From contig NZ_JAFJMJ010000003.1 of NCBI RefSeq assembly GCF_017309385.1, positions 620,001 to 684,000 of the forward strand: a stretch of 64,000 nt of DNA, in the 5' to 3' direction. A program made the translations under genes and the position numbers. Below, piece after piece: positions 1-64,000 of the stretch. Source of the DNA: Amycolatopsis sp. 195334CR. GTDB lineage: Bacteria; Actinomycetota; Actinomycetes; Mycobacteriales; Pseudonocardiaceae. The number at the start of each line of letters is the position of its first letter. Position 1 is the first letter of the stretch. The notes beneath the pieces were generated by a model. It made no database searches. It saw only the letters and a program-made list of their open reading frames with translations, and was not told where the DNA came from.

Positions 1-901
1 CCGCCGTGTTCGTGAACGTGACGTCCAGTCCCAGCGCCCGTGCGTCGTCGACGAGTGCCGGAACGTCGGTGAGCCCGGGTTGCGGTGGTTCGGCGCGGTC
101 CGGTCCCGCCCGCAACACCCCGAGCACATCCCGCAGTTCCTCCAGCGCCTGGTGGGAACCGTCGGCGATGCCCCGGGCCAGCACGGCGACCTGTTCGGCC
201 GGGAGGTCGGTGCGGTGCCCGAGCACCCCGGCCTGCATGGCGACCAGGGAGACCCGGTGCGCGAGCACGTCGTGCATCTCACGCGCGATGCGATGCCGCT
301 CCAGGATCCTGGCCTCCGCCGCTCGCGCGAGCTGTTCGCGTTCCGCGCTTTCCGCCCGCTCGCGCAGGGATCGCACCTCCTCCCGCCGCGCCCCGACCGC
401 GATGCCGACCGCCACCACGATGCCCACGATCAACGTGGGCAGGGAGATCGCGAGCCACAACGGATCCACCCCGTCACGCCGGGGATAGAGGTCGTTGGTG
501 AACAACACGGTGGTGGCCACGCAGGCCACCGCGAGCAACATGGTCTCCACCGGACGGCGGCGGGCCGCCAGCGAGCCCAGCGCCAGCAGCGCGGCACCGC
601 TGGCCAGGGTGGACACGGTCGAGATCACGACGACCGCGGTGGCCACCACGACCGGGAAACGCCGCCGCCAGAGCAGCGCTACCAGACAAGCTAGCCCGAT
701 CACCGGGTCACCGATGAAGAACCAGTCGATCCGCGCCCCCGTTGCGCCCGCGGGCAGTTGACTGGCGGCGAGCAACCAGACGAGCACACCACACGCCGCG
801 GCGGCGAGGAGCCGCCACGCGTGGTGCCACGGCCCGATGGCGGGCCCGCCGACGTCGTTGATCACCGGCCCATCATCACCGACCGGTGGCAGCGGGCGCA
901 T
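1..901 (-). CDS. NarL/DesK-type sensor histidine kinase (3' end outside window)
   Basis: Two-component sensor kinase at the cytoplasmic membrane; the partner should be a LuxR-type response regulator beyond the left edge. Reading back from the edge gives about 300 residues. The N-terminal ~140 residues hold several hydrophobic membrane segments, followed by a coiled linker and the dimerisation box REMHDVLAHRVSLVA with the phospho-acceptor His near residue 210 (HisKA_3 class). The ATPase domain is cut off. I chose ATG at 901; an in-frame GTG at 863 is an alternative. It is divergent from the small membrane gene at 1049, with a 13-bp inverted repeat between them that probably binds the cognate regulator. 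Family call is firm; ligand unknown. Confidence 0.88.
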   Translation of the reverse strand, partial: MRPLPPVGDDGPVINDVGGPAIGPWHHAWRLLAAAACGVLVWLLAASQLPAGATGARIDWFFIGDPVIGLACLVALLWRRRFPVVVATAVVVISTVSTLASGAALLALGSLAARRRPVETMLLAVACVATTVLFTNDLYPRRDGVDPLWLAISLPTLIVGIVVAVGIAVGARREEVRSLRERAESAEREQLARAAEARILERHRIAREMHDVLAHRVSLVAMQAGVLGHRTDLPAEQVAVLARGIADGSHQALEELRDVLGVLRAGPDRAEPPQPGLTDVPALVDDARALGLDVTFTNTA

Positions 902-921
902 TCGCCGTCCGGCTAGGACTG

Positions 922-963
922 CCCCCTACCAAAGTTGCAGATCGCCGTCTCTTTGGTAGGGGG
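922..963. promoter_or_regulatory. 13-bp perfect inverted repeat between divergent genes
   Basis: CCCCCTACCAAAG (922-934) and CTTTGGTAGGGGG (951-963) are exact reverse complements separated by 16 nt. They lie between the sensor kinase and the small membrane gene. The position suggests an operator, probably for the response regulator of the left-edge two-component system; that is inferred. Confidence 0.6.
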
Positions 964-1048
964 TGGTTCGCGACGGAAGATCGATGTGCCCGCCCCGCCC
1001 CTCCGGCGAGACTTCTCCGGGCAAGCACATCCCGGACGGAGGAGAGCG

Positions 1049-1285
1049 ATGAACAAGGGCGGCTACGTCGCGGCGCAGGTGCTCGGCATGGTGGTGACCG
1101 TCGTGTTCGCCCAGGCGAGCATCCGCAGTCTTGTCGACCATTCGTCGAACCCGCTGTGGGGTGCCCTCGACTGGGCGCCCGGCGGCTGGGGCGGACGGTT
1201 GGCCGTGCTCGTGCTGTGCACCGCGGCCGGAGCCGTGCTCACCGGCTGGGCCCACGACCGCCAGAAGACCAGAGCCCGCTCATGA
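1049..1285 (+). CDS. small two-helix membrane protein
   Basis: 78-residue protein of unknown function. ATG at 1049 has a strong ribosome site (GGAGGAG) 5 nt upstream. Two hydrophobic segments are visible, about residues 6-24 and 48-66, with a basic C-terminal tail (HDRQKTRARS). It is divergent from the sensor kinase and shares the 922-963 inverted repeat, so it may be a target or accessory membrane component of that two-component system. No family recognised. Confidence 0.6.
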   Translation: MNKGGYVAAQVLGMVVTVVFAQASIRSLVDHSSNPLWGALDWAPGGWGGRLAVLVLCTAAGAVLTGWAHDRQKTRARS

Positions 1286-1443
1286 GGTCCTGGGCGGGCG
1301 CGAGAGAACGCCGCGGATCATGAGTGCTCAGCCGGACCTTCAGCGCGCTGTGCGGGGCGGGCACGATCACGAATCGGCGTACGAACGCACGCAGCAGGCT
1401 AACGACGCCCGTCGCCACGATGGCGGTGGTTTTAGCATTCGGC

Positions 1444-1830
1444 ATGGTCGACAACGGCACGCGGCTGATGCTCCGGCGAGGCCTGCTGCTCGCCGGGTTC
1501 GTGGTGACGGGCTGGGCGGCGACGCGGGTGGCGCTGTTGCTGAGCGGGAACGAAGCGGTCGTGGCCGAGGACGACCGGCACGGATATGTGGCGATCTTCT
1601 CGCTGGTGCTGATGCCGGTGCTGGCCGCCGCCCTGGTGGCGCTGGTGATCGCCGCCGGCGAAGTGTGGCGGCACGGCCGCTGGCCGATCGGCCCCGGGGT
1701 GGCGCTGGCGCTGTCGTCGCCGCTGGCCAGTCCGGTCGCGCTCGTCGCGTTCGCCCTGGGGGTGGTGATCATCGTGGTGGCGCTGGTGGATCGGCGTCAG
1801 AGGGCCTTGGCCAGGAAGTACTTGCGGTAA
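1444..1830 (+). CDS. small hydrophobic membrane protein, unknown
   Basis: 128 residues from ATG 1444 with three predicted membrane helices (about residues 10-30, 47-68, 82-108) and a basic tail. An in-frame GTG at 1324 would add 40 unconvincing residues. I prefer 1444 because TAGCAT, a TANNNT -10 box, ends 5 nt before it and no Shine-Dalgarno is present, which fits a leaderless transcript. The 3' end overlaps the convergent GNAT gene by 34 nt. Function unknown; moderately confident it is real because hydrophobic pattern and codon bias agree. Confidence 0.5.
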   Translation: MVDNGTRLMLRRGLLLAGFVVTGWAATRVALLLSGNEAVVAEDDRHGYVAIFSLVLMPVLAAALVALVIAAGEVWRHGRWPIGPGVALALSSPLASPVALVAFALGVVIIVVALVDRRQRALARKYLR

Positions 1831-2219
1831 CCGCCGGGAAAATCGGGCAGTTCGCCGAACACGCGGTACCCGTGTGCTTCGTAGAACGGCCTGGCCTGGA
1901 AGCTGTAGGTGTCCAGCCAGGCGGACCGGCAGCCCCGCCTTCGGGCCTCGTCCTCGGCGGCCCGCAGCAAGGAGGCGCCGAGGCCCTGGCCGCGGGTCGA
2001 TTCGTGAACCCAGAGCTGGGCGATGAACAACCACCCGTAGTTCGTGTGGCCCGCGATCCCGCCGAGCAGCTCGCCGTTCTCGCCACGGATGAAGGAGGCC
2101 AGCTTCTCGCGGTTCTCCGGGGGCAACGAGGAGGGGCGGCTGGCGACCAGCGAGGCAACCAGCTCGTCGAGGTCGGCCGCGGCCGGATCGGCGGTGACCG
2201 CCGGCGGTGTCCCGTTCAC
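1797..2219 (-). CDS. GNAT-family N-acetyltransferase
   Basis: 140-residue single-domain acetyltransferase of the GCN5 superfamily, which transfers acetyl from acetyl-CoA to an amine. The acetyl-CoA loop is seen as ESTRGQGLGASLL (about residues 78-90), and the C-terminal half carries the usual FYEAHGYRVFGE signature of the family. GTG at 2219 (VNGTPPAV...) is the best start; longer reading upstream lacks family resemblance. Substrate cannot be told. It is transcribed away from the Rhs gene and converges on the membrane gene at 1444. Confidence 0.82.
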   Translation of the reverse strand: MNGTPPAVTADPAAADLDELVASLVASRPSSLPPENREKLASFIRGENGELLGGIAGHTNYGWLFIAQLWVHESTRGQGLGASLLRAAEDEARRRGCRSAWLDTYSFQARPFYEAHGYRVFGELPDFPGGYRKYFLAKAL

Positions 2220-2345
2220 CCGACGATCCTCGCAAACGCCTGGCCGGGGCGCCCCGGGGGAAGAACGGGCAGCCTCGGACGGCCACTCGGGCAGCGCCGG
2301 TGCCGGGGCGTTGTCGTGCTCGGGGGCGTTGCCTTGACTACCTCC

Positions 2346-5300
2346 ATGGCCAATCCGCTGGTAGCCGAGGTGCAGGATTCGACCACGGCGATTTCCGGTG
2401 TCCCGATCCTGGAGTCGATCAACGAGACCAGCAAGGCGATCGAGAGTGGTGACTGGGCGGCCGGGGTGCTGGGCGCGGCCGGGACCGCGCTCGACGCCCT
2501 GGGCATGGCGATGGATCCCTTCGGGTCGATCCTCGCCGCCGGGGTGGGGTGGCTGATCGAGCACTGTGGACCGCTCTCCGATGCCCTCGACGCGCTGACC
2601 GGGAACCCGGATGAGATCAAGGCGCACTCGGAGACGTGGAAGAACGTCGGCACCGAGTTGTCCTCGATCAGCGCGGACCTGGCCAAGATGATCGAGGAGG
2701 ACACCGCGTCCTGGACCGGCCCGGCGGGGGATGCGTATCGGACGCGCGGGGCGGATATCGCCACGTTGATCACCGGGGCGCAGTCCGCGGCCGAGGGGGC
2801 CTCCAGCGGTATCGGGACCGCGGGTGAGGTGGTCGGGGCGGTGCGGTCGCTGGTGCGCGACATCATCGCCGAGCTGGTCGGGCACATGATCAGCTGGGCG
2901 TTGCAGGTGCTGTTCACCCTGGGCATCGGGCTGGCGTGGGTGGTGCCGCAGGTCGTCTCGGCGGTGGCCAAGACGGCGATGAAGATCGCCGACATCACCA
3001 AGAAGCTGGTCCAGGCGCTGAGCAAGCTCTCCCCGCTGCTGAAGAAGCTCGGGGATTCCTTCGGGGATGCGGCCAAGGCGCTGAAGAACATCAAGAGCGG
3101 TAACCAGCCCAAGCCGGAAACCACCCGCGGTGGCGGTGGTGACACCAGCCCCAGCAGCTCCGGACCCACCCCCAACCCGCCACCCGGGCAAAGCAACAAC
3201 GGCGGCGGTGGGGGTGGCGACACCACCAGCAGCAGCGCCAAACCGGACGGCTCCTCGGGCACCCCGCCACCACCGGCACCCAAGCCCGACCCCACACCCA
3301 ACCCGACCCCCACACCGACACCCAGCCCCACCCCGACCCCGACCCCGACGCCGCGGTCACCGGAACCCAGTACAGCGAACGGCAAAGGCGGCTCGCGCAA
3401 CGACTCCGTCGAGGCCGAAAACCGGAACTGCAAATCCGACCCGGTGGACATCGCCACCGGTGAGGTGGTGATGACCCAGCTCGACCTGACCATCGCGGGT
3501 CAGCCTGACCTGTTGCTGGAGCGCACGCACGTCTCGTCCTATCGCGAGGGCCGCTGGTTCGGGCCCTCGTGGGCGTCCACTTTGGACCAGCGGGTCGAGG
3601 TCGGCGGGGCGGGAATCACCTACTTCTCGGCCGACGGGATGAAGCTGGTGTACCCGCGCCCCGCCGGGGGCGAGGTGGTGCTCCCGGCCGAGGGACCGCG
3701 CTGGCCGCTGTCCCGCACCGCCGACGGGTACCGCCTGGGCGACCGCACCGCACGCCGGACGCTGGTGTTCACCACCGCTCCCGGGCAGAGCGACGGAGTG
3801 ATGCCGCTGACCGCGATCGAATACGAGGCCGCGCCGCGGGTCACCGTCGAATACGCCGCGAACGGGGCGCCGAGCACGATCCGCCGCGCCGACGGCCACG
3901 AAGTCCGCCTTGCCTCGTTGCGTGGGCGGATCGTCGAGATGGAGGCCGTGAACACGGCCGACGGCACCGTGGTGCCGGTTGTCCGGTTCGGCTACAACGA
4001 GGCTGGGCACCTCACGCAGGTGATCAACTCGTCCGGCCGGCCGATGACCTTCGACTACGACCCCGCCGGGCGGCTCACCGGCTGGCAGGACCGGACCGGC
4101 ACCTGGTATCGCTACGTCTACGACCACAACGGCCGCTGCGTGCAGACGGTCGGGGCCGATGGTTTCTACGACGGCCGGTTCACCTACGACACCGAGGCCC
4201 GCGTCACCACGTACACCGACGCGCTCGGGCACCGCAGCGAATATCGGCTCAACAACGCGGGCCAGCTGGTCGAGGAAACCGATCCGCTCGGCCACACCCG
4301 GAAGTACAGCTGGGACCGCTACGACCGCATGCTCTCCCGCACGGACGAGCTGGGCCGGATCACCCGGTACACCTACACCGACGACGGTGAATTGGCCGAG
4401 ATCATCCGCCCGGACGGTTCCGCCCTGCGGGTTTCGGCCGCGGCGGACGGGGCCGTGTCGCTCGAAGCCCGTGACGCGCGGCGCGAATACCCGGCGGACG
4501 ACGCACCCGATCTGTTCACGACTTCGGTGGGCGCCGCCGTTCCGTTCCGCGCGGACGGCCGGTCCAGTCCGCTCGACGAAGCGGCCGTGCACCCCGCCGT
4601 CGGGGGTGCTCCGGGTGAACGCGACCTGTTCGGCCGTCCACGAGTGGCGCGCACCGGTTCCGGCGCCGCCGTCCGTCACGGATGGACGGTGGAGGGCAAC
4701 CGCACCGTGCGCACCGGGCCGCTCGGGCGTCACGAAACCTGGCAGTACGACGCCGAGGGCAACGCCATCGAACACCGCGGCGCGGCCGGGCAGGTGACCC
4801 GGCGCACCTACGGGCCGTTCGGCCTGCCCACCGCCGAGATCGATCCCGCCGGTGGGCGCACCACCTACGCCTACGACGGCGAACTGCGGCTGATCGCGGT
4901 GACCAATCCGGCCGGGCGAACTTGGCGCTATACCTACGATCCAGCGGGCCGCCTGATCGCCGAGGAGGACTTCGACGGCCGCCGCCTCAGTTACACCTAC
5001 GACGCCGCCGGGCAACTGCTGAGCATGACGAACGCGCTCGGCGAGGTCACCGAGTACCGCTACGACGTGCTCGGCAACGTCGTCGAACGGCGGACGGCCG
5101 CCGGGACCACCACCTACTCCTACGACTCCCTCGGCCAGCTGGAGCGCGCGACCAACCAGGATTCCGTGCTGGACATCGTCCGCGACGAGTACGGGCGGGT
5201 GACCGCCGAGGCGGTCAACGGGCTCGGGATCAGCTGGGACTACGACGAGAACGCCGTGCACCGCCGCACGCCGAGCGGGATCGACAGCACCTGGGTGTTC

Positions 5301-7004
5301 GACGGTGCGGGACGGCCCGAGTTGCTCACGACCTCCGGGCGTGAAGTGCGGTTCGAGTACGACGCGGCCGGCCGGGAGATCGGGCGGTACGTCGACGGAT
5401 CGGCTGTACTGCGCCAGTCGTTCGACGAGCAGGACCAGCTGACCGAACAGGTGCTCACGGCCGGCGACCGGGTACTCAAGCAGCGCCGGTACCACTACCG
5501 CGTCGACGGGGAACTCATCGCCATCGACGACTCCACGACCGGCGCGCAGCGGTTCCGGCTCGACACGGCGGGCCGGGTCACCGAGGTGTCCGCGCAGCAC
5601 GGGACCGAGCGGTACGCCTATGACGCGTGCGGGAACCTCACCAGCGCCACCACGCCGTGGTCCGAATACGACCACGACGGCCAGGGCCGGGTGGTCTCCC
5701 GCTACACCGGCGGGGCGGTCTGGCGGTTCTCCTGGGATCCGCTGGACCGGATGACCGACCTGACCGCGCCGGACGGCACCCGGTGGACCTACCTCTACGA
5801 CCCGCTGGGCAGGCGGTTCGCCAAGCAGCGGTGGACCGGTGGTGCCGACGGCGTGCCGGTGATGACCGACGAGACCCGGTTCGTCTGGAGCGGTCCGGAA
5901 CTCGTCGAGCAGCTGACCCAGCGCCACGACGGGTCGAAGTCGGTACTCACCTGGGAACGGCACCCGCTCGACGGGCGCGCGGTTGCCCAGTCCGAATACG
6001 CGTGGCCCCAGCATGAATCGCGGTTCCACTCGATCGTCACGAACCCCGTCGGCACACCGACCGAACTGCTCGGCGACAACGGCGACATCGTGTGGGAAGC
6101 ACGCACGAGCATCTGGGGCGTGACGTGGCCGTCGAGGTCGGTGGCCACGACGCCGCTGCGGTTCCCCGGCCAGTACCACGACGACGAAAGCGGCCTGCAC
6201 TACAACGTCTACCGCTACTACGACCCGACGGCGGCGCGGTACCTCAGCCAGGACCCGCTCGGCCTGCGCCCGGCGCCGAACCCGGTGGCGTACGTGGCGA
6301 GCCCGCTGCTCGCCGCCGATCCGCTCGGCCTGGCCGGGACCGGCAAGTGCGGTGGGTCGAACGGCGCGCCGAACCGCGACGGCACCGGCAACGACGCCGG
6401 GCACATCGACCGGTCGCAGCCGAAGCCGGACGGGAACCCGGGCAACGGCAAGGGCCTGGACCTGCGCAACCTCAGCGAGGCCGACTACTACAAGCTGAGC
6501 CCGCAGCTCAAGGAACTGCTGAAGACCGATCCGAACGGCGCCTGGTTCTGGTCCGGCGGCCGCCACGACGCGGACGGCAAGTGGAACTCCGTGATGGACA
6601 CGGCGAACGACACGGCCAAGCGCAACGACGGCACCACCCTGGAAGCCAAGCTGGACAGCAACAAGATCACCATGCCGAACTGGAAGGACGAAGGCCCGTT
6701 CAACAAGCCCATCTGGGACGACGCCTCGGCCGCCTTCGCCCGCAACGCCAAGGGTGACGTGCACGCCATCCTGGTGCAGCCGGGCAAGGACGGACCGATC
6801 CCGGAGAACCCCACCGACGGGATCGCACGGCGCACCGACAACGTGTTCGACATGACGGAGTTCCCGATCCTGCGGCACAACCCGAACGTGGACCGGATCT
6901 TCACCCACGACGTGGTGTTCGACCAGAACACCAAGACGTTCGTGCCGCTCGGCACGAACGACCTGCTGTGGGAGAACCCGAACCGGCCCAAGCCGAAGCT
7001 GTAG
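2346..7004 (+). CDS. Rhs/YD-repeat polymorphic toxin with CD38-like (ADP-ribosyl cyclase) C-terminus
   Basis: 1552 residues from ATG 2346 (MANPLVAEVQ). Order: WXG100-like helical part with SWTGPAGDAYR (about 85-180); hydrophobic stretch (about 181-215) that may aid membrane passage; Pro/Thr/Gly-rich linker (about 255-345); DUF6531 start at CKSDPVDIATGE (362); YD repeats and the Rhs core ending ARYLSQDPLGL (about 1290-1310); variable toxin tip (about 1395-1530). The tip matches CD38/Aplysia cyclase block by block: FWSG (1401-1404), TTLEAKL (TLE at 1431-1433), PIWDDASAAFARNAKGDVHAI (1455 on) like CD38 [20 protein letters not shown], and FDMTEF with Glu1505 at the catalytic Glu. So it probably consumes NAD(P)+ in a neighbouring cell. 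No immunity gene follows: the next gene is convergent 4 nt away. No strong ribosome site precedes the start. Confidence 0.85.
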   Translation: MANPLVAEVQDSTTAISGVPILESINETSKAIESGDWAAGVLGAAGTALDALGMAMDPFGSILAAGVGWLIEHCGPLSDALDALTGNPDEIKAHSETWKNVGTELSSISADLAKMIEEDTASWTGPAGDAYRTRGADIATLITGAQSAAEGASSGIGTAGEVVGAVRSLVRDIIAELVGHMISWALQVLFTLGIGLAWVVPQVVSAVAKTAMKIADITKKLVQALSKLSPLLKKLGDSFGDAAKALKNIKSGNQPKPETTRGGGGDTSPSSSGPTPNPPPGQSNNGGGGGGDTTSSSAKPDGSSGTPPPPAPKPDPTPNPTPTPTPSPTPTPTPTPRSPEPSTANGKGGSRNDSVEAENRNCKSDPVDIATGEVVMTQLDLTIAGQPDLLLERTHVSSYREGRWFGPSWASTLDQRVEVGGAGITYFSADGMKLVYPRPAGGEVVLPAEGPRWPLSRTADGYRLGDRTARRTLVFTTAPGQSDGVMPLTAIEYEAAPRVTVEYAANGAPSTIRRADGHEVRLASLRGRIVEMEAVNTADGTVVPVVRFGYNEAGHLTQVINSSGRPMTFDYDPAGRLTGWQDRTGTWYRYVYDHNGRCVQTVGADGFYDGRFTYDTEARVTTYTDALGHRSEYRLNNAGQLVEETDPLGHTRKYSWDRYDRMLSRTDELGRITRYTYTDDGELAEIIRPDGSALRVSAAADGAVSLEARDARREYPADDAPDLFTTSVGAAVPFRADGRSSPLDEAAVHPAVGGAPGERDLFGRPRVARTGSGAAVRHGWTVEGNRTVRTGPLGRHETWQYDAEGNAIEHRGAAGQVTRRTYGPFGLPTAEIDPAGGRTTYAYDGELRLIAVTNPAGRTWRYTYDPAGRLIAEEDFDGRRLSYTYDAAGQLLSMTNALGEVTEYRYDVLGNVVERRTAAGTTTYSYDSLGQLERATNQDSVLDIVRDEYGRVTAEAVNGLGISWDYDENAVHRRTPSGIDSTWVFDGAGRPELLTTSGREVRFEYDAAGREIGRYVDGSAVLRQSFDEQDQLTEQVLTAGDRVLKQRRYHYRVDGELIAIDDSTTGAQRFRLDTAGRVTEVSAQHGTERYAYDACGNLTSATTPWSEYDHDGQGRVVSRYTGGAVWRFSWDPLDRMTDLTAPDGTRWTYLYDPLGRRFAKQRWTGGADGVPVMTDETRFVWSGPELVEQLTQRHDGSKSVLTWERHPLDGRAVAQSEYAWPQHESRFHSIVTNPVGTPTELLGDNGDIVWEARTSIWGVTWPSRSVATTPLRFPGQYHDDESGLHYNVYRYYDPTAARYLSQDPLGLRPAPNPVAYVASPLLAADPLGLAGTGKCGGSNGAPNRDGTGNDAGHIDRSQPKPDGNPGNGKGLDLRNLSEADYYKLSPQLKELLKTDPNGAWFWSGGRHDADGKWNSVMDTANDTAKRNDGTTLEAKLDSNKITMPNWKDEGPFNKPIWDDASAAFARNAKGDVHAILVQPGKDGPIPENPTDGIARRTDNVFDMTEFPILRHNPNVDRIFTHDVVFDQNTKTFVPLGTNDLLWENPNRPKPKL
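3290..3360 (+). repeat. Pro/Thr-coding low-complexity repeat inside the Rhs linker
   Basis: Tandem CCCGACCCCGACA-like units encode alternating Pro-Thr residues in the linker between the N-terminal export part and the Rhs shell. A slippage-prone tract; length variation would keep frame only in multiples of three. Confidence 0.7.
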
Positions 7005-7008
7005 GGGG

Positions 7009-7512
7009 TCAGAAGGTGTAGCGGATCTGGCGGTAGGGCGCCTTGCCGAAGGCCAGCACCTTGGCGGGCGTCACGGCGTAGACCGGGGCGCGGTGGTCGT
7101 TGTTGCCGGGATCGCTGAACTGACCGTCGACCACCTCGAACGGCCAGTCGATCTTGTCCTGCCACATCTTGGCGAGGCGGTGCAGCGTCTCCTCGTCGCC
7201 GATCCGGGCCGCGGTGCCCTCGACAACCACGTCGAGGCCGGAGCGGTAGGAGTTGGTCCCGGTGGTGAGCACGCAGCGGGAGTTGGTTTCGAGGTTGCGT
7301 GCCTTCTGCTCGTGCGCGCCGGTGCAGAAGTGCAGTTTGCCGTCGAGCCACATCGCGGGCAGGGGCGCCACGTGGGGGCGGCCGTCCTTGCGCACCGTGG
7401 ACAGCCAGAACATCTCCGACTCGCGCAGCACCGCCTCGACCTCGGCCCACGGCATGGCGACACTGCCCGGCTCGCTGAATTCGGTGACGTGCTGGCTCTT
7501 CGGCTTGGTCAT
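7009..7512 (-). CDS. pyridoxamine 5'-phosphate oxidase-family flavin/deazaflavin protein
   Basis: 167 residues with the split-barrel flavin-binding fold: AMPWAEVEAVLRES then FWLSTVRKDGRPHVAPLPAMWLDG in strands 1-3, and a TGTNSYRSGLDVVVEG strand. Such actinobacterial proteins use FMN or F420 to reduce small substrates or bind heme/biliverdin; the cofactor is not decided by sequence alone. ATG 7512 has GGAGCC upstream. It converges with the Rhs gene with only 4 nt between stops, so no common terminator is visible. Confidence 0.82.
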   Translation of the reverse strand: MTKPKSQHVTEFSEPGSVAMPWAEVEAVLRESEMFWLSTVRKDGRPHVAPLPAMWLDGKLHFCTGAHEQKARNLETNSRCVLTTGTNSYRSGLDVVVEGTAARIGDEETLHRLAKMWQDKIDWPFEVVDGQFSDPGNNDHRAPVYAVTPAKVLAFGKAPYRQIRYTF

Positions 7513-7858
7513 CGTGGCTCCTGGTGCTCGGCTGACGCTCTCACCGAGTATCGACCAGGCTCCCGCGCGAAACTCATCGCTCCTCCGAGCCGGGCTCCAG
7601 TCGGACTGCCTACGCTCGGCTTCGCCCGGGACACGCCGTCCGGGGCCGCCGGCTCGGTGCCGGAACCTCCCCACGTGGACCCAACGGGTTCCCCACCGAG
7701 CCGGCACGGGCCCCTGGGCTGGGCACCGTGGCGGCCCGTTCGGAGAACGCTGCCATCAGGCGGCCGCAGTGGGCAGCCAAATTTTCGCTCGCACCAGGCT
7801 GGACCGCGCGACAACCGGGGTGGGGCGTGGCACCCGGAGTTGGGTGCCAGTCAGGGGG
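7513..7858. other. intergenic, 346 nt
   Basis: No convincing gene on either strand. The only structures I see are a hairpin GGCACCC-GGAGTT-GGGTGCC at 7829-7848 just past the glycerate kinase stop, and an imperfect GC-rich dyad around 7713-7780. The part next to 7512 must hold the promoter of the PPOX gene. Confidence 0.5.
7829..7848 (-). terminator. candidate terminator of the glyoxylate operon
   Basis: Perfect 7-bp stem with a 6-nt loop about 10 nt past the last stop codon (7859) of the seven-gene minus-strand operon. There is no U-run, as is common in high-GC actinomycetes. Confidence 0.45.
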
Positions 7859-8962
7859 TTAGGTGGGTTGGAGTAGGCGGGCCGAGATCTGCCTGCCGAT
7901 GCGTTCCAGTAAGGGCTCGGGCTGGGTCATGCACAGGTGGGCATCCGGCTCCAGGTCGGTTAGGGCGTAGGCGGTCTCGAAGCCGGCGAGACGGAGTTGT
8001 GCTGGGGTCAGGGTGGCCTTGCCCGCAACGGCGACCACCGGGACCGAGGCGGTGCGGGCGCGCGTGGCGACGCCCAGGGCTGCCTTGCCGCGGAGGGTTT
8101 GGGTGTCCAGGGCCCCTTCGCCGGTGATTACCAGGTGGGCGTCCTTCAACACCTCGTCGAAGTTGGTTAGGTCCAGTACCAAGTCGATGCCGGGGCGTAG
8201 GGTCGCGCCCAGAGCCGCCACCAGGCCGTAGCCGACTCCGCCGGCGGCGCCGGCGCCGGGGGTGGTTCTGTGGTCGGTGCCGGTGGCGGCGTCGAGCCGA
8301 TCAGCCCAGCTGGAAAGGGCGTGGTCCAGCAGCGCGACCTGCACCGGCGACGCGCCCTTCTGCGGGCCGTACACCGCGGCGGCGCCGTTTTCGCCCAGCA
8401 GGGGGTTGTCCACATCCGCGGCGATGACGAACTCCGCGCTCGCCAGGGCCGGGTGCAACCCCGACAAGTCCATTGCCAGCACCTCGGTCAGGCTTCTTCG
8501 CACCACGCGGGCGCCCAGGGCCTCCAGCAAACCGCTGCCCCCGTCGGTGCTGGCGCTGCCACCGATGCCCAGCACGATGGACCGGCAACCCGCGTCGAGG
8601 GCCGCCCGCACGACCAAGCCCGTTCCGTACGTTGACGCGGTCATCGGCTTCGGGACCCCGCCGGGCAGGGCGACCAGGCCCGCGGTCTCGGCGAGTTCGA
8701 TGACCGCCACCCCGTCCCGCGCCGCGTATCGGGCGCGCATCGGGCGGCCCGTCGGGCCCTGGGCGGTGACGGCCACCTCCCGGTACCCGGCTTCGATCGC
8801 CGCCGCGGCGAAACCGTCGCCGCCGTCGGCGATGGGGACGCGCACCACCTCGGCGTCCGGGGCGCCCGCGCGGATCCCCGCGGTGAGGACGGCCGCCACC
8901 AGCGGCGCGGACAGCGAACCCTTGAACTTGTCCGGCGCGACGACCACCTTCACCCCGGGCAC
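7859..8962 (-). CDS. glxK: glycerate 2-kinase (GarK/GlxK family)
   Basis: 367 residues. Phosphorylates D-glycerate with ATP and delivers the product of the glyoxylate pathway to glycolysis. Family marks: APDKFKGSLSA at the N-terminus, IADGGDGFAAA (about 45-55), GIGGSASTDGGSGLLEALGA (about 150), ADVDNPLLGENGAAAVYGPQKGA (about 183), GAGAAGGVGYGL (about 236) and ITGEGALDTQT (about 272). GTG at 8962 sits 2 nt beyond the stop of the carboligase gene, so translation is coupled; a GTG two codons further in is possible. Last gene of the operon. A second, diverged glycerate kinase is at 48984. Confidence 0.93.
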   Translation of the reverse strand: MPGVKVVVAPDKFKGSLSAPLVAAVLTAGIRAGAPDAEVVRVPIADGGDGFAAAAIEAGYREVAVTAQGPTGRPMRARYAARDGVAVIELAETAGLVALPGGVPKPMTASTYGTGLVVRAALDAGCRSIVLGIGGSASTDGGSGLLEALGARVVRRSLTEVLAMDLSGLHPALASAEFVIAADVDNPLLGENGAAAVYGPQKGASPVQVALLDHALSSWADRLDAATGTDHRTTPGAGAAGGVGYGLVAALGATLRPGIDLVLDLTNFDEVLKDAHLVITGEGALDTQTLRGKAALGVATRARTASVPVVAVAGKATLTPAQLRLAGFETAYALTDLEPDAHLCMTQPEPLLERIGRQISARLLQPT

Positions 8963-8964
8963 GC

Positions 8965-10740
8965 TCAGTCCAGCCCGACCGGCTGCCGCAGTTCGGCACC
9001 ATCGGTCTCGGCCAGTTCCTCGAACTCGACGATCCCGTCCAGCTCCTGGCCCATCGCGATGTTCGTCACCCGCTCCAGGATGATCTCCACGACCACCGGC
9101 ACCCGGTGCTCGGCCATCAGCTTGCCCGCCTCCTCGAAGGCGTCGGCGATCAGCTCCGGCTCGTGCACGCGGATCGCCTTGCAGCCCAGGCCTTCCGCCA
9201 CCTTCACGTGGTCGACCCCGTACCCGCCGAGCTCGGGCGAGTTGATGTTGTCGAAGGCCAGATCGACGTGGTAGTCCATCGCGAACGCGCGCTGGGCCTG
9301 CCGGATCAGGCCGAGATAGGAGTTGTTCACCAGCACGTGGATGTAGGGCAGGTTGAACTGCGCGCCGACCGCCAGCTCCTCGATCATGAACTGGAAGTCG
9401 TAGTCACCGGACAGCGCGACCACGGTGGCGTCCGGATCGGCGACGCACACGCCCAGCGTGGCGGGCACCGTCCAGCCGAGCGGACCGGCCTGCCCGCAGT
9501 TGATCCAGTGCCGCGGGTGGTACACGCGCAGGAACTGCCCGCCGGCGATCTGCGAGAGCCCGATCGTGGACACGTACCGCACGTCGCGCCCGAACACGGC
9601 GTTCATCTCGCGGTAGACCCGCTGCGGTTTGATCGGCACCTCGTCGAAGTCGGTGCGCCGGTGCAGGGTGCGCTTGCGGTCACCGCAGGCACCGACCCAG
9701 TCCGCCCACGACGGCAGGCTCCCGGCCGCACGGCGGTCGCGGGCCGCCGCCAGCAGCTGCCGCAACGCCGCCTTGGCGTCCGAGACCACGCCGTAGTCCG
9801 GCGCGAACACCCGCCCGATCTGCGTCGGCTCGATGTCGACGTGCACGAACCGCCGTCCCGCGGTGTAGGTGTCCAGTCCGCCGGTGTGCCGGTTGGCCCA
9901 GCGGTTGCCGATGCCCAGCACGAAGTCCGAGGCGAGCAGGGTCGCGTTGCCGTAGCGGTGCGCGGTCTGCAGCCCGGCCATGCCCGCCATCAGGGGGTGG
10001 TCGTCCGCGATCGAACCCCAGCCCATCAGCGTCGGGATGACCGGCACTTCCAGCAGTTCGGCCAGCTCGACGAGCTCCTCGCTGGCGTCGGCGTTGATGA
10101 TCCCGCCGCCCGCCACGATGAGCGGCCGTTCCGCGGTGACCAGGAGGTCGAGGATCTTCTCGGCCTGCGCCCTGGTCGCGGCCGGTTTGTGCACCGGGAG
10201 CGGTTCGTAGGTGTCGATGTCGAACTCGATCTCGGCGAGCTGCACGTCGAGCGGCAGGTCGATCAGCACCGGGCCGGGCCGCCCGGACCGCATCAGGTGG
10301 AACGCCTGCTGGAAGGTGCCCGGCACCTGCGCCGGTTCCAGCACCGTGGTGGCCGCCTTGGTCACCGTCGCGGCGATCGAGGCGATGTCGACCGCCTGGA
10401 AGTCCTCCTTGTGCAGCTTGGCCACCGGCGCCTGGCCGGTGATGCACAGGATCGGCGTGGAATCGGCCCACGCCGAGTACAACCCGGTGATCATGTCGGT
10501 GCCGGCGGGCCCCGAGGTCCCCACGCAGATGCCGATGTTGCCCGCCCGCGCCCGGGTGTAGCCCTCGGCCATGTGCGCCGCGCCCTCGACGTGGCGCGCC
10601 AGCACGTGCCGGATCCCGCCGTGGTCGCGCATCGCGGAGTAGAACGGGTTGATGGCCGCGCCGGGGAGGCCGAACGCCTGGGTGGCGCCCTCCCGCTCGA
10701 GGATCAGGACGGCGGCGTCGACCGCTCTCATGCGTGCCAT
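8965..10740 (-). CDS. gcl: glyoxylate carboligase (tartronate-semialdehyde synthase)
   Basis: 591 residues, the usual length. ThDP enzyme that joins two glyoxylates to tartronate semialdehyde and CO2. N-terminal Pyr domain has [17 protein letters not shown]; the position normally occupied by catalytic Glu is Val51 (ARHVEGAAH), the hallmark of this enzyme. The PP domain carries [19 protein letters not shown] and [10 protein letters not shown]. It follows the reductase gene by 28 nt and is followed by glycerate kinase, exactly the order in which the metabolites flow. FAD, structural in known members, would bind the middle domain. Confidence 0.96.
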
Positions 10741-10768
10741 GGCGTCTCTCCTTGGTGGACGAACGGGA

Positions 10769-11647
10769 TCACTTGAGGCCGGACAGTTCTTCGACGAGCA
10801 ACCGCAGTGCCGAGTGGTCGAGCGAGCCGTGGCCGCGGGCGCGCAGCGCGCCCATCAGCTGGGCGACCAGCGCGCCCAGCGGGATGGCCACCCCGGCTTC
10901 GCGGGCGGCCGAGGTGACGATGCCGAGGTCCTTGTGGTGCAGGTCGACGCGGAACCCCGGGGTGTAGTCGCCGGCGATCATGCCCGCCGCCTTGCGGTCG
11001 AGGATGCGGTTGCCCGCCAGCCCACCGGCCAGCACCTTGACCGCCGCCTCGGCGTCGACACCGTGCGCGTCGAGGAAAACCAGCGCCTCCGCGACCAGTT
11101 CGATGGTGCCCGCGACGATCAGCTGGTTCGCCGCCTTGACGGTCTGGCCGGAACCCGCGGGCCCGACGTGGACCACCGTCGAGCCGACCGCGTCGAGCAC
11201 CGAACGCGCCGCTTCGACGTCCTCGGCGGTGCCGCCGACCATGATCGACAGAGTGCCTTCGACCGCACCGGCCTCACCGCCGGACACCGGGGCGTCGACC
11301 GCCCGGAGCCCGCGCTCGACCGCCGCGCCGACGAGCCGCGCGGCCACGTCGGGCCGGATCGTGCTCGCGTCGATCCACAGGCTGCCCGGCCGGGCGTTCG
11401 CGAGGAGTTCCTCCGCGACGCCTTCGACGTCCGGCGAGTCCGGCAGCATGGTGAGCACCACGTCGGCGCCGCTCACCGCTTCGGCCACGCTTCCCGCGCC
11501 ACGACCGCCCTGTGCGACGAGCGCGTCCACCTTCTCCTTGCTCCGGTTGAACCCGATCACCCGGTACCCGGCCTTCACCAGGTTGGCCGCCATCGGACCG
11601 CCCATGATGCCGAGACCGATCACCGCGACCGTGTGCTGCTCGCTCAT
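10769..11647 (-). CDS. glxR: 2-hydroxy-3-oxopropionate (tartronate semialdehyde) reductase
   Basis: 292 residues, beta-hydroxyacid dehydrogenase family. Reduces tartronate semialdehyde to D-glycerate with NAD(P)H. Rossmann motif [20 protein letters not shown] at residues 9-28, substrate loop [17 protein letters not shown] (about 118), catalytic Lys in [12 protein letters not shown] (about 168). Lies between the isomerase and carboligase genes with 28-29 nt gaps, which fixes the substrate choice among family members. ATG 11647 chosen. Confidence 0.93.
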
Positions 11648-11676
11648 CTCTGCTCTCTCAATCCTTTGTAGACGGT

Positions 11677-12459
11677 TCAGCCGCGGAGCCAGGCGAACGG
11701 GTCCGCCGCGGCCTTGTACTCCAGGCCGACCAGCCCGGCGTAACCCGCGGCCTCGATCGCGCCGAGCCAGTCGGCCAGCGGCAGGTCGCCGGTGCCCGGC
11801 GCGCCACGGCCCGGCGCGTCGGCGATCTGCACGTGGCCGACCCGGCCGGTGTGGGCCGCGATCACGGCCGGGACGTCGTCCCCGTTGACCGCGAGGTGGT
11901 AGAAGTCGGCCAGCAGGCGCACGTTGTCCGCACCGACCCGGTCGAGCACCGCGACCGCGTCCGCGGCGGTTTTGAGCGGGTACGCCTCGATCCCGCTCAC
12001 CGGCTCGACCACGATCTGGCCGCCGAACGTGCCGACCGCGTGGGCCGCGTGCGCCAGGTTCGCCACCGCGATCTCGTCCTGCCGCTCCGGCGCCACGCCG
12101 TCGATCCGGTTGCCGTACAAGGCGTTGAACGTCCGGCAGCCGAGCCGCTTGCCGATCTCCACCACCACGTCGACGTTGTCCCGCAGTTCCTTTTCCCGGC
12201 CGGGCCAGGAAACGAGCCCGCGGTCACCGGCGGGCATGTCCCCGGCGGCCAGGTTCAGGCCGGTGAGCCGGACCCCGGCGTCTTCGATCGCCTTGACAAA
12301 GCCCTCGACCTCCGCGTCCGACGGCACCGCCTCGGGGAACGGCCACCAGAACTCGACCGCGTCGAACCCGGCGGACCGGGCGGCCGCGGGGCGTTCCAGC
12401 AGCGGCAGATCGGTGAGCAGGATCGAGCAGTTCACCGTGTAGTGCAGGCCGTGCGTCAT
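11677..12459 (-). CDS. hyi: hydroxypyruvate isomerase
   Basis: 260 residues, xylose-isomerase-like TIM barrel, usual length for Hyi. Interconverts hydroxypyruvate and tartronate semialdehyde. Seen: MTHGLHYTVNCSILLTDLPL at the start (residues 1-20), GFDAVEFWWPFP, NALYGNR, the metal-ligand region QIVVEPVSG, DFYHLAVNGDD, GHVQIADAPGRGAPGTGDLP and GLEYK near the end. Its ATG overlaps the stop of the upstream FAH gene by 4 nt (ATGA), and GGAGA lies upstream. A diverged paralogue is at 24703. Confidence 0.93.
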   Translation of the reverse strand: MTHGLHYTVNCSILLTDLPLLERPAAARSAGFDAVEFWWPFPEAVPSDAEVEGFVKAIEDAGVRLTGLNLAAGDMPAGDRGLVSWPGREKELRDNVDVVVEIGKRLGCRTFNALYGNRIDGVAPERQDEIAVANLAHAAHAVGTFGGQIVVEPVSGIEAYPLKTAADAVAVLDRVGADNVRLLADFYHLAVNGDDVPAVIAAHTGRVGHVQIADAPGRGAPGTGDLPLADWLGAIEAAGYAGLVGLEYKAAADPFAWLRG

Positions 12460-13193
12460 CGGGGGGTCTCCTTCATTCGGGTGGTCACCGGATTGGTCAG
12501 CGCGCCGACGCCCTCGATCTCGACGGTGACCCGGTCGCCGCCGGTCATCGGGCCGACGCCCGCCGGGCTGCCGGTCAGCACGACGTCGCCGGGCGACAGG
12601 GTGAAGTACCGCGTCACGTGGGCGAGGATCTCGCCGATCCCGAAGATCATCCGGTCGATCCCGGACCGCTGCACCCGGTCGCCGTTGCACCAGGTGGTCA
12701 GCTCCGCCGCGCCCGGCGGTTCGGTTTCGATCCACGGGCCCAGCGGGCAGAAGGTGTCGGCGCTCTTGGCCCGCGCCCACTGCCCGTCGGCCCGCCAGTC
12801 GTGCGCGGTGACGTCGTTCGCGCAGGTGTAGCCCAGGACGTAGTGGTGGTAGTCGTCCGCACGGACGTCGCGCGCCCGTCTGCCGATGACCACCGCCAGC
12901 TCGCCCTCGTACTCCAGCCGGTCCACCTCGGCGGGGCGTTCGATGGCCTGGCCGGGCCCGATCACCGAGTTGGGCGTCTTCAGGAACAACGCGGGCCGCT
13001 CGGGCCACGGCCGCCCCTTTTCCTCGACCTGGCAGGGGTAGTTGCTCCCGACGCAGACGATCGTCCGGGGGTCGCACGGCGCCAGCAGGGTCACCTCGTC
13101 CAGCCGTGCCACCAGGTTCCCGTCCCGCACGACGTCGCCTTCGAGCACGCCGGTGCCCACCCGGCCGTCGAGTTCGTAGCGGACGATGCGCAT
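12456..13193 (-). CDS. fumarylacetoacetate hydrolase-family protein
   Basis: 245 residues. The FAH fold hydrolyses or decarboxylates acylpyruvates and related 2-oxo compounds using Mg2+ or Mn2+. Metal-binding pattern LEYEGELAVVIGRRARDV with two Glu (about 94-96), then CANDVTAHDW with Asp, and the C-terminal LSPGDVVLTGSPAGVGPM. It lies between glycolate dehydrogenase (3 nt) and hydroxypyruvate isomerase (4-nt overlap), so it serves the C2/C3 pathway. Possible roles are oxaloacetate decarboxylation or clearing a 2-oxo side product; not decided. Nothing else of tyrosine breakdown is present. Confidence 0.88.
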   Translation of the reverse strand: MRIVRYELDGRVGTGVLEGDVVRDGNLVARLDEVTLLAPCDPRTIVCVGSNYPCQVEEKGRPWPERPALFLKTPNSVIGPGQAIERPAEVDRLEYEGELAVVIGRRARDVRADDYHHYVLGYTCANDVTAHDWRADGQWARAKSADTFCPLGPWIETEPPGAAELTTWCNGDRVQRSGIDRMIFGIGEILAHVTRYFTLSPGDVVLTGSPAGVGPMTGGDRVTVEIEGVGALTNPVTTRMKETPR

Positions 13194-13196
13194 GTC

Positions 13197-16112
13197 TCAG
13201 CCCCGCTCCGCCACGGCCGCGCGCACCAGTTCCAGCGGGTGCCACGCGGTGCGGCCGACGCCGTGGAAGATCTGCTGGCGGCAGGAAACCCCGGTCGCCG
13301 CGACAAGCGTTTCCGCCGGTTCGGCCTCGATCGCCGGGAACAGGCGGTCACGGCCGACGGTCATCGAGGTCTCGTAGTGCTCGGCCTCGAAGCCGAACGA
13401 ACCGGCCATCCCGCAGCAACCCGAGTCGATCTCGGACACCTCCAGCCCGGGGATCCGGCGCAGCAACGCCATCGTCGCGGCGGTGCCCACTTCGGCCTTC
13501 TGGTGGCAGTGCCCGTGGAAGACCACGCGCCGCCCGGCCAGCCACGAGTTCTCCGACAGCGTCAACCGGCCGTCGTCGATAGCTTCGACGAGCAGTTCCT
13601 CCACCTGCCGCACGCGTTCACCGACTTCGATGACGGCGGGCAGGTCCGGGAGCAGCGCGGCGGTTTCGTCCCGGAGCGTGAACACGCAGGACGGTTCGCA
13701 GCCCACGATCGGCGAGCCGGGCACGGTGTTCTCGGCCAGCGAGGTGACCAGCCCGGTCGCCTTCTTCTTGGCGTCGTCGAGCAGTCCCTTGGACAGGCTC
13801 GACCGGCCGCAGCACCCGCCACTGGCCAGTTCGACCGCCCAGCCCGCGGTTTCCAGCAGTTCGATGGCGGCCTTGCCGATCTGCGGTTCGGTGTAGGTGG
13901 TGAACGAGTCGGCCAGCCAGTTCACCGTGCCCGCCGAGCCGGGCGCGACCCGGCCACGGCGGCGGTGCCAGCGCAGCAGGTTGTCGCGGACGAAGGCGGG
14001 CATCGGCCGTTCCGCCTTGATCCCGATGACGCGTTCCATGATCCGGCGCACGAAGCCGATGCGGCCGGGCAGGTTCGACACCGGCGCGGTGGCCGAGCCG
14101 AGCCGGTTGAGGAAGCGGATCGAGCCGAACAACCGCGAGCGAAACGGGATCCCGTGCTCCTCGTGGTGGTGGTGCAGGGTCTCGGCCTTGAGCGCGGCCA
14201 TGTCCACGCTCATCGGGCACTCGCTCTTGCACGCCTTGCACATCAGGCAGAGGTCGAGGATCTCGTGCAGCCGGTCGTCGGCGAGCGCGGCCTTCGGGTC
14301 CGGTTCGGACAGTGCCTTCACCAGTGCGTTGGCCCGGCCGCGGGTGGAGTGCTCCTCCTGCAGGGTCGCCTGGTACGACGGGCACATCACGCCCGCGGTG
14401 GTCTTGCGGCACAGCCCGATGTTCATGCACCGGTCGGCCGCGTCGCGCATGCCGCCGCCGACCACCTCGAAGGTCAGCATGGTGCGGAACGGCTGGGCCG
14501 GGGTGAGCGCGTCGCGGTCGCGCAGGTTCTCGGTCATCGGCGGCGCGTCGACGATCTTGCCGGGGTTCATCACGCCCGCCGGGTCGAACAGCGCCTTGAC
14601 CCCGCGCATGGCCTCGTACAGCTCGTCGCCGAAGATCTCGCGGTTGAACTCGGACCGGGCCAGGCCGTCGCCGTGCTCGCTGGAGTTGACCCCGCCGTAC
14701 TCGGCGACCAGGTCCTTGATCTTCTCCGCGACCACCCGCATGGTGTCGACCTGCGCCGGATCGGTGAGGTCGACGAACGGGCGGATGTGCAGGCAGCCCA
14801 CCGAGCAGTGGCCGTAGAACCCGGCCTCCAGCCGGTGCTCGTCGAGGATTTCCTTGAACCGCGCGGTGTATTCGGCGAGGTGCTCGGGCGAGACCGCGGT
14901 GTCCTCGATGAACGCGAGTGGCCTGCGCGTGCCCTCCCCCGCCGCCATCAGCAGGCCCAGACTGGACTTCCGGACCTTGAGCAACGCGGTCTGCTCGGCC
15001 TTGGTGACCGCCTTGAGCGTGTGGTAACCGTGCCCGTTGCGTTCCCACAACGCCGCGACGTGGTCGAGCTTGGTCACCAGTTCGGCTTCGTCGTCACCGG
15101 AGAACGACACGAACAGCAAGGCCGCCGGGTCGCCGACCAGGTGGTTGCCGAGGTCGGCGTACTCGATCTTCTGCCGGGACAGGTCCAGGATGGTCTTGTC
15201 CATCAGTTCCACCTGGTGCGGATCGCACGACAGCGCGTCGCCGGTGGCGGAGATGGCCGCGTGCGTGGTCTCGAAGTGGCCCACCGCGTACACGGTCTTC
15301 TTCGGCTTGGGCACCAGATCGACCACCGCGCGGGTGGCGATGACGAGCGTGCCCTCGGCGCCCACGACGAACTTCGCCAGATCGAACGGCACGTCCCCGG
15401 TGAGCCGGTCGAGGCGGTACCCGCACGCCCGCCGCCAGAACAGCGGCATCCCGGCGGCGATCGCCTTTTCGTTGGTGTCGACCAGTTCCGGCAGTTCGCG
15501 GTAGATGCGGCCTTCGAGCGTGTCCGCCTCGGCACGGCGGCGGCGCTCGTCCTCGGTCACCGGTTCGAGCCGCGCCGTCGAGCCGTCGGACAGCACCACG
15601 TCGAGCGCGCGCACGTGGTCGATCGTCATGCCGAAGGTGAGCGAACCGCTGCCCGCCGAGTTGTTGCCGATCATGCCGCCGATGGTCGCCCGGTTGCTGG
15701 TGGAGGTGTCCGGGCCGAACATCAGCCCGTGCGCGGCGGCCGCCTGGTTGAGCTGGTCCTGCACCACCCCGACCTCGACCACCGCCGTGCGCGCCACCGG
15801 ATCGATCTCCAGGATCCGGTTCATGTGCCGGGAGAAGTCGAGCACCAGACCGGGGCCGACGGTCTGGCCGGCCAGGCTGGTGCCCGCACCCCGAGGCACG
15901 ACCGGGATGCCGAACTCGGCAGCGGTGCGCACGGCGGCGCTGACGTCCGCGTCGTCCACCGGGAACACCACGCCGGCCGGCATGATCGAGTACATGCTCG
16001 CGTCCCGCGAGAACAGGTGGCGCGTGTAGTCGTCGAACGCCACCTCGCCGGTCACCCGGCCGGACAGGACGTGCTCCAGCGATCGGGTGCCGAGGCTCAG
16101 CTCAGCGGTCAT
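13197..16112 (-). CDS. fused FAD-linked oxidase / Fe-S reductase, probable glycolate (D-2-hydroxyacid) dehydrogenase
   Basis: 971 residues, GlcD-like and GlcF-like parts in one chain as in YdiJ/D-2-hydroxyglutarate-type enzymes. N-terminal FAD (PCMH) domain with VPRGAGTSLAGQTVGPG (about 72-88) and GGMIGNNSAGSGSLTFG; C-terminal FAD-oxidase domain with CSVGCLHIRPF and NSSEHGDGLARSEF; a ferredoxin-like cluster region with CMNIGLCRK...CP and CLMCKACKSECP (about 650); and two CCG domains, SGGCCGRSSLSKG and DSGCCGMAGSFG. Electrons should go to the quinone pool. Glycolate is the likely substrate because glyoxylate enzymes surround it; D-lactate or D-2-hydroxyglutarate are alternatives. ATG 16112 with GAGAGGA upstream. 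Confidence 0.88.
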   Translation of the reverse strand: MTAELSLGTRSLEHVLSGRVTGEVAFDDYTRHLFSRDASMYSIMPAGVVFPVDDADVSAAVRTAAEFGIPVVPRGAGTSLAGQTVGPGLVLDFSRHMNRILEIDPVARTAVVEVGVVQDQLNQAAAAHGLMFGPDTSTSNRATIGGMIGNNSAGSGSLTFGMTIDHVRALDVVLSDGSTARLEPVTEDERRRRAEADTLEGRIYRELPELVDTNEKAIAAGMPLFWRRACGYRLDRLTGDVPFDLAKFVVGAEGTLVIATRAVVDLVPKPKKTVYAVGHFETTHAAISATGDALSCDPHQVELMDKTILDLSRQKIEYADLGNHLVGDPAALLFVSFSGDDEAELVTKLDHVAALWERNGHGYHTLKAVTKAEQTALLKVRKSSLGLLMAAGEGTRRPLAFIEDTAVSPEHLAEYTARFKEILDEHRLEAGFYGHCSVGCLHIRPFVDLTDPAQVDTMRVVAEKIKDLVAEYGGVNSSEHGDGLARSEFNREIFGDELYEAMRGVKALFDPAGVMNPGKIVDAPPMTENLRDRDALTPAQPFRTMLTFEVVGGGMRDAADRCMNIGLCRKTTAGVMCPSYQATLQEEHSTRGRANALVKALSEPDPKAALADDRLHEILDLCLMCKACKSECPMSVDMAALKAETLHHHHEEHGIPFRSRLFGSIRFLNRLGSATAPVSNLPGRIGFVRRIMERVIGIKAERPMPAFVRDNLLRWHRRRGRVAPGSAGTVNWLADSFTTYTEPQIGKAAIELLETAGWAVELASGGCCGRSSLSKGLLDDAKKKATGLVTSLAENTVPGSPIVGCEPSCVFTLRDETAALLPDLPAVIEVGERVRQVEELLVEAIDDGRLTLSENSWLAGRRVVFHGHCHQKAEVGTAATMALLRRIPGLEVSEIDSGCCGMAGSFGFEAEHYETSMTVGRDRLFPAIEAEPAETLVAATGVSCRQQIFHGVGRTAWHPLELVRAAVAERG

Positions 16113-16140
16113 GGGCGGAAGTCCTCTCGCGTCGGCGGGT

Positions 16141-17307
16141 TCAGTTGTCCTGCAGGTGTTCGAGCGCCGCGTCGACCCCGCGCGGCTCGATCGGCACGCC
16201 GGAGAGCACCAGGCCCATCTGCACGCCGGAGAGCGTGCCCGCCAGGGTGAGGTCGTTGAACGCGCCGAGGTGGCCGATGCGGAAGATCCGGCCGGCGAGC
16301 TTGCCCAGCCCGGCGCCCAGGGACATGTCGAAGCGGTCCAGGATCACCGCCCTGACCTTGTCCGCGTCGACGTCCTCGGGCACCAGCACCGCGGTCAGCG
16401 CCCCGGAGTACTCGCGTTCGTCGAGGCACAGGACTTCCAGGCCCCAGGCCCGGACCGCGGCCCTGGTCGCGGCCGCGTGGCGGGCGTGCCGGGCGAAGAC
16501 GTTCGGCAGGCCCTCGGCGTAGAGCAGGCGCAGTGCTTCCTTGAGGCCGTAGAGCAGGTTCGTGTTCGGGGTGTAGGGGAAGAAGCCGCGCTGGTTCGCC
16601 GCGAGCATCGGCTTCCAGTCCCAGAAGGTGCGCGGCAGGCGCGCGGTCTCGGACGCGGCCAGTGCCTTCTCGCTGACCGCGTTGAAGCTGAGGCCGGGCG
16701 GGAGCATGAGTCCCTTCTGCGAGCCGGAAACCGTGACGTCCACGCCCCATTCGTCGTGGCGGTAGTCGATCGAACCCAGCGACGAGATGGTGTCGACGAA
16801 CAGCAGCGCCGGGTGGCCCGCCGCGTCGATCGCCGCGCGGATCTCCGGGATCCGGCTGGTCACCCCGGTCGAGGTCTCGTTGTGCACCACGCAGACGGCC
16901 TTGATCGTGTGTGCTTTGTCGGCGGCGAGCTTCTCGGCGACCACCTCCGGGCTCGCGCCGTGGCGCCAGTCGCCGGGCACGAAGTCCACCTCGAGGCCGA
17001 GGCCGCGGGCCATCTCCTGCCAGAGCGTGGCGAAGTGGCCGGTCTCGAAGCACAGCACCCGGTCACCCGGGCTCAGCGTGTTGACCAGGGCGGCCTCCCA
17101 GGCACCGGTGCCGGTGGCGGGGTAGAGCACCACCGGGCCCTCGGTGCCGAACACCGGCTTGATGTCGCGGAGCAGCTCCAGGCCCAGTTCGCCGAACTCG
17201 GGGCCGCGGTGGTCCATCGTCGCGGCCGACATCGCCCGCAGCACGGAGTCCGGCACGTTGGTCGGCCCCGGGATCTGAAGGAAGTGCCGCCCTGCCGCGT
17301 ACGTCAT
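16141..17307 (-). CDS. serine/alanine:glyoxylate aminotransferase (class V)
   Basis: 388 residues. PLP enzyme that moves an amino group from Ala or Ser to glyoxylate, giving glycine, or in reverse makes hydroxypyruvate from serine. Class V marks: LQIPGPTNVPDSVLRAM at the start, DHRGPEF, GTGAWEAALVNTL, VVHNETSTGV, VDTISSLGS, and the PLP lysine in VSGSQKGLMLPPG (about 195-207). First gene of the operon; GGAGGACACAG precedes ATG 17307. The upstream 266 nt hold several dyads shared with the divergent carrier gene. Confidence 0.93.
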   Translation of the reverse strand: MTYAAGRHFLQIPGPTNVPDSVLRAMSAATMDHRGPEFGELGLELLRDIKPVFGTEGPVVLYPATGTGAWEAALVNTLSPGDRVLCFETGHFATLWQEMARGLGLEVDFVPGDWRHGASPEVVAEKLAADKAHTIKAVCVVHNETSTGVTSRIPEIRAAIDAAGHPALLFVDTISSLGSIDYRHDEWGVDVTVSGSQKGLMLPPGLSFNAVSEKALAASETARLPRTFWDWKPMLAANQRGFFPYTPNTNLLYGLKEALRLLYAEGLPNVFARHARHAAATRAAVRAWGLEVLCLDEREYSGALTAVLVPEDVDADKVRAVILDRFDMSLGAGLGKLAGRIFRIGHLGAFNDLTLAGTLSGVQMGLVLSGVPIEPRGVDAALEHLQDN

Positions 17308-17357
17308 CTGTGTCCTCCGGGATCAGGAAAAAGGAAGTTCTCCAGGCGATTTCGTCG

Positions 17358-17397
17358 TATTTCGCATTGCGGAAAACTTATACTGCCTAGCGAAATA
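17358..17397. promoter_or_regulatory. inverted TATTTCGC/GCGAAATA pair upstream of the glyoxylate operon
   Basis: TATTTCGC at 17358-17365 and GCGAAATA at 17390-17397 are exact reverse complements; inside them TTTCGC-ATT-GCGGAA forms a second, imperfect dyad (17360-17374). They flank AT-rich DNA that would contain the -10 region of the aminotransferase promoter. Probable repressor/activator site. Confidence 0.5.
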
Positions 17398-17461
17398 GTA
17401 ACCGGGACCACCCGTGCTCGTCGAGCCTCCGGAGCGAATTCCCGCAGGCGGAACCCGTGCC

Positions 17462-17490
17462 TTGACGCCTCGATGTGACCCGGGTAATAC
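17462..17490 (+). promoter_or_regulatory. near-consensus sigma-70-type promoter of the MatC-like carrier
   Basis: TTGACG (17462-17467), 17-nt spacer, TAATAC (17485-17490). It points to the carrier gene at 17574 and would start transcription near 17497, leaving about a 75-nt leader that contains the GGAAT/ATTCC dyads. Confidence 0.65.
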
Positions 17491-17499
17491 TCATCACAC

Positions 17500-17525
17500 G
17501 GAATTCTTATTCCATATAGCGGAAT
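17500..17525. promoter_or_regulatory. overlapping GGAAT/ATTCC palindromes
   Basis: GGAAT-TCTT-ATTCC (17500-17513) and ATTCC-ATATAGC-GGAAT (17509-17525) share the middle ATTCC. They lie just after the expected +1 of the carrier promoter, a typical repressor position (IclR- or GntR-like spacing). No regulator gene is present inside the glyoxylate cluster. Confidence 0.55.
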
Positions 17526-17573
17526 TAGCCCGCACCGACCGCCCCCGAGTCACCGCCGATTCCAGGGAGCCCC

Positions 17574-18890
17574 ATGTCGATACAACTCATCACCGTCGCA
17601 GCACTCGCGCTGGTGTTCCTGATCGCCACCGTGCTGCCGGTGCACATGGGCGCGCTCGCGTTCGTCGCGGCGTTCGTGGTGGGCACCGCGTTCGCCGGGG
17701 AGAGCACCGACGACATCGTCGCGGGCTTCCCCGGCGACCTGTTCGTCATCCTCGTCGGCGTCACGCTGCTCTTCGCCATCGCCAAGGGCAACGGCACGGT
17801 CGACTGGCTGGTGCACGCCGCGGTCCGGGCGGTGCGCGGGCGGATCATGCTGATCCCGTGGGTGATGTTCCTGGTCACCGCGGTGCTGACGGCGGTCGGC
17901 GCGGTGGTCCCCGCGGCGGTGGCGATCATCGCGCCGATCGGGATGAGCTTCGCTTCGCGCTACCGGATCAACCCGGTGCTGATGGGCCTGCTGATCATCA
18001 ACGGCGCCAGTGCCGGCGGGTTCTCCCCGATCAGCATCTTCGGCAGCATCGTCAACGGCGTGGTCGGGCGGAACAACCTGCCGAGCAATCCGGGGCTGCT
18101 GTTCCTGTCCTCGTTCCTGTTCAATGTGGTGCTCAGCGTGGTCGTGTTCTTCCTCTTCGGCGGGCGCGAACTGCTGCGCCGCCAGCCGGAGCGCGAGCAG
18201 GCCGCGGTGCTCGCCGGTGGTGGCGGCGGTCCGGTCACCCCTGAGCCGAGCCCGCCGACCGGCGGCACCACCGGCGACGACGCCCCGCCCTCGCTCACCC
18301 GCGACGGCGTGTTCACCCTGCTCGGCCTGGCCGCGCTCGCGATCGGCGCGCTCGCCTTCGGCCTCGACGTCGGCTTCACCGCGCTGACCGTGGCGGCCCT
18401 GCTCTCGATCGCGTCACCGCACGCCGCCAAGGCCGCCGTCGGGCAGGTCGCGTGGCCCACCGTGCTGTTGATCTGCGGCATCGTCACCTACGTGTCGCTG
18501 ATGGAACGCGTGGGCACCATCGACTGGCTCGGCAACCTGGTCACCGGCATCGGCTCGCCGCTGCTGGCGGCGCTGGTCATCTGCGTCATCGGCGCGATCG
18601 TGTCGGCGTTCGCCTCCACCACCGGCATTCTCGGCGCGCTCATCCCGCTGGCCGTGCCGTTCCTGCTCGCCGGGGAGATCGGCGCGGTCGGGCTGATCGT
18701 CGCCCTGTCGATCTCGTCGTCGGTGGTCGACTCGTCACCGTTCTCCACCAGCGGCGCGCTGGTGGTCGCGAACGCCCCGGCGGACCAGCGCGACCACACC
18801 TTCCGGCGGCTGATGATCTGGGGCTTCAGCATGTGCGCGGTCGCGCCCATCGCCACCTGGATCTTCTTCGTCTCCCCCGGCTGGCTCTAG
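17574..18890 (+). CDS. MatC/SLC13-like dicarboxylate or hydroxyacid permease
   Basis: 438 residues, about 11-12 membrane helices. The N-terminal half has the MatC_N pattern (LPVHMGALAFVAAFVVGT, FPGDLFVILVGVTLLFAIAKGNGT) and the motif GASAGGFSPISIFGSI, repeated in modified form in the second half (SISSSVVDSSPFSTSGAL), typical of the ion-transporter superfamily. A Pro/Gly-rich cytoplasmic loop (about 215-245) joins the halves. Divergent from the glyoxylate operon, so it probably imports a substrate such as glycolate or a related organic acid. ATG 17574 is preceded by GGGAG. Stops overlap by 3 nt with the convergent MFS gene. Confidence 0.85.
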   Translation: MSIQLITVAALALVFLIATVLPVHMGALAFVAAFVVGTAFAGESTDDIVAGFPGDLFVILVGVTLLFAIAKGNGTVDWLVHAAVRAVRGRIMLIPWVMFLVTAVLTAVGAVVPAAVAIIAPIGMSFASRYRINPVLMGLLIINGASAGGFSPISIFGSIVNGVVGRNNLPSNPGLLFLSSFLFNVVLSVVVFFLFGGRELLRRQPEREQAAVLAGGGGGPVTPEPSPPTGGTTGDDAPPSLTRDGVFTLLGLAALAIGALAFGLDVGFTALTVAALLSIASPHAAKAAVGQVAWPTVLLICGIVTYVSLMERVGTIDWLGNLVTGIGSPLLAALVICVIGAIVSAFASTTGILGALIPLAVPFLLAGEIGAVGLIVALSISSSVVDSSPFSTSGALVVANAPADQRDHTFRRLMIWGFSMCAVAPIATWIFFVSPGWL

Positions 18891-20125
18891 ATCTTCACCG
18901 GCTCAGGCCGGTCCAGCGAACGGAACACCGGCGCGAGCAGGGCGGCGATCGCGGTGGCGGCGGTGACGGCGGCGAGGATCAGGCCCGCGGTGAGCAGGCC
19001 TTCCCCCGCCGCCACCGCCGCGAGCGGCGCGCTGGTCAGCGCGGGCGCACCGAGCAGCAGGGCGTTCTGCGCCCCCAGCACGCGTCCCCGCATCTCGTCC
19101 GGGGTGGCTTCGATGGTGAGCACGCCGAGCACGGCACCGGCCGGGGCGTTGGTGAAGCCGACCAGCGCCGCGGAACCGAGCACCACCCACGGTGCGGCCA
19201 GGCTGCCGATCCCGGCGAACCCGGCCAGCGTGCCGAGCATGCCGATGACGAACCAAGTCCGCCGCCGGACGCGACCGGCGGAGGCGGCGAAGAGCGCCGA
19301 CCCGAGAAGGCTGCCCGCGGCGAACGCGCTCAACGTCAGCCCCGCCAGGCCGGGCAGGTTCTCGCGGGTGAAGTACGCGGGCATGAGCGTGGTCTGCATG
19401 GCGCTGATCGCGGCCACGAACGCCGAACTGACCAGCGTGGCCCCGAGCACGATCCGGCTCCCGGCCAGGAACCGCCACGACACCAGCAGATCGCCGAAGG
19501 CCCGGCGGACCGCGCCACCGGGCGCGTCCGCGGCCGGCGTGACGGCACCGGCCCGCGGGTCGATCACCCGCGTCATCACCGCGGCGAGCAGGCTCAGCGC
19601 GGCGGTCAGGTACAGCAGCGCCGGGGTCAGCCCGAACAACGCGACGAAGAGGCCGCCGAGCCCGGGACCCGCGAGCAGCAGGAGGTTGCTCAGCGTCTCC
19701 CGGGTGGCGAGCAGCCGGTCCAGCACCACCGGCGGACCACCGCGCAGCCGGGCCACCACGGGCAGCAACGTCTCGTGCGCGGTCATGCCCGGCGCGCGGA
19801 CCGCGGCGCCGAGCACCGCCATCACCAGGAACCAGGTCATGTCCAGGCCCCACAGGGCATCCACCACCGGCAGCGCGGCCACCGCCACCGCGGCGAGCAG
19901 GTCGGCGGTGCTCGACACCAGCCGCCGGTCGATCCGGTCGACGAGCAGCCCGCCGACCACCCCCACCCCGGCCGAAGTCGCCGTCGACACCGTCGCCAGC
20001 ACCCCGGCGGCCAGCACGTCACCGGTCCGGTCCAGCACCAGCAGCGGCATGATCACGCCGGCGATCCCCTTGCCCAGCAACGAAAGGCCGTACGAAACCA
20101 GGTACAGCACCGGACTGCTGCGCAC
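18887..20125 (-). CDS. MFS efflux transporter
   Basis: 412 residues, 12 hydrophobic segments, of the macrolide/enterobactin-exporter-like branch: GLLVDRIDRRLV in the loop after helix 2, SAGRVRRRTW after helix 8, TIEATPDEMRGRVLGAQNALL after helix 10. GTG 20125 is chosen because AGGAGGAGGG lies 6 nt upstream; a GTG at 20173 would add 16 residues without a ribosome site. Divergent from the MerR gene at 20240, so it is likely the drug-induced target of that regulator. Substrate unknown. Confidence 0.87.
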   Translation of the reverse strand: MRSSPVLYLVSYGLSLLGKGIAGVIMPLLVLDRTGDVLAAGVLATVSTATSAGVGVVGGLLVDRIDRRLVSSTADLLAAVAVAALPVVDALWGLDMTWFLVMAVLGAAVRAPGMTAHETLLPVVARLRGGPPVVLDRLLATRETLSNLLLLAGPGLGGLFVALFGLTPALLYLTAALSLLAAVMTRVIDPRAGAVTPAADAPGGAVRRAFGDLLVSWRFLAGSRIVLGATLVSSAFVAAISAMQTTLMPAYFTRENLPGLAGLTLSAFAAGSLLGSALFAASAGRVRRRTWFVIGMLGTLAGFAGIGSLAAPWVVLGSAALVGFTNAPAGAVLGVLTIEATPDEMRGRVLGAQNALLLGAPALTSAPLAAVAAGEGLLTAGLILAAVTAATAIAALLAPVFRSLDRPEPVKI

Positions 20126-20239
20126 GGTGGCCCTCCTCCTCGGTACGCTCGGTCGGTCCGGACCAGCAGACACTCAGCCGTTGCGGCACACTCAACGGCA
20201 TGTGACCCACGTCATGGGCACCTCGAGGAGGGGGCGGGA

Positions 20240-20995
20240 GTGGCCTGGAGTACCCGTGAGATCGCCGAACTGGCCGGTACCAGCCTGCGCGCGGTGCGGC
20301 ACTACCACGAGATCGGCCTGCTGGCCGAGCCCGAACGCCGCGCCAACGGCTACAAGCGGTACGGCGTCGCGCACCTGGTCCGGCTGCTGCGCATCAAGCG
20401 CCTGACCGATCTCGGCTTCTCCCTGCCGCAGATCGCCGAGATGGGCAACGCCGACGAGCACCCCGAAGAAGCGTTGCGCGCGCTGGACACCGAGCTGGCC
20501 GAGAAGATCGACCGGCTGCAGCAGGCCCGCACCGAGATCGCCGAGGCCCTCAAGCAGCCGGGTCCGCTCGACCTCCCGCCGGACCTGGCCGCGGCCACCG
20601 CCGAAGCGAAGCTCACCGACGCCGACCGCTCGTTCGTCGTGGTGATGAGCAGGCTGCTCAGCGACTCGGCGATCGACGCGTACCAGGACATGCTGCACGC
20701 CACCGGCACCGACCACCCCAGCAACGCCGCGTTCGACGCGCTGCCCGCGGATGCCGACGAGCAGACCAAGGAAGCCCTGCTCGACAGCATGGTGCCGTAC
20801 ATCCTCGAAGTCCAGGCCGAGCACCAGGGCGTCAGCGAGTTCAAGGCGGCCAGCCCCCGCGAACAGCGCCTCGCCGTGCACACCATGAGGTCCGCGCTCG
20901 AAGAGCTGTACAACCCGGCCCAGCTCGACGTCATCCGCCGCCTGTCCGTCCGGCTCGCGGCCGAGGCCGCCGCAGCCGCCGAAGCCGGCGGCTGA
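20240..20995 (+). CDS. MerR-family transcriptional regulator
   Basis: 251 residues. N-terminal winged helix with STREIAELAGTSLRAVRHYH then EIGLLAEPERRANGYKRYG (residues 4-45) and the dimer coiled coil ending near 115, followed by a larger C-terminal effector domain. GTG 20240 has GGAGGGGG upstream. It lies back-to-back with the MFS gene and probably twists that promoter on binding a drug. The GTG of the debranching enzyme follows 16 nt after its stop. Confidence 0.88.
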   Translation: MAWSTREIAELAGTSLRAVRHYHEIGLLAEPERRANGYKRYGVAHLVRLLRIKRLTDLGFSLPQIAEMGNADEHPEEALRALDTELAEKIDRLQQARTEIAEALKQPGPLDLPPDLAAATAEAKLTDADRSFVVVMSRLLSDSAIDAYQDMLHATGTDHPSNAAFDALPADADEQTKEALLDSMVPYILEVQAEHQGVSEFKAASPREQRLAVHTMRSALEELYNPAQLDVIRRLSVRLAAEAAAAAEAGG

Positions 20996-21011
20996 AGCCG
21001 GGGCCGCGCCC

Positions 21012-23006
21012 GTGTCCGGACAGCAGCCGCTGCTGCACGACCTCGCGATCGCGCTGCGCGCGCCGACCGTGGTGCTGTCGGGCCGCGACGGGCAGCTCCG
21101 GGCCACCGGCACCCAGGGCGTGCTGCACGGCGACCGGCGGGTGCTCGGTGAAGCCGTGGTGACCGTCGACGGCCGGGAACCGGAGCCGATCGGGTTCGCC
21201 GAAACCGGTGCCGCCCGCGCCGAATTCACCGGCTTGCTCCGGGACGCGGGCACGACGGCGTGGCTGCGGCGGCGCCGGACCGCCGATGCGCGCGGCATGG
21301 TCGAAGAACTCGAACTGGACGGGACCACCCCGGCGGCCCGCGTGGTGGAGCTGACCGTGTCCGCCGACTTCGCGCCGATCGAGGAGATCAAGGGCGGCGG
21401 CTCGTGGCCACCCGCGAACGCGGTGGTGGACGCTTCGAGCGCCCGGTGGAAGTCGGGCGAACTGACCGGCACGGTGACCGCCGAGGGCGCGACGATCGAG
21501 GCCCGCGGCGAGAAGGTGGTGGTCCAGTGGACGGTCACCGCACCGGCGACCGTGCGCTGGTCGATCGAGGTGACCGACGAGAACCCGATCTTCGTGCCGG
21601 GCGCGCCCGTGCTCGCCACCCCCGAGGTCCGCGCCGACGACCGCCGGTTCACCACGTTCCTCAACCGCTCGCTGGCCGATCTCACCGGTCTGCTGCTGGC
21701 CGAACGCGAGCACCCGCGTGACGTCTTCGCCGCCGCGGGCGCGCCCTGGTACCTCACGCTCTTCGGCCGCGACAGCATCTGGGCGGCCCGCATGCTCCTG
21801 CCGGTCTCGGTGGAACTGGCCGCGGGAACCCTGCGCACGCTGGCCCGCTCGCAGGGCCGCGAACACAACCCGGCCAGCGGTGAAGCGCCCGGCAAGATCC
21901 TGCACGAACGCCGTCGCGCGGACTTCCAGTTGCGCGGTATGTCGTTGCCCGCCTGGTACTACGGCACGGTCGACGCGACGGCACTGTGGGTGTGCCTGCT
22001 CCACGACGCGTGGCGCTGGGGACTGCCCGAGGAGCGCGTGCGCGAGCTGCTGCCGAACCTGCGCGCCGCGCTGACCTGGATCACCGAACTGTCCGACACC
22101 GACGGTGACGGTTTTGCCGAGTACCTCGACGAATCCGGCCGTGGCCTGGCGAACCAGGGTTGGAAGGACTCGGCGGACGCGGTGCGCTTCGCCGACGGGC
22201 GCCACGCCGAACCACCGGTCGCGCTCGCCGAAGTCCAGGGGTACCAGCACGAGGCCGTGGTGCGCGCCGCCGAGCTGCTGTCCGCTTTGGACGAACCCGC
22301 CGACGGGCTCGCCGAATGGGCCGGAAGATTGCGGGCGCGCTTCCGTGAACGCTTCTGGGTCAACGGGTATCCCGCGCTCGCACTCGACGGCTCGAAGTCC
22401 AAAGTGGACGCGCTGACCAGCAACATCGGCCACCTGCTCGGCACCGGCCTGGTCGGCGGAACCGAGTCCGCCGCCATCGCCGGCCACCTGCTCGGCCCGG
22501 ACCTGGCCGCCGGGTACGGGCTGCGGACCATGTCCTCGGCGATGGGCGGGTACTCACCGCTGAGCTACCACTGCGGGTCGATCTGGCCGCACGACACCGC
22601 GATCGTGGTGCGCGGGCTGTCGCGGGCCGGGAAGCACGCCGAAGCCGCCGGACTGGGCATGCAGCTGGTGCGCGCGGCCGGTGCCTTCGGGGACCGGATG
22701 CCCGAGCTGTACGGCGGGTTCGCCGCCGACGATTCGCCGATTCCCTTGCCCTACGGTGCTTCCTGCCGTCCCCAGGCCTGGTCCGCGGCGTCCGCGGTGG
22801 TCCTGCTGCAGGCGTTCCTCGGCCTGGAAGCCGACCTCCCGGCGGGCACGATCTCGCTCGCTCCGCCGCCCTCCCCCATCGGCGCCTTCGAGGTCCGGGG
22901 CCTGCCGATCGGCGAGGGCACGCTGGACGTGGCCGTGCGGGCGGACGGGTCGATCGCCGAACTGGTGCTGCCACCCGGCCTCAGCGCAACGACTTCCGGT
23001 CCTTGA
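21012..23006 (+). CDS. glycogen debranching / amylo-alpha-1,6-glucosidase-type protein
   Basis: 664 residues. N-terminal GDE_N domain (about 30-225; LHGDRRVLGEAVVTVDG) and a C-terminal (alpha/alpha)6 barrel (about 260-610) with LFGRDSIWAARMLLPV, GRGLANQGWKDSADAV, LAEVQGYQHEAV, LGTGLVGG and the late YSPLSYHCGSIWPHDTAIV. This family acts on alpha-1,6 branches of glycogen or on related glycosides. GTG 21012 follows the MerR gene by 16 nt, suggesting co-transcription though no functional link is evident. Its 3' end overlaps the convergent GntR gene by 26 nt. Confidence 0.88.
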   Translation: MSGQQPLLHDLAIALRAPTVVLSGRDGQLRATGTQGVLHGDRRVLGEAVVTVDGREPEPIGFAETGAARAEFTGLLRDAGTTAWLRRRRTADARGMVEELELDGTTPAARVVELTVSADFAPIEEIKGGGSWPPANAVVDASSARWKSGELTGTVTAEGATIEARGEKVVVQWTVTAPATVRWSIEVTDENPIFVPGAPVLATPEVRADDRRFTTFLNRSLADLTGLLLAEREHPRDVFAAAGAPWYLTLFGRDSIWAARMLLPVSVELAAGTLRTLARSQGREHNPASGEAPGKILHERRRADFQLRGMSLPAWYYGTVDATALWVCLLHDAWRWGLPEERVRELLPNLRAALTWITELSDTDGDGFAEYLDESGRGLANQGWKDSADAVRFADGRHAEPPVALAEVQGYQHEAVVRAAELLSALDEPADGLAEWAGRLRARFRERFWVNGYPALALDGSKSKVDALTSNIGHLLGTGLVGGTESAAIAGHLLGPDLAAGYGLRTMSSAMGGYSPLSYHCGSIWPHDTAIVVRGLSRAGKHAEAAGLGMQLVRAAGAFGDRMPELYGGFAADDSPIPLPYGASCRPQAWSAASAVVLLQAFLGLEADLPAGTISLAPPPSPIGAFEVRGLPIGEGTLDVAVRADGSIAELVLPPGLSATTSGP

Positions 23007-23655
23007 GCGAGCGCGCCTTCGCGTTCTCGACGTGCTCGCGCATCCGCTCCGCGGCACCTTCCGCGTCGCCGCGGGTGAAGGCCTCGTGCACCGCCCGGTG
23101 TTCCCGCGCGGCGACCTCCGCGTCGGACGAACCGAGTTCGGCGTAGAGGCGGAAGCGCTGCACCGAGCCGCCCAGTGAGCGGTAGGCGCCTTCGAGGAAC
23201 GGGTTGCCCGACTGCTTGGCGATGAGCGAGTGGAAGGCTTCGTCGGCCGACCAGTAGGCGCTGAAGCCGTTGGCGTCCGAGTCGGCCGCGGTCGCCATCC
23301 GGTCCACCGTGTCCAGCAGCTCGTCCAGGAACTCCGGGGTGGTCCGGCGACCGGCTTCGTAGGTGAGCGCGGGCTCGAGCACCAGCCGCGCGTCCATCAG
23401 CTTGCCCAGCTCGGCCTCGGTGAACAGCGGTGCCACGCGGTAGCCCTTGAGCGCCTCGCGGTGCACCAGCCCGGTGTGCTCCAGCCGCGCCAGCGCCTCC
23501 CGCAACGGGGTCTGGCTGACCTCCAGTTCGCGGGACAGCGCCCCGATGTTGACCGGTTCGCCGGCGTGCCACCGGCCGTCCATGAACTGCCCGAGCAGCA
23601 CCTCGTACATGCGATCGGCCAGGGGCTGCCGGGTGGATCGCCGCGGGGAAGCCAT
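22981..23655 (-). CDS. GntR-family (FadR-type) transcriptional regulator
   Basis: 224 residues. N-terminal winged helix (residues 8-75: LADRMYEVLLGQFMDGRW, IGALSRELEVSQTPLREALAR) followed by an all-helical FCD effector domain with likely metal/ligand residues in ADEAFHSLIAKQSGN (about 145) and AAREHRAVHEAF (about 190). Ligand should be a small carboxylate. It is divergent from the hydroxyacid module at 23738 and probably binds the repeats at 23705-23737. ATG 23655 has GGAGGA 10 nt upstream. Confidence 0.9.
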   Translation of the reverse strand: MASPRRSTRQPLADRMYEVLLGQFMDGRWHAGEPVNIGALSRELEVSQTPLREALARLEHTGLVHREALKGYRVAPLFTEAELGKLMDARLVLEPALTYEAGRRTTPEFLDELLDTVDRMATAADSDANGFSAYWSADEAFHSLIAKQSGNPFLEGAYRSLGGSVQRFRLYAELGSSDAEVAAREHRAVHEAFTRGDAEGAAERMREHVENAKARSLKDRKSLR

Positions 23656-23704
23656 CTGTGTCCCGTCCTCCTTCGTCGTGCCCAAGATAGCCGAGCCGCG
23701 CCGC

Positions 23705-23737
23705 TATACTATTGACACAAATCCTATAGTATTTGAC
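23705..23737. promoter_or_regulatory. GntR operator/promoter with repeated CTATA(C/G)TAT-TGACA
   Basis: Two near-identical direct copies: CTATACTATTGACA (23704-23717) and CTATAGTATTTGACA (23724-23738). Read as a dyad, ATACTAT (23706-23712) and ATAGTAT (23726-23732) are exact reverse complements. TATAGT (23725-23730) is a good -10 box 7 nt before ATG 23738, so the module's mRNA is probably leaderless and the operator covers its promoter. Confidence 0.62.
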
Positions 23738-24703
23738 ATGACCCAGCGAGTACTGATCACCACCGCCTATCTCGAGCCCGGTGGCGAGGTCGACCGGCTG
23801 CTGCTCGAAGCCGGTTTCGAAACCGCGTTCGCGCCTCGGAGCGGGCCACGCCTGCGCCGGGTGATCACCGACGTGGACGCGGTCGTGGCCGGGACCGACG
23901 CCTTCACCGCCGAGGTACTCGAGGCCGCCACCCGGCTGAAGGTGCTCGGGCGCTGCGGCGCCGGGTACGACAACATCGACGTGGAAACCGCCACCCGTCA
24001 GGGAATCGCGGTCACCTTCACACCCGGCGCCAACCGCCGCTCGGTGGCCGAGCACGTGCTCGCGCTGATGCTCAACTGCGCGCGGCTGATCCCGCAGAAC
24101 GTCGCCGCGGTGGCCGCGGGTGGCTGGGACCAGCGCAGCGGGCGCGAGCTGGCCGGGGCCACGCTCGGCATCGTCGGCCTCGGCTCGATCGGCAAGACCG
24201 TGGCCCGGCTGGCGCTGGCGCTCGGCATGCGCGTGGTGGCCTACGACCCGTTCCTGGACACGGATTTTGTCGCCGACACCGGGATCGAGGTGCGGTCGCT
24301 GGACGGGGTGCTCGCCGAGGCGGACTTCGTCAGCTTGCACCTGTTCCTCGACGACTCGACGCGCCGGTTGATCGACGCCCGTGCCCTCGCCCTGATGAAA
24401 CCCGGCGCGTACCTGATCAACACCGCGCGGGGTGAGGTGGTCGACGAGGCAGCGCTCGCCGACGCGCTGGAGTCCGGGCACCTCGGCGGGGCCGGGCTGG
24501 ACGTGGTCGAAACCGAACCGCTGCCCCCGGACAGCAGGCTGCGCGGGCTCGGCAACGCCCTCGTCACCGCGCACATCGGCGCGGCGACCGTCGAAGCCCG
24601 TTCGCGGTCCAGCCTGATGGCCACGCGCCAGGTGATCGACCTCCTCCAGGGCCGCACGCCGGACAACCTGGTCAATCCGGACTACGCGAAGGCGGTCCGG
24701 TGA
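23738..24703 (+). CDS. D-2-hydroxyacid dehydrogenase (phosphoglycerate/hydroxypyruvate reductase type)
   Basis: 321 residues, NAD-dependent. Rossmann motif GLGSIGKTVARLALALGM (about 147-164) followed by VVAYDP, suggesting NAD use. Catalytic Arg in NTARGEVVDE, Glu in VETEPLPPDS, His in TAHIGAATVEARSR. No ACT domain, so catabolic rather than serine-synthetic; likely acts on a hydroxypyruvate/glycerate-like or C4 acid. No Shine-Dalgarno; TATAGT ends 7 nt before ATG. Ends in a GTGATG junction with the next gene. Confidence 0.88.
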   Translation: MTQRVLITTAYLEPGGEVDRLLLEAGFETAFAPRSGPRLRRVITDVDAVVAGTDAFTAEVLEAATRLKVLGRCGAGYDNIDVETATRQGIAVTFTPGANRRSVAEHVLALMLNCARLIPQNVAAVAAGGWDQRSGRELAGATLGIVGLGSIGKTVARLALALGMRVVAYDPFLDTDFVADTGIEVRSLDGVLAEADFVSLHLFLDDSTRRLIDARALALMKPGAYLINTARGEVVDEAALADALESGHLGGAGLDVVETEPLPPDSRLRGLGNALVTAHIGAATVEARSRSSLMATRQVIDLLQGRTPDNLVNPDYAKAVR

Positions 24704-25452
24704 TGCGGTTCGCCGCCAATCTGAAGTGGCTGTTCACCGAGTTGCCGTTCGAACGACGTTTCGACGCCGCCGCCGCGGCCGGCTTCACCGGGGTCGAATG
24801 CCCGGCGCCCTATTCGGTGCCCGCGCCCGAACTGAGGCGGCGGCTCGATGACGCCGGTCTGCCGCTGGTGCTGCTCAACACGCCCGAAATCGCTTGCGCG
24901 CCAGGGCGGACGGCCGAGTTCCGCGCGGGTTTCCACCGGGCACTCGACTACGCCGCCGAACTGGACTGCGGGCTGGTGCACGTGCTCGCCGGTGCCCGGC
25001 CGGACGGCGTCGGCCAGGACCGCGCGTTCGCCCAGTTCGCCACCAACGTCGCCTGGGCCGCCGAGAATTCGCGCGGCACCGGCGTGCGGTTGGTGCTGGA
25101 GGCGCAGAACAAACGCGACTCCCCCGGTTTTGTGCTGGAAAGCCAGGCGCAGGCCGCCGCGGTGGCCGAAGCCGCCGGGCACGACCACGTCGGCCTGCTC
25201 TTCGACGTCTACCACGTGCAACTCGACGAGGGCGATCTGGTGAACCGGCTGCGGGCGTTCCTGCCGCGGGTCTTCCACGTCCAGATCGCCGATCCGCCGT
25301 CGCGCACGGAACCGGGCACCGGGGAGATCGGCTGGCCGGTCCTGTTCGCCACCCTGCGCGAAGCCGGGTACGACGGCTGGATCGGCTGCGAATACCGGCC
25401 CACCACCGGAATCGCCGACACCCTGACCCGGCTGCGGGAGCTGGCCCGGTGA
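24703..25452 (+). CDS. hydroxypyruvate isomerase-like / 2-oxo-tetronate isomerase-like protein
   Basis: 249 residues, xylose-isomerase-like TIM barrel of the Hyi/OtnI group: MRFAANLKWLFTELPFERR, GFTGVECPAPYSVPA, GLVHVLAGARPDG, LVLEAQNKRDSPGF (metal Glu), LLFDVYHVQLDEGDL, VFHVQIADPPSRTEPGTGEI, IGCEYRPT. It resembles but is distinct from the Hyi at 11677. The GTG at 24700 is an alternative start one codon up; both overlap the previous stop. Substrate is either hydroxypyruvate or a 2-oxo C4 acid; there is no tetronate kinase nearby. Confidence 0.82.
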   Translation: MRFAANLKWLFTELPFERRFDAAAAAGFTGVECPAPYSVPAPELRRRLDDAGLPLVLLNTPEIACAPGRTAEFRAGFHRALDYAAELDCGLVHVLAGARPDGVGQDRAFAQFATNVAWAAENSRGTGVRLVLEAQNKRDSPGFVLESQAQAAAVAEAAGHDHVGLLFDVYHVQLDEGDLVNRLRAFLPRVFHVQIADPPSRTEPGTGEIGWPVLFATLREAGYDGWIGCEYRPTTGIADTLTRLRELAR

Positions 25453-26063
25453 CCCGCGTCGCGCTGATCAGCGCCACCCCGGCGGCCATCGGCCCGGCGG
25501 TCGCGAGCCTGGCCGAGCGGTTCCCCGAGGCCGAGCCGTGGAACCTCCTGGACGACAAGCTGCTCGGGGACGCGGAGAACGGGCTCACCCCGGCACTCGC
25601 CGAACGCATGCGGCGGCTCATCGCGCACGCGTTGGCCGAGCGCGCCGACGCAATCCTGTTGACCTGCTCCCTCTACGGCGTGGTCGCGCAGGAAACACGT
25701 GCGCCGGTTCCGGTGCTGGCGCCGGACGAAGCCCTGTTCGAGCAAGCCCGCGAGCACCGGCGGATCCTGGTCCTCGCGTCCTTCGAAACCGCCCTGCGTG
25801 ACTGCGTCTCGCGGTTCACCGCCGTTGCCGATTCCGAAGTGGACGGTGTGGTGGCGGCCGATGCGTTCGGCGCCAGTGGTTCCGAACTCGCGGCGGCTTT
25901 GGTCACCGCGGCCCGGCCGTACGCCGATCGCGTCGATGCCGTGCTCCTGGCCCAGTACTCACTCGCCCCCGCCGCCGCCGAACTCGCCGGCGCGCTCGGG
26001 CTGACCGTCCTTTCCGGACCCGACAGCGCCGCGGCGAAGCTGCGGTATCTTCTCTCTTATTGA
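25449..26063 (+). CDS. Asp/Glu-racemase-like protein
   Basis: 204 residues. Begins VTRVALISATPAAIGPAVASL; the candidate active-site Cys is in DAILLTCSLYGVVA (about 76-80), and a second Cys in ALRDCVSRF is not at a classical position, so true two-base racemase activity is uncertain. Fold resembles the Asp/Glu/hydantoin racemase and maleate isomerase superfamily. GTGA overlap with the previous gene shows tight coupling. It may epimerise a hydroxyacid for its neighbours. Confidence 0.62.
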   Translation: MTRVALISATPAAIGPAVASLAERFPEAEPWNLLDDKLLGDAENGLTPALAERMRRLIAHALAERADAILLTCSLYGVVAQETRAPVPVLAPDEALFEQAREHRRILVLASFETALRDCVSRFTAVADSEVDGVVAADAFGASGSELAAALVTAARPYADRVDAVLLAQYSLAPAAAELAGALGLTVLSGPDSAAAKLRYLLSY

Positions 26064-26073
26064 TGGGAAAACC

Positions 26074-26760
26074 ATGTCCACTGAAGTACAGATTTCCCTG
26101 TTCAGCACGCTGGCCGTGAAGAAGGCCCTCGACGACGTGCTGCTCGGCGCTTTCCACGACAAGACCGGCATCACCGTCGACGGCACCTTCGATCCGACCA
26201 ACGTGCTCACCGACCGGATCACCGCGGGCGCCCGGCCCGACGTGATGATCGCGGTGTCGAACTCCTTCGCCCCGCTGGCGGACGCGTTCGACCTGGACAC
26301 CCGCACGGTGGTGGCGAAAACCGGGGTCGGCCTGGCGGTCGCGCCCGGGCACGACCTGCCCGACATCAGCACCGTGGACGCGTTCGTCGCCACGCTGACC
26401 TCCGCGCGTTCGGTCGCCTACTCGCGCACCGGCGCGAGCGGCGTCCACTTCGCCGCGCTGATCAGGGAACTCGGCATCGAGGAACAGGTCAACGCGCGGG
26501 CCACGGTGGTGGAGAAGGGGTTCACCGCGCTCGCCGTGGTCGACGGCCGCGCCGACGTGGCCATCCAGCAGCTGAGCGAACTGCGGTTCGTCCCGGAGGC
26601 ACGCATCGCCGGGCCGTTGCCCGCGGAAACGCAGCACTACAGCGAGTTCTCCGCCGTGCTGGGGCGTGCGGCGAAGCCGGAGGCAGCCGAACTGGTCCGG
26701 TTCCTGACCTCCGCGGCGGCGGTCGAGGCGTACCTGGCCACCGGTTTGGAAGTAGCGTGA
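26074..26760 (+). CDS. periplasmic-binding-protein-fold (ModA-like) protein without signal peptide
   Basis: 228 residues with the type 2 solute-binding fold: VQISLFSTLAVKKALDDVLL, RPDVMIAVSNSFAPL, GLAVAPGHDLPDIS, SVAYSRTGASGVHFAAL, GRADVAIQQLSEL, PEAAELVRFLTSAAAVEAYL. ModA-type proteins bind oxyanions or carboxylates outside the cell, but this one begins MSTEVQISLF with no signal sequence or lipobox, and no upstream in-frame start adds one (a stop at 26063 precedes). Its stop overlaps the permease start by 4 nt. It may be a cytoplasmic sensor or chaperone of the imported substrate. Confidence 0.75.
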   Translation: MSTEVQISLFSTLAVKKALDDVLLGAFHDKTGITVDGTFDPTNVLTDRITAGARPDVMIAVSNSFAPLADAFDLDTRTVVAKTGVGLAVAPGHDLPDISTVDAFVATLTSARSVAYSRTGASGVHFAALIRELGIEEQVNARATVVEKGFTALAVVDGRADVAIQQLSELRFVPEARIAGPLPAETQHYSEFSAVLGRAAKPEAAELVRFLTSAAAVEAYLATGLEVA

Positions 26761-28103
26761 ACGCGATCTACGCGCTGGTGGCGTTCATCGGCGCGATCGT
26801 GGTCTGGAACGTGGGCTTCAAGCGCAACATCGGCGAGGCGATGGTGGTCGGTTTCCTGGCCACCGCCGCCTTCGCCGGTTCGGACGCGCTCAGCGTGGGC
26901 TGGGAAGGGCTGGTGGACGGCCTCAAGTCGGAGATCACCTTCGCCGCGCTGGCGTTCGTGTTCGTCAGCGAACTGCTCACGCGTACCGGGCTGGTGCAGC
27001 GCCTGGTGGACATCCTCAGTTCGGTACTCGGCCGGTACCGTGGCGGGTCGGCGTACGCGGCGACGGTGGCGTCCGGACTGTTCGGCGCGGTAGCGCACAA
27101 CGGCGCGGCGATCGTGGCCACCATCGGCTCGATCACCATTCCGTGGATGAAGCGGTCGCGGGCCAGCGGGGAGACCGCCGCGCTGGTGCTCTCCGGCAAC
27201 GCCGGGGTGGGCGCTACCTTCCCGTTCAGCGGCGCGTTCTTCCTGTTGCTCGCCGCGCCGACGGTGATGCCCGTGCTGGGTACCGGCGACGTGGTGGCGA
27301 CGATCTTCGTGACCGGCGTGTGGATGGTGCTGATGCGCGTGGTGATCGCGTACGCCATCGTCCGCCGCCGCGGGGTGGGCGCGATGGCACCGGAGGACAT
27401 CCGCCCGCCGCGGGCGGCGCTGCGCGCGGGCTGGCCGTCGCTGCTGGTGCTCGGTTCGATCGCGTTGCCGATCCTGGCCACCGCTCCCCCGACGAGCGAC
27501 TTCGTCTCGGCGCGGATCAGCACGGAGGCGACGGACGCGATCCCGCTGCTGATCTGGCTGCCGATCGTGATGCTGGCCGCCGGGCTGCTGGTGGAGCGGA
27601 AGGCGCTGCCGCGGCGGGGTGCGCAGTGGTGGGCGCTGCTCGGCGAGGTCAGCCCGAAGCTCGGGCTCGTCGGCGTCACCATGGTTTCCGCGTTCGCCGC
27701 GTCCAATGTGCTCAGCGAACTGGGCCTCGGCGAGCAGCTGGCGCCGTTACTGGCGGACCTGGCCGGGGTGCCCGCGCTCGTCGCGGCGATCGTGGTCGGC
27801 TTGATCATCGTGATCGTGGCCGGTCCGCTGAACACCACCTCGACCGTGGCCGCGATCGGGCCGGTGGCCTTCGCCGCGCTGACCGCGGCGGGCGTGCCAC
27901 CGCACATCGCCTTCGCCGCGATCCTGGTGTGGGCGTCGTCGGAGGGCTGTTCACCGCCGGGAGCCGCGCCGCTGTACGTGGCCGCGGGCATCGCCGGCAT
28001 CAACCCGGTGCGGATCTTCGTGCCGGTCGTTCTCTACTACCTGCTGCCGTCACTGGTGACCGGGGTGCTGATCGCGGTCGGCCTGCTCTGGATCCCGGGC
28101 TGA
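26757..28103 (+). CDS. DctM/TRAP large-subunit-like permease
   Basis: 448 residues, about 12 helices. TRAP-M-like features: AYAATVASGLFGAVAHNGAAIV (about 98-119) followed by TIGSITIPWMKRSRASGET, SGNAGVGATFPFSGAFFLLL, then in the second half VAGPLNTTSTVAAIGPVAF and WASSEGCSPPGAAPLYVAAG. Should import a C3-C4 carboxylate used by the enzymes before it. GTG 26757 overlaps the previous stop. The usual secreted DctP and 4-helix DctQ are absent; instead a signal-less binding-fold protein and a 77-residue protein flank it. Confidence 0.8.
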   Translation: MNAIYALVAFIGAIVVWNVGFKRNIGEAMVVGFLATAAFAGSDALSVGWEGLVDGLKSEITFAALAFVFVSELLTRTGLVQRLVDILSSVLGRYRGGSAYAATVASGLFGAVAHNGAAIVATIGSITIPWMKRSRASGETAALVLSGNAGVGATFPFSGAFFLLLAAPTVMPVLGTGDVVATIFVTGVWMVLMRVVIAYAIVRRRGVGAMAPEDIRPPRAALRAGWPSLLVLGSIALPILATAPPTSDFVSARISTEATDAIPLLIWLPIVMLAAGLLVERKALPRRGAQWWALLGEVSPKLGLVGVTMVSAFAASNVLSELGLGEQLAPLLADLAGVPALVAAIVVGLIIVIVAGPLNTTSTVAAIGPVAFAALTAAGVPPHIAFAAILVWASSEGCSPPGAAPLYVAAGIAGINPVRIFVPVVLYYLLPSLVTGVLIAVGLLWIPG

Positions 28104-28115
28104 GAGGAGTCCACC

Positions 28116-28349
28116 GTGCACCGGTTCCTGCTGATCGCCGCCCGGCTCTGCCTGGTCGCCTTCCTGCTCGGCGGCGCGGCCGTCACCCTCGGGCAACTCG
28201 CCGCGATCGCGCTGGGCGACGGCGGGGTGATGTCGTTCTTCGGCACCACCGTGGCCGACGTCGCCTGCACCGTCGCCGCGGTGGCGGGCATCTTCGCCTT
28301 CCTGCTGCGCTACACCCGGCGGGGCAAGGACATCGAGGAGGAAACCTGA
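28116..28349 (+). CDS. small two-helix membrane protein, possible minimal DctQ-like partner
   Basis: 77 residues with two hydrophobic segments (about 5-30 and 38-66) and a charged tail RYTRRGKDIEEET. GTG 28116 follows GAGAGGAG and the permease stop by 12 nt. TRAP small subunits normally have four helices and ~160 residues, so if this is one, it is half-sized. Stop lies 1 nt from the convergent MarR gene. Role inferred only from position. Confidence 0.6.
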   Translation: MHRFLLIAARLCLVAFLLGGAAVTLGQLAAIALGDGGVMSFFGTTVADVACTVAAVAGIFAFLLRYTRRGKDIEEET

Positions 28350-28350
28350 C

Positions 28351-28803
28351 TCAGCGGCGGCGCTGGTGGTCGGTGATGTCGGCGAACGCCTCCTTGAAGG
28401 CGGCGTAGCGCTCCCGGCCGAGGCGCCGGGCGTGGCGGTCCTGGATCGCGTTCATGATCTTGGCCGCCGCGCGGAGTTCGGCGTGGCCCCGCTCGGTGGG
28501 GCAGACCAGCTTCGCGCGGCGGTCGGCCAGGTCCGGGCGGCGTTCGACGTAACCCAGCTCCTCGAGTTCGTCGATCAGCTTGCCGATCACCTGCTTGTGC
28601 TGCCCGGACAACTGCGCCAGCTCGGTCGCGCGCACACCGCCCGGTTCGAGGTACGCCAGCACCGCGCCGTGCCGGGGGTGCAGATCGCCGTAGCCCTCGG
28701 CGGCGAGCTTCGTGAAGAGCTCGTCCTGCACGGCGAACAGCAGCCGCCCGGCGAGCACGCCGAGATCCGGGTCGTCCCTGTTCTGCTCGGCCCGCGTGCC
28801 CAT
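28351..28803 (-). CDS. MarR-family transcriptional regulator
   Basis: 150 residues. Winged helix: LHPRHGAVLAYLEPGGVRATELAQLSG with recognition helix QHKQVIGKLIDELEELGYVERR and the wing DLADRRAKLVCPTERGHAEL (about 38-100), flanked by helices for dimerisation. ATG 28803 with GGAGGAG upstream; a longer reading to 28830 lacks a ribosome site. It lies downstream of the ammonia-lyase gene on the same strand with a 76-nt gap, so the two may be linked. The gap contains GAT-TACT-ATC near 28835. Confidence 0.87.
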   Translation of the reverse strand: MGTRAEQNRDDPDLGVLAGRLLFAVQDELFTKLAAEGYGDLHPRHGAVLAYLEPGGVRATELAQLSGQHKQVIGKLIDELEELGYVERRPDLADRRAKLVCPTERGHAELRAAAKIMNAIQDRHARRLGRERYAAFKEAFADITDHQRRR

Positions 28804-28879
28804 CGCCGCTCCTCCCGCCAGTGAAGTCACCAGAGATTACTATCACTCTGCCTGACCACCCCGGCGTCCGGCGGGCGTG

Positions 28880-30454
28880 TCACCCCGGCCAGGCCGGCAG
28901 GTGCTTCTCCGCTTCGTCCCCGCGCAGCAGGTCACGGATGTCCGCGAGGAAATCGGCGGCCACGCCTTCGTCGTCGCGGTAGGGCCGGACGTTGTCGGCG
29001 ATCAGCTGCAGCAGGCCGCGCACGTTCGGCGAGAACCGTTCGATGCCGAGCAGGCTGGCCGCCTGGTAGCACCCGGCGGCGAGCACCGACGTGATGGCGT
29101 GGACGTTTTCCACCAGCTGCAACGATTTCCGCGCGGCGATCAGGCCCATGCTGACCACGTCCTGGTTCTGCCCGTTCGACGGGATCGACTTCACCGAGGC
29201 GGGCGCGGCCAGGTCCAGGTTCTCCGAGGCGATGCTGGTGGCCAGGTACTGCGCGCCCTGCATGCCGCAGAACAGGCCCTGTTCCCCCAGCGCGAGGAAC
29301 GGCGGGTACGAGCCGTTGAGGTGCGGGTCGAGCAGCCGGTTGAGCTGCCGCTCGGCCAGCACGCCGACCTCGGTGACGGCGATGTTGAGGAAGTCGCACG
29401 CCATCGCCACGTACTGGCCGTGGAAGTGGCCGCCGTGGAAGACCGTCTCCGGCGTCTCGAAGATCAACGGGTTGTCGTTGCAGGAGTTGAGTTCCTCCTC
29501 GACGATCCGGCGGCAGTACGCGGCGGCGTCCACCACCGGGCCGAGGATCTGCGGCACGCAGCGCACGCTGTAGGCATCCTGCAGGTAGTGCGGGCTGTCG
29601 GTGACCTCGTCGCGGGAGCCGGTGGACTCGCTGATCTGGCGCATGACCTCGGCGTGCTCGCGGGTCAGGTCGCTGCCTTCGAGCAGGTTCATCATCGAGA
29701 CGGCGATGGCGCTCTGGCCGGCGTGGTTCTTCAGCGCGTGCCCGCGCGGGTTGTAGCCCGAGGTCGAGCCGCGCATGGCCTGTACGAAGACGCCCGACGC
29801 CCACAACGCGAGCCGGAGCAACCGTTCGACGGCCACCAGCGCCAGTGACGCGACGGCGGTCATGCCGGAGGTCCCGTTGATCAGCGCCAGGCCGTCCTTG
29901 TACCCGAGCTTGACCGGCAGCAGGCCCTCCTCGGCGAGTACCTCGGCCGAGGGACGGACCACCCCCCGATGGGTGACCCGGCCCGCGCCGATCAACGGCA
30001 GCGCGAGGTGCGACAGCGGGGCGAGGTCACCGCTCGCCCCGAGCGAACCCTGTTGCGGCACCACGGGGTGGATGCGGCGGTTGAGCAGTTCGGCCATCAG
30101 CAGCAGGGCGTCGGCGCTGATCCCGGAGTACCCCTTGAGCAGGCAGTTGAGCCGGGACACCTGCATCGCCCGGACCACGTGCTCCGGGAAGACCGGCCCG
30201 CCACCCGCGGCGTGCGTGCGCAACAGGTTCTCCTGCAGTTCGGTTTCGTAGCGCGGTGGCACGATCAGGTGAATGAGCTCACCGAACGCGGTGGTGACCC
30301 CGTAGATCGGCGTGCCGTCGCGGCCCCACTGCTGCACGCGGTCGCAGGTGTCGGCGACCATCTTCAACTGGCCCTCGTCGAGTTCGACCGGCTCGCCGAG
30401 CACCGCGACCCGGTGCACCTCACCGACGGTCATCCCCTGCCCCTGGATCAACAC
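28880..30454 (-). CDS. MIO-type aromatic amino acid ammonia-lyase / 2,3-aminomutase
   Basis: 524 residues. The MIO cofactor forms from Ala-Ser-Gly in GSLGASGDLAPLSHLAL (about 149-165). Tyr loop IYGVTTAFGELIH (about 50-62); LGYKDGLALINGTSGM; the later FHGGHFHGQYVAMACD is like phenylalanine lyase EncP and aminomutases rather than HutH (which has GNFHGEP). The selectivity position LLRTHAAGGG carries His, as in tyrosine lyases/aminomutases. So tyrosine is the best guess for substrate; lyase versus mutase cannot be told. GTG 30454 (GGGGG 5 nt up) or ATG 30433 could start it. No hut genes nearby. Confidence 0.83.
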   Translation of the reverse strand: MLIQGQGMTVGEVHRVAVLGEPVELDEGQLKMVADTCDRVQQWGRDGTPIYGVTTAFGELIHLIVPPRYETELQENLLRTHAAGGGPVFPEHVVRAMQVSRLNCLLKGYSGISADALLLMAELLNRRIHPVVPQQGSLGASGDLAPLSHLALPLIGAGRVTHRGVVRPSAEVLAEEGLLPVKLGYKDGLALINGTSGMTAVASLALVAVERLLRLALWASGVFVQAMRGSTSGYNPRGHALKNHAGQSAIAVSMMNLLEGSDLTREHAEVMRQISESTGSRDEVTDSPHYLQDAYSVRCVPQILGPVVDAAAYCRRIVEEELNSCNDNPLIFETPETVFHGGHFHGQYVAMACDFLNIAVTEVGVLAERQLNRLLDPHLNGSYPPFLALGEQGLFCGMQGAQYLATSIASENLDLAAPASVKSIPSNGQNQDVVSMGLIAARKSLQLVENVHAITSVLAAGCYQAASLLGIERFSPNVRGLLQLIADNVRPYRDDEGVAADFLADIRDLLRGDEAEKHLPAWPG

Positions 30455-30476
30455 AGCTACCCCCAGACCGAACGGT

Positions 30477-30531
30477 TTTCCCGTGCGGGCAATACTTTTT
30501 TACCCGCCCCTATATTCGGCCTACCGGGAAA
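30477..30531. promoter_or_regulatory. AT-rich promoter region of the ammonia-lyase with TTTCCCG/CGGGAAA dyad
   Basis: TTTCCCG (30477-30483) and CGGGAAA (30525-30531) are exact reverse complements around an unusually AT-rich core (AATACTTTTTTA, CTATATT). A second dyad GCGGG...CCCGC (30485-30508) lies inside. Likely holds the promoter and a regulator site. Confidence 0.45.
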
Positions 30532-30555
30532 GCTATACGGGCGCTGGCGATCAGG

Positions 30556-31356
30556 TCAGGGCGTCGCGGCCAGCCACGCCGCGGCGACATCGGTGAGGCG
30601 CGCGGCACCCCGGTCGTTGAGGTGGACGTGGTCGATGAGCAGGGCCCGGCCGCCGTCGCGGGCGATGTCGTCCCAGGTTTGCCCGAGTACGTAGTGCCGG
30701 GTCGCCACGGTCAGCGCCAGCGGGAACGAGAAGTCGTAGGGCACGCGGTCCTCGCGCGGGCCGAGCAGTTCGAGCAGGCGCTCGTGCACCGGCAGGTAGT
30801 CCACGCCGGTCCGGGTCGCGGTCTCCTGGATCACAGCGTTGTACCCGGCCAGCGACTGGTTGATCCCGGTGGTCAGGTCCTCGCCCAGCGGCGGCAGGGA
30901 GAGCAGCGCGATCCTGGCCGTCGTCCCGGTGCGGAGGCGGTCGGCGATCGCGGTGAGGTCGGCGCGGTACTGCTCCAGCGGGGTCCCGGCACGCACGTCG
31001 TTGGTGCCGACGAGCACCAGCACGGCGGCCGGTCGGCAGGCCAGAACGTCGGCGTCCAGGCGGGCGAGCAGGTCGGCGGCGGTGTCACCGTTGTGCCCGG
31101 CGTTGACGAACTCGTGCCCGGCGAACTCGGGTCTGCCGCGGAGGGCGCCGATCCAGTCGCCGCCGAGCGTGCCCTGGGTCATGCTGGCGCCCGCGCCGAC
31201 GACCGCGGGCTTGGCGGTGGCCCCGGCACCGCAGGCCTCGGCCGGACTGCCGTCCGGGGCGCGCAGGAAGGCGAGGTAGCCGGCGGTGCCGACCACCCCC
31301 AGGGCCGCGACCAGCACCGATGCCACCGTGATGAGGACGCGCTTGCGCCGGTTCAT
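30556..31356 (-). CDS. membrane-anchored/secreted SGNH (GDSL-type) hydrolase
   Basis: 266 residues. N-terminal basic stretch MNRRKRV then a hydrophobic segment (about 8-30), a signal anchor or signal peptide. SGNH blocks: VVGAGASMTQGT (nucleophile Ser, about 53-64), NAGHNGDTAADLLARL (block II), VLVGTNDVRAG (block III, Asn), and IDHVHLNDRGAARL (catalytic Asp/His, about 245-258). An extracytoplasmic esterase/lipase or deacetylase; substrate unknown. ATG 31356 has GGAGC upstream. Divergent from a TetR gene across two strong operators. Confidence 0.88.
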   Translation of the reverse strand: MNRRKRVLITVASVLVAALGVVGTAGYLAFLRAPDGSPAEACGAGATAKPAVVGAGASMTQGTLGGDWIGALRGRPEFAGHEFVNAGHNGDTAADLLARLDADVLACRPAAVLVLVGTNDVRAGTPLEQYRADLTAIADRLRTGTTARIALLSLPPLGEDLTTGINQSLAGYNAVIQETATRTGVDYLPVHERLLELLGPREDRVPYDFSFPLALTVATRHYVLGQTWDDIARDGGRALLIDHVHLNDRGAARLTDVAAAWLAATP

Positions 31357-31370
31357 ACTTGCTCCGTTCA

Positions 31371-31417
31371 GTTGGTGAGTGCTCACTAACCACTATAGTT
31401 AGTAAGCACTCACCAAC
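31371..31417. promoter_or_regulatory. tandem inverted TetR operators over divergent promoters
   Basis: GTTGGTGAGTGCTCACTAAC (31371-31390) and GTTAGTAAGCACTCACCAAC (31398-31417) form a 20-bp inverted repeat with one mismatch. Each arm is itself a near-palindrome (TTGGTGAG-TG-CTCACTAA), so two TetR dimers can bind. The 7-nt centre plus edges reads ACTATAGT, which gives a TATAGT -10 box on both strands (31394-31399 plus; 31392-31397 minus). Confidence 0.78.
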
Positions 31418-31464
31418 GCCAGGCGGCTGCCCCAAACCAGAACGGGGACAGGCAGGATGACGGA

Positions 31465-32076
31465 GTGAGCGGCGAGAAGCGGCGAGGTCGTCCCAGCACG
31501 GGGGTGCGGGACGCGGTACTGGCGGCGACCGAGGCGATCCTCGCCGAGTCGGGCGTCGCCCGGTTGTCGACCAAGGAGATCGCACGGCGCGCGTCGGTGG
31601 CCGAGTCGAGCATCTTCTACCACTTCACCGACCGCCTCGGCCTGCTCCAGGCCGTCGTGCACCGGCACCTCCCGCGCTACAAGGAGGTGGCCACCGAGGT
31701 CCGGGAGCGCGCGGGCACCGGCAGCCTGCGCGACAACCTCGTCGATCTGCTCGACGGTCTCGACGCCTTCTACGAGCGGATCACGCCCATCCTCGCGGCC
31801 GTGCAGGCCGACGGCGAACTGCGCGCGCTGCTCGCCGACCGCGGTGCCGGCGGGGAGATCGGGCCGCAACGCGCGCTGCTGCCCATCGCCGCCTACCTGA
31901 CCGAGGAACGCCGTCTCGGCCGCGTGCGCGCGGACCTCGACGTGGACTCCACCGCCCTGCTCGTCGTCGGCGCCGCCCACCAGCGCGCGGTCTACCGCTA
32001 CCTCTCCGGCGCCGCCCCGCTGCCGGGCACCGGCGACGTGATCGACACCCTGCTCCCCGCCCTGCTCGACGCCTGA
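31465..32076 (+). CDS. TetR-family transcriptional regulator
   Basis: 203 residues. Helix-turn-helix at residues 13-58: VRDAVLAATEAILAESG, STKEIARRASVAESSIFYHF. The helical C-terminal ligand domain ends TLLPALLDA. GTG 31465 is the only sensible start. It probably represses itself and the GDSL hydrolase through the 31371-31417 sites, and perhaps the DUF1772 gene 48 nt downstream, whose start overlaps another palindrome with CTGAGT/ACTCAG half-sites. Confidence 0.9.
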   Translation: MSGEKRRGRPSTGVRDAVLAATEAILAESGVARLSTKEIARRASVAESSIFYHFTDRLGLLQAVVHRHLPRYKEVATEVRERAGTGSLRDNLVDLLDGLDAFYERITPILAAVQADGELRALLADRGAGGEIGPQRALLPIAAYLTEERRLGRVRADLDVDSTALLVVGAAHQRAVYRYLSGAAPLPGTGDVIDTLLPALLDA

Positions 32077-32115
32077 ACTCCCGGTCGTGGCACGCCGGAC
32101 CGTTCTCGGGCTATA

Positions 32116-32139
32116 TTTACTGAGTGATTACTCAGCAAA
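32116..32139. promoter_or_regulatory. palindrome overlapping the start of the DUF1772 gene
   Basis: TTTACTGAGT-GATT-ACTCAGCAAA: inner arms CTGAGT/ACTCAG are perfect, extended by TTT/AAA with one mismatch. TATATT (32112-32117) is a -10 box 6 nt before GTG 32124, so the operator covers +1 and the first codons; binding would block initiation. Confidence 0.6.
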
Positions 32140-32627
32140 TGACCCGGGCCACCACCGCGCTCGCCCTGCTGTCCTCCGGCCTGCTCGCCGGCGCGTTCGG
32201 CTACGGCGCGGTCAACCTCGTGACCACGTTCAACGTGGTGCCGCTGGACATCCGGCTGACCTTCCACTCCGCGCTGATGAAGATGAACGGCCCGGTCATC
32301 CAGGCCACGATGGCCGTCGCCGCGCTCAGCGCGCTCGCCCTCGCCGTGCTGGCGCGACGGCGGACGCGGCTGCTGGCCGGTACCGCGGTGGCGCTGGTGA
32401 CCACGTCGTTCCTGGTCACCCGGTTCGGCAACGTGCCGATCAACGGCCAGATCAAGGTGTGGGCGGTGAGCACGCCACCGGCCGACTACGCGGAAATCCT
32501 GCAGCGGTGGGAGGCGTTCAACGTCGTGCGCACGCTGACCGCGCTGGCCGCCTTCGCCATCGTGATCGGCATCGCCACGACGGCGGCCCGGACGTCCAGG
32601 AAGGCGCCGGAACCCGCTTTGGCGTGA
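32124..32627 (+). CDS. DUF1772 (anthrone-oxygenase-like) membrane protein
   Basis: 167 residues with four hydrophobic segments; family pattern LLAGAFGYGAVNLVTTFN, MNGPVIQATMAVAALSALA, TRFGNVPINGQIKVW and RWEAFNVVRTLTALAAF. Family members include anthrone oxygenases of polyketide pathways but most are uncharacterised. GTG 32124 is compatible with a leaderless transcript; ATG 32139 (MTRATTALALL) is an alternative. Downstream of TetR, convergent with the Lrp gene. Confidence 0.78.
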   Translation: MITQQMTRATTALALLSSGLLAGAFGYGAVNLVTTFNVVPLDIRLTFHSALMKMNGPVIQATMAVAALSALALAVLARRRTRLLAGTAVALVTTSFLVTRFGNVPINGQIKVWAVSTPPADYAEILQRWEAFNVVRTLTALAAFAIVIGIATTAARTSRKAPEPALA

Positions 32628-32659
32628 TCACCGGAGGCGGCCGCGGGCGCCGTCACGCC
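32621..32659. terminator. candidate bidirectional terminator formed by the two stop regions
   Basis: GGCGTGA (32621-32627) and TCACGCC (32653-32659) are exact reverse complements; each contains the stop codon of one of the two convergent genes. The intervening GC-rich DNA can fold further. No U-run. Confidence 0.4.
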
Positions 32660-33138
32660 TGTTCCCCCGCCGTCCGGTGCAGGAGCGGGGTGACCCGGTA
32701 GCTGACCAGTTCGCTCATCACCAGCGCCGTGTCGGTGCGTTCGACGCCCGGGATGGCGAGGATCCGCCCGGCCACCCGGTACAGGTCGTCGGCGTCGGCG
32801 GCGACCACGTGCACCAGCAGGTCGCTCGGCCCGGAGATGCCGTGCACCTGCAGCACCTCCGGGATCTCCCGCAGTTCGGCGCCGACCGGGTCCAGCTTGC
32901 GCTGGGCGACCCGCACGGTGACGAACGCGGTCAGCGGGTACCCCAGCGCCGCCGGGTCGACGCGGCGTTCGAACGAGTCGAGCGCCCCGTCCTCCTCCAG
33001 GCGGGCGAGCCTGGCCTGCGCGGTGTTCCTGGCGATCCCCGCCGCGTCGGCGACCGCGCTCGTGGTGGCCCGCGGGTGCGCGGACAGCTCCAGCAGCATG
33101 CGCGCGTCGGTCCGGTCGATCCTGCCCGCACTGCGCAT
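32653..33138 (-). CDS. Lrp/AsnC-family transcriptional regulator
   Basis: 161 residues. N-terminal HTH (residues 5-50: IDRTDARMLLELSAHPRAT, VADAAGIARNTAQARLARLE) and RAM ligand domain (about 70-145: AFVTVRVAQRKL, VHGISGPSDLLVHVVAADADDL). Senses an amino acid or its 2-oxo acid. Divergent from the 2-oxoacid dehydrogenase at 33267, a layout known for the methionine-breakdown pair MdeR/MdeB of Pseudomonas, so that gene is the likely target. ATG 33138 preceded by GAAGGGG. Confidence 0.9.
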   Translation of the reverse strand: MRSAGRIDRTDARMLLELSAHPRATTSAVADAAGIARNTAQARLARLEEDGALDSFERRVDPAALGYPLTAFVTVRVAQRKLDPVGAELREIPEVLQVHGISGPSDLLVHVVAADADDLYRVAGRILAIPGVERTDTALVMSELVSYRVTPLLHRTAGEQA

Positions 33139-33266
33139 GGTGCCCCTTCGAAGCGGTCGTAACCCGGCGGAAACTGAGCATTCTGCCCAACTTTCCCGGC
33201 GATTATTGCGCAGATGCCACCGCGGTTGGTGAGCTGTCCGGGCCGCGTGTCGAGGAGGACCCAGCC

Positions 33267-35591
33267 ATGACCAGCACCACGACGGACCGGTCGCGTCCGG
33301 CCGCCGACTTCGCCACGCTCGAGCGGGTCGAGGACCGGCTGCTGTGGCTGTCCTCGGCGGTCATCCACCACGCCAACCGGGTGCGGCCCAACCCGTCCGG
33401 GCTGAAGGTCGGCGGGCACCAGGCGTCGTCGGCCTCGATGGTCTCGGTGATGACCTCGCTGTGGTTCCGCCACCTGCGCCCCGAGGACCGGGTCTCGGTG
33501 AAACCGCACGCGTCCCCGGTGCTGCACGCCATCAACTACCTCCTCGGCGACCTCGACGCCGCCTACCTCCCCCGGCTGCGCGAGTTCGGCGGGCTGCAGA
33601 GCTACCCGAGCCGCGCCAAGGACCCCGACCAGGTCGACTACTCGACCGGTTCGGTCGGCATCGGCGCGACGGCCCCGATCTGGGGCGCGCTCTCGCGGCG
33701 GTACGTCGATTCGGCGTTCGGCACCGCCGGGTCCGGGCGCCAGTACTCGCTGGTGGGCGACGCCGAACTGGACGAGGGCGCGGTGTGGGAGGCGGTGCTC
33801 GACCCGGCCGTCGCCGAACTCGGCGAGGTGGTCTGGGTGGTCGACCTCAACCGGCAGTCGCTGGACCGCGTGGTGCCGAACATCGCCGCCGCCAAGCTGC
33901 AGGACATGTTCGCCGCGGCGGGCTGGCAGGTCATCACGGTGAAGTACGGGAGCCTGCTCCAGGAGCTGTTCACCCGGCCCGGTGGCGGGGAGCTGCGGGA
34001 CCGGATCGACACCATGTCCAACCCCGAGTACCAGCGGCTGCTGCGGTGCGACGCCGCCGAACTCCGGCGGCGCCTGCCCGGCGACGGTCCGGGCGCCGCG
34101 GGCATCACCGCGCTGGTGTCCGAAGTGGACGACGAGACGCTGGTGGACGCGGTGGCGAACCTCGGCGGGCACGACCAGCCCGCCATCGACGCCGCCTTCG
34201 AGTCCATCGAGGACACCCGCCCGACGGTGATCTTCGCCTACACCGTCAAGGGTTACGGCCTGGCCACCAAGGGCCACCCGCAGAACCACTCGGCGCTGCT
34301 GTCCGAGGAGCAGATGCGGGAACTGGCAGGCAAGCTCGGCGCGGACCTCGACGACCCGTGGGCCGGGTTCGCGCCGGACAGCGCCGAGCAGCGGTTGTGC
34401 GAGGAGACGGCCGCGCACCTGCGGCGGCCGCACATCGACCAGCGGACCCCGCCCGAGGTGCCCGCCGACTTCGGCCGGGTCCCGTCGGGCACCGCGACCA
34501 CCCAGGCCGCGCTGGGCCGGGTCCTGCTCGACCTCAGCCGGGGCGCGCCCGAAGCGGCCCGGCGCGTGGTGACGGTGAGCCCCGACGTCAGCTCCACCAC
34601 CAATCTCGGCGGCTGGGTGAACAAGGTGGGCGTGTGGTCCTCGGCCGAGCGCACCGACTGGTTCGCCGACGACGCCGAGACCATCCTGCACTGGCGTGAG
34701 AAGCCGACCGGCCAGCACATCGAACTGGGCATCGCCGAGGTCAACCTGGTCAGCATGCTCGGTGAGCTGGGCACCACCTGGAGCCGCTGGGGCGAGCCGC
34801 TGCTGCCGATCGGTGTGCTCTACGACCCGTTCGTCGAGCGCGCGCTCGAACCGTGGTCCTACGGCATCTACGCCGGTGGGCAGTCGATCCTGGTCGGTAC
34901 GCCGTCGGGTATTTCGCTGGCGCCGGAAGGCGGGGCGCACCAGTCGATCAAGACCCCGTCGATCGGACTGGAACAACCCGGCTGCGTGAGCTACGAACCC
35001 GCGTTCGCCATCGACACCGAATGGGCGCTGCTGGCCTGCCTCGGCCGGTTGGGCCGGCCGGACGGCACCTCGGCCTACCTGCGCCTGTCCACCCGGCCGG
35101 TCGACCAAAGCCTGGCCGCGGTGCCCGCCGACCCCGCCGCCCGCGAACGGCGTCGCAGGCAGGTGGTGGCCGGGGCGTACACCCTGCGCCGCACGGCGGA
35201 ACCCCAGGTGACCATCGCCGCCATGGGCGCCATCGTGCCCGAGGCGCTCGCTGCGGCGGAGCGGCTCGACCAGGTCGGGGTGGCCGCCGACGTGGTCTGC
35301 GTGACCAGCCCGGACCTGCTCTACCGCGCGGTCCGCGCCCGCCAGGGCCACGAACCGGCCGACAGCTGGATCCTGGACCAGGTGTTCCCGGCCGATCGGG
35401 CGGTCCCGCTGGTGACCGCGCTCGACGGCCACCCGCACACGTTGTCCTTCCTCGCCACGATCAACCGCGTCGCCACCACCGCGCTGGGCGTGACCCGGTT
35501 CGGCCAGTCGGGTTCGCTGGAGGAGGTCTACCGCCACCACGGGCTCGACGCGGGCAGCCTCGTCCGGGCCGCGCTCGATCTGACCAGCTGA
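33267..35591 (+). CDS. AceE/MdeB-like 2-oxoacid dehydrogenase E1 (transketolase-like)
   Basis: 774 residues in one chain: ThDP domain with ISPLE-type start, SGLKVGGHQASSASMVSVMT, STGSVGIGA and the Mg/ThDP motif GDAELDEGAVWEA then VVDLNRQ (about 170-200); middle domain with ELGIAEVNLVSMLGELG (about 490-507); C-terminal transketolase domain. It is shorter than AceE (~900) and matches the MdeB-type branch that oxidises 2-oxobutyrate or branched 2-oxo acids. GAGGAGG lies upstream of ATG 33267. No E2/E3 genes adjoin, so it would borrow those of another complex. Lrp divergent. Confidence 0.85.
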   Translation: MTSTTTDRSRPAADFATLERVEDRLLWLSSAVIHHANRVRPNPSGLKVGGHQASSASMVSVMTSLWFRHLRPEDRVSVKPHASPVLHAINYLLGDLDAAYLPRLREFGGLQSYPSRAKDPDQVDYSTGSVGIGATAPIWGALSRRYVDSAFGTAGSGRQYSLVGDAELDEGAVWEAVLDPAVAELGEVVWVVDLNRQSLDRVVPNIAAAKLQDMFAAAGWQVITVKYGSLLQELFTRPGGGELRDRIDTMSNPEYQRLLRCDAAELRRRLPGDGPGAAGITALVSEVDDETLVDAVANLGGHDQPAIDAAFESIEDTRPTVIFAYTVKGYGLATKGHPQNHSALLSEEQMRELAGKLGADLDDPWAGFAPDSAEQRLCEETAAHLRRPHIDQRTPPEVPADFGRVPSGTATTQAALGRVLLDLSRGAPEAARRVVTVSPDVSSTTNLGGWVNKVGVWSSAERTDWFADDAETILHWREKPTGQHIELGIAEVNLVSMLGELGTTWSRWGEPLLPIGVLYDPFVERALEPWSYGIYAGGQSILVGTPSGISLAPEGGAHQSIKTPSIGLEQPGCVSYEPAFAIDTEWALLACLGRLGRPDGTSAYLRLSTRPVDQSLAAVPADPAARERRRRQVVAGAYTLRRTAEPQVTIAAMGAIVPEALAAAERLDQVGVAADVVCVTSPDLLYRAVRARQGHEPADSWILDQVFPADRAVPLVTALDGHPHTLSFLATINRVATTALGVTRFGQSGSLEEVYRHHGLDAGSLVRAALDLTS

Positions 35592-35603
35592 CCAACCGGC
35601 CAC

Positions 35604-35640
35604 GGTGACCGGCGGCGGCGGAGTGCGCGCCGCGGTCACC
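35604..35640. terminator. bidirectional terminator hairpin
   Basis: GGTGACC-G-GCGGCG pairs with CGCCGC-GGTCACC: 13-bp stem with a single bulged G and an 11-nt loop, lying between the convergent dehydrogenase and the small-protein gene. Confidence 0.6.
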
Positions 35641-35652
35641 GCCCATCCCCGG

Positions 35653-35760
35653 TTACAGCGTCCAGTCGCCGACGCGCCTGGTGCCCTGCACCGAAGCGAC
35701 CAGGTCGAAGCCCACCACCAGCAGCACCGCGATTTCCACGAGCATGAGCAGGAACAGCAT
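35653..35760 (-). CDS. 35-residue single-helix membrane protein
   Basis: MLFLLMLVEIAVLLVVGFDL then a short basic tail RRVGDWTL. ATG 35760 is preceded by an exceptionally good ribosome site, AAGGAGGTGA, that overlaps the stop codon of the upstream MFS gene, so it is translationally coupled. Too short for most gene callers. May be a transporter accessory helix (single-pass small protein); unknown function. The hydrophobic core spans residues 1-24. Confidence 0.6.
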   Translation of the reverse strand: MLFLLMLVEIAVLLVVGFDLVASVQGTRRVGDWTL

Positions 35761-35768
35761 TTCTCCGT

Positions 35769-36955
35769 TCACCTCCTTCCCCTGCCACCAGTCCCGACGT
35801 ACCCGGGTCGTGCGGCCAGCAACCCACTCACCAGCTCCGGCACCACCAGCACCAGCAGCACCCCGATCGACCACCCCCAGCCGCCCGTGACCGTGTGCAG
35901 CACGCCGAAGGTCAGCGGGCCGGATCCGGCGATGAGGTACCCACCCGACTGGGCCATGCCGGACAGCCGCGCGGTGAGCGCGGCGGTGGGCGAACGGAGG
36001 TTCAGCAGGGTGTAGGCGAGCGGGAACGCGCTGCCGGTGGCAAGACCGAAGATCGCGACCCACACCCAGCCTACCTCCGGGGCCAGCAGCAGCCCGCCGA
36101 GGCCGAGGCCCATCGCGGCCACCACCGCGACCACGAGCGGGCGCTGGTCGCGGAGCCGCGCGGCGACCACCGGAACGAGGAAACCCAGTGGTATTCCCAC
36201 AATCACGATGAGCGCGTTCATCATCCCGGCGGTGGCGGGCGAGAACCCGTTGTCCCGCATGAGCTCCGGCAACCACGACGTGAGCGTGTAGAACATGAGC
36301 GACGCCATACCCATGAAAATCGTCACAGCCCATGCCAGCGGGGAACGCAGCAGTGATCCCGGGTCGGCCTCGGCTTCGGCCGGGGGCGCCGGAAGTCGGA
36401 GCCGGGCCCACACCGCGGCCGCGATCACCGCCGGGACCGCCCACACGGCCAGTGCCAGCCGCCAGCCGCCGAGTTGCTCGAGCGGGACGGCCAAGCCCGC
36501 CGCGGTGGCGCCGCTGACCGACATCAGCATCATCGCCAGCCCGGTGAGCGGTCCGACGCGGCCGGGGAAGGCGCGCTTGATCACCGCGGGCACCAGCACG
36601 TTGCCGGTGGCGATCCCGGCGCCGGCCAGCACCGTGCCGGTGTACAGCGCCACCGGCACCGGCACCACGCGCAGCAGGGCCCCGAGCGTGATCACCACCA
36701 GCGCGACGGCGATCGCCGTCCCGATGCCCACCCGGCGCGCGAGCGCGGGGCGAATGCGGAGAAGACGCCGAGGCACAGCATCGGCAGCGTGGTGAGCACA
36801 CCGGTCTCGAACCCGGTGAGCCCGGCGCCGTCCTGGACCTCGCTCAGCACCGGGGGCACACCGGTGATGGCCGCCCGCAGGTTCAGCGTCACCAGCACCA
36901 GACCGGCCAGGATCCAGAGGGTCCTGGCTCGCGCGGTGGTGGTCGAAGTGGTCAT
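35769..36955 (-). pseudogene. CynX/NimT-like MFS transporter, frameshifted
   Basis: The protein starts at ATG 36955 (MTTSTTTARARTLWILAGLVL...NLRAAITGVPPVLSEV, the CynX-type signature) but the frame breaks at about 36745 after GVFSAFAPR; the rest (LARRVGIGTAIAVALVV... to GGRGRR*) continues in another frame. The DNA reads CCG-CG-CTC where a full CGN codon is expected, so one base is missing in a CGCGCG-rich stretch. Restored it would be about 395 residues with 12 helices. It may be a true loss or a sequencing error. Divergent from a LysR gene that would regulate it. Confidence 0.82.
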
Positions 36956-37013
36956 GACCGCAGCATGACCCGGGAGGACCGTTGCGGTCCATTGCGGATT
37001 TCGCCGGTGATTG

Positions 37014-37028
37014 TGCAAAATCATTGCA
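37014..37028. promoter_or_regulatory. TGCAA-N5-TTGCA dyad at the LysR start
   Basis: Perfect inverted repeat TGCAA-AATCA-TTGCA ending at the A of ATG 37028, matching the T-N11-A spacing of LysR boxes. CAAAAT (37016-37021) could be the -10 box 6 nt before the start (leaderless). Confidence 0.5.
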
Positions 37029-37984
37029 TGATCGACCTGCGCCGCCTGCACATGCTCCGCGTCGTCCAGCAGCAGGGCACGGTCACCGCGGCGGCCGAGG
37101 CCCTGCACCTCACCCCGTCGGCGATCTCCCACCACCTGCGTGAACTCGCCCGCGAGCTGAAGGTCCCGCTGCTGGAACCCCAGGGCCGCGGGGTCCGGCT
37201 GACCCCCGCCGGGCGCCTGCTGGTCGACCACGCCGACGCGCTGCTGGCCCGCTGGGAGGAGGCACGCGCGGACCTGGAGTCCTTCCGGGCCGGGCGGGCC
37301 GGGCCGTTGCGCATCGCGGGTTTCACCACCGCGATCAGCGGCCTGGTCGCGCCCGCGGCCGGGCGGCTGCGGCGCAGCCACCCGGACCTCGTGGTGCAGG
37401 TGCACGAGTGCGACACCGCGGAGAGCATGGACCTGCTGGTGGCGGGCAAGGCGGATGTCGCGCTGGTGGAACCGGTCGCGGGCGGTCCCCCGCCGGACGA
37501 CGCGCGGTTCGAGCAGCGGCTCCTGCTGGAGGAGCCGTACCTGCTGCTGGTGCCCGCCGACCACCCGCTGGCCGGCACCGAACCGGTCCGGCTGGCGGAC
37601 GCGGCGGCGGAGGACTGGATCGTCGCCGACCCCGGCACCTGCGATCACGTCCAGCGGGTGGAGGCGCTGTGCGCGGCGGCCGGCTTCTCCCCGCGGATCG
37701 TGCACGCGGCCACGCAGTGGGCGACGATCTGGTCGCTGGTCGCGAACGGGCTCGGGGTCTCACTGGTGCCGCGGCTGACCGAGGGCCCGGCGGGCCAGGC
37801 GGTGTCGCTGGTGCCGGTGTCGAGCGAAAACCCGCCGACGCGGCGGATCTTCACCTGCGTGCGCCGCGGCAGCGGGCGGAACCCGCTCATCGAACTCGGG
37901 CTCCAGGCACTGGAAGAGGTGGCGGTCAGCGCAGCACTGCCGCCAGCAGATCTGCGCCCAGCGCCGTCAGGTCGGGCAGGTTGA
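37028..37984 (+). CDS. LysR-family transcriptional regulator
   Basis: 318 residues. HTH at residues 1-62 (IDLRRLHMLRVVQQQGTVTAAAEALHLTPSAISHHL split over this span), substrate-binding domain from about 92 (GPLRIAGFTTAISGLVAPAA) with VADPGTCDHVQRVEALC and WSLVANGLGVSLVPRL. ATG 37028 chosen over an in-frame start at 36965, which would add 21 residues unlike the family. Divergent from the broken CynX-like gene. The last 59 nt overlap the convergent ArsR-type gene. Confidence 0.9.
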   Translation: MIDLRRLHMLRVVQQQGTVTAAAEALHLTPSAISHHLRELARELKVPLLEPQGRGVRLTPAGRLLVDHADALLARWEEARADLESFRAGRAGPLRIAGFTTAISGLVAPAAGRLRRSHPDLVVQVHECDTAESMDLLVAGKADVALVEPVAGGPPPDDARFEQRLLLEEPYLLLVPADHPLAGTEPVRLADAAAEDWIVADPGTCDHVQRVEALCAAAGFSPRIVHAATQWATIWSLVANGLGVSLVPRLTEGPAGQAVSLVPVSSENPPTRRIFTCVRRGSGRNPLIELGLQALEEVAVSAALPPADLRPAPSGRAG

Positions 37985-38987
37985 GCGAGTAGCGGACGTA
38001 CCGGCCGTCGCGCTGGGCGGTGAGCAGGCCCGCGCGGCGCAGGACGGCGAGGTGACGGGAGACCTCCGGGGCGGTGAGTTCCCAGGAGTGGGCCAGTTCG
38101 CCGGTGGTGTGCGGGCCGCGGGCCAGTGTCCGCAGCAACCGCAGGCGGATCGGGTGGGCGAGCGCCTCCAGCCGGAGCGTGACGGTGTCCAGCGAGACCG
38201 GTCCGGCCTGCTCGGCCACCGGGTACTGCACCACCGGCTGCCAGCCGGGCGCGTGCACCACGACCAGGTGTGGGCCGGCGAACGCGCTGGGGAGGAAGGT
38301 GATGCCGTCCTCGTGTGCCGCGGTCGCCTTGTCCTGCAGCTTGTCCACGATGACGCGGTCGCCGTCCGGGGACAGGGTGATCGCGCCGGACACCGAGGCG
38401 AGCGCGGCCCGGAGCCCGCGCTGCCGCCGCAGATCGCTCTTCCGGCGGACGTCGGCGGTGAGCTGAGCGGCGACGCTCGCCCACGCGACGTCGAAGAAGG
38501 CCTCGGCGCACTGTTCGAGGGTTTCGCGTACGCGTGCCCGCACCGCCGCCGGGTCCGTGAGCAGGCGTTCCGCGAAGGCCTCCTGCCGCGGGCCGCGGGC
38601 TTGGGCGAGGTCCAGCGCCCGTTCGCGCGCGGCCGGGTCGGTGAGCGGGGAGGCGGTGATGGCGCGGACGCGGTTGCTGCCGCAGGTGCTGACCAGGGCG
38701 GCGGTGACGTAGGCGTCGTCGTCGATGCGGTCGACGTCGTCCAGTTCGGCGGCCAGCGTGGGGCGGGGCTTGGCGGGGAGGAGGAAGTCGGCCTGGGAGG
38801 ACCGCCAGAGGAACTCGGCCTCCCGCAGGCGCTCGGCCAGCTCCGGGCCCACCCGGACCCCACTGGCCCACCCCGCGAGCTGCGGGTGGTGGCCGGGTTC
38901 GGCGAGCACGTGCAGCATCGCGGTCAGCTCGGCCAGCGGGGAAACCGCGAACCGAAGCGGCCCGCCGAGGTCGATCCGCAAGGTCAT
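37926..38987 (-). CDS. DUF5937/ArsR-type winged-helix regulator
   Basis: 353 residues. Long N-terminal domain of the DUF5937 kind (about 1-250: RIDLGGPLRFAVSPLAELTAML, PGHHPQLAGW) and a C-terminal ArsR HTH (about 265-340: LEALAHPIRLRLLRTLARG, TTGELAHSWELTAPEVSRHL, LRRAGLLTAQRDGRYVRYSL). No metal-binding Cys pattern, so not a metal sensor. Divergent from the MFS gene at 39108, with TTGAC-N7-GTCAA between. It probably controls that pump. Confidence 0.88.
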   Translation of the reverse strand: MTLRIDLGGPLRFAVSPLAELTAMLHVLAEPGHHPQLAGWASGVRVGPELAERLREAEFLWRSSQADFLLPAKPRPTLAAELDDVDRIDDDAYVTAALVSTCGSNRVRAITASPLTDPAARERALDLAQARGPRQEAFAERLLTDPAAVRARVRETLEQCAEAFFDVAWASVAAQLTADVRRKSDLRRQRGLRAALASVSGAITLSPDGDRVIVDKLQDKATAAHEDGITFLPSAFAGPHLVVVHAPGWQPVVQYPVAEQAGPVSLDTVTLRLEALAHPIRLRLLRTLARGPHTTGELAHSWELTAPEVSRHLAVLRRAGLLTAQRDGRYVRYSLNLPDLTALGADLLAAVLR

Positions 38988-39049
38988 CGCTTCAGCATCA
39001 CCGACCCGCTCCCCGGCAGCCGCACCGGCTCACCCCACCGCGGCACCGA

Positions 39050-39066
39050 TTGACGGAGGTGGTCAA
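39050..39066. promoter_or_regulatory. TTGAC-N7-GTCAA operator candidate
   Basis: Perfect 5-bp arms with a 7-nt spacer between the ArsR-type gene and the divergent MFS gene; ArsR-family sites often have this form. Confidence 0.5.
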
Positions 39067-39107
39067 CCGGCGGGTGCGGGCCGGGTGCGGCGACCACGGT
39101 GAGCGCC

Positions 39108-40286
39108 ATGGTCACCAAGCTCCGCCCCCGCGCCCTCGTCCGCGCGTCCGGCGGCCCCCGGTACGCCGCCGCGCTCGCGGTGGACGCGCTCGGCACCGGC
39201 CTCCTGCGGCCCTTCCTGCTGCTCTACGGGGTGACCGTGCTGGAACTGTCCGCACCGGCCACCGGGCTCGCCATGACCGGCGGCATCGTCGCCGGGCTCG
39301 GCTGCACGCCCGTGGTGGGCCGCTGGCTGGACCGGGGTGCGCGCAGCACGGTCGTGGCCGCGTCGATGCTGGTGCGCGTGCTGGGCGTGGCCGTGCTACT
39401 GGCCACCCCGGCCGGGCAGGTCTGGCCGTTCGCCGCGGCGGCGCTCCTGCTCGGGATCGGCAACCAGGCCTGGCCCGCCGCCCACGCGGCCGTCGTGGCC
39501 ACCGTCGCCGTCGGCCGCGACCGCGACACCGCGCTCGCGGCGGGCCGCGCCCTGCGCAACGCCGGTCTCGGCATCGGGGCCCTGCTCGCCACCGTCTGCC
39601 TGACCGGCGGCACCACCGGGTTGCGGGCACTGGCCGCCGTGACCGGACTCGCCTACCTCGTCGCCGCGGTGCTGGCGTGGTCCGTCCGCCTGCGCGCCGA
39701 CCCGGTCCCGCTGAGTTGCGACGAGGACCGCGCGCCCGCCCCTCGGCTGCGCGGACTGCTGGCCGCCAACGTGGTCTACGTCTTCTGCCTCAACGTTCCC
39801 GAGATCGCGCTGCCGCTGATCCTGGTGACCCAGCTGCACGCGTCGCCGGTGTGGTCGGCGGCGATCTTCGTGGCGAACACGGTGCTGGTGGTCACCCTCC
39901 AGGTACCGGTCACCGTCGCGCTGGAGCGGTTCTCCCGGCGGACCGCGCTGGCGCTGGGCGGGGTGGTGCTCGCCTTGTCCTACCTCGGTTTCCTCGCGGC
40001 CACCTCGCTCGGCGGCGGCTGGGGCGCGCCCGCGGTCGCCGTGGTGTCGGTGGTCTGCACCCTCGGCGAGATCGTCTACGCCGGGAGTGCCACCGCGCTC
40101 GCCACCGCCCTCGCCCCACCCCACGCGCTGGGCCGGACGTTGGCGCGCTTCGAGTTCTCCACCGGCTTCGGGCTCGCCGTCTCCCCCACCGTCATCACCG
40201 CTCTCGCACCCCACGGCCCGACCGCGCTCTGGGGCAGTCTCGCCGCCGCGACGCTCGTCTCCGCTTCCGTCGTACGCCGCGCCTAG
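39108..40286 (+). CDS. MFS transporter
   Basis: 392 residues, 12 hydrophobic segments: DALGTGLLRPFLLLYGVTVLE in helix 1 region, VVGRWLDRGARST loop after helix 2, GIGNQAWPAAHAAVVATVAVGRDRDTALAAGR, and TALAPPHALGRTLARFEFSTGF after helix 10. GTG 39099 gives three more residues; neither start has a clear ribosome site. Probably an efflux pump under the divergent ArsR-type regulator. Its stop codon lies inside the likely -10 box of the next gene. Confidence 0.86.
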   Translation: MVTKLRPRALVRASGGPRYAAALAVDALGTGLLRPFLLLYGVTVLELSAPATGLAMTGGIVAGLGCTPVVGRWLDRGARSTVVAASMLVRVLGVAVLLATPAGQVWPFAAAALLLGIGNQAWPAAHAAVVATVAVGRDRDTALAAGRALRNAGLGIGALLATVCLTGGTTGLRALAAVTGLAYLVAAVLAWSVRLRADPVPLSCDEDRAPAPRLRGLLAANVVYVFCLNVPEIALPLILVTQLHASPVWSAAIFVANTVLVVTLQVPVTVALERFSRRTALALGGVVLALSYLGFLAATSLGGGWGAPAVAVVSVVCTLGEIVYAGSATALATALAPPHALGRTLARFEFSTGFGLAVSPTVITALAPHGPTALWGSLAAATLVSASVVRRA

Positions 40287-40295
40287 GCTGGCGGC

Positions 40296-41132
40296 ATGGG
40301 GACCACGGCGGATTGGGAGGTCGTGCGGCCAGGGCGGCCCAGCCGGGTCGCGGGCGTGCGCATGGCCGGGTTCCGCAGCCGCGGCCCGGTCGACGTGCGG
40401 GCGGTCGGGCACCCGGCCGTCACGCTGGTGCTGGAGTTCGGCGACGGCCCGCTCGTCGTGGACGAAAACCTCGAACAGCAAGGGAATCTGGTGGCCAGGC
40501 CGGCGTTCGGGGGCCTCCGCGTGCGCGGGGAACAGGTCGAATGCGTGCAGGTGCGCCTGTCGCCCGTGGCCGCGCACGCCGTGCTCGGTACCTGGCAGGA
40601 CCACACGGTGGTGGCGCTCGACGACCTCTGGGGCCGGGAGGCGGCCCGGATCCGGGAGCGGTTCGGGGAAGCGTCGTCGTGGCAGGAGCGGTTCGCCATG
40701 GCCGACGCGGTGCTCGCCCGCCGATACGAGGACGGACCGCGGGTGGATCCCGAAGTGGCCCGCGCCTGGGACCGGATCAACGCCGGCCGCGGCCGGGTAC
40801 GCGTCGACGACCTGGCGGCCGAGGTCGGCTGGAGCCGCAAGCGCCTGTGGTCCCGGTTCCAGGCGCAACTCGGCATGCCGCCCAAGCGCGCCGCGAGGCT
40901 GGTCCGCTTCGACCACGCCGCCCGCGGCTTGGCGGCGGGCCGGGAGGCGGCGCGCGTCGCGGCCGAAAGCGGGTACGCCGACCAGTCCCACCTGCACCGG
41001 GACGTGCGGGCGTTCAGCGGTCTCACCCCGGCGGCGATGACCGGGCAGGTGTGGCTGGCGGTGGACCGGCTCGCCTGGGGGAACATTCGTCCAATACCCG
41101 CCGACGCGGCACGCACCACGCTGGCCGGGTGA
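40296..41132 (+). CDS. AraC-family transcriptional regulator
   Basis: 278 residues. N-terminal sensing half (about 1-150) and C-terminal double HTH (about 165-260): VRVDDLAAEVGWSRKRLWSRF, LGMPPKRAARLVRFDHAAR, VAAESGYADQSHLHRDVRAFSG, LTPAAM. No Shine-Dalgarno; TAGGCT (40284-40289), which contains the stop of the MFS gene, ends 6 nt before ATG, suggesting a leaderless start. GTGA overlap couples it to the SDR gene. Confidence 0.88.
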   Translation: MGTTADWEVVRPGRPSRVAGVRMAGFRSRGPVDVRAVGHPAVTLVLEFGDGPLVVDENLEQQGNLVARPAFGGLRVRGEQVECVQVRLSPVAAHAVLGTWQDHTVVALDDLWGREAARIRERFGEASSWQERFAMADAVLARRYEDGPRVDPEVARAWDRINAGRGRVRVDDLAAEVGWSRKRLWSRFQAQLGMPPKRAARLVRFDHAARGLAAGREAARVAAESGYADQSHLHRDVRAFSGLTPAAMTGQVWLAVDRLAWGNIRPIPADAARTTLAG

Positions 41133-41923
41133 CTGGACTACGTGGCACGAAGGTGCTGGTGACCGGCGCCAGCGGCGGAATCGGGCAAGCGCTCGCGGTC
41201 GAACTGGCCGGGTGCGGTGGCGAAGTGGTGCTCAGCGGGCGCCGGGCGGAGGTGCTCGAACCGCTGGCGGGGCGGCTGGGCGGACGGGCCGTCCCGGCCG
41301 ATCTGACCGAACCGGACGCGGCGGCCCGCCTGCTCGACGCGGCAGGCGAAATCGACGTGCTGGTGGCCAACGCCGCGTTGCCCGCGACCGGTCTGCTCGC
41401 GAACTACTCCCTGCCGGAGATCGATCGCGCGCTGGCGGTCAACCTCCGCGCGCCGATCGTGCTGGCGAAGCTGGCCGGGGCGCGCATGGCCGCCCGCGGC
41501 CGCGGGCACCTGGTGTTCATCTCCTCGCTGTCCGGGAAAACCGCGTCGGGGCAGGCTTCGCTCTACAACGCCACCAAGTTCGGGCTGCGGGGGTTCGCCT
41601 TGGCGCTGCGTGAGGACCTGCGGCCGCACGGCGTCGGCGTCTCGACGGTGTTCCCCGGCTTCATCCGCGACGCGGGCATGTTCGCCGACTCCGGCGCGGT
41701 CCTGCCGCGGGGGGTGGGCACGCGATCACCGCGGGACGTGGCGCGGGCGACCGTGCGGGCCATCGAGCGCGACCTCGCCGAGGTCGACGTGGCACCGCTG
41801 GGCCTGCGCCTGACCGCGGTGCTCGGTGGCGTGGCCCCGAGCCTGGCCGCCACCGTCCAGCGCCGCCTCGGCGGGGACCAGGTCACCGGGCAGCTCGCCG
41901 CGGGGCAGCGGCACAAGCGCTGA
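41129..41923 (+). CDS. short-chain dehydrogenase/reductase
   Basis: 264 residues. NAD(P) motif VTGASGGIGQALAVELAG (11-28), basic SGRRAEVLEP after strand 2 favouring NADPH, VANAALPATG (about 82), catalytic Ser in VFISSLSGKT, and YNATKFGLRG (Tyr/Lys about 151-155). Substrate not evident. GTG 41129 overlaps the AraC stop, so AraC may govern it. Confidence 0.9.
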   Translation: MTGLRGTKVLVTGASGGIGQALAVELAGCGGEVVLSGRRAEVLEPLAGRLGGRAVPADLTEPDAAARLLDAAGEIDVLVANAALPATGLLANYSLPEIDRALAVNLRAPIVLAKLAGARMAARGRGHLVFISSLSGKTASGQASLYNATKFGLRGFALALREDLRPHGVGVSTVFPGFIRDAGMFADSGAVLPRGVGTRSPRDVARATVRAIERDLAEVDVAPLGLRLTAVLGGVAPSLAATVQRRLGGDQVTGQLAAGQRHKR

Positions 41924-41933
41924 CCGTGCTTGA

Positions 41934-41952
41934 GTCTCCCCCGGGGGTAGAC
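41934..41952. promoter_or_regulatory. MerR-type palindrome before the MerR gene
   Basis: GTCTCCCCC followed by GGGGGTAGAC forms a GC-rich dyad (one extra base in the right arm) 14 nt before the ATG, starting inside TTGAGT (41930-41935). Probably the autoregulatory site. Confidence 0.5.
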
Positions 41953-41966
41953 GGGAAGGTGGCTTC

Positions 41967-42842
41967 ATGGACCGCGGCACCCTGTACTCGATCGGCGAAC
42001 TCGCCCGGCGCACCGGCCTGACGGTCAAGGCGATCCGGCGTTACTCCGATCTGGGCATCGTGGTGCCCGCGTGCCGCACCGACGCCGGTTACCGCCGCTA
42101 CACGGCCGACGCCGTGGCCCGGCTGGCGTTGGTGCGCACGTTGCGCGAGCTGGGTTTCGGCCTCGGTGTCATCCGCCAGGTGGCGGACCGGGAGCGGACG
42201 CTCGGCGAGGTCGCCGCGGAACACGCCGCCGCGCTGGACGCGCAGCTCCACCTGCTGCGGCTGCGGCGCGCGGTGCTGACGATCGCCGCGAAGCGGGAGC
42301 CGACCACCGAGGAGATGGAACTCGTGCACCACCTGGCCACCTTGTCCGAAACCGAACGGCGGCGCCTAATCGAGGACTTCCTCGACGCGGTGCTCGACCC
42401 CGAGCTGGCGGGGGTCCGCCGCACCCTGACCCCGGAACTACCCGACGACCCGACCGAGGAACAGCTGCGGGCGTGGGTCGAACTGGCGGAGCTTTCGCTG
42501 GATCCGGAGTTCCGCGCGGCCCTCCGCCGGCTCGTGGCGGAACACGAGGTGTCCGTGCCACCGCGGCCGGACGCCGTCGCCCTCACCCGCGAACTCGCGG
42601 GCCCGGCCGTGGCGTCCGGCATCGCGCCGGACTCACCGCGGGCCGATGCCGTGGTCACCGCGATCACCGGCCGCTGCTCGCTCGGCCCGGCGGAGCTGGC
42701 GCACCGGCTGGAAGCCGCGAACGACCCGCGGCGGGACCGGTACGTGCGCCTGCTGGCCGTGATCAACCAGTGGGCCCCGCCGGAGGACCTGGCCCCGGTG
42801 CTCGACTGGTCGGTCACCGCACTGCGGCTACGCGCGGCTTAG
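41967..42842 (+). CDS. MerR-family transcriptional regulator
   Basis: 291 residues. N-terminal HTH (residues 6-75): LYSIGELARRTGLTVKAIRR, SDLGIVVPACRTDAGYRRY, VRTLRELGFGLGVIRQVAD; then a coiled coil and a long C-terminal part with no drug-binding signature I recognise. ATG 41967 has GGGAAGG upstream. Probably autoregulates through the dyad at 41934; no other target is adjacent. Confidence 0.88.
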   Translation: MDRGTLYSIGELARRTGLTVKAIRRYSDLGIVVPACRTDAGYRRYTADAVARLALVRTLRELGFGLGVIRQVADRERTLGEVAAEHAAALDAQLHLLRLRRAVLTIAAKREPTTEEMELVHHLATLSETERRRLIEDFLDAVLDPELAGVRRTLTPELPDDPTEEQLRAWVELAELSLDPEFRAALRRLVAEHEVSVPPRPDAVALTRELAGPAVASGIAPDSPRADAVVTAITGRCSLGPAELAHRLEAANDPRRDRYVRLLAVINQWAPPEDLAPVLDWSVTALRLRAA

Positions 42843-42874
42843 GCACACCACGGTCGAAACAGAACGACAATCCC

Positions 42875-45730
42875 CTAGGCCCAGGTGCGGTCCGCTGGTA
42901 CAGCCACCGGCTCTTCTCCCTCCCGGTCCGCCGGCACCACTGGAAATCCGCCGGTTGACCGGACTGTAGAACGCGGCGCTTTCTGATCTCTTTCACCGAG
43001 CTGACAGCTCGCGAACTCCGGGAAGGACTGCCTCAGCCGCTCCCTGACCTTTTCGACGTCGCTGTCCGGGATGTTGGCCAGCAGCGCCCACGCCTCCCCG
43101 GCGGTGTGCCTGGCCCGCTCCACTTCGCCGTTGAGCAGTTCCGCGCGCGCGAGGTTCCCCAGGTGGACGCCTTCGTTGCGCCGGTCGCGGTAGGCGCGGG
43201 CCAGCGTGACGGCCTGCCGGTAGCAGTCGACCGCCTCCGCGTGGTTGCCGAGTTCCGTCCACGCGTCGCCGAGGTTGTCCAGGGTGTGCGCCTGGCCGCG
43301 TTCGTCGCCGGAGGCCCGCCGCAGGTGCAGGCACCGCGTGCTCAGCTCGACGGATTCACCGTGCCTGCCGAGGCTGATCGCGGTGATCGCGAGATTGCTC
43401 AGCGCGTGCGCCTCGCGGGCCTGGTCCCCGAGCTCGCGGGACAACGCGATGCTCGTCCGGTAGCTCCGTTCGGCGTCGGCGTGGTGTTCGAGGAACTCGA
43501 GGCAGTTGCCGACCAGCACCAGCGCGACCGCCTGCTGCGCCTTCGCCCCGGCCGCCTCGAACGCGGTCAGCGCTTGGCGGTAAGCGATCAGTGCCTGGGC
43601 TTCGAGGCCGAGGTGGACGTGCAGCGTGCCGAGGCCGACCAGGCACGCGCCCCTGGCCACCGGGTCGCCGAGCCGTTCCGCCGACACGAGCGCCGCCCGG
43701 TACGCCGCCTCCCAGTCGTCCCAGATCGGCCGGACCACGAAGAACGCGTGCAGCGAGGCCGCCAGCCGCCAGGCGAGGTCGTCGGCTCCGGCTTCGGCCG
43801 CCAACCGCACGGCCGCCACCACGGCAGGCCACTCGTGGTCGAACCAGTCCAGCGCCTGCGGCTGTCCGGCGAACAGGTCCGCACCGGGCACCTCGTCGGG
43901 CCAGAGGTGCCTGCCGGGCGCCAGCACCACCGACGCGGCCATCGCCGTCCGGCAGTACCATCCGAGCGCCCGGCGCAGTGCGGCCGAACGGGTGGTCGCG
44001 AGGTCCTCGGCGACGGTGAGCTCGGCGGCGTAGTGGTGCAGCAGGTCGTGGAACTGGTACCGCCCGAGCCCCCGCGACTCCAGCAGGTGGACCGAGACCA
44101 GGCGGTCCAGGCTCCGGCGGGTCTCGGCCTCCGGGCGCCCGGCCAGCGCCGCCGCGGCGGCCACCCCGAACTGCCCGGCCGGGGACAGGCTCAGCAGCCG
44201 GAACAACTGCGCCTCCCCCGGCGGGAGTTCCCGGTAGGACCAGGAGAACACCGCCCGCGGGTCGGCGGCGTCGTCGGCCGGGTCGGCGAGCAGTTCCAGC
44301 CGGCGGGCACGCAGTTCGTCCGCCAGCTCGGCCAGCCGGGTGGCCGGATCGCGGGCCACCAGGTCGGCGATGATCCGCAATGCCAGTGGCAGGTGCCCGC
44401 ACAACCGCGCGAGGTCGTCGGCCGCGGCGGGTTCGGCGGCCACGCGGTCGATCCCGGTGTTCGCGGCCAGCAGTTCGGTCGCCTCCAGCTTGCTCATCCG
44501 GTGCAGCGCCACCGAACGCGCGCCGTCGCGGACGCTGAGCCCGCGCAGATCGCTGCGGCTGGTGATCAGCGCCAGGCACCCGGCTCCCGGCAGCAGCGGC
44601 CGGACCTGCGCGGCGTCACGGGCGTTGTCCAGCAGCACCAGCACGCGGCGTCCGGCGAGCTGGCTCCGCAGCAACGCCTCGCGCTCGGCGGCGTCGACCG
44701 GCACCGCTCGTTCGGGCACCCCGAGAGCGCAGAGGAACGCGCTCAGAACCGCTGACGCGGCAACGGGTTCCCCCGGCCCGTACCCGCGGAGATCGATGTA
44801 GAGCTGCCCGTCGGGGAACTGCTCGGCCACCTGGTGCGCCCACCGGACGGCGAGCGTGGTTTTGCCGACACCGCCCGTGCCGTGCACGACCACGGTCAGC
44901 ACGCTGGGATCGGTGTGCCCGCGCAGGAGTTCGTCGAGTGCGCGGAGTTCATCGGACCGGCCGACGAATCCGGGCACGGCCGAGGGCAGCTGGCGCGGCA
45001 GGATCGCGCGGGCCGGCGGCTCGGTGTCCTGGGTGTCGTGCGCGAGGAGTTCGAGGTACAGCTCCTGCAACGCGGCGCCGGGGCCGATCCCCAGTTCCTC
45101 GGCCAGTTTCTTCCGGCAGTTCGCGTACTCGGCCAGCGCCTCGGCGTGCCGCCCGGTCGCGGCCAGCGCGCGGATCAGGCGTTCCCACAGGGGTTCGGTC
45201 AACGGGTGCCGGGCGACGAGGGCGGTCAGCTCGGCGACCAGGCCCGCGTGCTCACCCGCCGCCAGGTCGAGGTCCACCCGCCGCTGCACCGCGCGCAGGT
45301 ACTGCTCGGTCAGGCCGGACAGCAGCTCGGGGAAGGACGGTTCACCGCGCCACAACGCGAGCGCCTCGCGCAACGCGGCCCGCTCGTCCCCGGCACTCTC
45401 GGCGACGGCCAGCAGGCGCTGGAATTCGGCCACGTCGATCGCGCCCGGTTCGACGTCGAGCAGGTACCCGTCCGCGGTGGTGCGGATCGATCCGTCGCCC
45501 AGCAGGCGCCGCAACCGCGCGACCAGGGTGTGCAGGCTGGCGCGGGCCCGCTCGGGCAGCTCCTCGCCCCACACGCCGTGCGCGAGCGCGTCGACCGAGA
45601 CCGAAACCCCTGGTGAGACGGCCAGGACGGCGAGCAGGGCGCGTTGCTTCGGACTGGACAACGCGACCGGCTCGCCGAACCGCTCCACGCGCAACGGCCC
45701 CAGCAGGAAGATCCTCAGTTCCGATAACAC
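42875..45730 (-). CDS. AfsR/SARP-type regulator (BTAD, NB-ARC, TPR)
   Basis: 951 residues. OmpR-like DNA-binding domain (about 5-95: FLLGPLRVERFGEPVALSSP, KQRALLAVLAV), BTAD (about 98-245), NB-ARC ATPase with Walker A VVHGTGGVGKTTLAVRW (about 283-299), VLVLLDNARDAAQVRPLLPG (Walker B) and CGHLPLALRI, then tetratricopeptide repeats (about 670-905: ARGACLVGLGTLHVHLGLEA, AHALSNLAITAISLGRHGES, AHTLDNLGDAWTELGNHAEA). Family members switch on secondary metabolism. The C-terminal 40 residues are low-complexity. No natural-product operon adjoins; MIO enzyme and DUF1772 are 12-15 kb away. Confidence 0.9.
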   Translation of the reverse strand: MLSELRIFLLGPLRVERFGEPVALSSPKQRALLAVLAVSPGVSVSVDALAHGVWGEELPERARASLHTLVARLRRLLGDGSIRTTADGYLLDVEPGAIDVAEFQRLLAVAESAGDERAALREALALWRGEPSFPELLSGLTEQYLRAVQRRVDLDLAAGEHAGLVAELTALVARHPLTEPLWERLIRALAATGRHAEALAEYANCRKKLAEELGIGPGAALQELYLELLAHDTQDTEPPARAILPRQLPSAVPGFVGRSDELRALDELLRGHTDPSVLTVVVHGTGGVGKTTLAVRWAHQVAEQFPDGQLYIDLRGYGPGEPVAASAVLSAFLCALGVPERAVPVDAAEREALLRSQLAGRRVLVLLDNARDAAQVRPLLPGAGCLALITSRSDLRGLSVRDGARSVALHRMSKLEATELLAANTGIDRVAAEPAAADDLARLCGHLPLALRIIADLVARDPATRLAELADELRARRLELLADPADDAADPRAVFSWSYRELPPGEAQLFRLLSLSPAGQFGVAAAAALAGRPEAETRRSLDRLVSVHLLESRGLGRYQFHDLLHHYAAELTVAEDLATTRSAALRRALGWYCRTAMAASVVLAPGRHLWPDEVPGADLFAGQPQALDWFDHEWPAVVAAVRLAAEAGADDLAWRLAASLHAFFVVRPIWDDWEAAYRAALVSAERLGDPVARGACLVGLGTLHVHLGLEAQALIAYRQALTAFEAAGAKAQQAVALVLVGNCLEFLEHHADAERSYRTSIALSRELGDQAREAHALSNLAITAISLGRHGESVELSTRCLHLRRASGDERGQAHTLDNLGDAWTELGNHAEAVDCYRQAVTLARAYRDRRNEGVHLGNLARAELLNGEVERARHTAGEAWALLANIPDSDVEKVRERLRQSFPEFASCQLGERDQKAPRSTVRSTGGFPVVPADREGEEPVAVPADRTWA

Positions 45731-45824
45731 GTCGCCACCCCAGCCGACCGCCCGTCCCTCTCGGGCTCCAGCGTAGGCGCAACGAGTCAGAACCGGGCCC
45801 TGGCAGCGACCGCGGGGAACGGCG

Positions 45825-46607
45825 TCACTGGTAACTGATGTCGCTCGCGGAATACCGGCAATGCGTGCTGTCCGGGCCGGAACCGTTCTCGTCGGGTTCG
45901 TCGCCGTCGTCGTTGCCGATGTACTTCTGGCAGATCACCATTTTCCGGTCGGGATCGTTGACGATGGTGAGCCCGCTGATCCTGGCCGTGTCGCCGTAGT
46001 TGGTGTTGATGCCCGTCACCCGGTTGCCCGGCCGGGTCAGCGTCACGTCCCGGAGCACCACGTCGCGCTGGTGCTGGGTCGAGCAGTTGCCGCACGAGCG
46101 GTAGAACGTGCCGAAGTTGCTGGCCTGGAAGTTCTGCACGGTCAGCGTCCCGGGCCCGTTGTGCTGGAACACCTTGTCCCCGGCCGACCGCGCGCCACCG
46201 CCGTCGACCAGGAAGGCCGGGTCGCCGCTGCCGCGGAAGGTCGCCGCGTCCTCGCCGACGTCCTCCCACCACACGTTGCGCAGGGTGCAGGCCCCCTGGC
46301 AGTGCACACCGTCGCCCGCCGGGCCGCCGATGATCACGTTCTGCAGCGTCGCGCCGGGCGCGAGCAGGAACATCGGGTCCTGGTCCTCTTCCTGGCCGCC
46401 GTCGCCGATGCAGCAGTACCGCCGCATCCCGCCGTCCAAGCCGCTGGCGGGCACCGAGATCGTGCCGTTCACGCTGACCTGCCCGGTCGGGGTCGGCCAA
46501 GCTGGAGCGGCCTGGGCCGTCGCCGCCGTGCTCACCGGCCACGCCAGGCCGGCGGCCAGCAGCAGGCCCGCCATGAGTGTTGTCGGTTTCTTTCCGTTTC
46601 CGCGCAC
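45825..46607 (-). CDS. secreted pectate lyase, polysaccharide lyase family 3
   Basis: 260 residues. Signal peptide (VRGNGKKPTTLMAGLLLAAG then an AQAAP cleavage region near residue 36). PL3 features: RRYCCIGDGG, APGATLQNVIIGGPAGDGVHC, NVWWEDVGEDAATFRG, FQHNGPGTLTVQNF, RSCGNC, VTGINTNYGDTARI and several Cys for disulfides. Cleaves de-esterified pectin with Ca2+. GTG 46607 is compatible with a leaderless mRNA (TAACGT at 46615-46620, 7 nt upstream on the minus strand). Confidence 0.87.
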   Translation of the reverse strand: MRGNGKKPTTLMAGLLLAAGLAWPVSTAATAQAAPAWPTPTGQVSVNGTISVPASGLDGGMRRYCCIGDGGQEEDQDPMFLLAPGATLQNVIIGGPAGDGVHCQGACTLRNVWWEDVGEDAATFRGSGDPAFLVDGGGARSAGDKVFQHNGPGTLTVQNFQASNFGTFYRSCGNCSTQHQRDVVLRDVTLTRPGNRVTGINTNYGDTARISGLTIVNDPDRKMVICQKYIGNDDGDEPDENGSGPDSTHCRYSASDISYQ

Positions 46608-46704
46608 GGGAACCACGTTAGGAACACACGCGGGGACGATTGCGGACAACGTGTGGACTTTCCCGCACGACGGGTCCGGCCACCCGAGTCCGGTTTGGAC
46701 GGTG

Positions 46705-47244
46705 CTACCGGAGCTCCGCGATCCGGGCGGCGATGGTCCGGGCGCACGCGAGTGCCTCGGTGCGGGTGGTGTCGACTTCCAGGTCGTAGCGCACGCCCTG
46801 GTGGACCAGTTCCGCCTGCGACTCGGCCATGCCGCCGATCCGGTCGCCACGCGCCAGCTCCCGGCTCACCGCGACCTCGCGCTCGCACCGGACACCCACC
46901 CAGAGCACGTCGAGCCCGTCGAGGGCGTCCAGCCAGTCCCGCTGGGAATGCGCGCCACCGAGGAAAACGTCGTCGATGATCACGCGGGCGCCCGCCCGGA
47001 CCATCGCGGCCACGCCCGCCATCCACGCGAACTGCAGCGCGCGGAACTCCGGCCCGACGCTCACCCCGCCGTCCGCCGCGAACTCGATTCCGTCATCGGA
47101 CGCCCGCATGGCCGCGGGCATGGCCTCGATCAGCACGTCCACCCCGACGGCCAGCCACGGGTCGGGCAGCACCGCCTGCAAGCACCGGACGATGCCGGAC
47201 TTCCCCGAACTGGACCCGCCGTTGAGCACGATCACCTGCGTCAC
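46705..47244 (-). CDS. chloramphenicol 3-O-phosphotransferase-like kinase
   Basis: 179 residues, nearly the length of the Streptomyces venezuelae enzyme, to which it is strikingly similar: [20 protein letters not shown] (P-loop, residues 6-25), [18 protein letters not shown] (catalytic Asp), [44 protein letters not shown] and RYDLEVDTT. Would phosphorylate the primary hydroxyl of chloramphenicol or a related compound with ATP. Start GTG 47244: TACGGT on the minus strand (47251-47256) is 6 nt upstream, leaderless type. Upstream in-frame ATG 47298 adds 18 residues. Confidence 0.88.
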
Positions 47245-47294
47245 CACGTCACCGTATCCAGGCTGTCGCGTGCTTTTCTCGTCTGACCTTCTGG

Positions 47295-47720
47295 TCATCC
47301 CGGTCCGCGCACGGAGGTCGTGTCGCTGGTCAGCGGGGCGCCGCCGATGGCCACCGGAACGAGCTCCGGCACGACCTCCCCCTGTTCGTCCACCAGGACC
47401 GAACGCGGTTCCCCCGCCTCGAAGGCGTGCCGTTCACCCCACTGCCGCAGCGTCACGATCACCGCGAACAGGTCCTTGCCCGCCTCGGTGAGGGCGTACA
47501 CGCGGCGCTTGCCCGACGGCGCCTCGACCTGGGTGATCAGGTCGTGCGCGGCGAGCTTGCGCAAGCGGTCGGCGAGGATGTTGCGGGCGATCCCGGTGCG
47601 CTGCTGGAAGTCGGTGAACGAGCGGGCCCCGGCCATCGCGTCCCGGATGATCAGCAGGCTCCACCGGTCCCCGACCACGTCCACCGCCCGCGCCACCGGG
47701 CACTCCGGATCCGTCCACAC
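47295..47720 (-). CDS. HxlR-family transcriptional regulator
   Basis: 141 residues from GTG 47720 (GGGGAGG upstream). HxlR winged helix: [23 protein letters not shown] (Cys near 6), [44 protein letters not shown]. The lone N-terminal Cys is common to redox/aldehyde-sensing members. Two GTTGC-N5-G(C/A)AAC sites lie between it and the divergent MFS gene. A longer reading to 47795 would run through those sites. Confidence 0.9.
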
Positions 47721-47739
47721 CGTGACCACCTCCCCATGA

Positions 47740-47792
47740 GTTGCAATGTGAAACCATTCTGCCCTACCCTCCGAAGAGTTGCGATTTGCAAC
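47740..47792. promoter_or_regulatory. two HxlR operators, GTTGC-N5-GNAAC
   Basis: GTTGC-AATGT-GAAAC (47740-47754) and GTTGC-GATTT-GCAAC (47778-47792; perfect). Centres are 38 bp apart, close to 3.6 helical turns. The second lies 16 nt before the MFS start, the first 19 nt before the HxlR start. Confidence 0.68.
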
Positions 47793-47808
47793 CAATTACG
47801 GAGGTGTG

Positions 47809-49008
47809 ATGGGCTGGGGAACGAGGCTGCTGCTCGCGGTCGTGTGCGGGGTGGCGGTCGCCGGGGTGTACGCCGGGCAGCCGGTGCTGGCCCCGATGGG
47901 GCACGACCTCGGCGTCGCCCGGGACGCGGTCGGCTGGTTCGTGGCCGCTGGGCAGCTCGGTTACCTCGCCGGGCTGGTCCTGCTGGTGCCGCTGGGCGAT
48001 CTGCGCGACCGGCGCCGCCTGATCGCCGGTCACCTGGGGCTGGTGGCGATCGGCCTGGCGGCCACCGCGGCCGCGCCGGTGGCCTGGGTGGCGTTCGGCG
48101 GTCTTGTCGTCGCGGGCGGTTTCGCGGTGGTGGTGCAGACCGCGGTCGCGTACGCGGCGTCGATCTCGCCGCCCGGTGAGCGCGGGCGCAACCTCGGTGT
48201 GGTCACGTCTGGCGTGGTGGTCGGGATCCTCGGCGCGCGGATCGTCACCGGAGGCCTCGCCGAGGTGTGGGGTTGGCGCAGCAGCTACGTCGTGCTGGCG
48301 GTGCTCGCCGCCGTCCTCGGTGTGCTCAGCTTCTTCGCGCTCCCGGCGGACGTCCGCACCACCGGCACGAGCTACGGGCAGGTCGTCCGGTCGCTGGGCG
48401 AGTTGTTCACGCGGCGGACCTTCCTCAGCCGCGGGCTGATCGCGTTCTTCCTCTTCGCTTCCTTCGGCACGCTCTGGAGCGGGATGGCGCTTCCGCTGGC
48501 CGGCGCGCCGTGGCACCTGAGCGAGGCGCAGATCGGCCTGTTCGGCATCGCCGGGCTCGCCGGCGCGCTGGGCGCCGCCCGCTCCGGCCGCTGGGGCGAC
48601 GCCGGGCACGCGCGCCGGGTCAGCGGCATCGCGCTCACGCTCCTGCTCGCCTCGTGGGCGGCGATCGGCCAGCTCGGCTGGTCACTGCCCCTGCTGGCGG
48701 TCGGGGTGCTCGTGCTCGACTTCGCCGTGCAGGCCGTGCACGTGAGCAACCAGCACGTGCTCACCACCGCGTACGCCGACCGCACCAGCACGGCGATCGG
48801 CGGGTACATGGTCTTCTACTCGCTCGGCTCCGCCTTCGGCGCCACCGCGACCACCGCCTTGTTCGACGCCGCGGGCTGGCCCGGCCCGACCGCACTCGGC
48901 GCGGGCCTCGCGCTCTGCGCCCTCGGCGTCTGGTCGATTTCACGTTCCCGCAGTGCGACTACGTCGAGTCTGGTACCCATGGTTCAAGGACTACGCGGCC
49001 GGTCTTGA
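47809..49008 (+). CDS. MFS transporter (AraJ/YdhP-like)
   Basis: 399 residues, 12 helices: AGVYAGQPVLAPMGHDLGV, VPLGDLRDRRRLIAGHLGL (MFS motif A), AYAASISPPGERGRNLGVVT, SGRWGDAGHARR after helix 8, STAIGGYMVFYSLGSAFGA. Drug or sugar efflux type. ATG 47809 with GGAGGTG upstream. Under divergent HxlR control. The 3' end overlaps the convergent glycerate kinase gene by 25 nt. Confidence 0.88.
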   Translation: MGWGTRLLLAVVCGVAVAGVYAGQPVLAPMGHDLGVARDAVGWFVAAGQLGYLAGLVLLVPLGDLRDRRRLIAGHLGLVAIGLAATAAAPVAWVAFGGLVVAGGFAVVVQTAVAYAASISPPGERGRNLGVVTSGVVVGILGARIVTGGLAEVWGWRSSYVVLAVLAAVLGVLSFFALPADVRTTGTSYGQVVRSLGELFTRRTFLSRGLIAFFLFASFGTLWSGMALPLAGAPWHLSEAQIGLFGIAGLAGALGAARSGRWGDAGHARRVSGIALTLLLASWAAIGQLGWSLPLLAVGVLVLDFAVQAVHVSNQHVLTTAYADRTSTAIGGYMVFYSLGSAFGATATTALFDAAGWPGPTALGAGLALCALGVWSISRSRSATTSSLVPMVQGLRGRS

Positions 49009-50069
49009 CAAAATGTTGTGGAAATCTTGCGCCCCAGCCGGGCACCGGCTTCCTCGCACAACCGCCGGGAGAGAACCGCGTCGCGGCTGGGGTCTTCGGT
49101 CGACAAATCGGCGAGGGCGAGTACGTCCCGCAGCCCCAGCCGATGATGTTCCTCCTCCGTCAAGAGGGATTGACCGACGACCGCGCTCACCGGCCGAGGA
49201 GCGGCTCGTGCCGCGACGACGGCGGGCAGTTTCCCGGCTGCGGTTTGGCCGTCCAGCCTGCCTTCGCCGGTGATGACCGCGGCGCATCCGTCCAGCGCCC
49301 GGTCGAAACCCACCAGGTCAAGGAAATACTCCGCACCGGCCACCCGCCGGGCGCCCAGCCAGCGGCACGCGAAGCCGACCCCACCGGCCGCTCCCGTGCC
49401 CGGTTCGTCGGCCAAGGACGGCGAGCCCAGCAGCCGCGCGAAATGCGCCAGCCTGGCCTCCAGTTCGACGACCTGTTCGGGCGTGGCGCCCTTCTGCGGC
49501 CCGAAAACCGTAGCCGCTTGGAGCAGCGGCGTCACCACATCGGTGGCCACCACCAGTTCCACCCCACCGAGGTCGGGCCGCCCGGAGACGCCGGTGATCC
49601 GCCGCAGATTCCCGTCTGCCGGAAAACCCTCGAACCGCACGCCGAGCGCGTTCAGCATTCCCGCACCGCCGTCGGTGCTGGCGCTGCCGCCCAGGCAGAG
49701 CACGACACGGCGGGCACCGGCGGCGAGCGCGGCCGCGACCGCCTCGCCGAACCCCCGCGACGACGCGGTCATCGGCGCGAGTTCGGTCAGCGTGGCCAGG
49801 CCGCAGGTGTTCGCCACCTCGACCACGGCCGTCGTGCCGTCGAACGCGAAAACCGTGTCGTGCCAACGGTTGTCGGCGCCGTGCACCCGAACGTGCCGGG
49901 CACTGAACCCGGCGTGCAACGCGGCCGCCACGCTGCCGTCACCACCATCGGCCACGGGCAGCAGGCTGGCGTCGACGCCCACCGACGCCAGCCCGGCACC
50001 GACCGCCTCGGCCACTTCGAGCGCGCTCAGCGAACCCTTGAACTTGTCGGGAGCGACCAGTACCCGCAC
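48984..50069 (-). CDS. glycerate 2-kinase (second copy)
   Basis: 361 residues, same family as the gene at 7859 but clearly diverged: VLVAPDKFKGSLSALEVAEA, LPVADGGDGSVAAALH, LCLGGSASTDGGAGMLNALG, VFGPQKGATPEQ, GTGAAGGVGFACRWLGA, AVITGEGRLDGQTAAGK. GTG 50069 follows the dehydrogenase stop by 3 nt. In this operon it phosphorylates glycerate made from tartrate. Confidence 0.92.
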   Translation of the reverse strand: MRVLVAPDKFKGSLSALEVAEAVGAGLASVGVDASLLPVADGGDGSVAAALHAGFSARHVRVHGADNRWHDTVFAFDGTTAVVEVANTCGLATLTELAPMTASSRGFGEAVAAALAAGARRVVLCLGGSASTDGGAGMLNALGVRFEGFPADGNLRRITGVSGRPDLGGVELVVATDVVTPLLQAATVFGPQKGATPEQVVELEARLAHFARLLGSPSLADEPGTGAAGGVGFACRWLGARRVAGAEYFLDLVGFDRALDGCAAVITGEGRLDGQTAAGKLPAVVAARAAPRPVSAVVGQSLLTEEEHHRLGLRDVLALADLSTEDPSRDAVLSRRLCEEAGARLGRKISTTFCQDRPRSP

Positions 50070-50072
50070 GGT

Positions 50073-51125
50073 TCAGGCGCCGACCCGGTCCAGCACCGCG
50101 CGGGTGTACGCGTCGGTGTCCGCGGTCCCGCCGAGATCGGCGGTGCTGATCCCGTCGGCCAGCGCACCGAACGCGGCGGCGAGCAACTCCTCGCTCGCCT
50201 CGGGGTGCCCGAGGTGGTCGAGCATCATCGCCGCGGACCACAGCGCGCCCAGCGGATTCGCCTTGCCCTGCCCGGCGATGTCCGGCGCGGAACCGTGCAC
50301 CGGCTCGAACATCGACGGGAAGTCTCGCTCGGGATTGAGGTTCGCCGCCGGAGCGATGCCGATGCTGCCCACCACCGCGGCGGCCAGGTCGCTGAGGATG
50401 TCGCCGAAGAGGTTCGAGCCGACGATCACGTCGAAGCGCTCCGGGGCGAGCACGAGCTTGGCGGCGAGGGCGTCGATGTGCTCCTTGTCGCTGCGCACTT
50501 CGGGGTGCCGCTGGGCCACTTCGGCCACCAGCTCGTCCCAGAACGGCATGGTGTGCACGATCCCGTTGCTCTTCGTCGCCGAGGTCACGTGCTTCCCGCG
50601 CGTCCCGGCCAGCGCGTAGGCGTACTCGACGACGCGCGTGACGCCCTTGCGGGTGAAGACCGCTTCCTGCACCGCGAGTTCGTCCGGGGTGTTCCGGCCG
50701 AGCCTGCCGCCGATCTCGGAGTACTCGCCCTCGACGTTCTCCCGCACCACGACGAAGTCGACGGCACCGGCGTCGCGCAGCGGGCTGGGCACTCCGTCGA
50801 GCACCTTCACCGGCCGCAGGTCGACGTACTGCCGGAAGCCGCGGCGGATCGGGATCAGCAGCCCCCACAGCGAAACGTGGTCCGGTACGCCCGGCCAGCC
50901 GACCGCGCCCAGCAGCACCGCGTCGTGGTGGCGGATCCGGTCGAGCCCATCGTCCGGCATCATCGCGCCCTCGGCGAGGTAGCGCTCGCAGGACCAGTCG
51001 AAGGAGTCGTAGGTGAACGAGAGCCCGTGCCGCTTGCCGACGGCGTCGAGCAGGGCCTGCGCCGGGGGCAGCACCTCGGTGCCGATGCCGTCACCCGGGA
51101 TGAGCGCGATGCGGTAGCTGGTCAT
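50073..51125 (-). CDS. tartrate dehydrogenase/decarboxylase or D-malate dehydrogenase
   Basis: 350 residues, isocitrate/isopropylmalate dehydrogenase family. Motifs: RIALIPGDGIGTEVLPPAQ, DAVLLGAVGWPGVPDHVSLW, FVVVRENVEGEYSEIGG (tartrate-type ENxEGEY), TKSNGIVHTMPFWDEL (catalytic Lys), VGSNLFGDILSDLAA (Asp ligands), EPVHGSAPDIAGQGKANPLG. The WGLLIPIR region differs from LeuB. Next to glycerate kinase it most likely makes D-glycerate from meso/L-tartrate by oxidation plus decarboxylation. ATG 51125 with GGAGCC upstream. Confidence 0.88.
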   Translation of the reverse strand: MTSYRIALIPGDGIGTEVLPPAQALLDAVGKRHGLSFTYDSFDWSCERYLAEGAMMPDDGLDRIRHHDAVLLGAVGWPGVPDHVSLWGLLIPIRRGFRQYVDLRPVKVLDGVPSPLRDAGAVDFVVVRENVEGEYSEIGGRLGRNTPDELAVQEAVFTRKGVTRVVEYAYALAGTRGKHVTSATKSNGIVHTMPFWDELVAEVAQRHPEVRSDKEHIDALAAKLVLAPERFDVIVGSNLFGDILSDLAAAVVGSIGIAPAANLNPERDFPSMFEPVHGSAPDIAGQGKANPLGALWSAAMMLDHLGHPEASEELLAAAFGALADGISTADLGGTADTDAYTRAVLDRVGA

Positions 51126-51156
51126 GGCTCCAGTGGACGGGGTCCGGTGCCACCGC

Positions 51157-51175
51157 GTCCAAGACCCAGTTCTTG
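51157..51175. promoter_or_regulatory. GTCCAAGACC motif with CAAGA/TCTTG dyad upstream of the tartrate operon
   Basis: GTCCAAGACC (51157-51166) recurs inverted at 52127-52136 before the permease. Here CAAGA-CCCAGT-TCTTG (51160-51175) is also a perfect dyad. Likely LysR boxes. Confidence 0.55.
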
Positions 51176-51198
51176 CCGCCTTGAAAGGCTGCGCCTAT

Positions 51199-52074
51199 CT
51201 ATGCCCGGACGAGCTCGCGGAACGCCGCCGCGGCCGGGCTCAGCCTGCCCCGCCGCGACACCAGGCACACGCGGAGGCGGTCGGGGCAGTCCAGCGCGCG
51301 CACCGCGGCCCCGGCGGACTTCGCCAGCGCGCGCCAGGAATCGCTGACCACCGCGATGCCCACCCCGGCGAGCACGAGGGGCAGCACGGCCTCACGGTGC
51401 TCGACCTCCACCGCGAACCGGCTGCCCGGCGCCTCGCGGCGCACGGCGTCGGCCACCGACCGCATCCCGGTGCCCTGCTGGCCGACGATCAACGCGGCAC
51501 CGGCCGGTTCGGCGGGCCGCACCGGGTCCGACGGCGGCAGCATCCCGTCGTCGCGGGCCAGCAGGGCGAAGGACTGCGTCTCCAGCTCCAGCGCTTCCAG
51601 TTCGGGCAACGGCGGGGCGTCCGGTGAGGCCGCCACGACGCCGAGTTCGGCATCGCCGGTGGTGAGCATTCGCTGCACGTCAGCGGGGGTGCTGGCGGCG
51701 CGGACCGACAGCTGCACGCCCGGGTGCGCGGCGGCGAAGGCGGCGATCAGGCCGGTGAGCGGGCTGACCGACTGCGACGGCATCGCGGCGATGACCAGTT
51801 CCCCGCCGAGGAGCCCGTCGACGGCCTCCACCGTGGCGCGCGCGAGGTCCAGGTCGCGCATGACCTCGCGCGCGGGCGCGACGAGCGCGTGCCCGGCGGC
51901 GGTCAGCACCAGCCGGCGGCCGGTCCGGTGGAACAGCAGGCTGCCGAGGTCGCGTTCGAGCGCGCGCAGCGCCTGGGAGACCGACGGCTGCGCGACGTAG
52001 AGCTGCTCGGCGGCCCGGTGCACGCTCCCGGCGTCGACCACGGCCAGGAAGTACCTGAGCTGACGGGCGTCCAT
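51199..52074 (-). CDS. LysR-family regulator of the tartrate module
   Basis: 291 residues. HTH at 1-60 (MDARQLRYFLAVVDAGSVHR, AEQLYVAQPSVSQALRALER) and effector domain from about 90 (GELVIAAMPSQSVSPLTGLI, VIVG-type middle, LPLVLAGVGIAVVSDSWRAL). ATG 52074 with GGGAGG upstream; the longer reading to 52296 lacks resemblance. It sits between the dehydrogenase/kinase operon and the divergent permease and shares the GTCCAAGACC motif with both. Confidence 0.9.
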   Translation of the reverse strand: MDARQLRYFLAVVDAGSVHRAAEQLYVAQPSVSQALRALERDLGSLLFHRTGRRLVLTAAGHALVAPAREVMRDLDLARATVEAVDGLLGGELVIAAMPSQSVSPLTGLIAAFAAAHPGVQLSVRAASTPADVQRMLTTGDAELGVVAASPDAPPLPELEALELETQSFALLARDDGMLPPSDPVRPAEPAGAALIVGQQGTGMRSVADAVRREAPGSRFAVEVEHREAVLPLVLAGVGIAVVSDSWRALAKSAGAAVRALDCPDRLRVCLVSRRGRLSPAAAAFRELVRA

Positions 52075-52093
52075 CCGGGCCACCTCCCTCGCT

Positions 52094-52139
52094 GATAATC
52101 GCTGCCTATCACCTTGCCAGCAACCCGGTCTTGGACCGG
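52094..52139. promoter_or_regulatory. LysR/permease intergenic dyads
   Basis: GATA-N9-TATC (52094-52110) has LysR T-N11-A-type spacing, and CCGGTC-TTG-GACCGG (52125-52139) is a perfect 6-bp-arm palindrome containing the inverted copy of GTCCAAGACC. GAGGAGGG precedes the permease start. Confidence 0.55.
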
Positions 52140-52210
52140 CACCCCGCCCGCCGGGCTTACTGGGGCGCGGACGGCACCGGCGCCGTCCGAGGATCCCGAG
52201 GAGGGCCACC

Positions 52211-53545
52211 GTGTCCGAGGCCTGGCTACTGGCCCACACCGGCATCGCCATCGCCGGCATCGTCGTGCTGATCACCTGGCTCAAGACGCCGCCCATCTTC
52301 GGCCTGCTGCTCGGCGCGACCTATCTCGGGCTGGCCACCGGCCTCGGCACCGGCGGCACGACCGAGGCGCTGGCCACCGGGTTCGGCGACGTGATGGCCG
52401 AGATCGGCCTGCTGATCACCTTCGGCGTCGTGATCGGCTCACTGCTCACCGCGACGAACACGCTGACGCGCGTGATGGAGCGGCTGCTGGGTTTCTTCGG
52501 CGAGAAGCGCGTCCCGATGGTGTTCGCGGTGTCGCTGTCGACGCTGTTCACGTCGATTTATTCGGACGTGGTCCTGGTGCTCACCGCGCCGCTGGCCCGG
52601 CGGCTCGGCACGCGGATGGGCAGCCGGGGCGTCGCGCTGATGGGCGGGGCGCTGACCGCCGGGATCGAGGTCGGCCTGGTCTTCGTGGTGCCTGGCGTGG
52701 CCGCGCTCGCGGTGGCGGGCCTGCTCGGCGTGCCGCTCGGCGAGATGTTCCTGTTCGGACTGGCCGTCGGCGTGCCGACGGCGGTGCTCACCATGGTGGT
52801 GTTCGCCGTGCTGCTGCGCCGGACGTTGCGCTGGAACCCGGTCACCGACGAGCTGCCCGGCGGCGAACCGGCAGCGGCGGCCGCCGAGCCCACGGGGAAG
52901 CAGTTGCCCCTGCTGCTGTCGGTGTCGCCGGTGCTGGTGACACTGGCGCTGATCGCACTGGGCGCGCTGGCCGACGCGTTCGGCTTCGGCCTCGGGCCGG
53001 TCGCGCTGGTGAGCGACCCGGTGCTCGCGATGGCGATCGGGGCGGGGTTGGCGCACCTCCTGGCGCAGCGCGTGCTGCCCCGGCAGGAGGTCAACGCGGC
53101 GGTGGGCAAGGCGCTGGCGATGGCCGGGCCGATCCTGGTGCTGTCCGGGCTGTCGGGGTCGGTGGCCGAGGTGATCGGCAAGTCGGGGCTGCGGGATGTG
53201 CTGGCGGAGTCGTTCGGCGCCGGTTTCCTGCCGCCGTTGCTGCTGGTGTGGCTGGTGGCCGCGGTGCTGCACATCGCGATGGGCTCGATCTCCATTTCGG
53301 CCATCACCGCCGCGGGCATCCTCGCCCCGATCGCGGGCTCGCTGGGCGTGCCGGTGGTGCTGATCGCGCTGGCGGCGTGCTCGGGTGCGTTGTTCCTGCC
53401 GCACGTCAGCAGCAACTTCTTCTGGATGTTCCAGTCGCTGCTGGGGTTGAGCACGCGGGGCACGTTCAAGACGCACACGGTCGCGATGACCCTGGCGTCG
53501 GTGATCTCGCTGCCGATCGTGCTGTTGCTGGGCCTCGCTTTCTGA
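52211..53545 (+). CDS. GntP-family organic acid:H+ symporter
   Basis: 444 residues, about 12-14 helices. GntP features: LKTPPIFGLLLGATYLGLATG, TFGVVIGSLLTATNTLTRVM, STLFTSIYSDVVLVLTAPLA, VFVVPGVAALAVAGLLG, HIAMGSISISAITAAGILAP, GALFLPHVSSNFFWMFQSLLG. Family members carry gluconate and related hydroxyacids; context points to tartrate, malate or glycerate. GTG 52211 with GAGGAGGG upstream. Divergent from LysR. Confidence 0.88.
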   Translation: MSEAWLLAHTGIAIAGIVVLITWLKTPPIFGLLLGATYLGLATGLGTGGTTEALATGFGDVMAEIGLLITFGVVIGSLLTATNTLTRVMERLLGFFGEKRVPMVFAVSLSTLFTSIYSDVVLVLTAPLARRLGTRMGSRGVALMGGALTAGIEVGLVFVVPGVAALAVAGLLGVPLGEMFLFGLAVGVPTAVLTMVVFAVLLRRTLRWNPVTDELPGGEPAAAAAEPTGKQLPLLLSVSPVLVTLALIALGALADAFGFGLGPVALVSDPVLAMAIGAGLAHLLAQRVLPRQEVNAAVGKALAMAGPILVLSGLSGSVAEVIGKSGLRDVLAESFGAGFLPPLLLVWLVAAVLHIAMGSISISAITAAGILAPIAGSLGVPVVLIALAACSGALFLPHVSSNFFWMFQSLLGLSTRGTFKTHTVAMTLASVISLPIVLLLGLAF

Positions 53546-53551
53546 CGGCTC

Positions 53552-54103
53552 CTATCGGTGGCGAAGTAGCCGCTGCTGGCGAGACTTCAAGCGGTTGAAG
53601 GACTCCTGGGCGTGCTGGAGCGCCTGGTCGCGCGGAAAGTTGCGCGCGGGCTTGTGCAGGGCGAAGTTCCCGTTATCCCACGAGACAAGAAGCGGCTCGT
53701 AGGCCGACACGTGCGCACACAGGTCGAGCAGGCACTTCGGAATGGATTCCTCGTCGAAGAGGTGGGCCTTGGTGACGATCAGGTCCCGCATCTGCCGGTT
53801 CAGCGGCATGAACACGGTCGAGATCCACAGCCGCCAGGCTTCGCCCTCGGCTTCGGTCGGCGGGTCGTCCTGGTCCCAGAAGGCGCCGTTCGGCCGGTAC
53901 TCGGTCCGGAAGATCCACCAGGCGCGGTCCGCCGCGCTGATCAGGGCGAGCAGCGGGCCGTACAGGTCCTTCAACTGCTCGTTGACCCGTTCGAGCCGAT
54001 CCTTGCGCCGCGCCAGGCGCAGGTTGGACCAGTACGCGGCCAGGAAACCCGCCATCGCCACCAGCGCGGGCACCGCGAGACTCCAGATCACCGTGGCGCT
54101 CAT
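53552..54103 (-). CDS. N-terminally membrane-anchored hypothetical protein
   Basis: 183 residues. One membrane helix (about 3-22), then a basic helical part (NLRLARRKDRLERVNEQLKD, residues 24-43) and a soluble domain rich in Trp and charged residues (SAADRAWWIFRTEYRPNGAF, FMPLNRQMRDLIVTKAHLFDEESIP). Similar one-helix proteins with a YGPLLALI core are common in many bacteria but uncharacterised. ATG 54103 with GAGGGC upstream. Converges on the permease gene with 6 nt between. Confidence 0.75.
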   Translation of the reverse strand: MSATVIWSLAVPALVAMAGFLAAYWSNLRLARRKDRLERVNEQLKDLYGPLLALISAADRAWWIFRTEYRPNGAFWDQDDPPTEAEGEAWRLWISTVFMPLNRQMRDLIVTKAHLFDEESIPKCLLDLCAHVSAYEPLLVSWDNGNFALHKPARNFPRDQALQHAQESFNRLKSRQQRLLRHR

Positions 54104-54217
54104 CCGCAAGCCCTCACTTCCGTCACCGAGCAGATCGCGGCTCGGCGAGGTCGGCGTTACTCAGGCCGCCGAATGCGAGCAAGGGGCTGGCCATCTCCCC
54201 GTCCGCGAAGGCGGCGC

Positions 54218-54264
54218 GGCTACCCAAAAGCGAGTAGCCACCACCCCGAGCAATTGCTCATAAT
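54218..54264 (+). promoter_or_regulatory. operator region and leaderless promoter of the PPOX gene
   Basis: GAGCAATTGCTC (54248-54259) is a perfect 12-bp palindrome abutting CATAAT (54259-54264), a -10 box 6 nt before ATG 54271. A second dyad GGCTAC-N10-GTAGCC lies at 54218-54239. No regulator gene adjoins, so the binder is encoded elsewhere. Confidence 0.6.
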
Positions 54265-54270
54265 TGGGCC

Positions 54271-54912
54271 ATGACCAGCAATAACCCCATCAGCGCGACG
54301 CGTCCGCGCCGGGTGTCGTTCGAGGGGGTGCGGGAGCGGCTCGGCGAGCCGGAGGCGATGATCAGGGCGAAGGTCCACGACCGCGTCGACCGGCATTTCC
54401 GGCGGTTCATCGCGCACGCGCCGTTCCTGGCGATGGCCACCTCCGACGCCCGCGGCCTGCCCGACTGCTCACCGCGCGGCGACTACCCCGGCTTCGTCAA
54501 GGTGCTCGACGACCGCACCCTCGCCATTCCCGACCGGCCAGGGAACAAGCTCGCCGACTCCTTCCGCAACCTCGCCGAGAACGACGGCATCGGCCTGATG
54601 TTCGTCATTCCCGGCGTGCGGGAAGTGTTGCGCGTCAACGGCCACGCCTACCCCACCGACGAACCCGACGTGCTGGCCCGCATGCGCACCGAGGGCAAAG
54701 ACGCGGAACTCGCGATCGTCGTCGAAATCGCCGAGATCTTCTTCCACTGTGGACGCGCGCTGATCCGGTCCCGCCTGTGGGACCCCGCGAGCCAGGCGCT
54801 GGCCGACGAAATGCCGTCCGTCGGCGCGATTTCCGCCGACCAGATGGGGATCGACGTCGACCCGGCCGCGCTGGAGCAGATGCTCGAAGCCGGCTACCGG
54901 CAGTTGTACTGA
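54271..54912 (+). CDS. PPOX-family flavoprotein (MSMEG_1061-like)
   Basis: 213 residues, split-barrel FMN-binding fold: HAPFLAMATSDARGLPDCSP, DRTLAIPDRPGNKLADSF, NDGIGLMFVIPGVREVLRVN, IAEIFFHCGRALIRSRLW. This subfamily is often paired with a ferredoxin-reductase-type protein, as here (next gene begins 7 nt later). Leaderless start likely. Reaction unknown; a redox or FMN-scavenging role is possible. Confidence 0.85.
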   Translation: MTSNNPISATRPRRVSFEGVRERLGEPEAMIRAKVHDRVDRHFRRFIAHAPFLAMATSDARGLPDCSPRGDYPGFVKVLDDRTLAIPDRPGNKLADSFRNLAENDGIGLMFVIPGVREVLRVNGHAYPTDEPDVLARMRTEGKDAELAIVVEIAEIFFHCGRALIRSRLWDPASQALADEMPSVGAISADQMGIDVDPAALEQMLEAGYRQLY

Positions 54913-54919
54913 GGTGAGC

Positions 54920-55816
54920 ATGCAGCGAACAGTTCTCGAAGAAGTACGGCCGATCGCCGACGGCGTCGTCTCGCTCGTCCTGCGGGGAGCCGACGGCCCG
55001 CTGGCGTCGTGGGAGCCGGGCGCGCACATCGACCTCGCCCTGCCGAACTGGCTGACCCGGCAGTATTCGCTGTGCGGCGACCCCGCCGACCGCGACAGCT
55101 ACCGAGTCGCCGTCCGGCACGACCGGCTCAGCCGCGGCGGCTCCGAATACGTCCACCTGTTCCTCCGCGCCGGCCGGACGCTCGACGTTTCCCTGCCACG
55201 CAACAACTTCCCGCTGAAGCCCGCACCGGACTACCTGTTCATCGCGGGCGGCATCGGCATCACCCCCATCCTGCCGATGTTCAACGCGAGCCCTTCGGCG
55301 ACGCTGGTGTACGTGGGCCGGTCGACCGCCACGATGCCGTTCGCCACAGAACTCGTCGCCAACCACAAAAACCGCGTCCGCCTCTACCCCACCGAGGAAC
55401 ACGGCAAGCCCGACTTCACCGCGTTGGCCGACGAACTGGATCCGCACACACTGGTGTACTGCTGCGGCCCCGCCCCGATGCTCGAAGCCGCCGAAGCCGC
55501 GTTTCCCGCGCAGCGCCTGCACCTCGAACGCTTCCGGCCGGTGGCCAAGGAGTTCGCCCCCAACCAGCCGTTCGAGGTGCACTGCGCCCGCTCGGGCCGG
55601 GAAATCCAGGTCGGCGCGGAAGAGTCCATGTTGGACGCGTTGAACCACGCGGGACTCCGAGTACCGTCCGGCTGCCGCGAAGGTGTGTGCGGCAGTTGCG
55701 AAATCACCGTCGTCGACGGCGAACCGGAACACCGCGACGACATCGGCGCGCCGCCCGGCAGCATGTACTGCTGCGTCTCCCGCGCGCGATCCGCACGCCT
55801 GGTCATCGACTGCTGA
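54920..55816 (+). CDS. PDR/VanB-type oxidoreductase (FMN/NAD reductase with plant-type 2Fe-2S)
   Basis: 298 residues. Order: flavin-binding barrel (RQYSLCGDPADRDSYRVAVR, about 45-65), NAD domain (DYLFIAGGIGITPILPMF; VYCCGPAPMLEAAE) and a C-terminal ferredoxin domain with GCREGVCGSCE and the distal Cys of MYCC. Supplies electrons to an oxygenase or the neighbouring flavoprotein. ATG 54920 has GAGGTGA 3 nt after the previous stop region; GTG 54914 is an alternative. Confidence 0.9.
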   Translation: MQRTVLEEVRPIADGVVSLVLRGADGPLASWEPGAHIDLALPNWLTRQYSLCGDPADRDSYRVAVRHDRLSRGGSEYVHLFLRAGRTLDVSLPRNNFPLKPAPDYLFIAGGIGITPILPMFNASPSATLVYVGRSTATMPFATELVANHKNRVRLYPTEEHGKPDFTALADELDPHTLVYCCGPAPMLEAAEAAFPAQRLHLERFRPVAKEFAPNQPFEVHCARSGREIQVGAEESMLDALNHAGLRVPSGCREGVCGSCEITVVDGEPEHRDDIGAPPGSMYCCVSRARSARLVIDC

Positions 55817-55819
55817 CCA

Positions 55820-56932
55820 CTACGCCTCCTTGAACAGGTCGACCAAGCTCTGCGGCGCGTTCTCGCCGAACAGGCTCTCCAGCATCAGGTCGTCGTCGAG
55901 GCGGGCTTCGCTGCGGGGGAACATTTCCCGCTCGTACTCGGCGAGCGCGGCCTCGACGTCACCGCGGTGCGCGGCGAGCGCCTTGCCGAGTTCCGCACCG
56001 TCCACCATGGCCAGATTGGCGCCTTCCCCGTCCGGGACGGCGAGGTGGGCGGCGTCCCCGACCAGGGTCACGCCCGGCACCCGGTCCCACCGGTGCCCGG
56101 TCGGCAGCGCGTAGTGCGGCCGCCAGACCGGATCGGTGTCGCCTTCGGTGATCAGCGCGGTGAGTTCGGGGGCCCAGCCCTCGAACTCCCGCGCGATCCG
56201 CGCGGTGGCGGCGGCCCGATCACCGAAGTCGATCGCGGTGAACCAGTCCAGCGGCTCGGTGAGCTGGACGTAGGTGTGCAGCGTGCCGGCGGTTTCCCGG
56301 TGCGCGTGGATGCCCTTCTCCGGCGCGGGCGCGATCATCATCCCGCCGCCGACCGCCTTCGCCGCGGCCGGTTGCCGGTGGTCGGCGTCGAACAGGTAGA
56401 TCTCGATCGACGACGAACCGGCGTACTCGGGCGTGGCCCCCGAAACCAGCGGCCGCACCCGTGACCACGCGCCGTCCGCACCGACCAGCAGATCGGTCAC
56501 CACCGTGCTGCCGTCGGTGAAGACGACCTCGTGACGACCGCCGCCGAGCGCGCGGGTGTGCTCCACCTTCCGTCCCCAATGGACAGTGCCGTCCGGGATC
56601 GAGTCGAGCAGCAGCTGCCGCAGCCTGCCGCGGTGCACCTCGGGGCGCCCGCCCGTGCCGTCGTCGGCCTTGTCGACCAGGACGGTCCCGTTCCGGTCGA
56701 GCACCCGCATCGCCTGGTGGCCGTGGAGCACGATCGCCTGGAACTCGTCCATCAGCCCGGCCGCGGCCACCGCCTGCTGGCCGTTGTAGTCGTGGATGTC
56801 GAGCAGTCCGCCCTGCGCCCGCGACGACGGGGACGGTTCGGCTTCGTACACCGTGGCCGGAATGCCGTGAATGTGCAGAACGCGGGCGAGGGTGAGGCCA
56901 CCGAGGCCCGCGCCGATGATCGTGGCGTGCAT
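55820..56932 (-). CDS. FAD-dependent monooxygenase, TetX-like
   Basis: 370 residues, group A flavoprotein hydroxylase. FAD motif IIGAGLGGLTLARVLHIHG (residues 5-23), EAEPSPSSRAQGGLLDIHDY, DLLVGADGAWSRVRPL (about 155) and GDAAHLAVPDGEGANLAMVDG (about 287-307, the TetX-like variant). May hydroxylate tetracyclines or another aromatic. ATG 56932 with AGGAGC upstream. Converges with the reductase gene 3 nt away and lies downstream of the F420 gene on the same strand. Confidence 0.88.
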   Translation of the reverse strand: MHATIIGAGLGGLTLARVLHIHGIPATVYEAEPSPSSRAQGGLLDIHDYNGQQAVAAAGLMDEFQAIVLHGHQAMRVLDRNGTVLVDKADDGTGGRPEVHRGRLRQLLLDSIPDGTVHWGRKVEHTRALGGGRHEVVFTDGSTVVTDLLVGADGAWSRVRPLVSGATPEYAGSSSIEIYLFDADHRQPAAAKAVGGGMMIAPAPEKGIHAHRETAGTLHTYVQLTEPLDWFTAIDFGDRAAATARIAREFEGWAPELTALITEGDTDPVWRPHYALPTGHRWDRVPGVTLVGDAAHLAVPDGEGANLAMVDGAELGKALAAHRGDVEAALAEYEREMFPRSEARLDDDLMLESLFGENAPQSLVDLFKEA

Positions 56933-57021
56933 GATCGCTCCTTCTCTGGATTCCCCCGAAGGCTGGCGCGGACCGCTGGCACGGGACGCACACGACGCTG
57001 GCACGGGCCTGGCAGGGCGTG

Positions 57022-57837
57022 TCAGCGGACGAGGCGGTCGAGTTCGCGCAGGACGTCGCCGGGATCTTCGTGGTCGGGAAGTTCGAAGAGGACGCGGTCC
57101 ACGCCGGCGTCCCGATAGTCCGCGAGCAGTTCGAGACGACCGCCGTAGAGGGTGACGTTCACCGGGCGCCCGGCGGCGCGCTTGCGCAGGGTCGTGATCC
57201 GGTCACCGAGTTGCTCGGGGGTGAACAGCGGCAGCGGCAGCCAGCCGTCTCCGTGGCTGAGGACGCGGTCCAGCACGGTCGGCCCGACGCCCGCGATCAG
57301 CACCGGCGGCCGCCGCACCGGCTTGGGCCAGGACCAGATCGGGTCGAAGTCGACGAACTCGCCGTGGAACTCCGGTTCGTCCTCGGTCCAGATCGCCGTC
57401 ATCGCGGCGACGTGCTCCAGCATCCTGGCCACCGGCCGCGCCGGGTCGACGCCGTGGTTGGCCATCTCCTCGGCGTTCCAGCCGGGACCGGCGCCCAGTT
57501 CGAACCGCCCGCCGGAGAGGCGGTCCACGCTCGCGACCCGCTTGGCCAGGTTGATCGGGTGGTGCTGGTTGACCAGCGCCACGGCGGTGCCGAGCGTGAT
57601 GCGTTCGGTGGTGGCGGCGATCGCGGCCAGCGCGGTCAGCGGGTCGAACGTGTGGGAGTAGTGCCGCGGGAGCGGTTGTGGTGACGCGCCCACCGGCCAC
57701 GGCGTGAGGCGGCTGGTGGGGATGTGCGTGTGCTCGGCGAGGAACAGCGCGCCGAAGCCGCGCTCCTCCACCGCCCGTCCCAGTCGGACGGGAGCGATGC
57801 CGTAGTCGGTCAGGAAGGTGACGATGCCGAGGTCCAT
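57022..57837 (-). CDS. LLM-class F420-dependent oxidoreductase
   Basis: 271 residues, TIM-barrel bacterial luciferase-like, F420-type branch: MDLGIVTFLTDYGIAPVRLG, FGALFLAEHTHIPTSR, TTERITLGTAVALVNQHHP, SVDRLSGGRFELGAGPGWNAEEM, PPVLIAGVGPTVLDRVLSHG. Uses reduced F420 or FMN on an unknown substrate. ATG 57837 chosen; ATG 57849 is an in-frame alternative close to the operator. Divergent from TetR. Confidence 0.88.
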   Translation of the reverse strand: MDLGIVTFLTDYGIAPVRLGRAVEERGFGALFLAEHTHIPTSRLTPWPVGASPQPLPRHYSHTFDPLTALAAIAATTERITLGTAVALVNQHHPINLAKRVASVDRLSGGRFELGAGPGWNAEEMANHGVDPARPVARMLEHVAAMTAIWTEDEPEFHGEFVDFDPIWSWPKPVRRPPVLIAGVGPTVLDRVLSHGDGWLPLPLFTPEQLGDRITTLRKRAAGRPVNVTLYGGRLELLADYRDAGVDRVLFELPDHEDPGDVLRELDRLVR

Positions 57838-57854
57838 GGACCCGAGCATGCCAT

Positions 57855-57876
57855 AAATGTCATTGCCATGACATTT
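57855..57876. promoter_or_regulatory. 9-bp-arm perfect palindrome, TetR operator
   Basis: AAATGTCAT-TGCC-ATGACATTT lies midway between the F420 gene and the TetR gene, the classic autoregulated TetR layout. Confidence 0.72.
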
Positions 57877-57900
57877 AGCCGCCGGTGTTAGCGTGACGCG

Positions 57901-58494
57901 GTGGCGGAGAGAACGAACGAGCGGGTCCGCGCGGACTCCCGGCGCAACCGGGCCGCCATCGTGACCGCGGCCCGCGCGGCCGTGGCGGACCTGGGCGACA
58001 AGGCGTCGATGGAGCAGATCGCACGGTTGGCGCAGGTCAACACGCGCACGTTGTTCCGGCACTTCCCGACCAGGGACGACCTGCTGGCGGCGGCGCTGGA
58101 GGACTACTTCGCCGAGCGGGTGGAACCGGTGCTGCTGCGGGCCGCCGCCGATCCCGACCCGCGGCGCGCGATGGAGACCGTGCTGTCCGAGAGCACCGCC
58201 GCCTTCGTGGAGCACCCGGGCATGCTGGCGCTGATCAGCGGCGGCGCCCGGACGTCCGGCATCGCGCCCCGCTACCTGGAGCCGCTGGGCGAGATCCTGA
58301 CCAGGGCCCGGCAGGCCGGGGCGGTCCGGGACGACCTCACCCCGGACGACTTCCCCTGCCTGGTCACCATGCTCGTGGCCGGCGCGAGCCACGCCGGTCC
58401 GAACTGGCCTCGTTACCTCGCGCTCGTGCTGGACAGCTTGCCGCCGGAAGCCGCCCGCACTCCGCTTCCGCCGCTTTCGCCGCTTTCGCGGTAG
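57901..58494 (+). CDS. TetR-family transcriptional regulator
   Basis: 197 residues. HTH at about 15-60: RAAIVTAARAAVADLGDKAS, MEQIARLAQVNTRTLFRHFP. C-terminal ligand domain with a SbtR-like pattern (FVEHPGMLALISGGARTSG). GTG 57901 has no ribosome site; TAGCGT (57889-57894) ends 6 nt upstream, so leaderless. Should repress the F420 oxidoreductase and perhaps the TetX-like gene. Its last 82 nt overlap the convergent gene. Confidence 0.9.
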   Translation: MAERTNERVRADSRRNRAAIVTAARAAVADLGDKASMEQIARLAQVNTRTLFRHFPTRDDLLAAALEDYFAERVEPVLLRAAADPDPRRAMETVLSESTAAFVEHPGMLALISGGARTSGIAPRYLEPLGEILTRARQAGAVRDDLTPDDFPCLVTMLVAGASHAGPNWPRYLALVLDSLPPEAARTPLPPLSPLSR

Positions 58495-59492
58495 TAGTCG
58501 GCGAGTGCGGCGAAGGCGGCCTTCGGTTCCCAGCGCAGGCCGGGATAGGATTCGCCAGTGCGGTCTTCGAGAACCTTGACCACGCCGAAACTGGCCAGGT
58601 CGAGATCGCGACGAGGGTCGTCGGCGCGATGCGGATAGTTTTCGAGGGCGAAAAGGTACACAAAGGCGCCGTCCACCCCCTCGGCGTCGAAGATTTCGAG
58701 CAATTCGACGAGATAAGCCGCTTGCCCCTCTTCGTCACGGACGTAGTCACCACTCAGACGGACCGGAATTCCGTCGTCGTATTCGACGATTTCCATGCTG
58801 CGGGGCGCCACGTCGCCGGAACCACGCCAGGTGGCCGTACCGAATCCGGTTATCGCCACCGGTTTCCCTTGTTCCACGAGCTTTCGGACGCCCTCTTGGA
58901 ACCGGTCGGCGACCTCGGCCGAGCGGATGAGTTCGACTGAAACGAAGTCGAACAGGGACCAGTCGACGCGTTCGAACGGGATGCAGGCGTACGTGAGCTT
59001 CCCGTCGAAATGCTCGCGGATCTTGCTCACGGCCCGCTTGAGGAATTCGTTGAGCCGGGTGTTGATTTCCTCGAGTTCGTTGGTCCGAATGGCGTTCAAC
59101 AGTAGGCCGAGCCGCTCTTCGAGGCTTTCGCCGGGCACGAATCCCTGATTCATGATGCTCAACTCGACACCAGCGACAAAAACGACCTCGGCGCCCGTCT
59201 GGCGCAGCCGCTCAGCCCGTTTCGCACAGTCAACGAACAACTCCAGGATCTCCGCGGGCGTCAGATCGAGCGGATAAGGCGACAGCCACACCTCCAGCCC
59301 CAACTCGGCGGCTTGCCGCGCGGCCAGGTCGAGGCGCTCCGGGTCGCCGCCGACGAGATGCACGGCGGTGCAGTGGAGATCGTCGCGGATGATGGCCAGC
59401 TCCCGCCGGACCACGTCGGGATCGAAGTGCTCACGTGAGGTTCCGCCGTTGCGGACGAAGCCGGTGTCGTACGCGATGCCCTTGGCGCGCAT
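58413..59492 (-). CDS. uncharacterised TIM-barrel-like protein (glycosidase-clan resemblance)
   Basis: 359 residues. MRAKGIAYDTGFVRNGGTSR then alternating strands and helices: CTAVHLVGGDPERLDLAARQ, LGLEVWLSPYPLDLTPAEIL, GAEVVFVAGVELSIMNQGF (Glu), LTYACIPFERVDWSLFDFVS, PVAITGFGTATWRGSGDVAP, VDGAFVYLFALENYP. The pattern is like clan-A glycoside hydrolases, where ITEFG carries the nucleophile; here it reads ITGFG (GGA at 58845-58847), so the protein may be inactive. Similar actinobacterial proteins have been labelled abortive-infection proteins without proof. The tail past about residue 330 is low-complexity. ATG 59492 has GGAAGGA upstream. Confidence 0.75.
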   Translation of the reverse strand: MRAKGIAYDTGFVRNGGTSREHFDPDVVRRELAIIRDDLHCTAVHLVGGDPERLDLAARQAAELGLEVWLSPYPLDLTPAEILELFVDCAKRAERLRQTGAEVVFVAGVELSIMNQGFVPGESLEERLGLLLNAIRTNELEEINTRLNEFLKRAVSKIREHFDGKLTYACIPFERVDWSLFDFVSVELIRSAEVADRFQEGVRKLVEQGKPVAITGFGTATWRGSGDVAPRSMEIVEYDDGIPVRLSGDYVRDEEGQAAYLVELLEIFDAEGVDGAFVYLFALENYPHRADDPRRDLDLASFGVVKVLEDRTGESYPGLRWEPKAAFAALADYYRESGESGGSGVRAASGGKLSSTSAR

Positions 59493-59526
59493 GGGTTTTC
59501 CTTCCTGCTGGGACGTGACTCCGGCA

Positions 59527-59559
59527 AGACTAGAGTCAAACTTGCGTGCACGCAAGTTT
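59527..59559 (-). promoter_or_regulatory. promoter of the TIM-barrel gene under a 22-bp perfect palindrome
   Basis: AAACTTGCGTG (59538-59548) and CACGCAAGTTT (59549-59559) form an uninterrupted palindrome. On the minus strand TTGCGT (59555-59550), 17 nt, TAGTCT (59532-59527) is a sensible promoter whose -35 and spacer lie in the palindrome. The repressor is not adjacent. Confidence 0.68.
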
Positions 59560-59586
59560 GCGCACGCGCATGTTCAACGCGAGAGT

Positions 59587-60001
59587 TCACCCGAGGAGGA
59601 GCGAGGGGCCGGCCGAGTCGTACTCCCGGGCGATCCCGGCGCGGTGGAGCCGCGCCAATTCGCTGTCCGGGGCCGGGAACACGCCGAAGATGCGGGCCTT
59701 CTCGCCCGGGACGTCGACGTCCCAGTGGTAGCGGTCGTAGAGGTGCACCCGGTAGTCGACCTCGACCCGCGGCGGTTCGCCGGGCCGCCCCGGTGGCCGC
59801 ACGGTGGCGACGCCGTCACCGAGTGGTTGACGTTCCCGAGGCGAGGTGCCAGTCCTGGTTCTCGCCGGGGTGACGTTGCACTCGGTCGATCCGCTGGTGA
59901 ACCGGCGTGCCGTACTGCCCGGTGGCGGCGGTCAGGACCTGACTGGACACTTCGAGCACACGCTTCGCCATCGCCGCACCCTGCGCCGCGGCGGTCCATC
60001 A
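59587..60001 (-). pseudogene. frameshifted remnant of a small actinobacterial protein
   Basis: One frame gives WTAAAQGAA then MAKRVLEVSSQVLTAATGQ...ENQDWHLA and stops near 59820; another frame carries on with PLGDGVATVRPPGRPGE, RVEVDYRVHLYDRYHWDVDV and ARLHRAGIAREYDSAGPSLL up to the stop at 59587. The C-terminal DRYxWD...LHRAGxAREYD pattern is common at the ends of WXG-associated actinobacterial proteins. An upstream in-frame stop near 60000 removes the N-terminus. I read this as a decayed gene; a short 71-residue ORF from 59802 is the alternative. Confidence 0.5.
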
Positions 60002-60015
60002 GGGGTACATCGGCC

Positions 60016-60402
60016 TTACGTCAGCAGGTCGGCGGCAGCGTGTTCCACCGACGGCGGCGCGGTCGCGATCACCCGGTCCAGCGTGCTGCGCGCCGTCGCC
60101 AGCTCGGCGATTTCGGCGGTCAGCCTGGCCCGCTCGCGATGCAGGTCGACCAGCAGCTCGGGGCAGTCGGCGATCAGCTTCCCGCCCTCGGAACCCATGC
60201 ACGGCAACAGATCCGCGATCGTCGTGGTGGACAGGCCGGCGGCCAGCAGGTTCCGGATGTGCCCGACCGTGGTCACATCGCCCTCCGCGTACACGCGGTA
60301 ACCGCTCGGCAACCGTTGCGGCCGCAGCAAACCCTGCTCCTCGTAGTACCGCAGCAACCGCTGGCTGACCCCCGTCCGGCGCGCCAGCTCACTGATCCGC
60401 AC
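60016..60402 (-). CDS. MerR-family transcriptional regulator
   Basis: 128 residues. HTH VRISELARRTGVSQRLLRYY, EQGLLRPQRLPSGYRVY (residues 1-40), then VGHIRNLLAAGLSTTTIADL and a coiled coil, with Cys in LLPCMGSEGG and ADCPELL. The size fits compact SoxR/CueR-type members, though the metal loop is absent. GTG 60402 with GGGGGAGGGG upstream. Divergent from an MFS gene; the MerR site lies between. Confidence 0.88.
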   Translation of the reverse strand: MRISELARRTGVSQRLLRYYEEQGLLRPQRLPSGYRVYAEGDVTTVGHIRNLLAAGLSTTTIADLLPCMGSEGGKLIADCPELLVDLHRERARLTAEIAELATARSTLDRVIATAPPSVEHAAADLLT

Positions 60403-60425
60403 GGCCCCTCCCCCGAAATCCACGC

Positions 60426-60457
60426 TTGACTCTCACATCCATGTGAGACTTTAGCGT
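60426..60457 (+). promoter_or_regulatory. MerR-type promoter of the MFS gene, 20-nt spacer
   Basis: TTGACT (60426-60431), palindrome CTCACAT-CC-ATGTGAG (60432-60447), TAGCGT (60452-60457), then 6 nt to ATG 60464. The over-long spacer filled by a palindrome is the mark of MerR activation; the short gap to ATG implies a leaderless mRNA. Confidence 0.7.
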
Positions 60458-60463
60458 CGCGGC

Positions 60464-61828
60464 ATGTCCGATCGACAACTCCGGATCTCCGCCGGCCCCC
60501 GCGAATGGCTCGGCCTCGCCGTGCTCGTCCTGCCGACCGCCCTGCTGTCCATGGACGCCACGGTGCTCTACCTCGCCCTGCCCAGCCTCGCCGCCGAACT
60601 GGCCCCGAGCCCCAGCCAGCTCCTCTGGATCTCCGACGCCTACGGCTTCCTCGTCGCCGGCTTCCTCGTCACCATGGGCACGCTGGGCGACCGCATCGGC
60701 CGCCGGCGCCTGTTGCTGATCGGGGCGGCCGCCTTCCTGCTCACCTCCGTGCTCGCCGCCTACGCCCCGACGGCCGAACTGCTCATCCTCGCCCGCGCCC
60801 TGCTCGGCATCGCCGGGGCCACGCTGATGCCGTCCACCCTCGCGCTGATCGGGAGCATGTTCCGCGATCCGCGCCAGCGCGGCGCCGCGATCGGGCTGTG
60901 GTCCGCGGGCCTGTCCGGCGGGGTGGCGCTCGGCCCGGTGGCGGGTGGGCTGCTGCTCGAATGGTTCTGGTGGGGCTCGGTCTTCCTGCTCGCCGTCCCG
61001 GTGATGGTCCTGCTCCTGCTCACCGGCCCCTTCCTGCTGCCGGAACACCGCGACCCCGAGCCCGGCAAGCTGGACCTGGCCAGCGTGGCCCTGTCACTGG
61101 CGACCGTGCTGCCGATCGTCTACGGCATCAAGCACCTCGCCGAGGGCGGATCGGTGCTGCCCGGCGGGATCGCGCTGGTGCTCGGCGGCGGCGCCGGTGT
61201 CGTGTTCATGCGGCGGCAGCGGCGGTTGAGCGTGCCGCTGATCGACCTCCGGCTGTTCTCGGCGCGTTCCTTCCGCACCGCGCTGGTGGTCCTGCTCGGC
61301 GCGCTCGCCTCCGTCGCCGGGGTGTACCTGTTCGCCGCGCTCTACCTCCAGCAGGAGGCCGCGCTGTCCCCGATCGAAGCCGGGCTGTGGCTGGTGCCGT
61401 CCGCCGTGGCGATGGTCCTCACCTCGGTCGCGGCACCCGCGCTGACCCGGCGGCTGCCGGTGCACCGCCTGCTCGCGTGGTCGCTGGTGGTCGCGGCGCT
61501 CGGTTTCCTCGTACTGGTCTGGACCTCGGGCACCGCGGCGCTGGTGGCCGGGCTGGTGCTGATCTACCTCGGCATGGGGCCGGTGATGGCGCTGAGCACG
61601 GACACCGTGGTCAGCGCGGCGCCGCCGGACCGCGCCGGGGCGGCGTCCGCGCTGTCGGAGACCAGCGTGGAGTTCGGCCTGGCACTCGGCGTCGCGGTGC
61701 TCGGCAGCATCGGCACCTTTGTCCACAGTAGACACGACTTCACCACCGGACTCGCCGTGGTCGCGGCGATCGGCGTGGCCGTGCTACTCGGGCTGGCGGT
61801 GCTGACCGGGCGAAGCGGACGCGCGTGA
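60464..61828 (+). CDS. MFS drug efflux transporter, DHA2 (14-helix) type
   Basis: 454 residues with 14 hydrophobic segments: LLSMDATVLYLALPSLAAEL, WISDAYGFLVAGFLVTMGTL, GDRIGRRRLLLIGAA (motif A), ARALLGIAGATLMPSTLALI (motif C-like), LWSAGLSGGVALGPVAGGLL. Similar to SmvA/QacA-type multidrug exporters for cationic compounds. Under the divergent MerR regulator. Confidence 0.9.
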   Translation: MSDRQLRISAGPREWLGLAVLVLPTALLSMDATVLYLALPSLAAELAPSPSQLLWISDAYGFLVAGFLVTMGTLGDRIGRRRLLLIGAAAFLLTSVLAAYAPTAELLILARALLGIAGATLMPSTLALIGSMFRDPRQRGAAIGLWSAGLSGGVALGPVAGGLLLEWFWWGSVFLLAVPVMVLLLLTGPFLLPEHRDPEPGKLDLASVALSLATVLPIVYGIKHLAEGGSVLPGGIALVLGGGAGVVFMRRQRRLSVPLIDLRLFSARSFRTALVVLLGALASVAGVYLFAALYLQQEAALSPIEAGLWLVPSAVAMVLTSVAAPALTRRLPVHRLLAWSLVVAALGFLVLVWTSGTAALVAGLVLIYLGMGPVMALSTDTVVSAAPPDRAGAASALSETSVEFGLALGVAVLGSIGTFVHSRHDFTTGLAVVAAIGVAVLLGLAVLTGRSGRA

Positions 61829-61851
61829 CCCGGTGGGTTCGGGCTGGAAAT

Positions 61852-61890
61852 CGCGCGTCGCACCGGCTGTGCCAGGCGGTGCGGCGCGCG
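61852..61890. terminator. strong hairpin between MFS and secreted-protein genes
   Basis: CGCGCG-T-CGCACCG pairs with CGGTGCG-G-CGCGCG: a 14-bp stem with one wobble and an 11-nt loop, between two convergent genes. Confidence 0.65.
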
Positions 61891-61921
61891 GCAGCCGATC
61901 ACGCAGCCCTCGGCCGGAGCT

Positions 61922-62260
61922 TCAGCAGGGCGGCGTGGGACCTTGGGCCTTGACGAAATCGGCGGCAACGTTTCCTTTGTTCCCAGCCCAGTAGCCGGAC
62001 CTGACCTCACCATAAAACCTTCGATGAAGGACCTCGTCGTACCAGCACTGCATACTGAAAAAGGTTCCGTGGTACACCTTGGCTCGCACCCCGTTGTCCA
62101 AGTCCACGATCACGTACTTTCCTTCTCCGCCGGCGTCGATCCACGATGCGGTGCCGTATGCGGAAAAAGCAGGGCTGATCAGCATCAACGACGCCGCCAG
62201 CGAGGTCGCCACGACCGCTGCCACTCGCGCGGCAAAGCGCTTCCGATTGTTTCCCGACAC
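61922..62260 (-). CDS. small secreted protein, unknown
   Basis: 112 residues. Typical signal peptide: MSGNNRKRFAARV basic start, hydrophobic core AAVVATSLAASLMLI, cleavage near SPAFSA (residue 33-35). Mature part of about 78 residues has YGTASWIDAGGEGKYVIVDL, NGVRAKVYHGTFF and two Cys (QCWYDE and the C-terminal TPPC) that may form a disulfide. No family recognised. GTG 62260. Confidence 0.7.
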   Translation of the reverse strand: MSGNNRKRFAARVAAVVATSLAASLMLISPAFSAYGTASWIDAGGEGKYVIVDLDNGVRAKVYHGTFFSMQCWYDEVLHRRFYGEVRSGYWAGNKGNVAADFVKAQGPTPPC

Positions 62261-62400
62261 GATTTACCTGCTTCCTTGCCTGTTTCTCACCACCAGGTTC
62301 ACCCGCTCGATCGTCAGCCTGGGGCAACGATGATGACAAGGGGCCGGCCGGCGTTCATGCCCGTTCGGGTGGAGTCCCGTACGAACTCGCACGCCCGGAA

Positions 62401-63225
62401 TCAGGCATCCTTTGCAGACACTCGCCCGCCCGGACCACCTGACGCGGCACCGTTTTCCGCGGCGCGGCGGGTGAGCACCAGCGGCGCGTCCTCGGTGATG
62501 GCGACGGTGTGCTCCGAGTGGGCCGTGCGCGAGCCGTCGGCTGAGCGGATGGTCCAGCCGTCGGGGTCGTAGACCACCCGGTCGGTCGTCCGCGCGAACC
62601 ACGGTTCGAGCGCGAGCGTCAGCCCCGGCTTGAGCTTCAGGCCGCGCCCCGGGTTGCCCTTGTTCGGCACGTGCAGGTCCTCGTGCATGGTGCGCCCGAT
62701 GCCGTGCCCGCCGAACTCGGTGTTCACCGGGTAGCCGTACTCGCGCGCCACCGCCCAGATGGCCGCCGAGATGTCGCCGAGCCGGTTGCCGGGGCGCGCC
62801 ACCTCGATCGCCGCCTCCAGTGCCTCCTCGGTGGCGCGGATGATCCGCAGGTCCTCCTCGGCGGCCGTGCCGACGATGACCGTGCGCGCCGAGTCCGCCA
62901 CCCAGCCGTCCACGCTGACCGCGAGGTCGGCGCTGAGCACGTCCCCGTCCCGCAGCACGTAGTCGTGGGGCAGGCCGTGCAGCACGGCGTCGTTGACGGA
63001 CAGGCAGATGACGTTGCGGAACGGGCCGCGCCCGAAGGACGGCGAGTAGTCCCAGTAGCACGACTCCGCCCCGCGCCGCTCGATCATGCCGCGCACGTGG
63101 TGCTCCAGGTCCAGCAGGTTGACCCCCACGTCGGCGAGCTCACCGACCTCGGTGAGCACCTCGGCGACGAACCGCCCGGCCACGTGCATGCGCTCGATCT
63201 CCGCGGGCGTCTTCAACTCGATCAC
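62401..63225 (-). CDS. map: methionine aminopeptidase type I
   Basis: 274 residues. Removes N-terminal Met from nascent proteins. Metal ligands in ADLAVSVDGWVADSARTV (two Asp), GGHGIGRTMHEDLHVPN (His), TLALEPWF (Glu) and VAITEDAPLVLT (Glu). The C-terminal tail RRAAENGAASGGPGGRVSAKDA extends beyond the usual fold. GTG 63225 with CAGGAG upstream. It is not beside ribosomal genes, so it is probably an accessory copy, and two matching palindromes control it, unusual for a housekeeping enzyme. Confidence 0.93.
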   Translation of the reverse strand: MIELKTPAEIERMHVAGRFVAEVLTEVGELADVGVNLLDLEHHVRGMIERRGAESCYWDYSPSFGRGPFRNVICLSVNDAVLHGLPHDYVLRDGDVLSADLAVSVDGWVADSARTVIVGTAAEEDLRIIRATEEALEAAIEVARPGNRLGDISAAIWAVAREYGYPVNTEFGGHGIGRTMHEDLHVPNKGNPGRGLKLKPGLTLALEPWFARTTDRVVYDPDGWTIRSADGSRTAHSEHTVAITEDAPLVLTRRAAENGAASGGPGGRVSAKDA

Positions 63226-63245
63226 CAGAAAGCTCCTGGGTGGTT

Positions 63246-63291
63246 GGTATAGTTATACCGGCACCCTAGCACCGAACGGTATAGTAATACC
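63246..63291. promoter_or_regulatory. two GGTATAGT(T/A)ATACC operators before the methionine aminopeptidase
   Basis: GGTATAGTTATACC (63246-63259; GGTATA/TATACC arms) and GGTATAGTAATACC (63278-63291) start 32 bp apart, three helical turns. They cover the likely promoter (minus-strand TATAAC in the first copy) between the sigma-factor stop and map. Confidence 0.68.
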
Positions 63292-63293
63292 AG

Positions 63294-64000
63294 TCACCGG
63301 CTCACCGCCGTCTCCCGGTCCACTCGCGACAGCTTCTCGGGATTGCGCACGTGGTAGGCACCGGCGACGCGGCCGTGTTCCAGGTGCATCGCCAGCACGC
63401 CGTCGACCTCGCCGTTGATCCGGACGAGCAACCCCGGCCCGCCGTTGATCTGCACCGGCTCGACCGAGCGCGCGGCGTCGCGCCGCCACCAGCCGGTGGC
63501 CAGCAACGCGGCCACGTTGTCCGCGCCCACCACGGGCCGGAGCAGGGCGTGCTTCACTCCCCCGCCGTCGCTCAGCGCGACCACGTCCGGCGCGAGGAGG
63601 TCGAGCAGTTCCCGCAGGTCGCCGGTTTCCACAGCCCGTTGGAACGCCTGGAGCGCGGCCCGGGTCTCGGCCGGGGACGCGGTGCCGCGGGGTCGGCGCG
63701 CGGCCACGTGCGCCCGCGCCCGGTGCGCGATCTGGCGCACCGCGGCCTGGCTCTTGCCGACGGCTTCGGCGATCTCCTCGTACTCCACGTCGAACACCTC
63801 GCGCAGCACGAAAACCGCGCGCTCGGTCGGCGCCAGCGTTTCCAGCACCAGCAACATCGCCATCGAGACGCTGTCGGCCAGTTCGACGTCCTCGGCCACA
63901 TCGGGCGCGGTCAGCAGCGGTTCGGGCAACCACGGCCCGACGTAGGACTCCTTGCGCCTGCCCAGTGCGCGCAGCCGGTCCAGTGACAGGCGGGTGACGA
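63294..64000 (-). CDS. ECF sigma factor with C-terminal SnoaL-like domain (ECF41/SigJ-like), 5' end outside window
   Basis: About 235 residues are visible. Region 2/linker tail RALGRRKESYVGPWLPEPLL, sigma region 4 (LLVLETLAPTERAVFVLREV, DVEYEEIAEAVGKSQAAVRQIAHRAR), then the SnoaL-like NTF2 extension (AALQAFQRAVETGDLREL, DLLAPDVVALSDGGG, PVQINGGPGLLVRINGEVDG) that regulates activity in place of an anti-sigma factor in ECF41-type proteins. It lies upstream of map on the same strand with the paired palindromes between. Confidence 0.88.
   Translation of the reverse strand, partial: VTRLSLDRLRALGRRKESYVGPWLPEPLLTAPDVAEDVELADSVSMAMLLVLETLAPTERAVFVLREVFDVEYEEIAEAVGKSQAAVRQIAHRARAHVAARRPRGTASPAETRAALQAFQRAVETGDLRELLDLLAPDVVALSDGGGVKHALLRPVVGADNVAALLATGWWRRDAARSVEPVQINGGPGLLVRINGEVDGVLAMHLEHGRVAGAYHVRNPEKLSRVDRETAVSR

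Follow-up and report, generated by a model that had tools for sequence, protein, structure and literature searches.

The window analysed here, a stretch of 64,000 nucleotides from Amycolatopsis sp. 195334CR (contig NZ_JAFJMJ010000003.1, positions 620,001 to 684,000), contains a WXG-Rhs gene whose product ends in a tip that is very probably, judging from its sequence and modelled structure, a CD38-fold enzyme and a likely user of NAD(P)+, and no immunity gene lies beside this tip at the locus. By its sequence, the domain itself is a member of an already known kind, the bacterial ARC enzymes (Tox-ARC, Tac1, and ARCtox). We consider it somewhat probable that a CD38-fold NAD(P)+ glycohydrolase is carried here by an ESX-exported WXG-Rhs protein, is released at DPLGL, and acts, with no adjacent immunity gene, on a target that is not kin.

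The Rhs gene is located in a 9.9 Mb genome, and the features around it are as follows (window positions):

1797..2219, minus strand: divergent GNAT acetyltransferase gene, the left neighbour (140 aa; Acetyltransf_1, E 2.2e-17)
2346..7004, plus strand: WXG-Rhs gene with ARC tip, an open frame of 1552 aa from the ATG at 2346 to the stop at 7004 (alternative start, TTG at 2334)
2601..2954, plus strand: WXG100_2-like N-terminal region (PF25547), presumed type VII secretion (T7SS) export module
6252..6332, plus strand: end of the Rhs core, containing two DPLGL motifs (6252-6266 and 6318-6332); presumably the self-cleavage junction that precedes the tip
6459..7001, plus strand: ARC (CD38-fold) tip as modelled, residues 1372-1552, from sequence and predicted fold
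7009..7512, minus strand: convergent gene of the pyridoxamine-phosphate-oxidase family, the right neighbour (167 aa; PNPOx_N, E 3.7e-18)

In the Rhs protein, the WXG100_2-like N-terminus is followed by a proline-rich linker, DUF6531 (67.5 bits in Pfam), RHS repeats (RHS_repeat, 234.8 bits against a cut-off of 22), the Rhs core end with its two DPLGL motifs (Rhs_assc_core, 71.9 bits against 32.5), and a tip of about 220 aa; repeats and core are thus both over their cut-offs, and the ARC domain forms the C-terminal tip of a polymorphic-toxin carrier. The N-terminus matches PF25547 (WXG100_2) at E 5e-05 with 23.8 bits, below the cut-off of 27, and WXG100 with 20 bits against a cut-off of 27.3. 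ESX machinery is represented in the genome by three EccB genes over cut-off. Following the Rhs literature, we presume the DPLGL motifs to mark the cleavage site that frees the tip.

The four motifs on which the original prediction was built are real, in that FWSG (6546-6557), TTLEAKL (6633-6653), PIWDDASAAFARNAKGDVHAI (6708-6770), and FDMTEF (6846-6863) are all present, in frame and in order, and the Glu it named is residue 1505. Compared with the solved bacterial ARC toxins, the single tip sequence gave E-values of 1.3e-15 and 2.8e-15, far beyond chance, and a profile of 12 tips gave 1.5e-24 and 2.1e-21. The proposed match to CD38 and ADP-ribosyl cyclase is clear by predicted fold but weak by direct sequence comparison. 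When the tip was modelled and compared with CD38, as had been suggested, a CD38-like, two-lobed fold was obtained, whereas matches to the Pfam family Rib_hydrolayse (PF02267) reached only 12.5 and 12.9 bits against a curated cut-off of 25. Eleven of the 12 tips match this family at E up to 1 (best 6.7e-05), and the 12-tip profile matches Aplysia cyclase at E 0.006 and CD38 chains at E 0.037 at best. The residues forming the catalytic set are:

6549..6551, plus strand: W1402 of FWSG, counterpart of PANA_2924 W273 (profile alignment)
6642..6644, plus strand: E1433 of TTLEAKL, counterpart of Tac1 E516, PANA_2924 E299, and CD38 Glu146
6714..6716, plus strand: W1457 of IWDDAS, counterpart of Tac1 W540 and PANA_2924 W323 (profile alignment)
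6858..6860, plus strand: E1505 of FDMTEF, counterpart of the essential Tac1 E573 and of PANA_2924 E356 (profile alignment)

These four cleft residues, two Glu and two Trp, do not vary across 20 of 20 alignment rows, and the full set is present in 36 of 38 loci, the exceptions being a 205-aa frame (L027) and a 173-aa fragment (L159). Residue numbers of the PDB chains were derived from the printed profile alignment, with agreeing spacings, and E1505 was counted from the ATG at 2346; the single-sequence alignment misplaces this last Glu, whereas the profile alignment places it correctly. In Tac1, E573A abolishes activity and E516A releases cyclic ADP-ribose (cADPR) (PMC12356396), and considering that the tip has E1433, hydrolysis is its expected outcome. 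Of the two activities originally offered, NAD+ depletion or production of cADPR, the former is therefore favoured, and the latter is less likely because E1433 occupies the position of Tac1 Glu516, where the cADPR-releasing Nac1 has Ala. Use of NAD+ is supported by homology, fold, and active-site residues, and stays a prediction.

Zhang et al. 2012 defined Tox-ARC in RHS, LXG, and WXG contexts, Actinobacteria included, with Imm74 or Imm63 as partners (PMC3482391), and Colautti et al. 2025 (PMC12356396) and Martinkus et al. 2025 (PMC12605009) report proven NAD(P)+ hydrolysis and solved structures, the latter also giving examples from Gordonia, Nonomuraea, and Streptomyces. The idea that the present toxin form may be new to experiment holds, within the literature searched, for the Rhs form but not for the class, which is proven, a T7SS member included, and of which RHS, WXG/EsxA, and actinobacterial members are already on published lists. 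Amycolatopsis is nowhere mentioned in the main texts of PMC12356396 and PMC12605009, and in the literature searched we found no published account of an ARC-tipped WXG-Rhs family without immunity. Among the described enzymes, Tac1 of Streptococcus parasanguinis (T7SSb, PDB 9OUF) has an LXG carrier instead of Rhs, proven activity, and the immunity protein Tci1 (Imm74 family), unlike the window tip with no neighbouring immunity gene (PMC12356396). Similarly, ARCtox of the Pantoea ananatis PAAR toxin PANA_2924 (PDB 9RO8) rides on a T6SS carrier, has its immunity gene PANA_2923 directly downstream, and is proven to be active in bacteria and yeast (PMC12605009). The nontoxic Nac1 of Actinophytocola oryzae shares with the tip the ARC family, an actinobacterial host, and, as described, no adjacent immunity gene, but differs in having a Sec signal peptide and Ala in place of the hydrolase Glu and in releasing cADPR (PMC12356396). 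Human CD38 and the Aplysia cyclase, which belong to the Pfam family under whose cut-off the tip falls, are larger animal enzymes. The TNT toxin of Mycobacterium tuberculosis has a different fold, and an immunity factor exists for it. CpnT/TNT is comparable in that an ESX substrate carries an NAD+ glycohydrolase at its C-terminal end (PMC8092274). A like logic is described for SaEAS, an alarmone synthetase of Streptomyces albidoflavus that is toxic in the cytoplasm, exported, and reported without an immunity gene, although it is another enzyme and uses Sec export; a likely immunity gene is described for AaEAS, the T7SS-linked enzyme of Amycolatopsis azurea (PMC12691689).

At the locus itself, only 4 bp separate the stop codons of the Rhs gene and the convergent oxidase gene, leaving no room for an immunity gene downstream. 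ARC tips were detected in 36 of 80 genomes of the genus (E up to 0.001; own genome and three partial or divergent frames included). We scored a locus as having a partner when the first gene after the tip, as called by a simple codon-usage gene finder, was on the same strand, encoded 60-260 aa, and lay within 150 bp. Such a gene was found at one of 35 ARC loci (L033, 106 aa), at 12 of 42 loci with other tips on the same N-terminal carrier group (two own-genome paralogues and 40 loci hand-picked, one per genome, among the matches listed), and at nine of ten loci of a sister Rhs group (~42% N-terminal identity); the last figure rests on ten loci, three of them from the own genome, since 13 of 23 sister-group loci in which the Rhs core was not found were dropped. 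Fisher values, which ignore shared ancestry although related loci are not independent, were 0.0044 for ARC against other tips and 1.1e-07 against the sister group. The ARC count leaves out L027, L159, and a 250-aa frame (L028 and L043, one locus), and includes some partial frames at contig ends or breaks (e.g., L035 and L038). Within the own genome, a partner gene follows none of four Rhs genes of the same carrier group, compared with three of three in the sister group. Considering that 30 of the 42 other-tip loci of the carrier group also have no small partner, missing partners may be a trait of the carrier rather than of ARC.

The first downstream genes of the 35 ARC loci fall into 26 families and are on the opposite strand in 21 cases. 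A hidden immunity gene upstream was also considered; an upstream gene was called at 18 of the 35 loci, and as these represent 15 families, no shared upstream partner was seen. In L033, the 106-aa frame, the sole partner-like gene among the ARC loci, spans -4 to +317 relative to the Rhs stop; L031 and L156 have shorter same-strand genes of 51 and 48 aa, respectively, which miss the size criterion. The own-genome sister Rhs genes (L061, L062, and L063) carry different tips, and a small gene on the same strand follows each of them; that of L063 is Imm15 (E 1.6e-09) and the other two are below every Pfam cut-off. Searches of the own genome with PF02267, Imm74, and Imm63 gave no match, but as no control genome matched either, these negatives do not establish absence; PADLOC also returned no match. 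Across the class, four of 394 genomes had ARC at E up to 1e-6, too few loci for a wider control. In a mechanical ORF list, the ORF nearest the tip is convergent in Saccharopolyspora (L068), Kibdelosporangium (L081), and Prauserella (L083). In another genome of the same order (L162; G403:C1:1703280-1703672, minus strand), the ARC domain continues in frame into ~200 further residues without an assigned fold; 57 bp after the stop, a frame of 278 aa begins on the same strand.

Comparison with a relative (G004) delimits the unit that varies between genomes:

2237..7004, plus strand: segment found here but absent from the syntenic position in G004 (flank alignment)

In G004, the stretches matching window positions 1357-2236 and 7005-7708 are separated by 30 bp. 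What was gained or lost is therefore the Rhs gene together with its upstream region (about 110 bp) and no other gene; from this alignment, it may have been gained here or lost in G004. No direct or inverted repeats of at least 8 bases were shared by the segment ends in the stretches compared. G004 in turn has, between its oxidase and glycerate kinase genes (L169), ~5.5 kb with no equivalent in the window, falling between the counterparts of window positions 7708 and 7884. The own genome encodes a second ARC-tipped WXG-Rhs (G000:C1:408971-413518, in locus L016, G000:C1:404000-416000; ARC match C1:408935-409495, minus strand), whose divergent tip shares all four catalytic residues. At the N-terminus, this protein and the window Rhs are 99% identical, with 95.7-98.3% DNA identity over the first ~300 residues (window 2346-3250), whereas from residue 385 on blocks of the window gene are 50-73% identical to the paralogue and 80-91% to Amycolatopsis albispora; near-identity at the N-terminus with a divergent core suggests gene conversion of the export module between the two paralogues. 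Among the matches listed, A. albispora has the nearest relative of the tip (94% over the tip). Against A. albispora, the tip has a dN/dS of 0.043/0.317, the part starting at residue 1395 one of 0.032/0.333 (a ratio of about 0.10 for the ARC part), and the gene as a whole one of 0.099/0.425; against the more distant G107, the corresponding values are 0.236/0.463, 0.191/0.506, and 0.156/0.479. Constraint is thus strongest in the tip when the close relative is used, but not with the more distant one. Two metagenomic proteins of 329 and 306 aa (P0005 and P0006) have an ARC tip of ~40% identity and no Rhs shell.

Other explanations have to be weighed against these observations. One alternative is an ordinary antibacterial NADase toxin with its immunity gene at another place in the genome, possibly a gene that also serves the second ARC-tipped Rhs just described. 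This would agree with the pairing of known ARC toxins with immunity proteins and with the non-cognate cross-protection reported for them (PMC12605009); we regard it as unlikely. The genome searches for Imm74 and Imm63 gave no match, although control genomes were equally negative and absence does not follow; the own-genome Rhs genes of this carrier group, in contrast to the sister group, have no small partners, and the unit missing in G004 holds no second gene. Less probable still is a nontoxic Nac1-like enzyme making cADPR outside the cell or as a signal. Its fold would be the same, and a missing neighbouring immunity gene is a mark of Nac enzymes according to Colautti et al.; however, Glu and not Ala is present at the position deciding hydrolysis in 36 of 38 loci, and the tip is borne by an Rhs protein, whereas Nac enzymes are described as standing outside known conflict systems (PMC12356396). 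Partner loss would favour inactivation, and a remnant (L159) and a frame without the full set (L027) exist in the genus, yet a worn-out toxin, its tip no longer active or retained just as a piece of the shell, appears very improbable given the intact catalytic set in all 35 surveyed loci, the full-length frame in the window, and the low dN/dS ratio of the ARC part against A. albispora.

The favoured reading, an exported glycohydrolase with a non-kin target, may work as follows. The Rhs protein would leave the cell, most likely via an ESX-type type VII system; the Rhs shell would enclose the tip until cleavage at the DPLGL junction frees it; and the freed tip would hydrolyse NAD(P)+ at the place of delivery, with E1505 as the predicted catalytic residue, W1402 and W1457 probably holding the substrate, and E1433 probably steering the reaction to linear ADP-ribose. 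Because no immunity gene is adjacent, the producer probably protects itself by sealing the tip in the shell and by export, with a distant bacterium or a eukaryotic neighbour, rather than kin, as the probable main target. For the same reason, the original claim that the protein kills rivals is weakened and stays conjectural. Against this reading count the carrier loci with other tips and no partner, the small frames at L033, L031, and L156, the tip dN/dS against G107, and the sub-cut-off WXG match.

The toxic ARC enzymes of both 2025 studies have immunity partners, and in one of the studies the absence of such a gene marks a nontoxic, cADPR-releasing class. The window family breaks this split, since its combination of toxin carrier, hydrolase Glu, and no partner beside the tip fits neither class, and it is on this combination, the ARC domain class being already known, that novelty rests. 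It is possible, although we put this forward tentatively and with some doubt, that such proteins represent a third bacterial ARC class of active hydrolases on T7SS-type Rhs carriers, coming and going as single genes without immunity, persisting in Amycolatopsis, and acting on eukaryotic neighbours, distant bacteria, or extracellular NAD rather than in competition among kin, with the producer's safety depending solely on sealing and export. Should the tip match Tac1 in toxicity, the producer's own survival would become a direct, testable question, and the likely target would shift away from kin.
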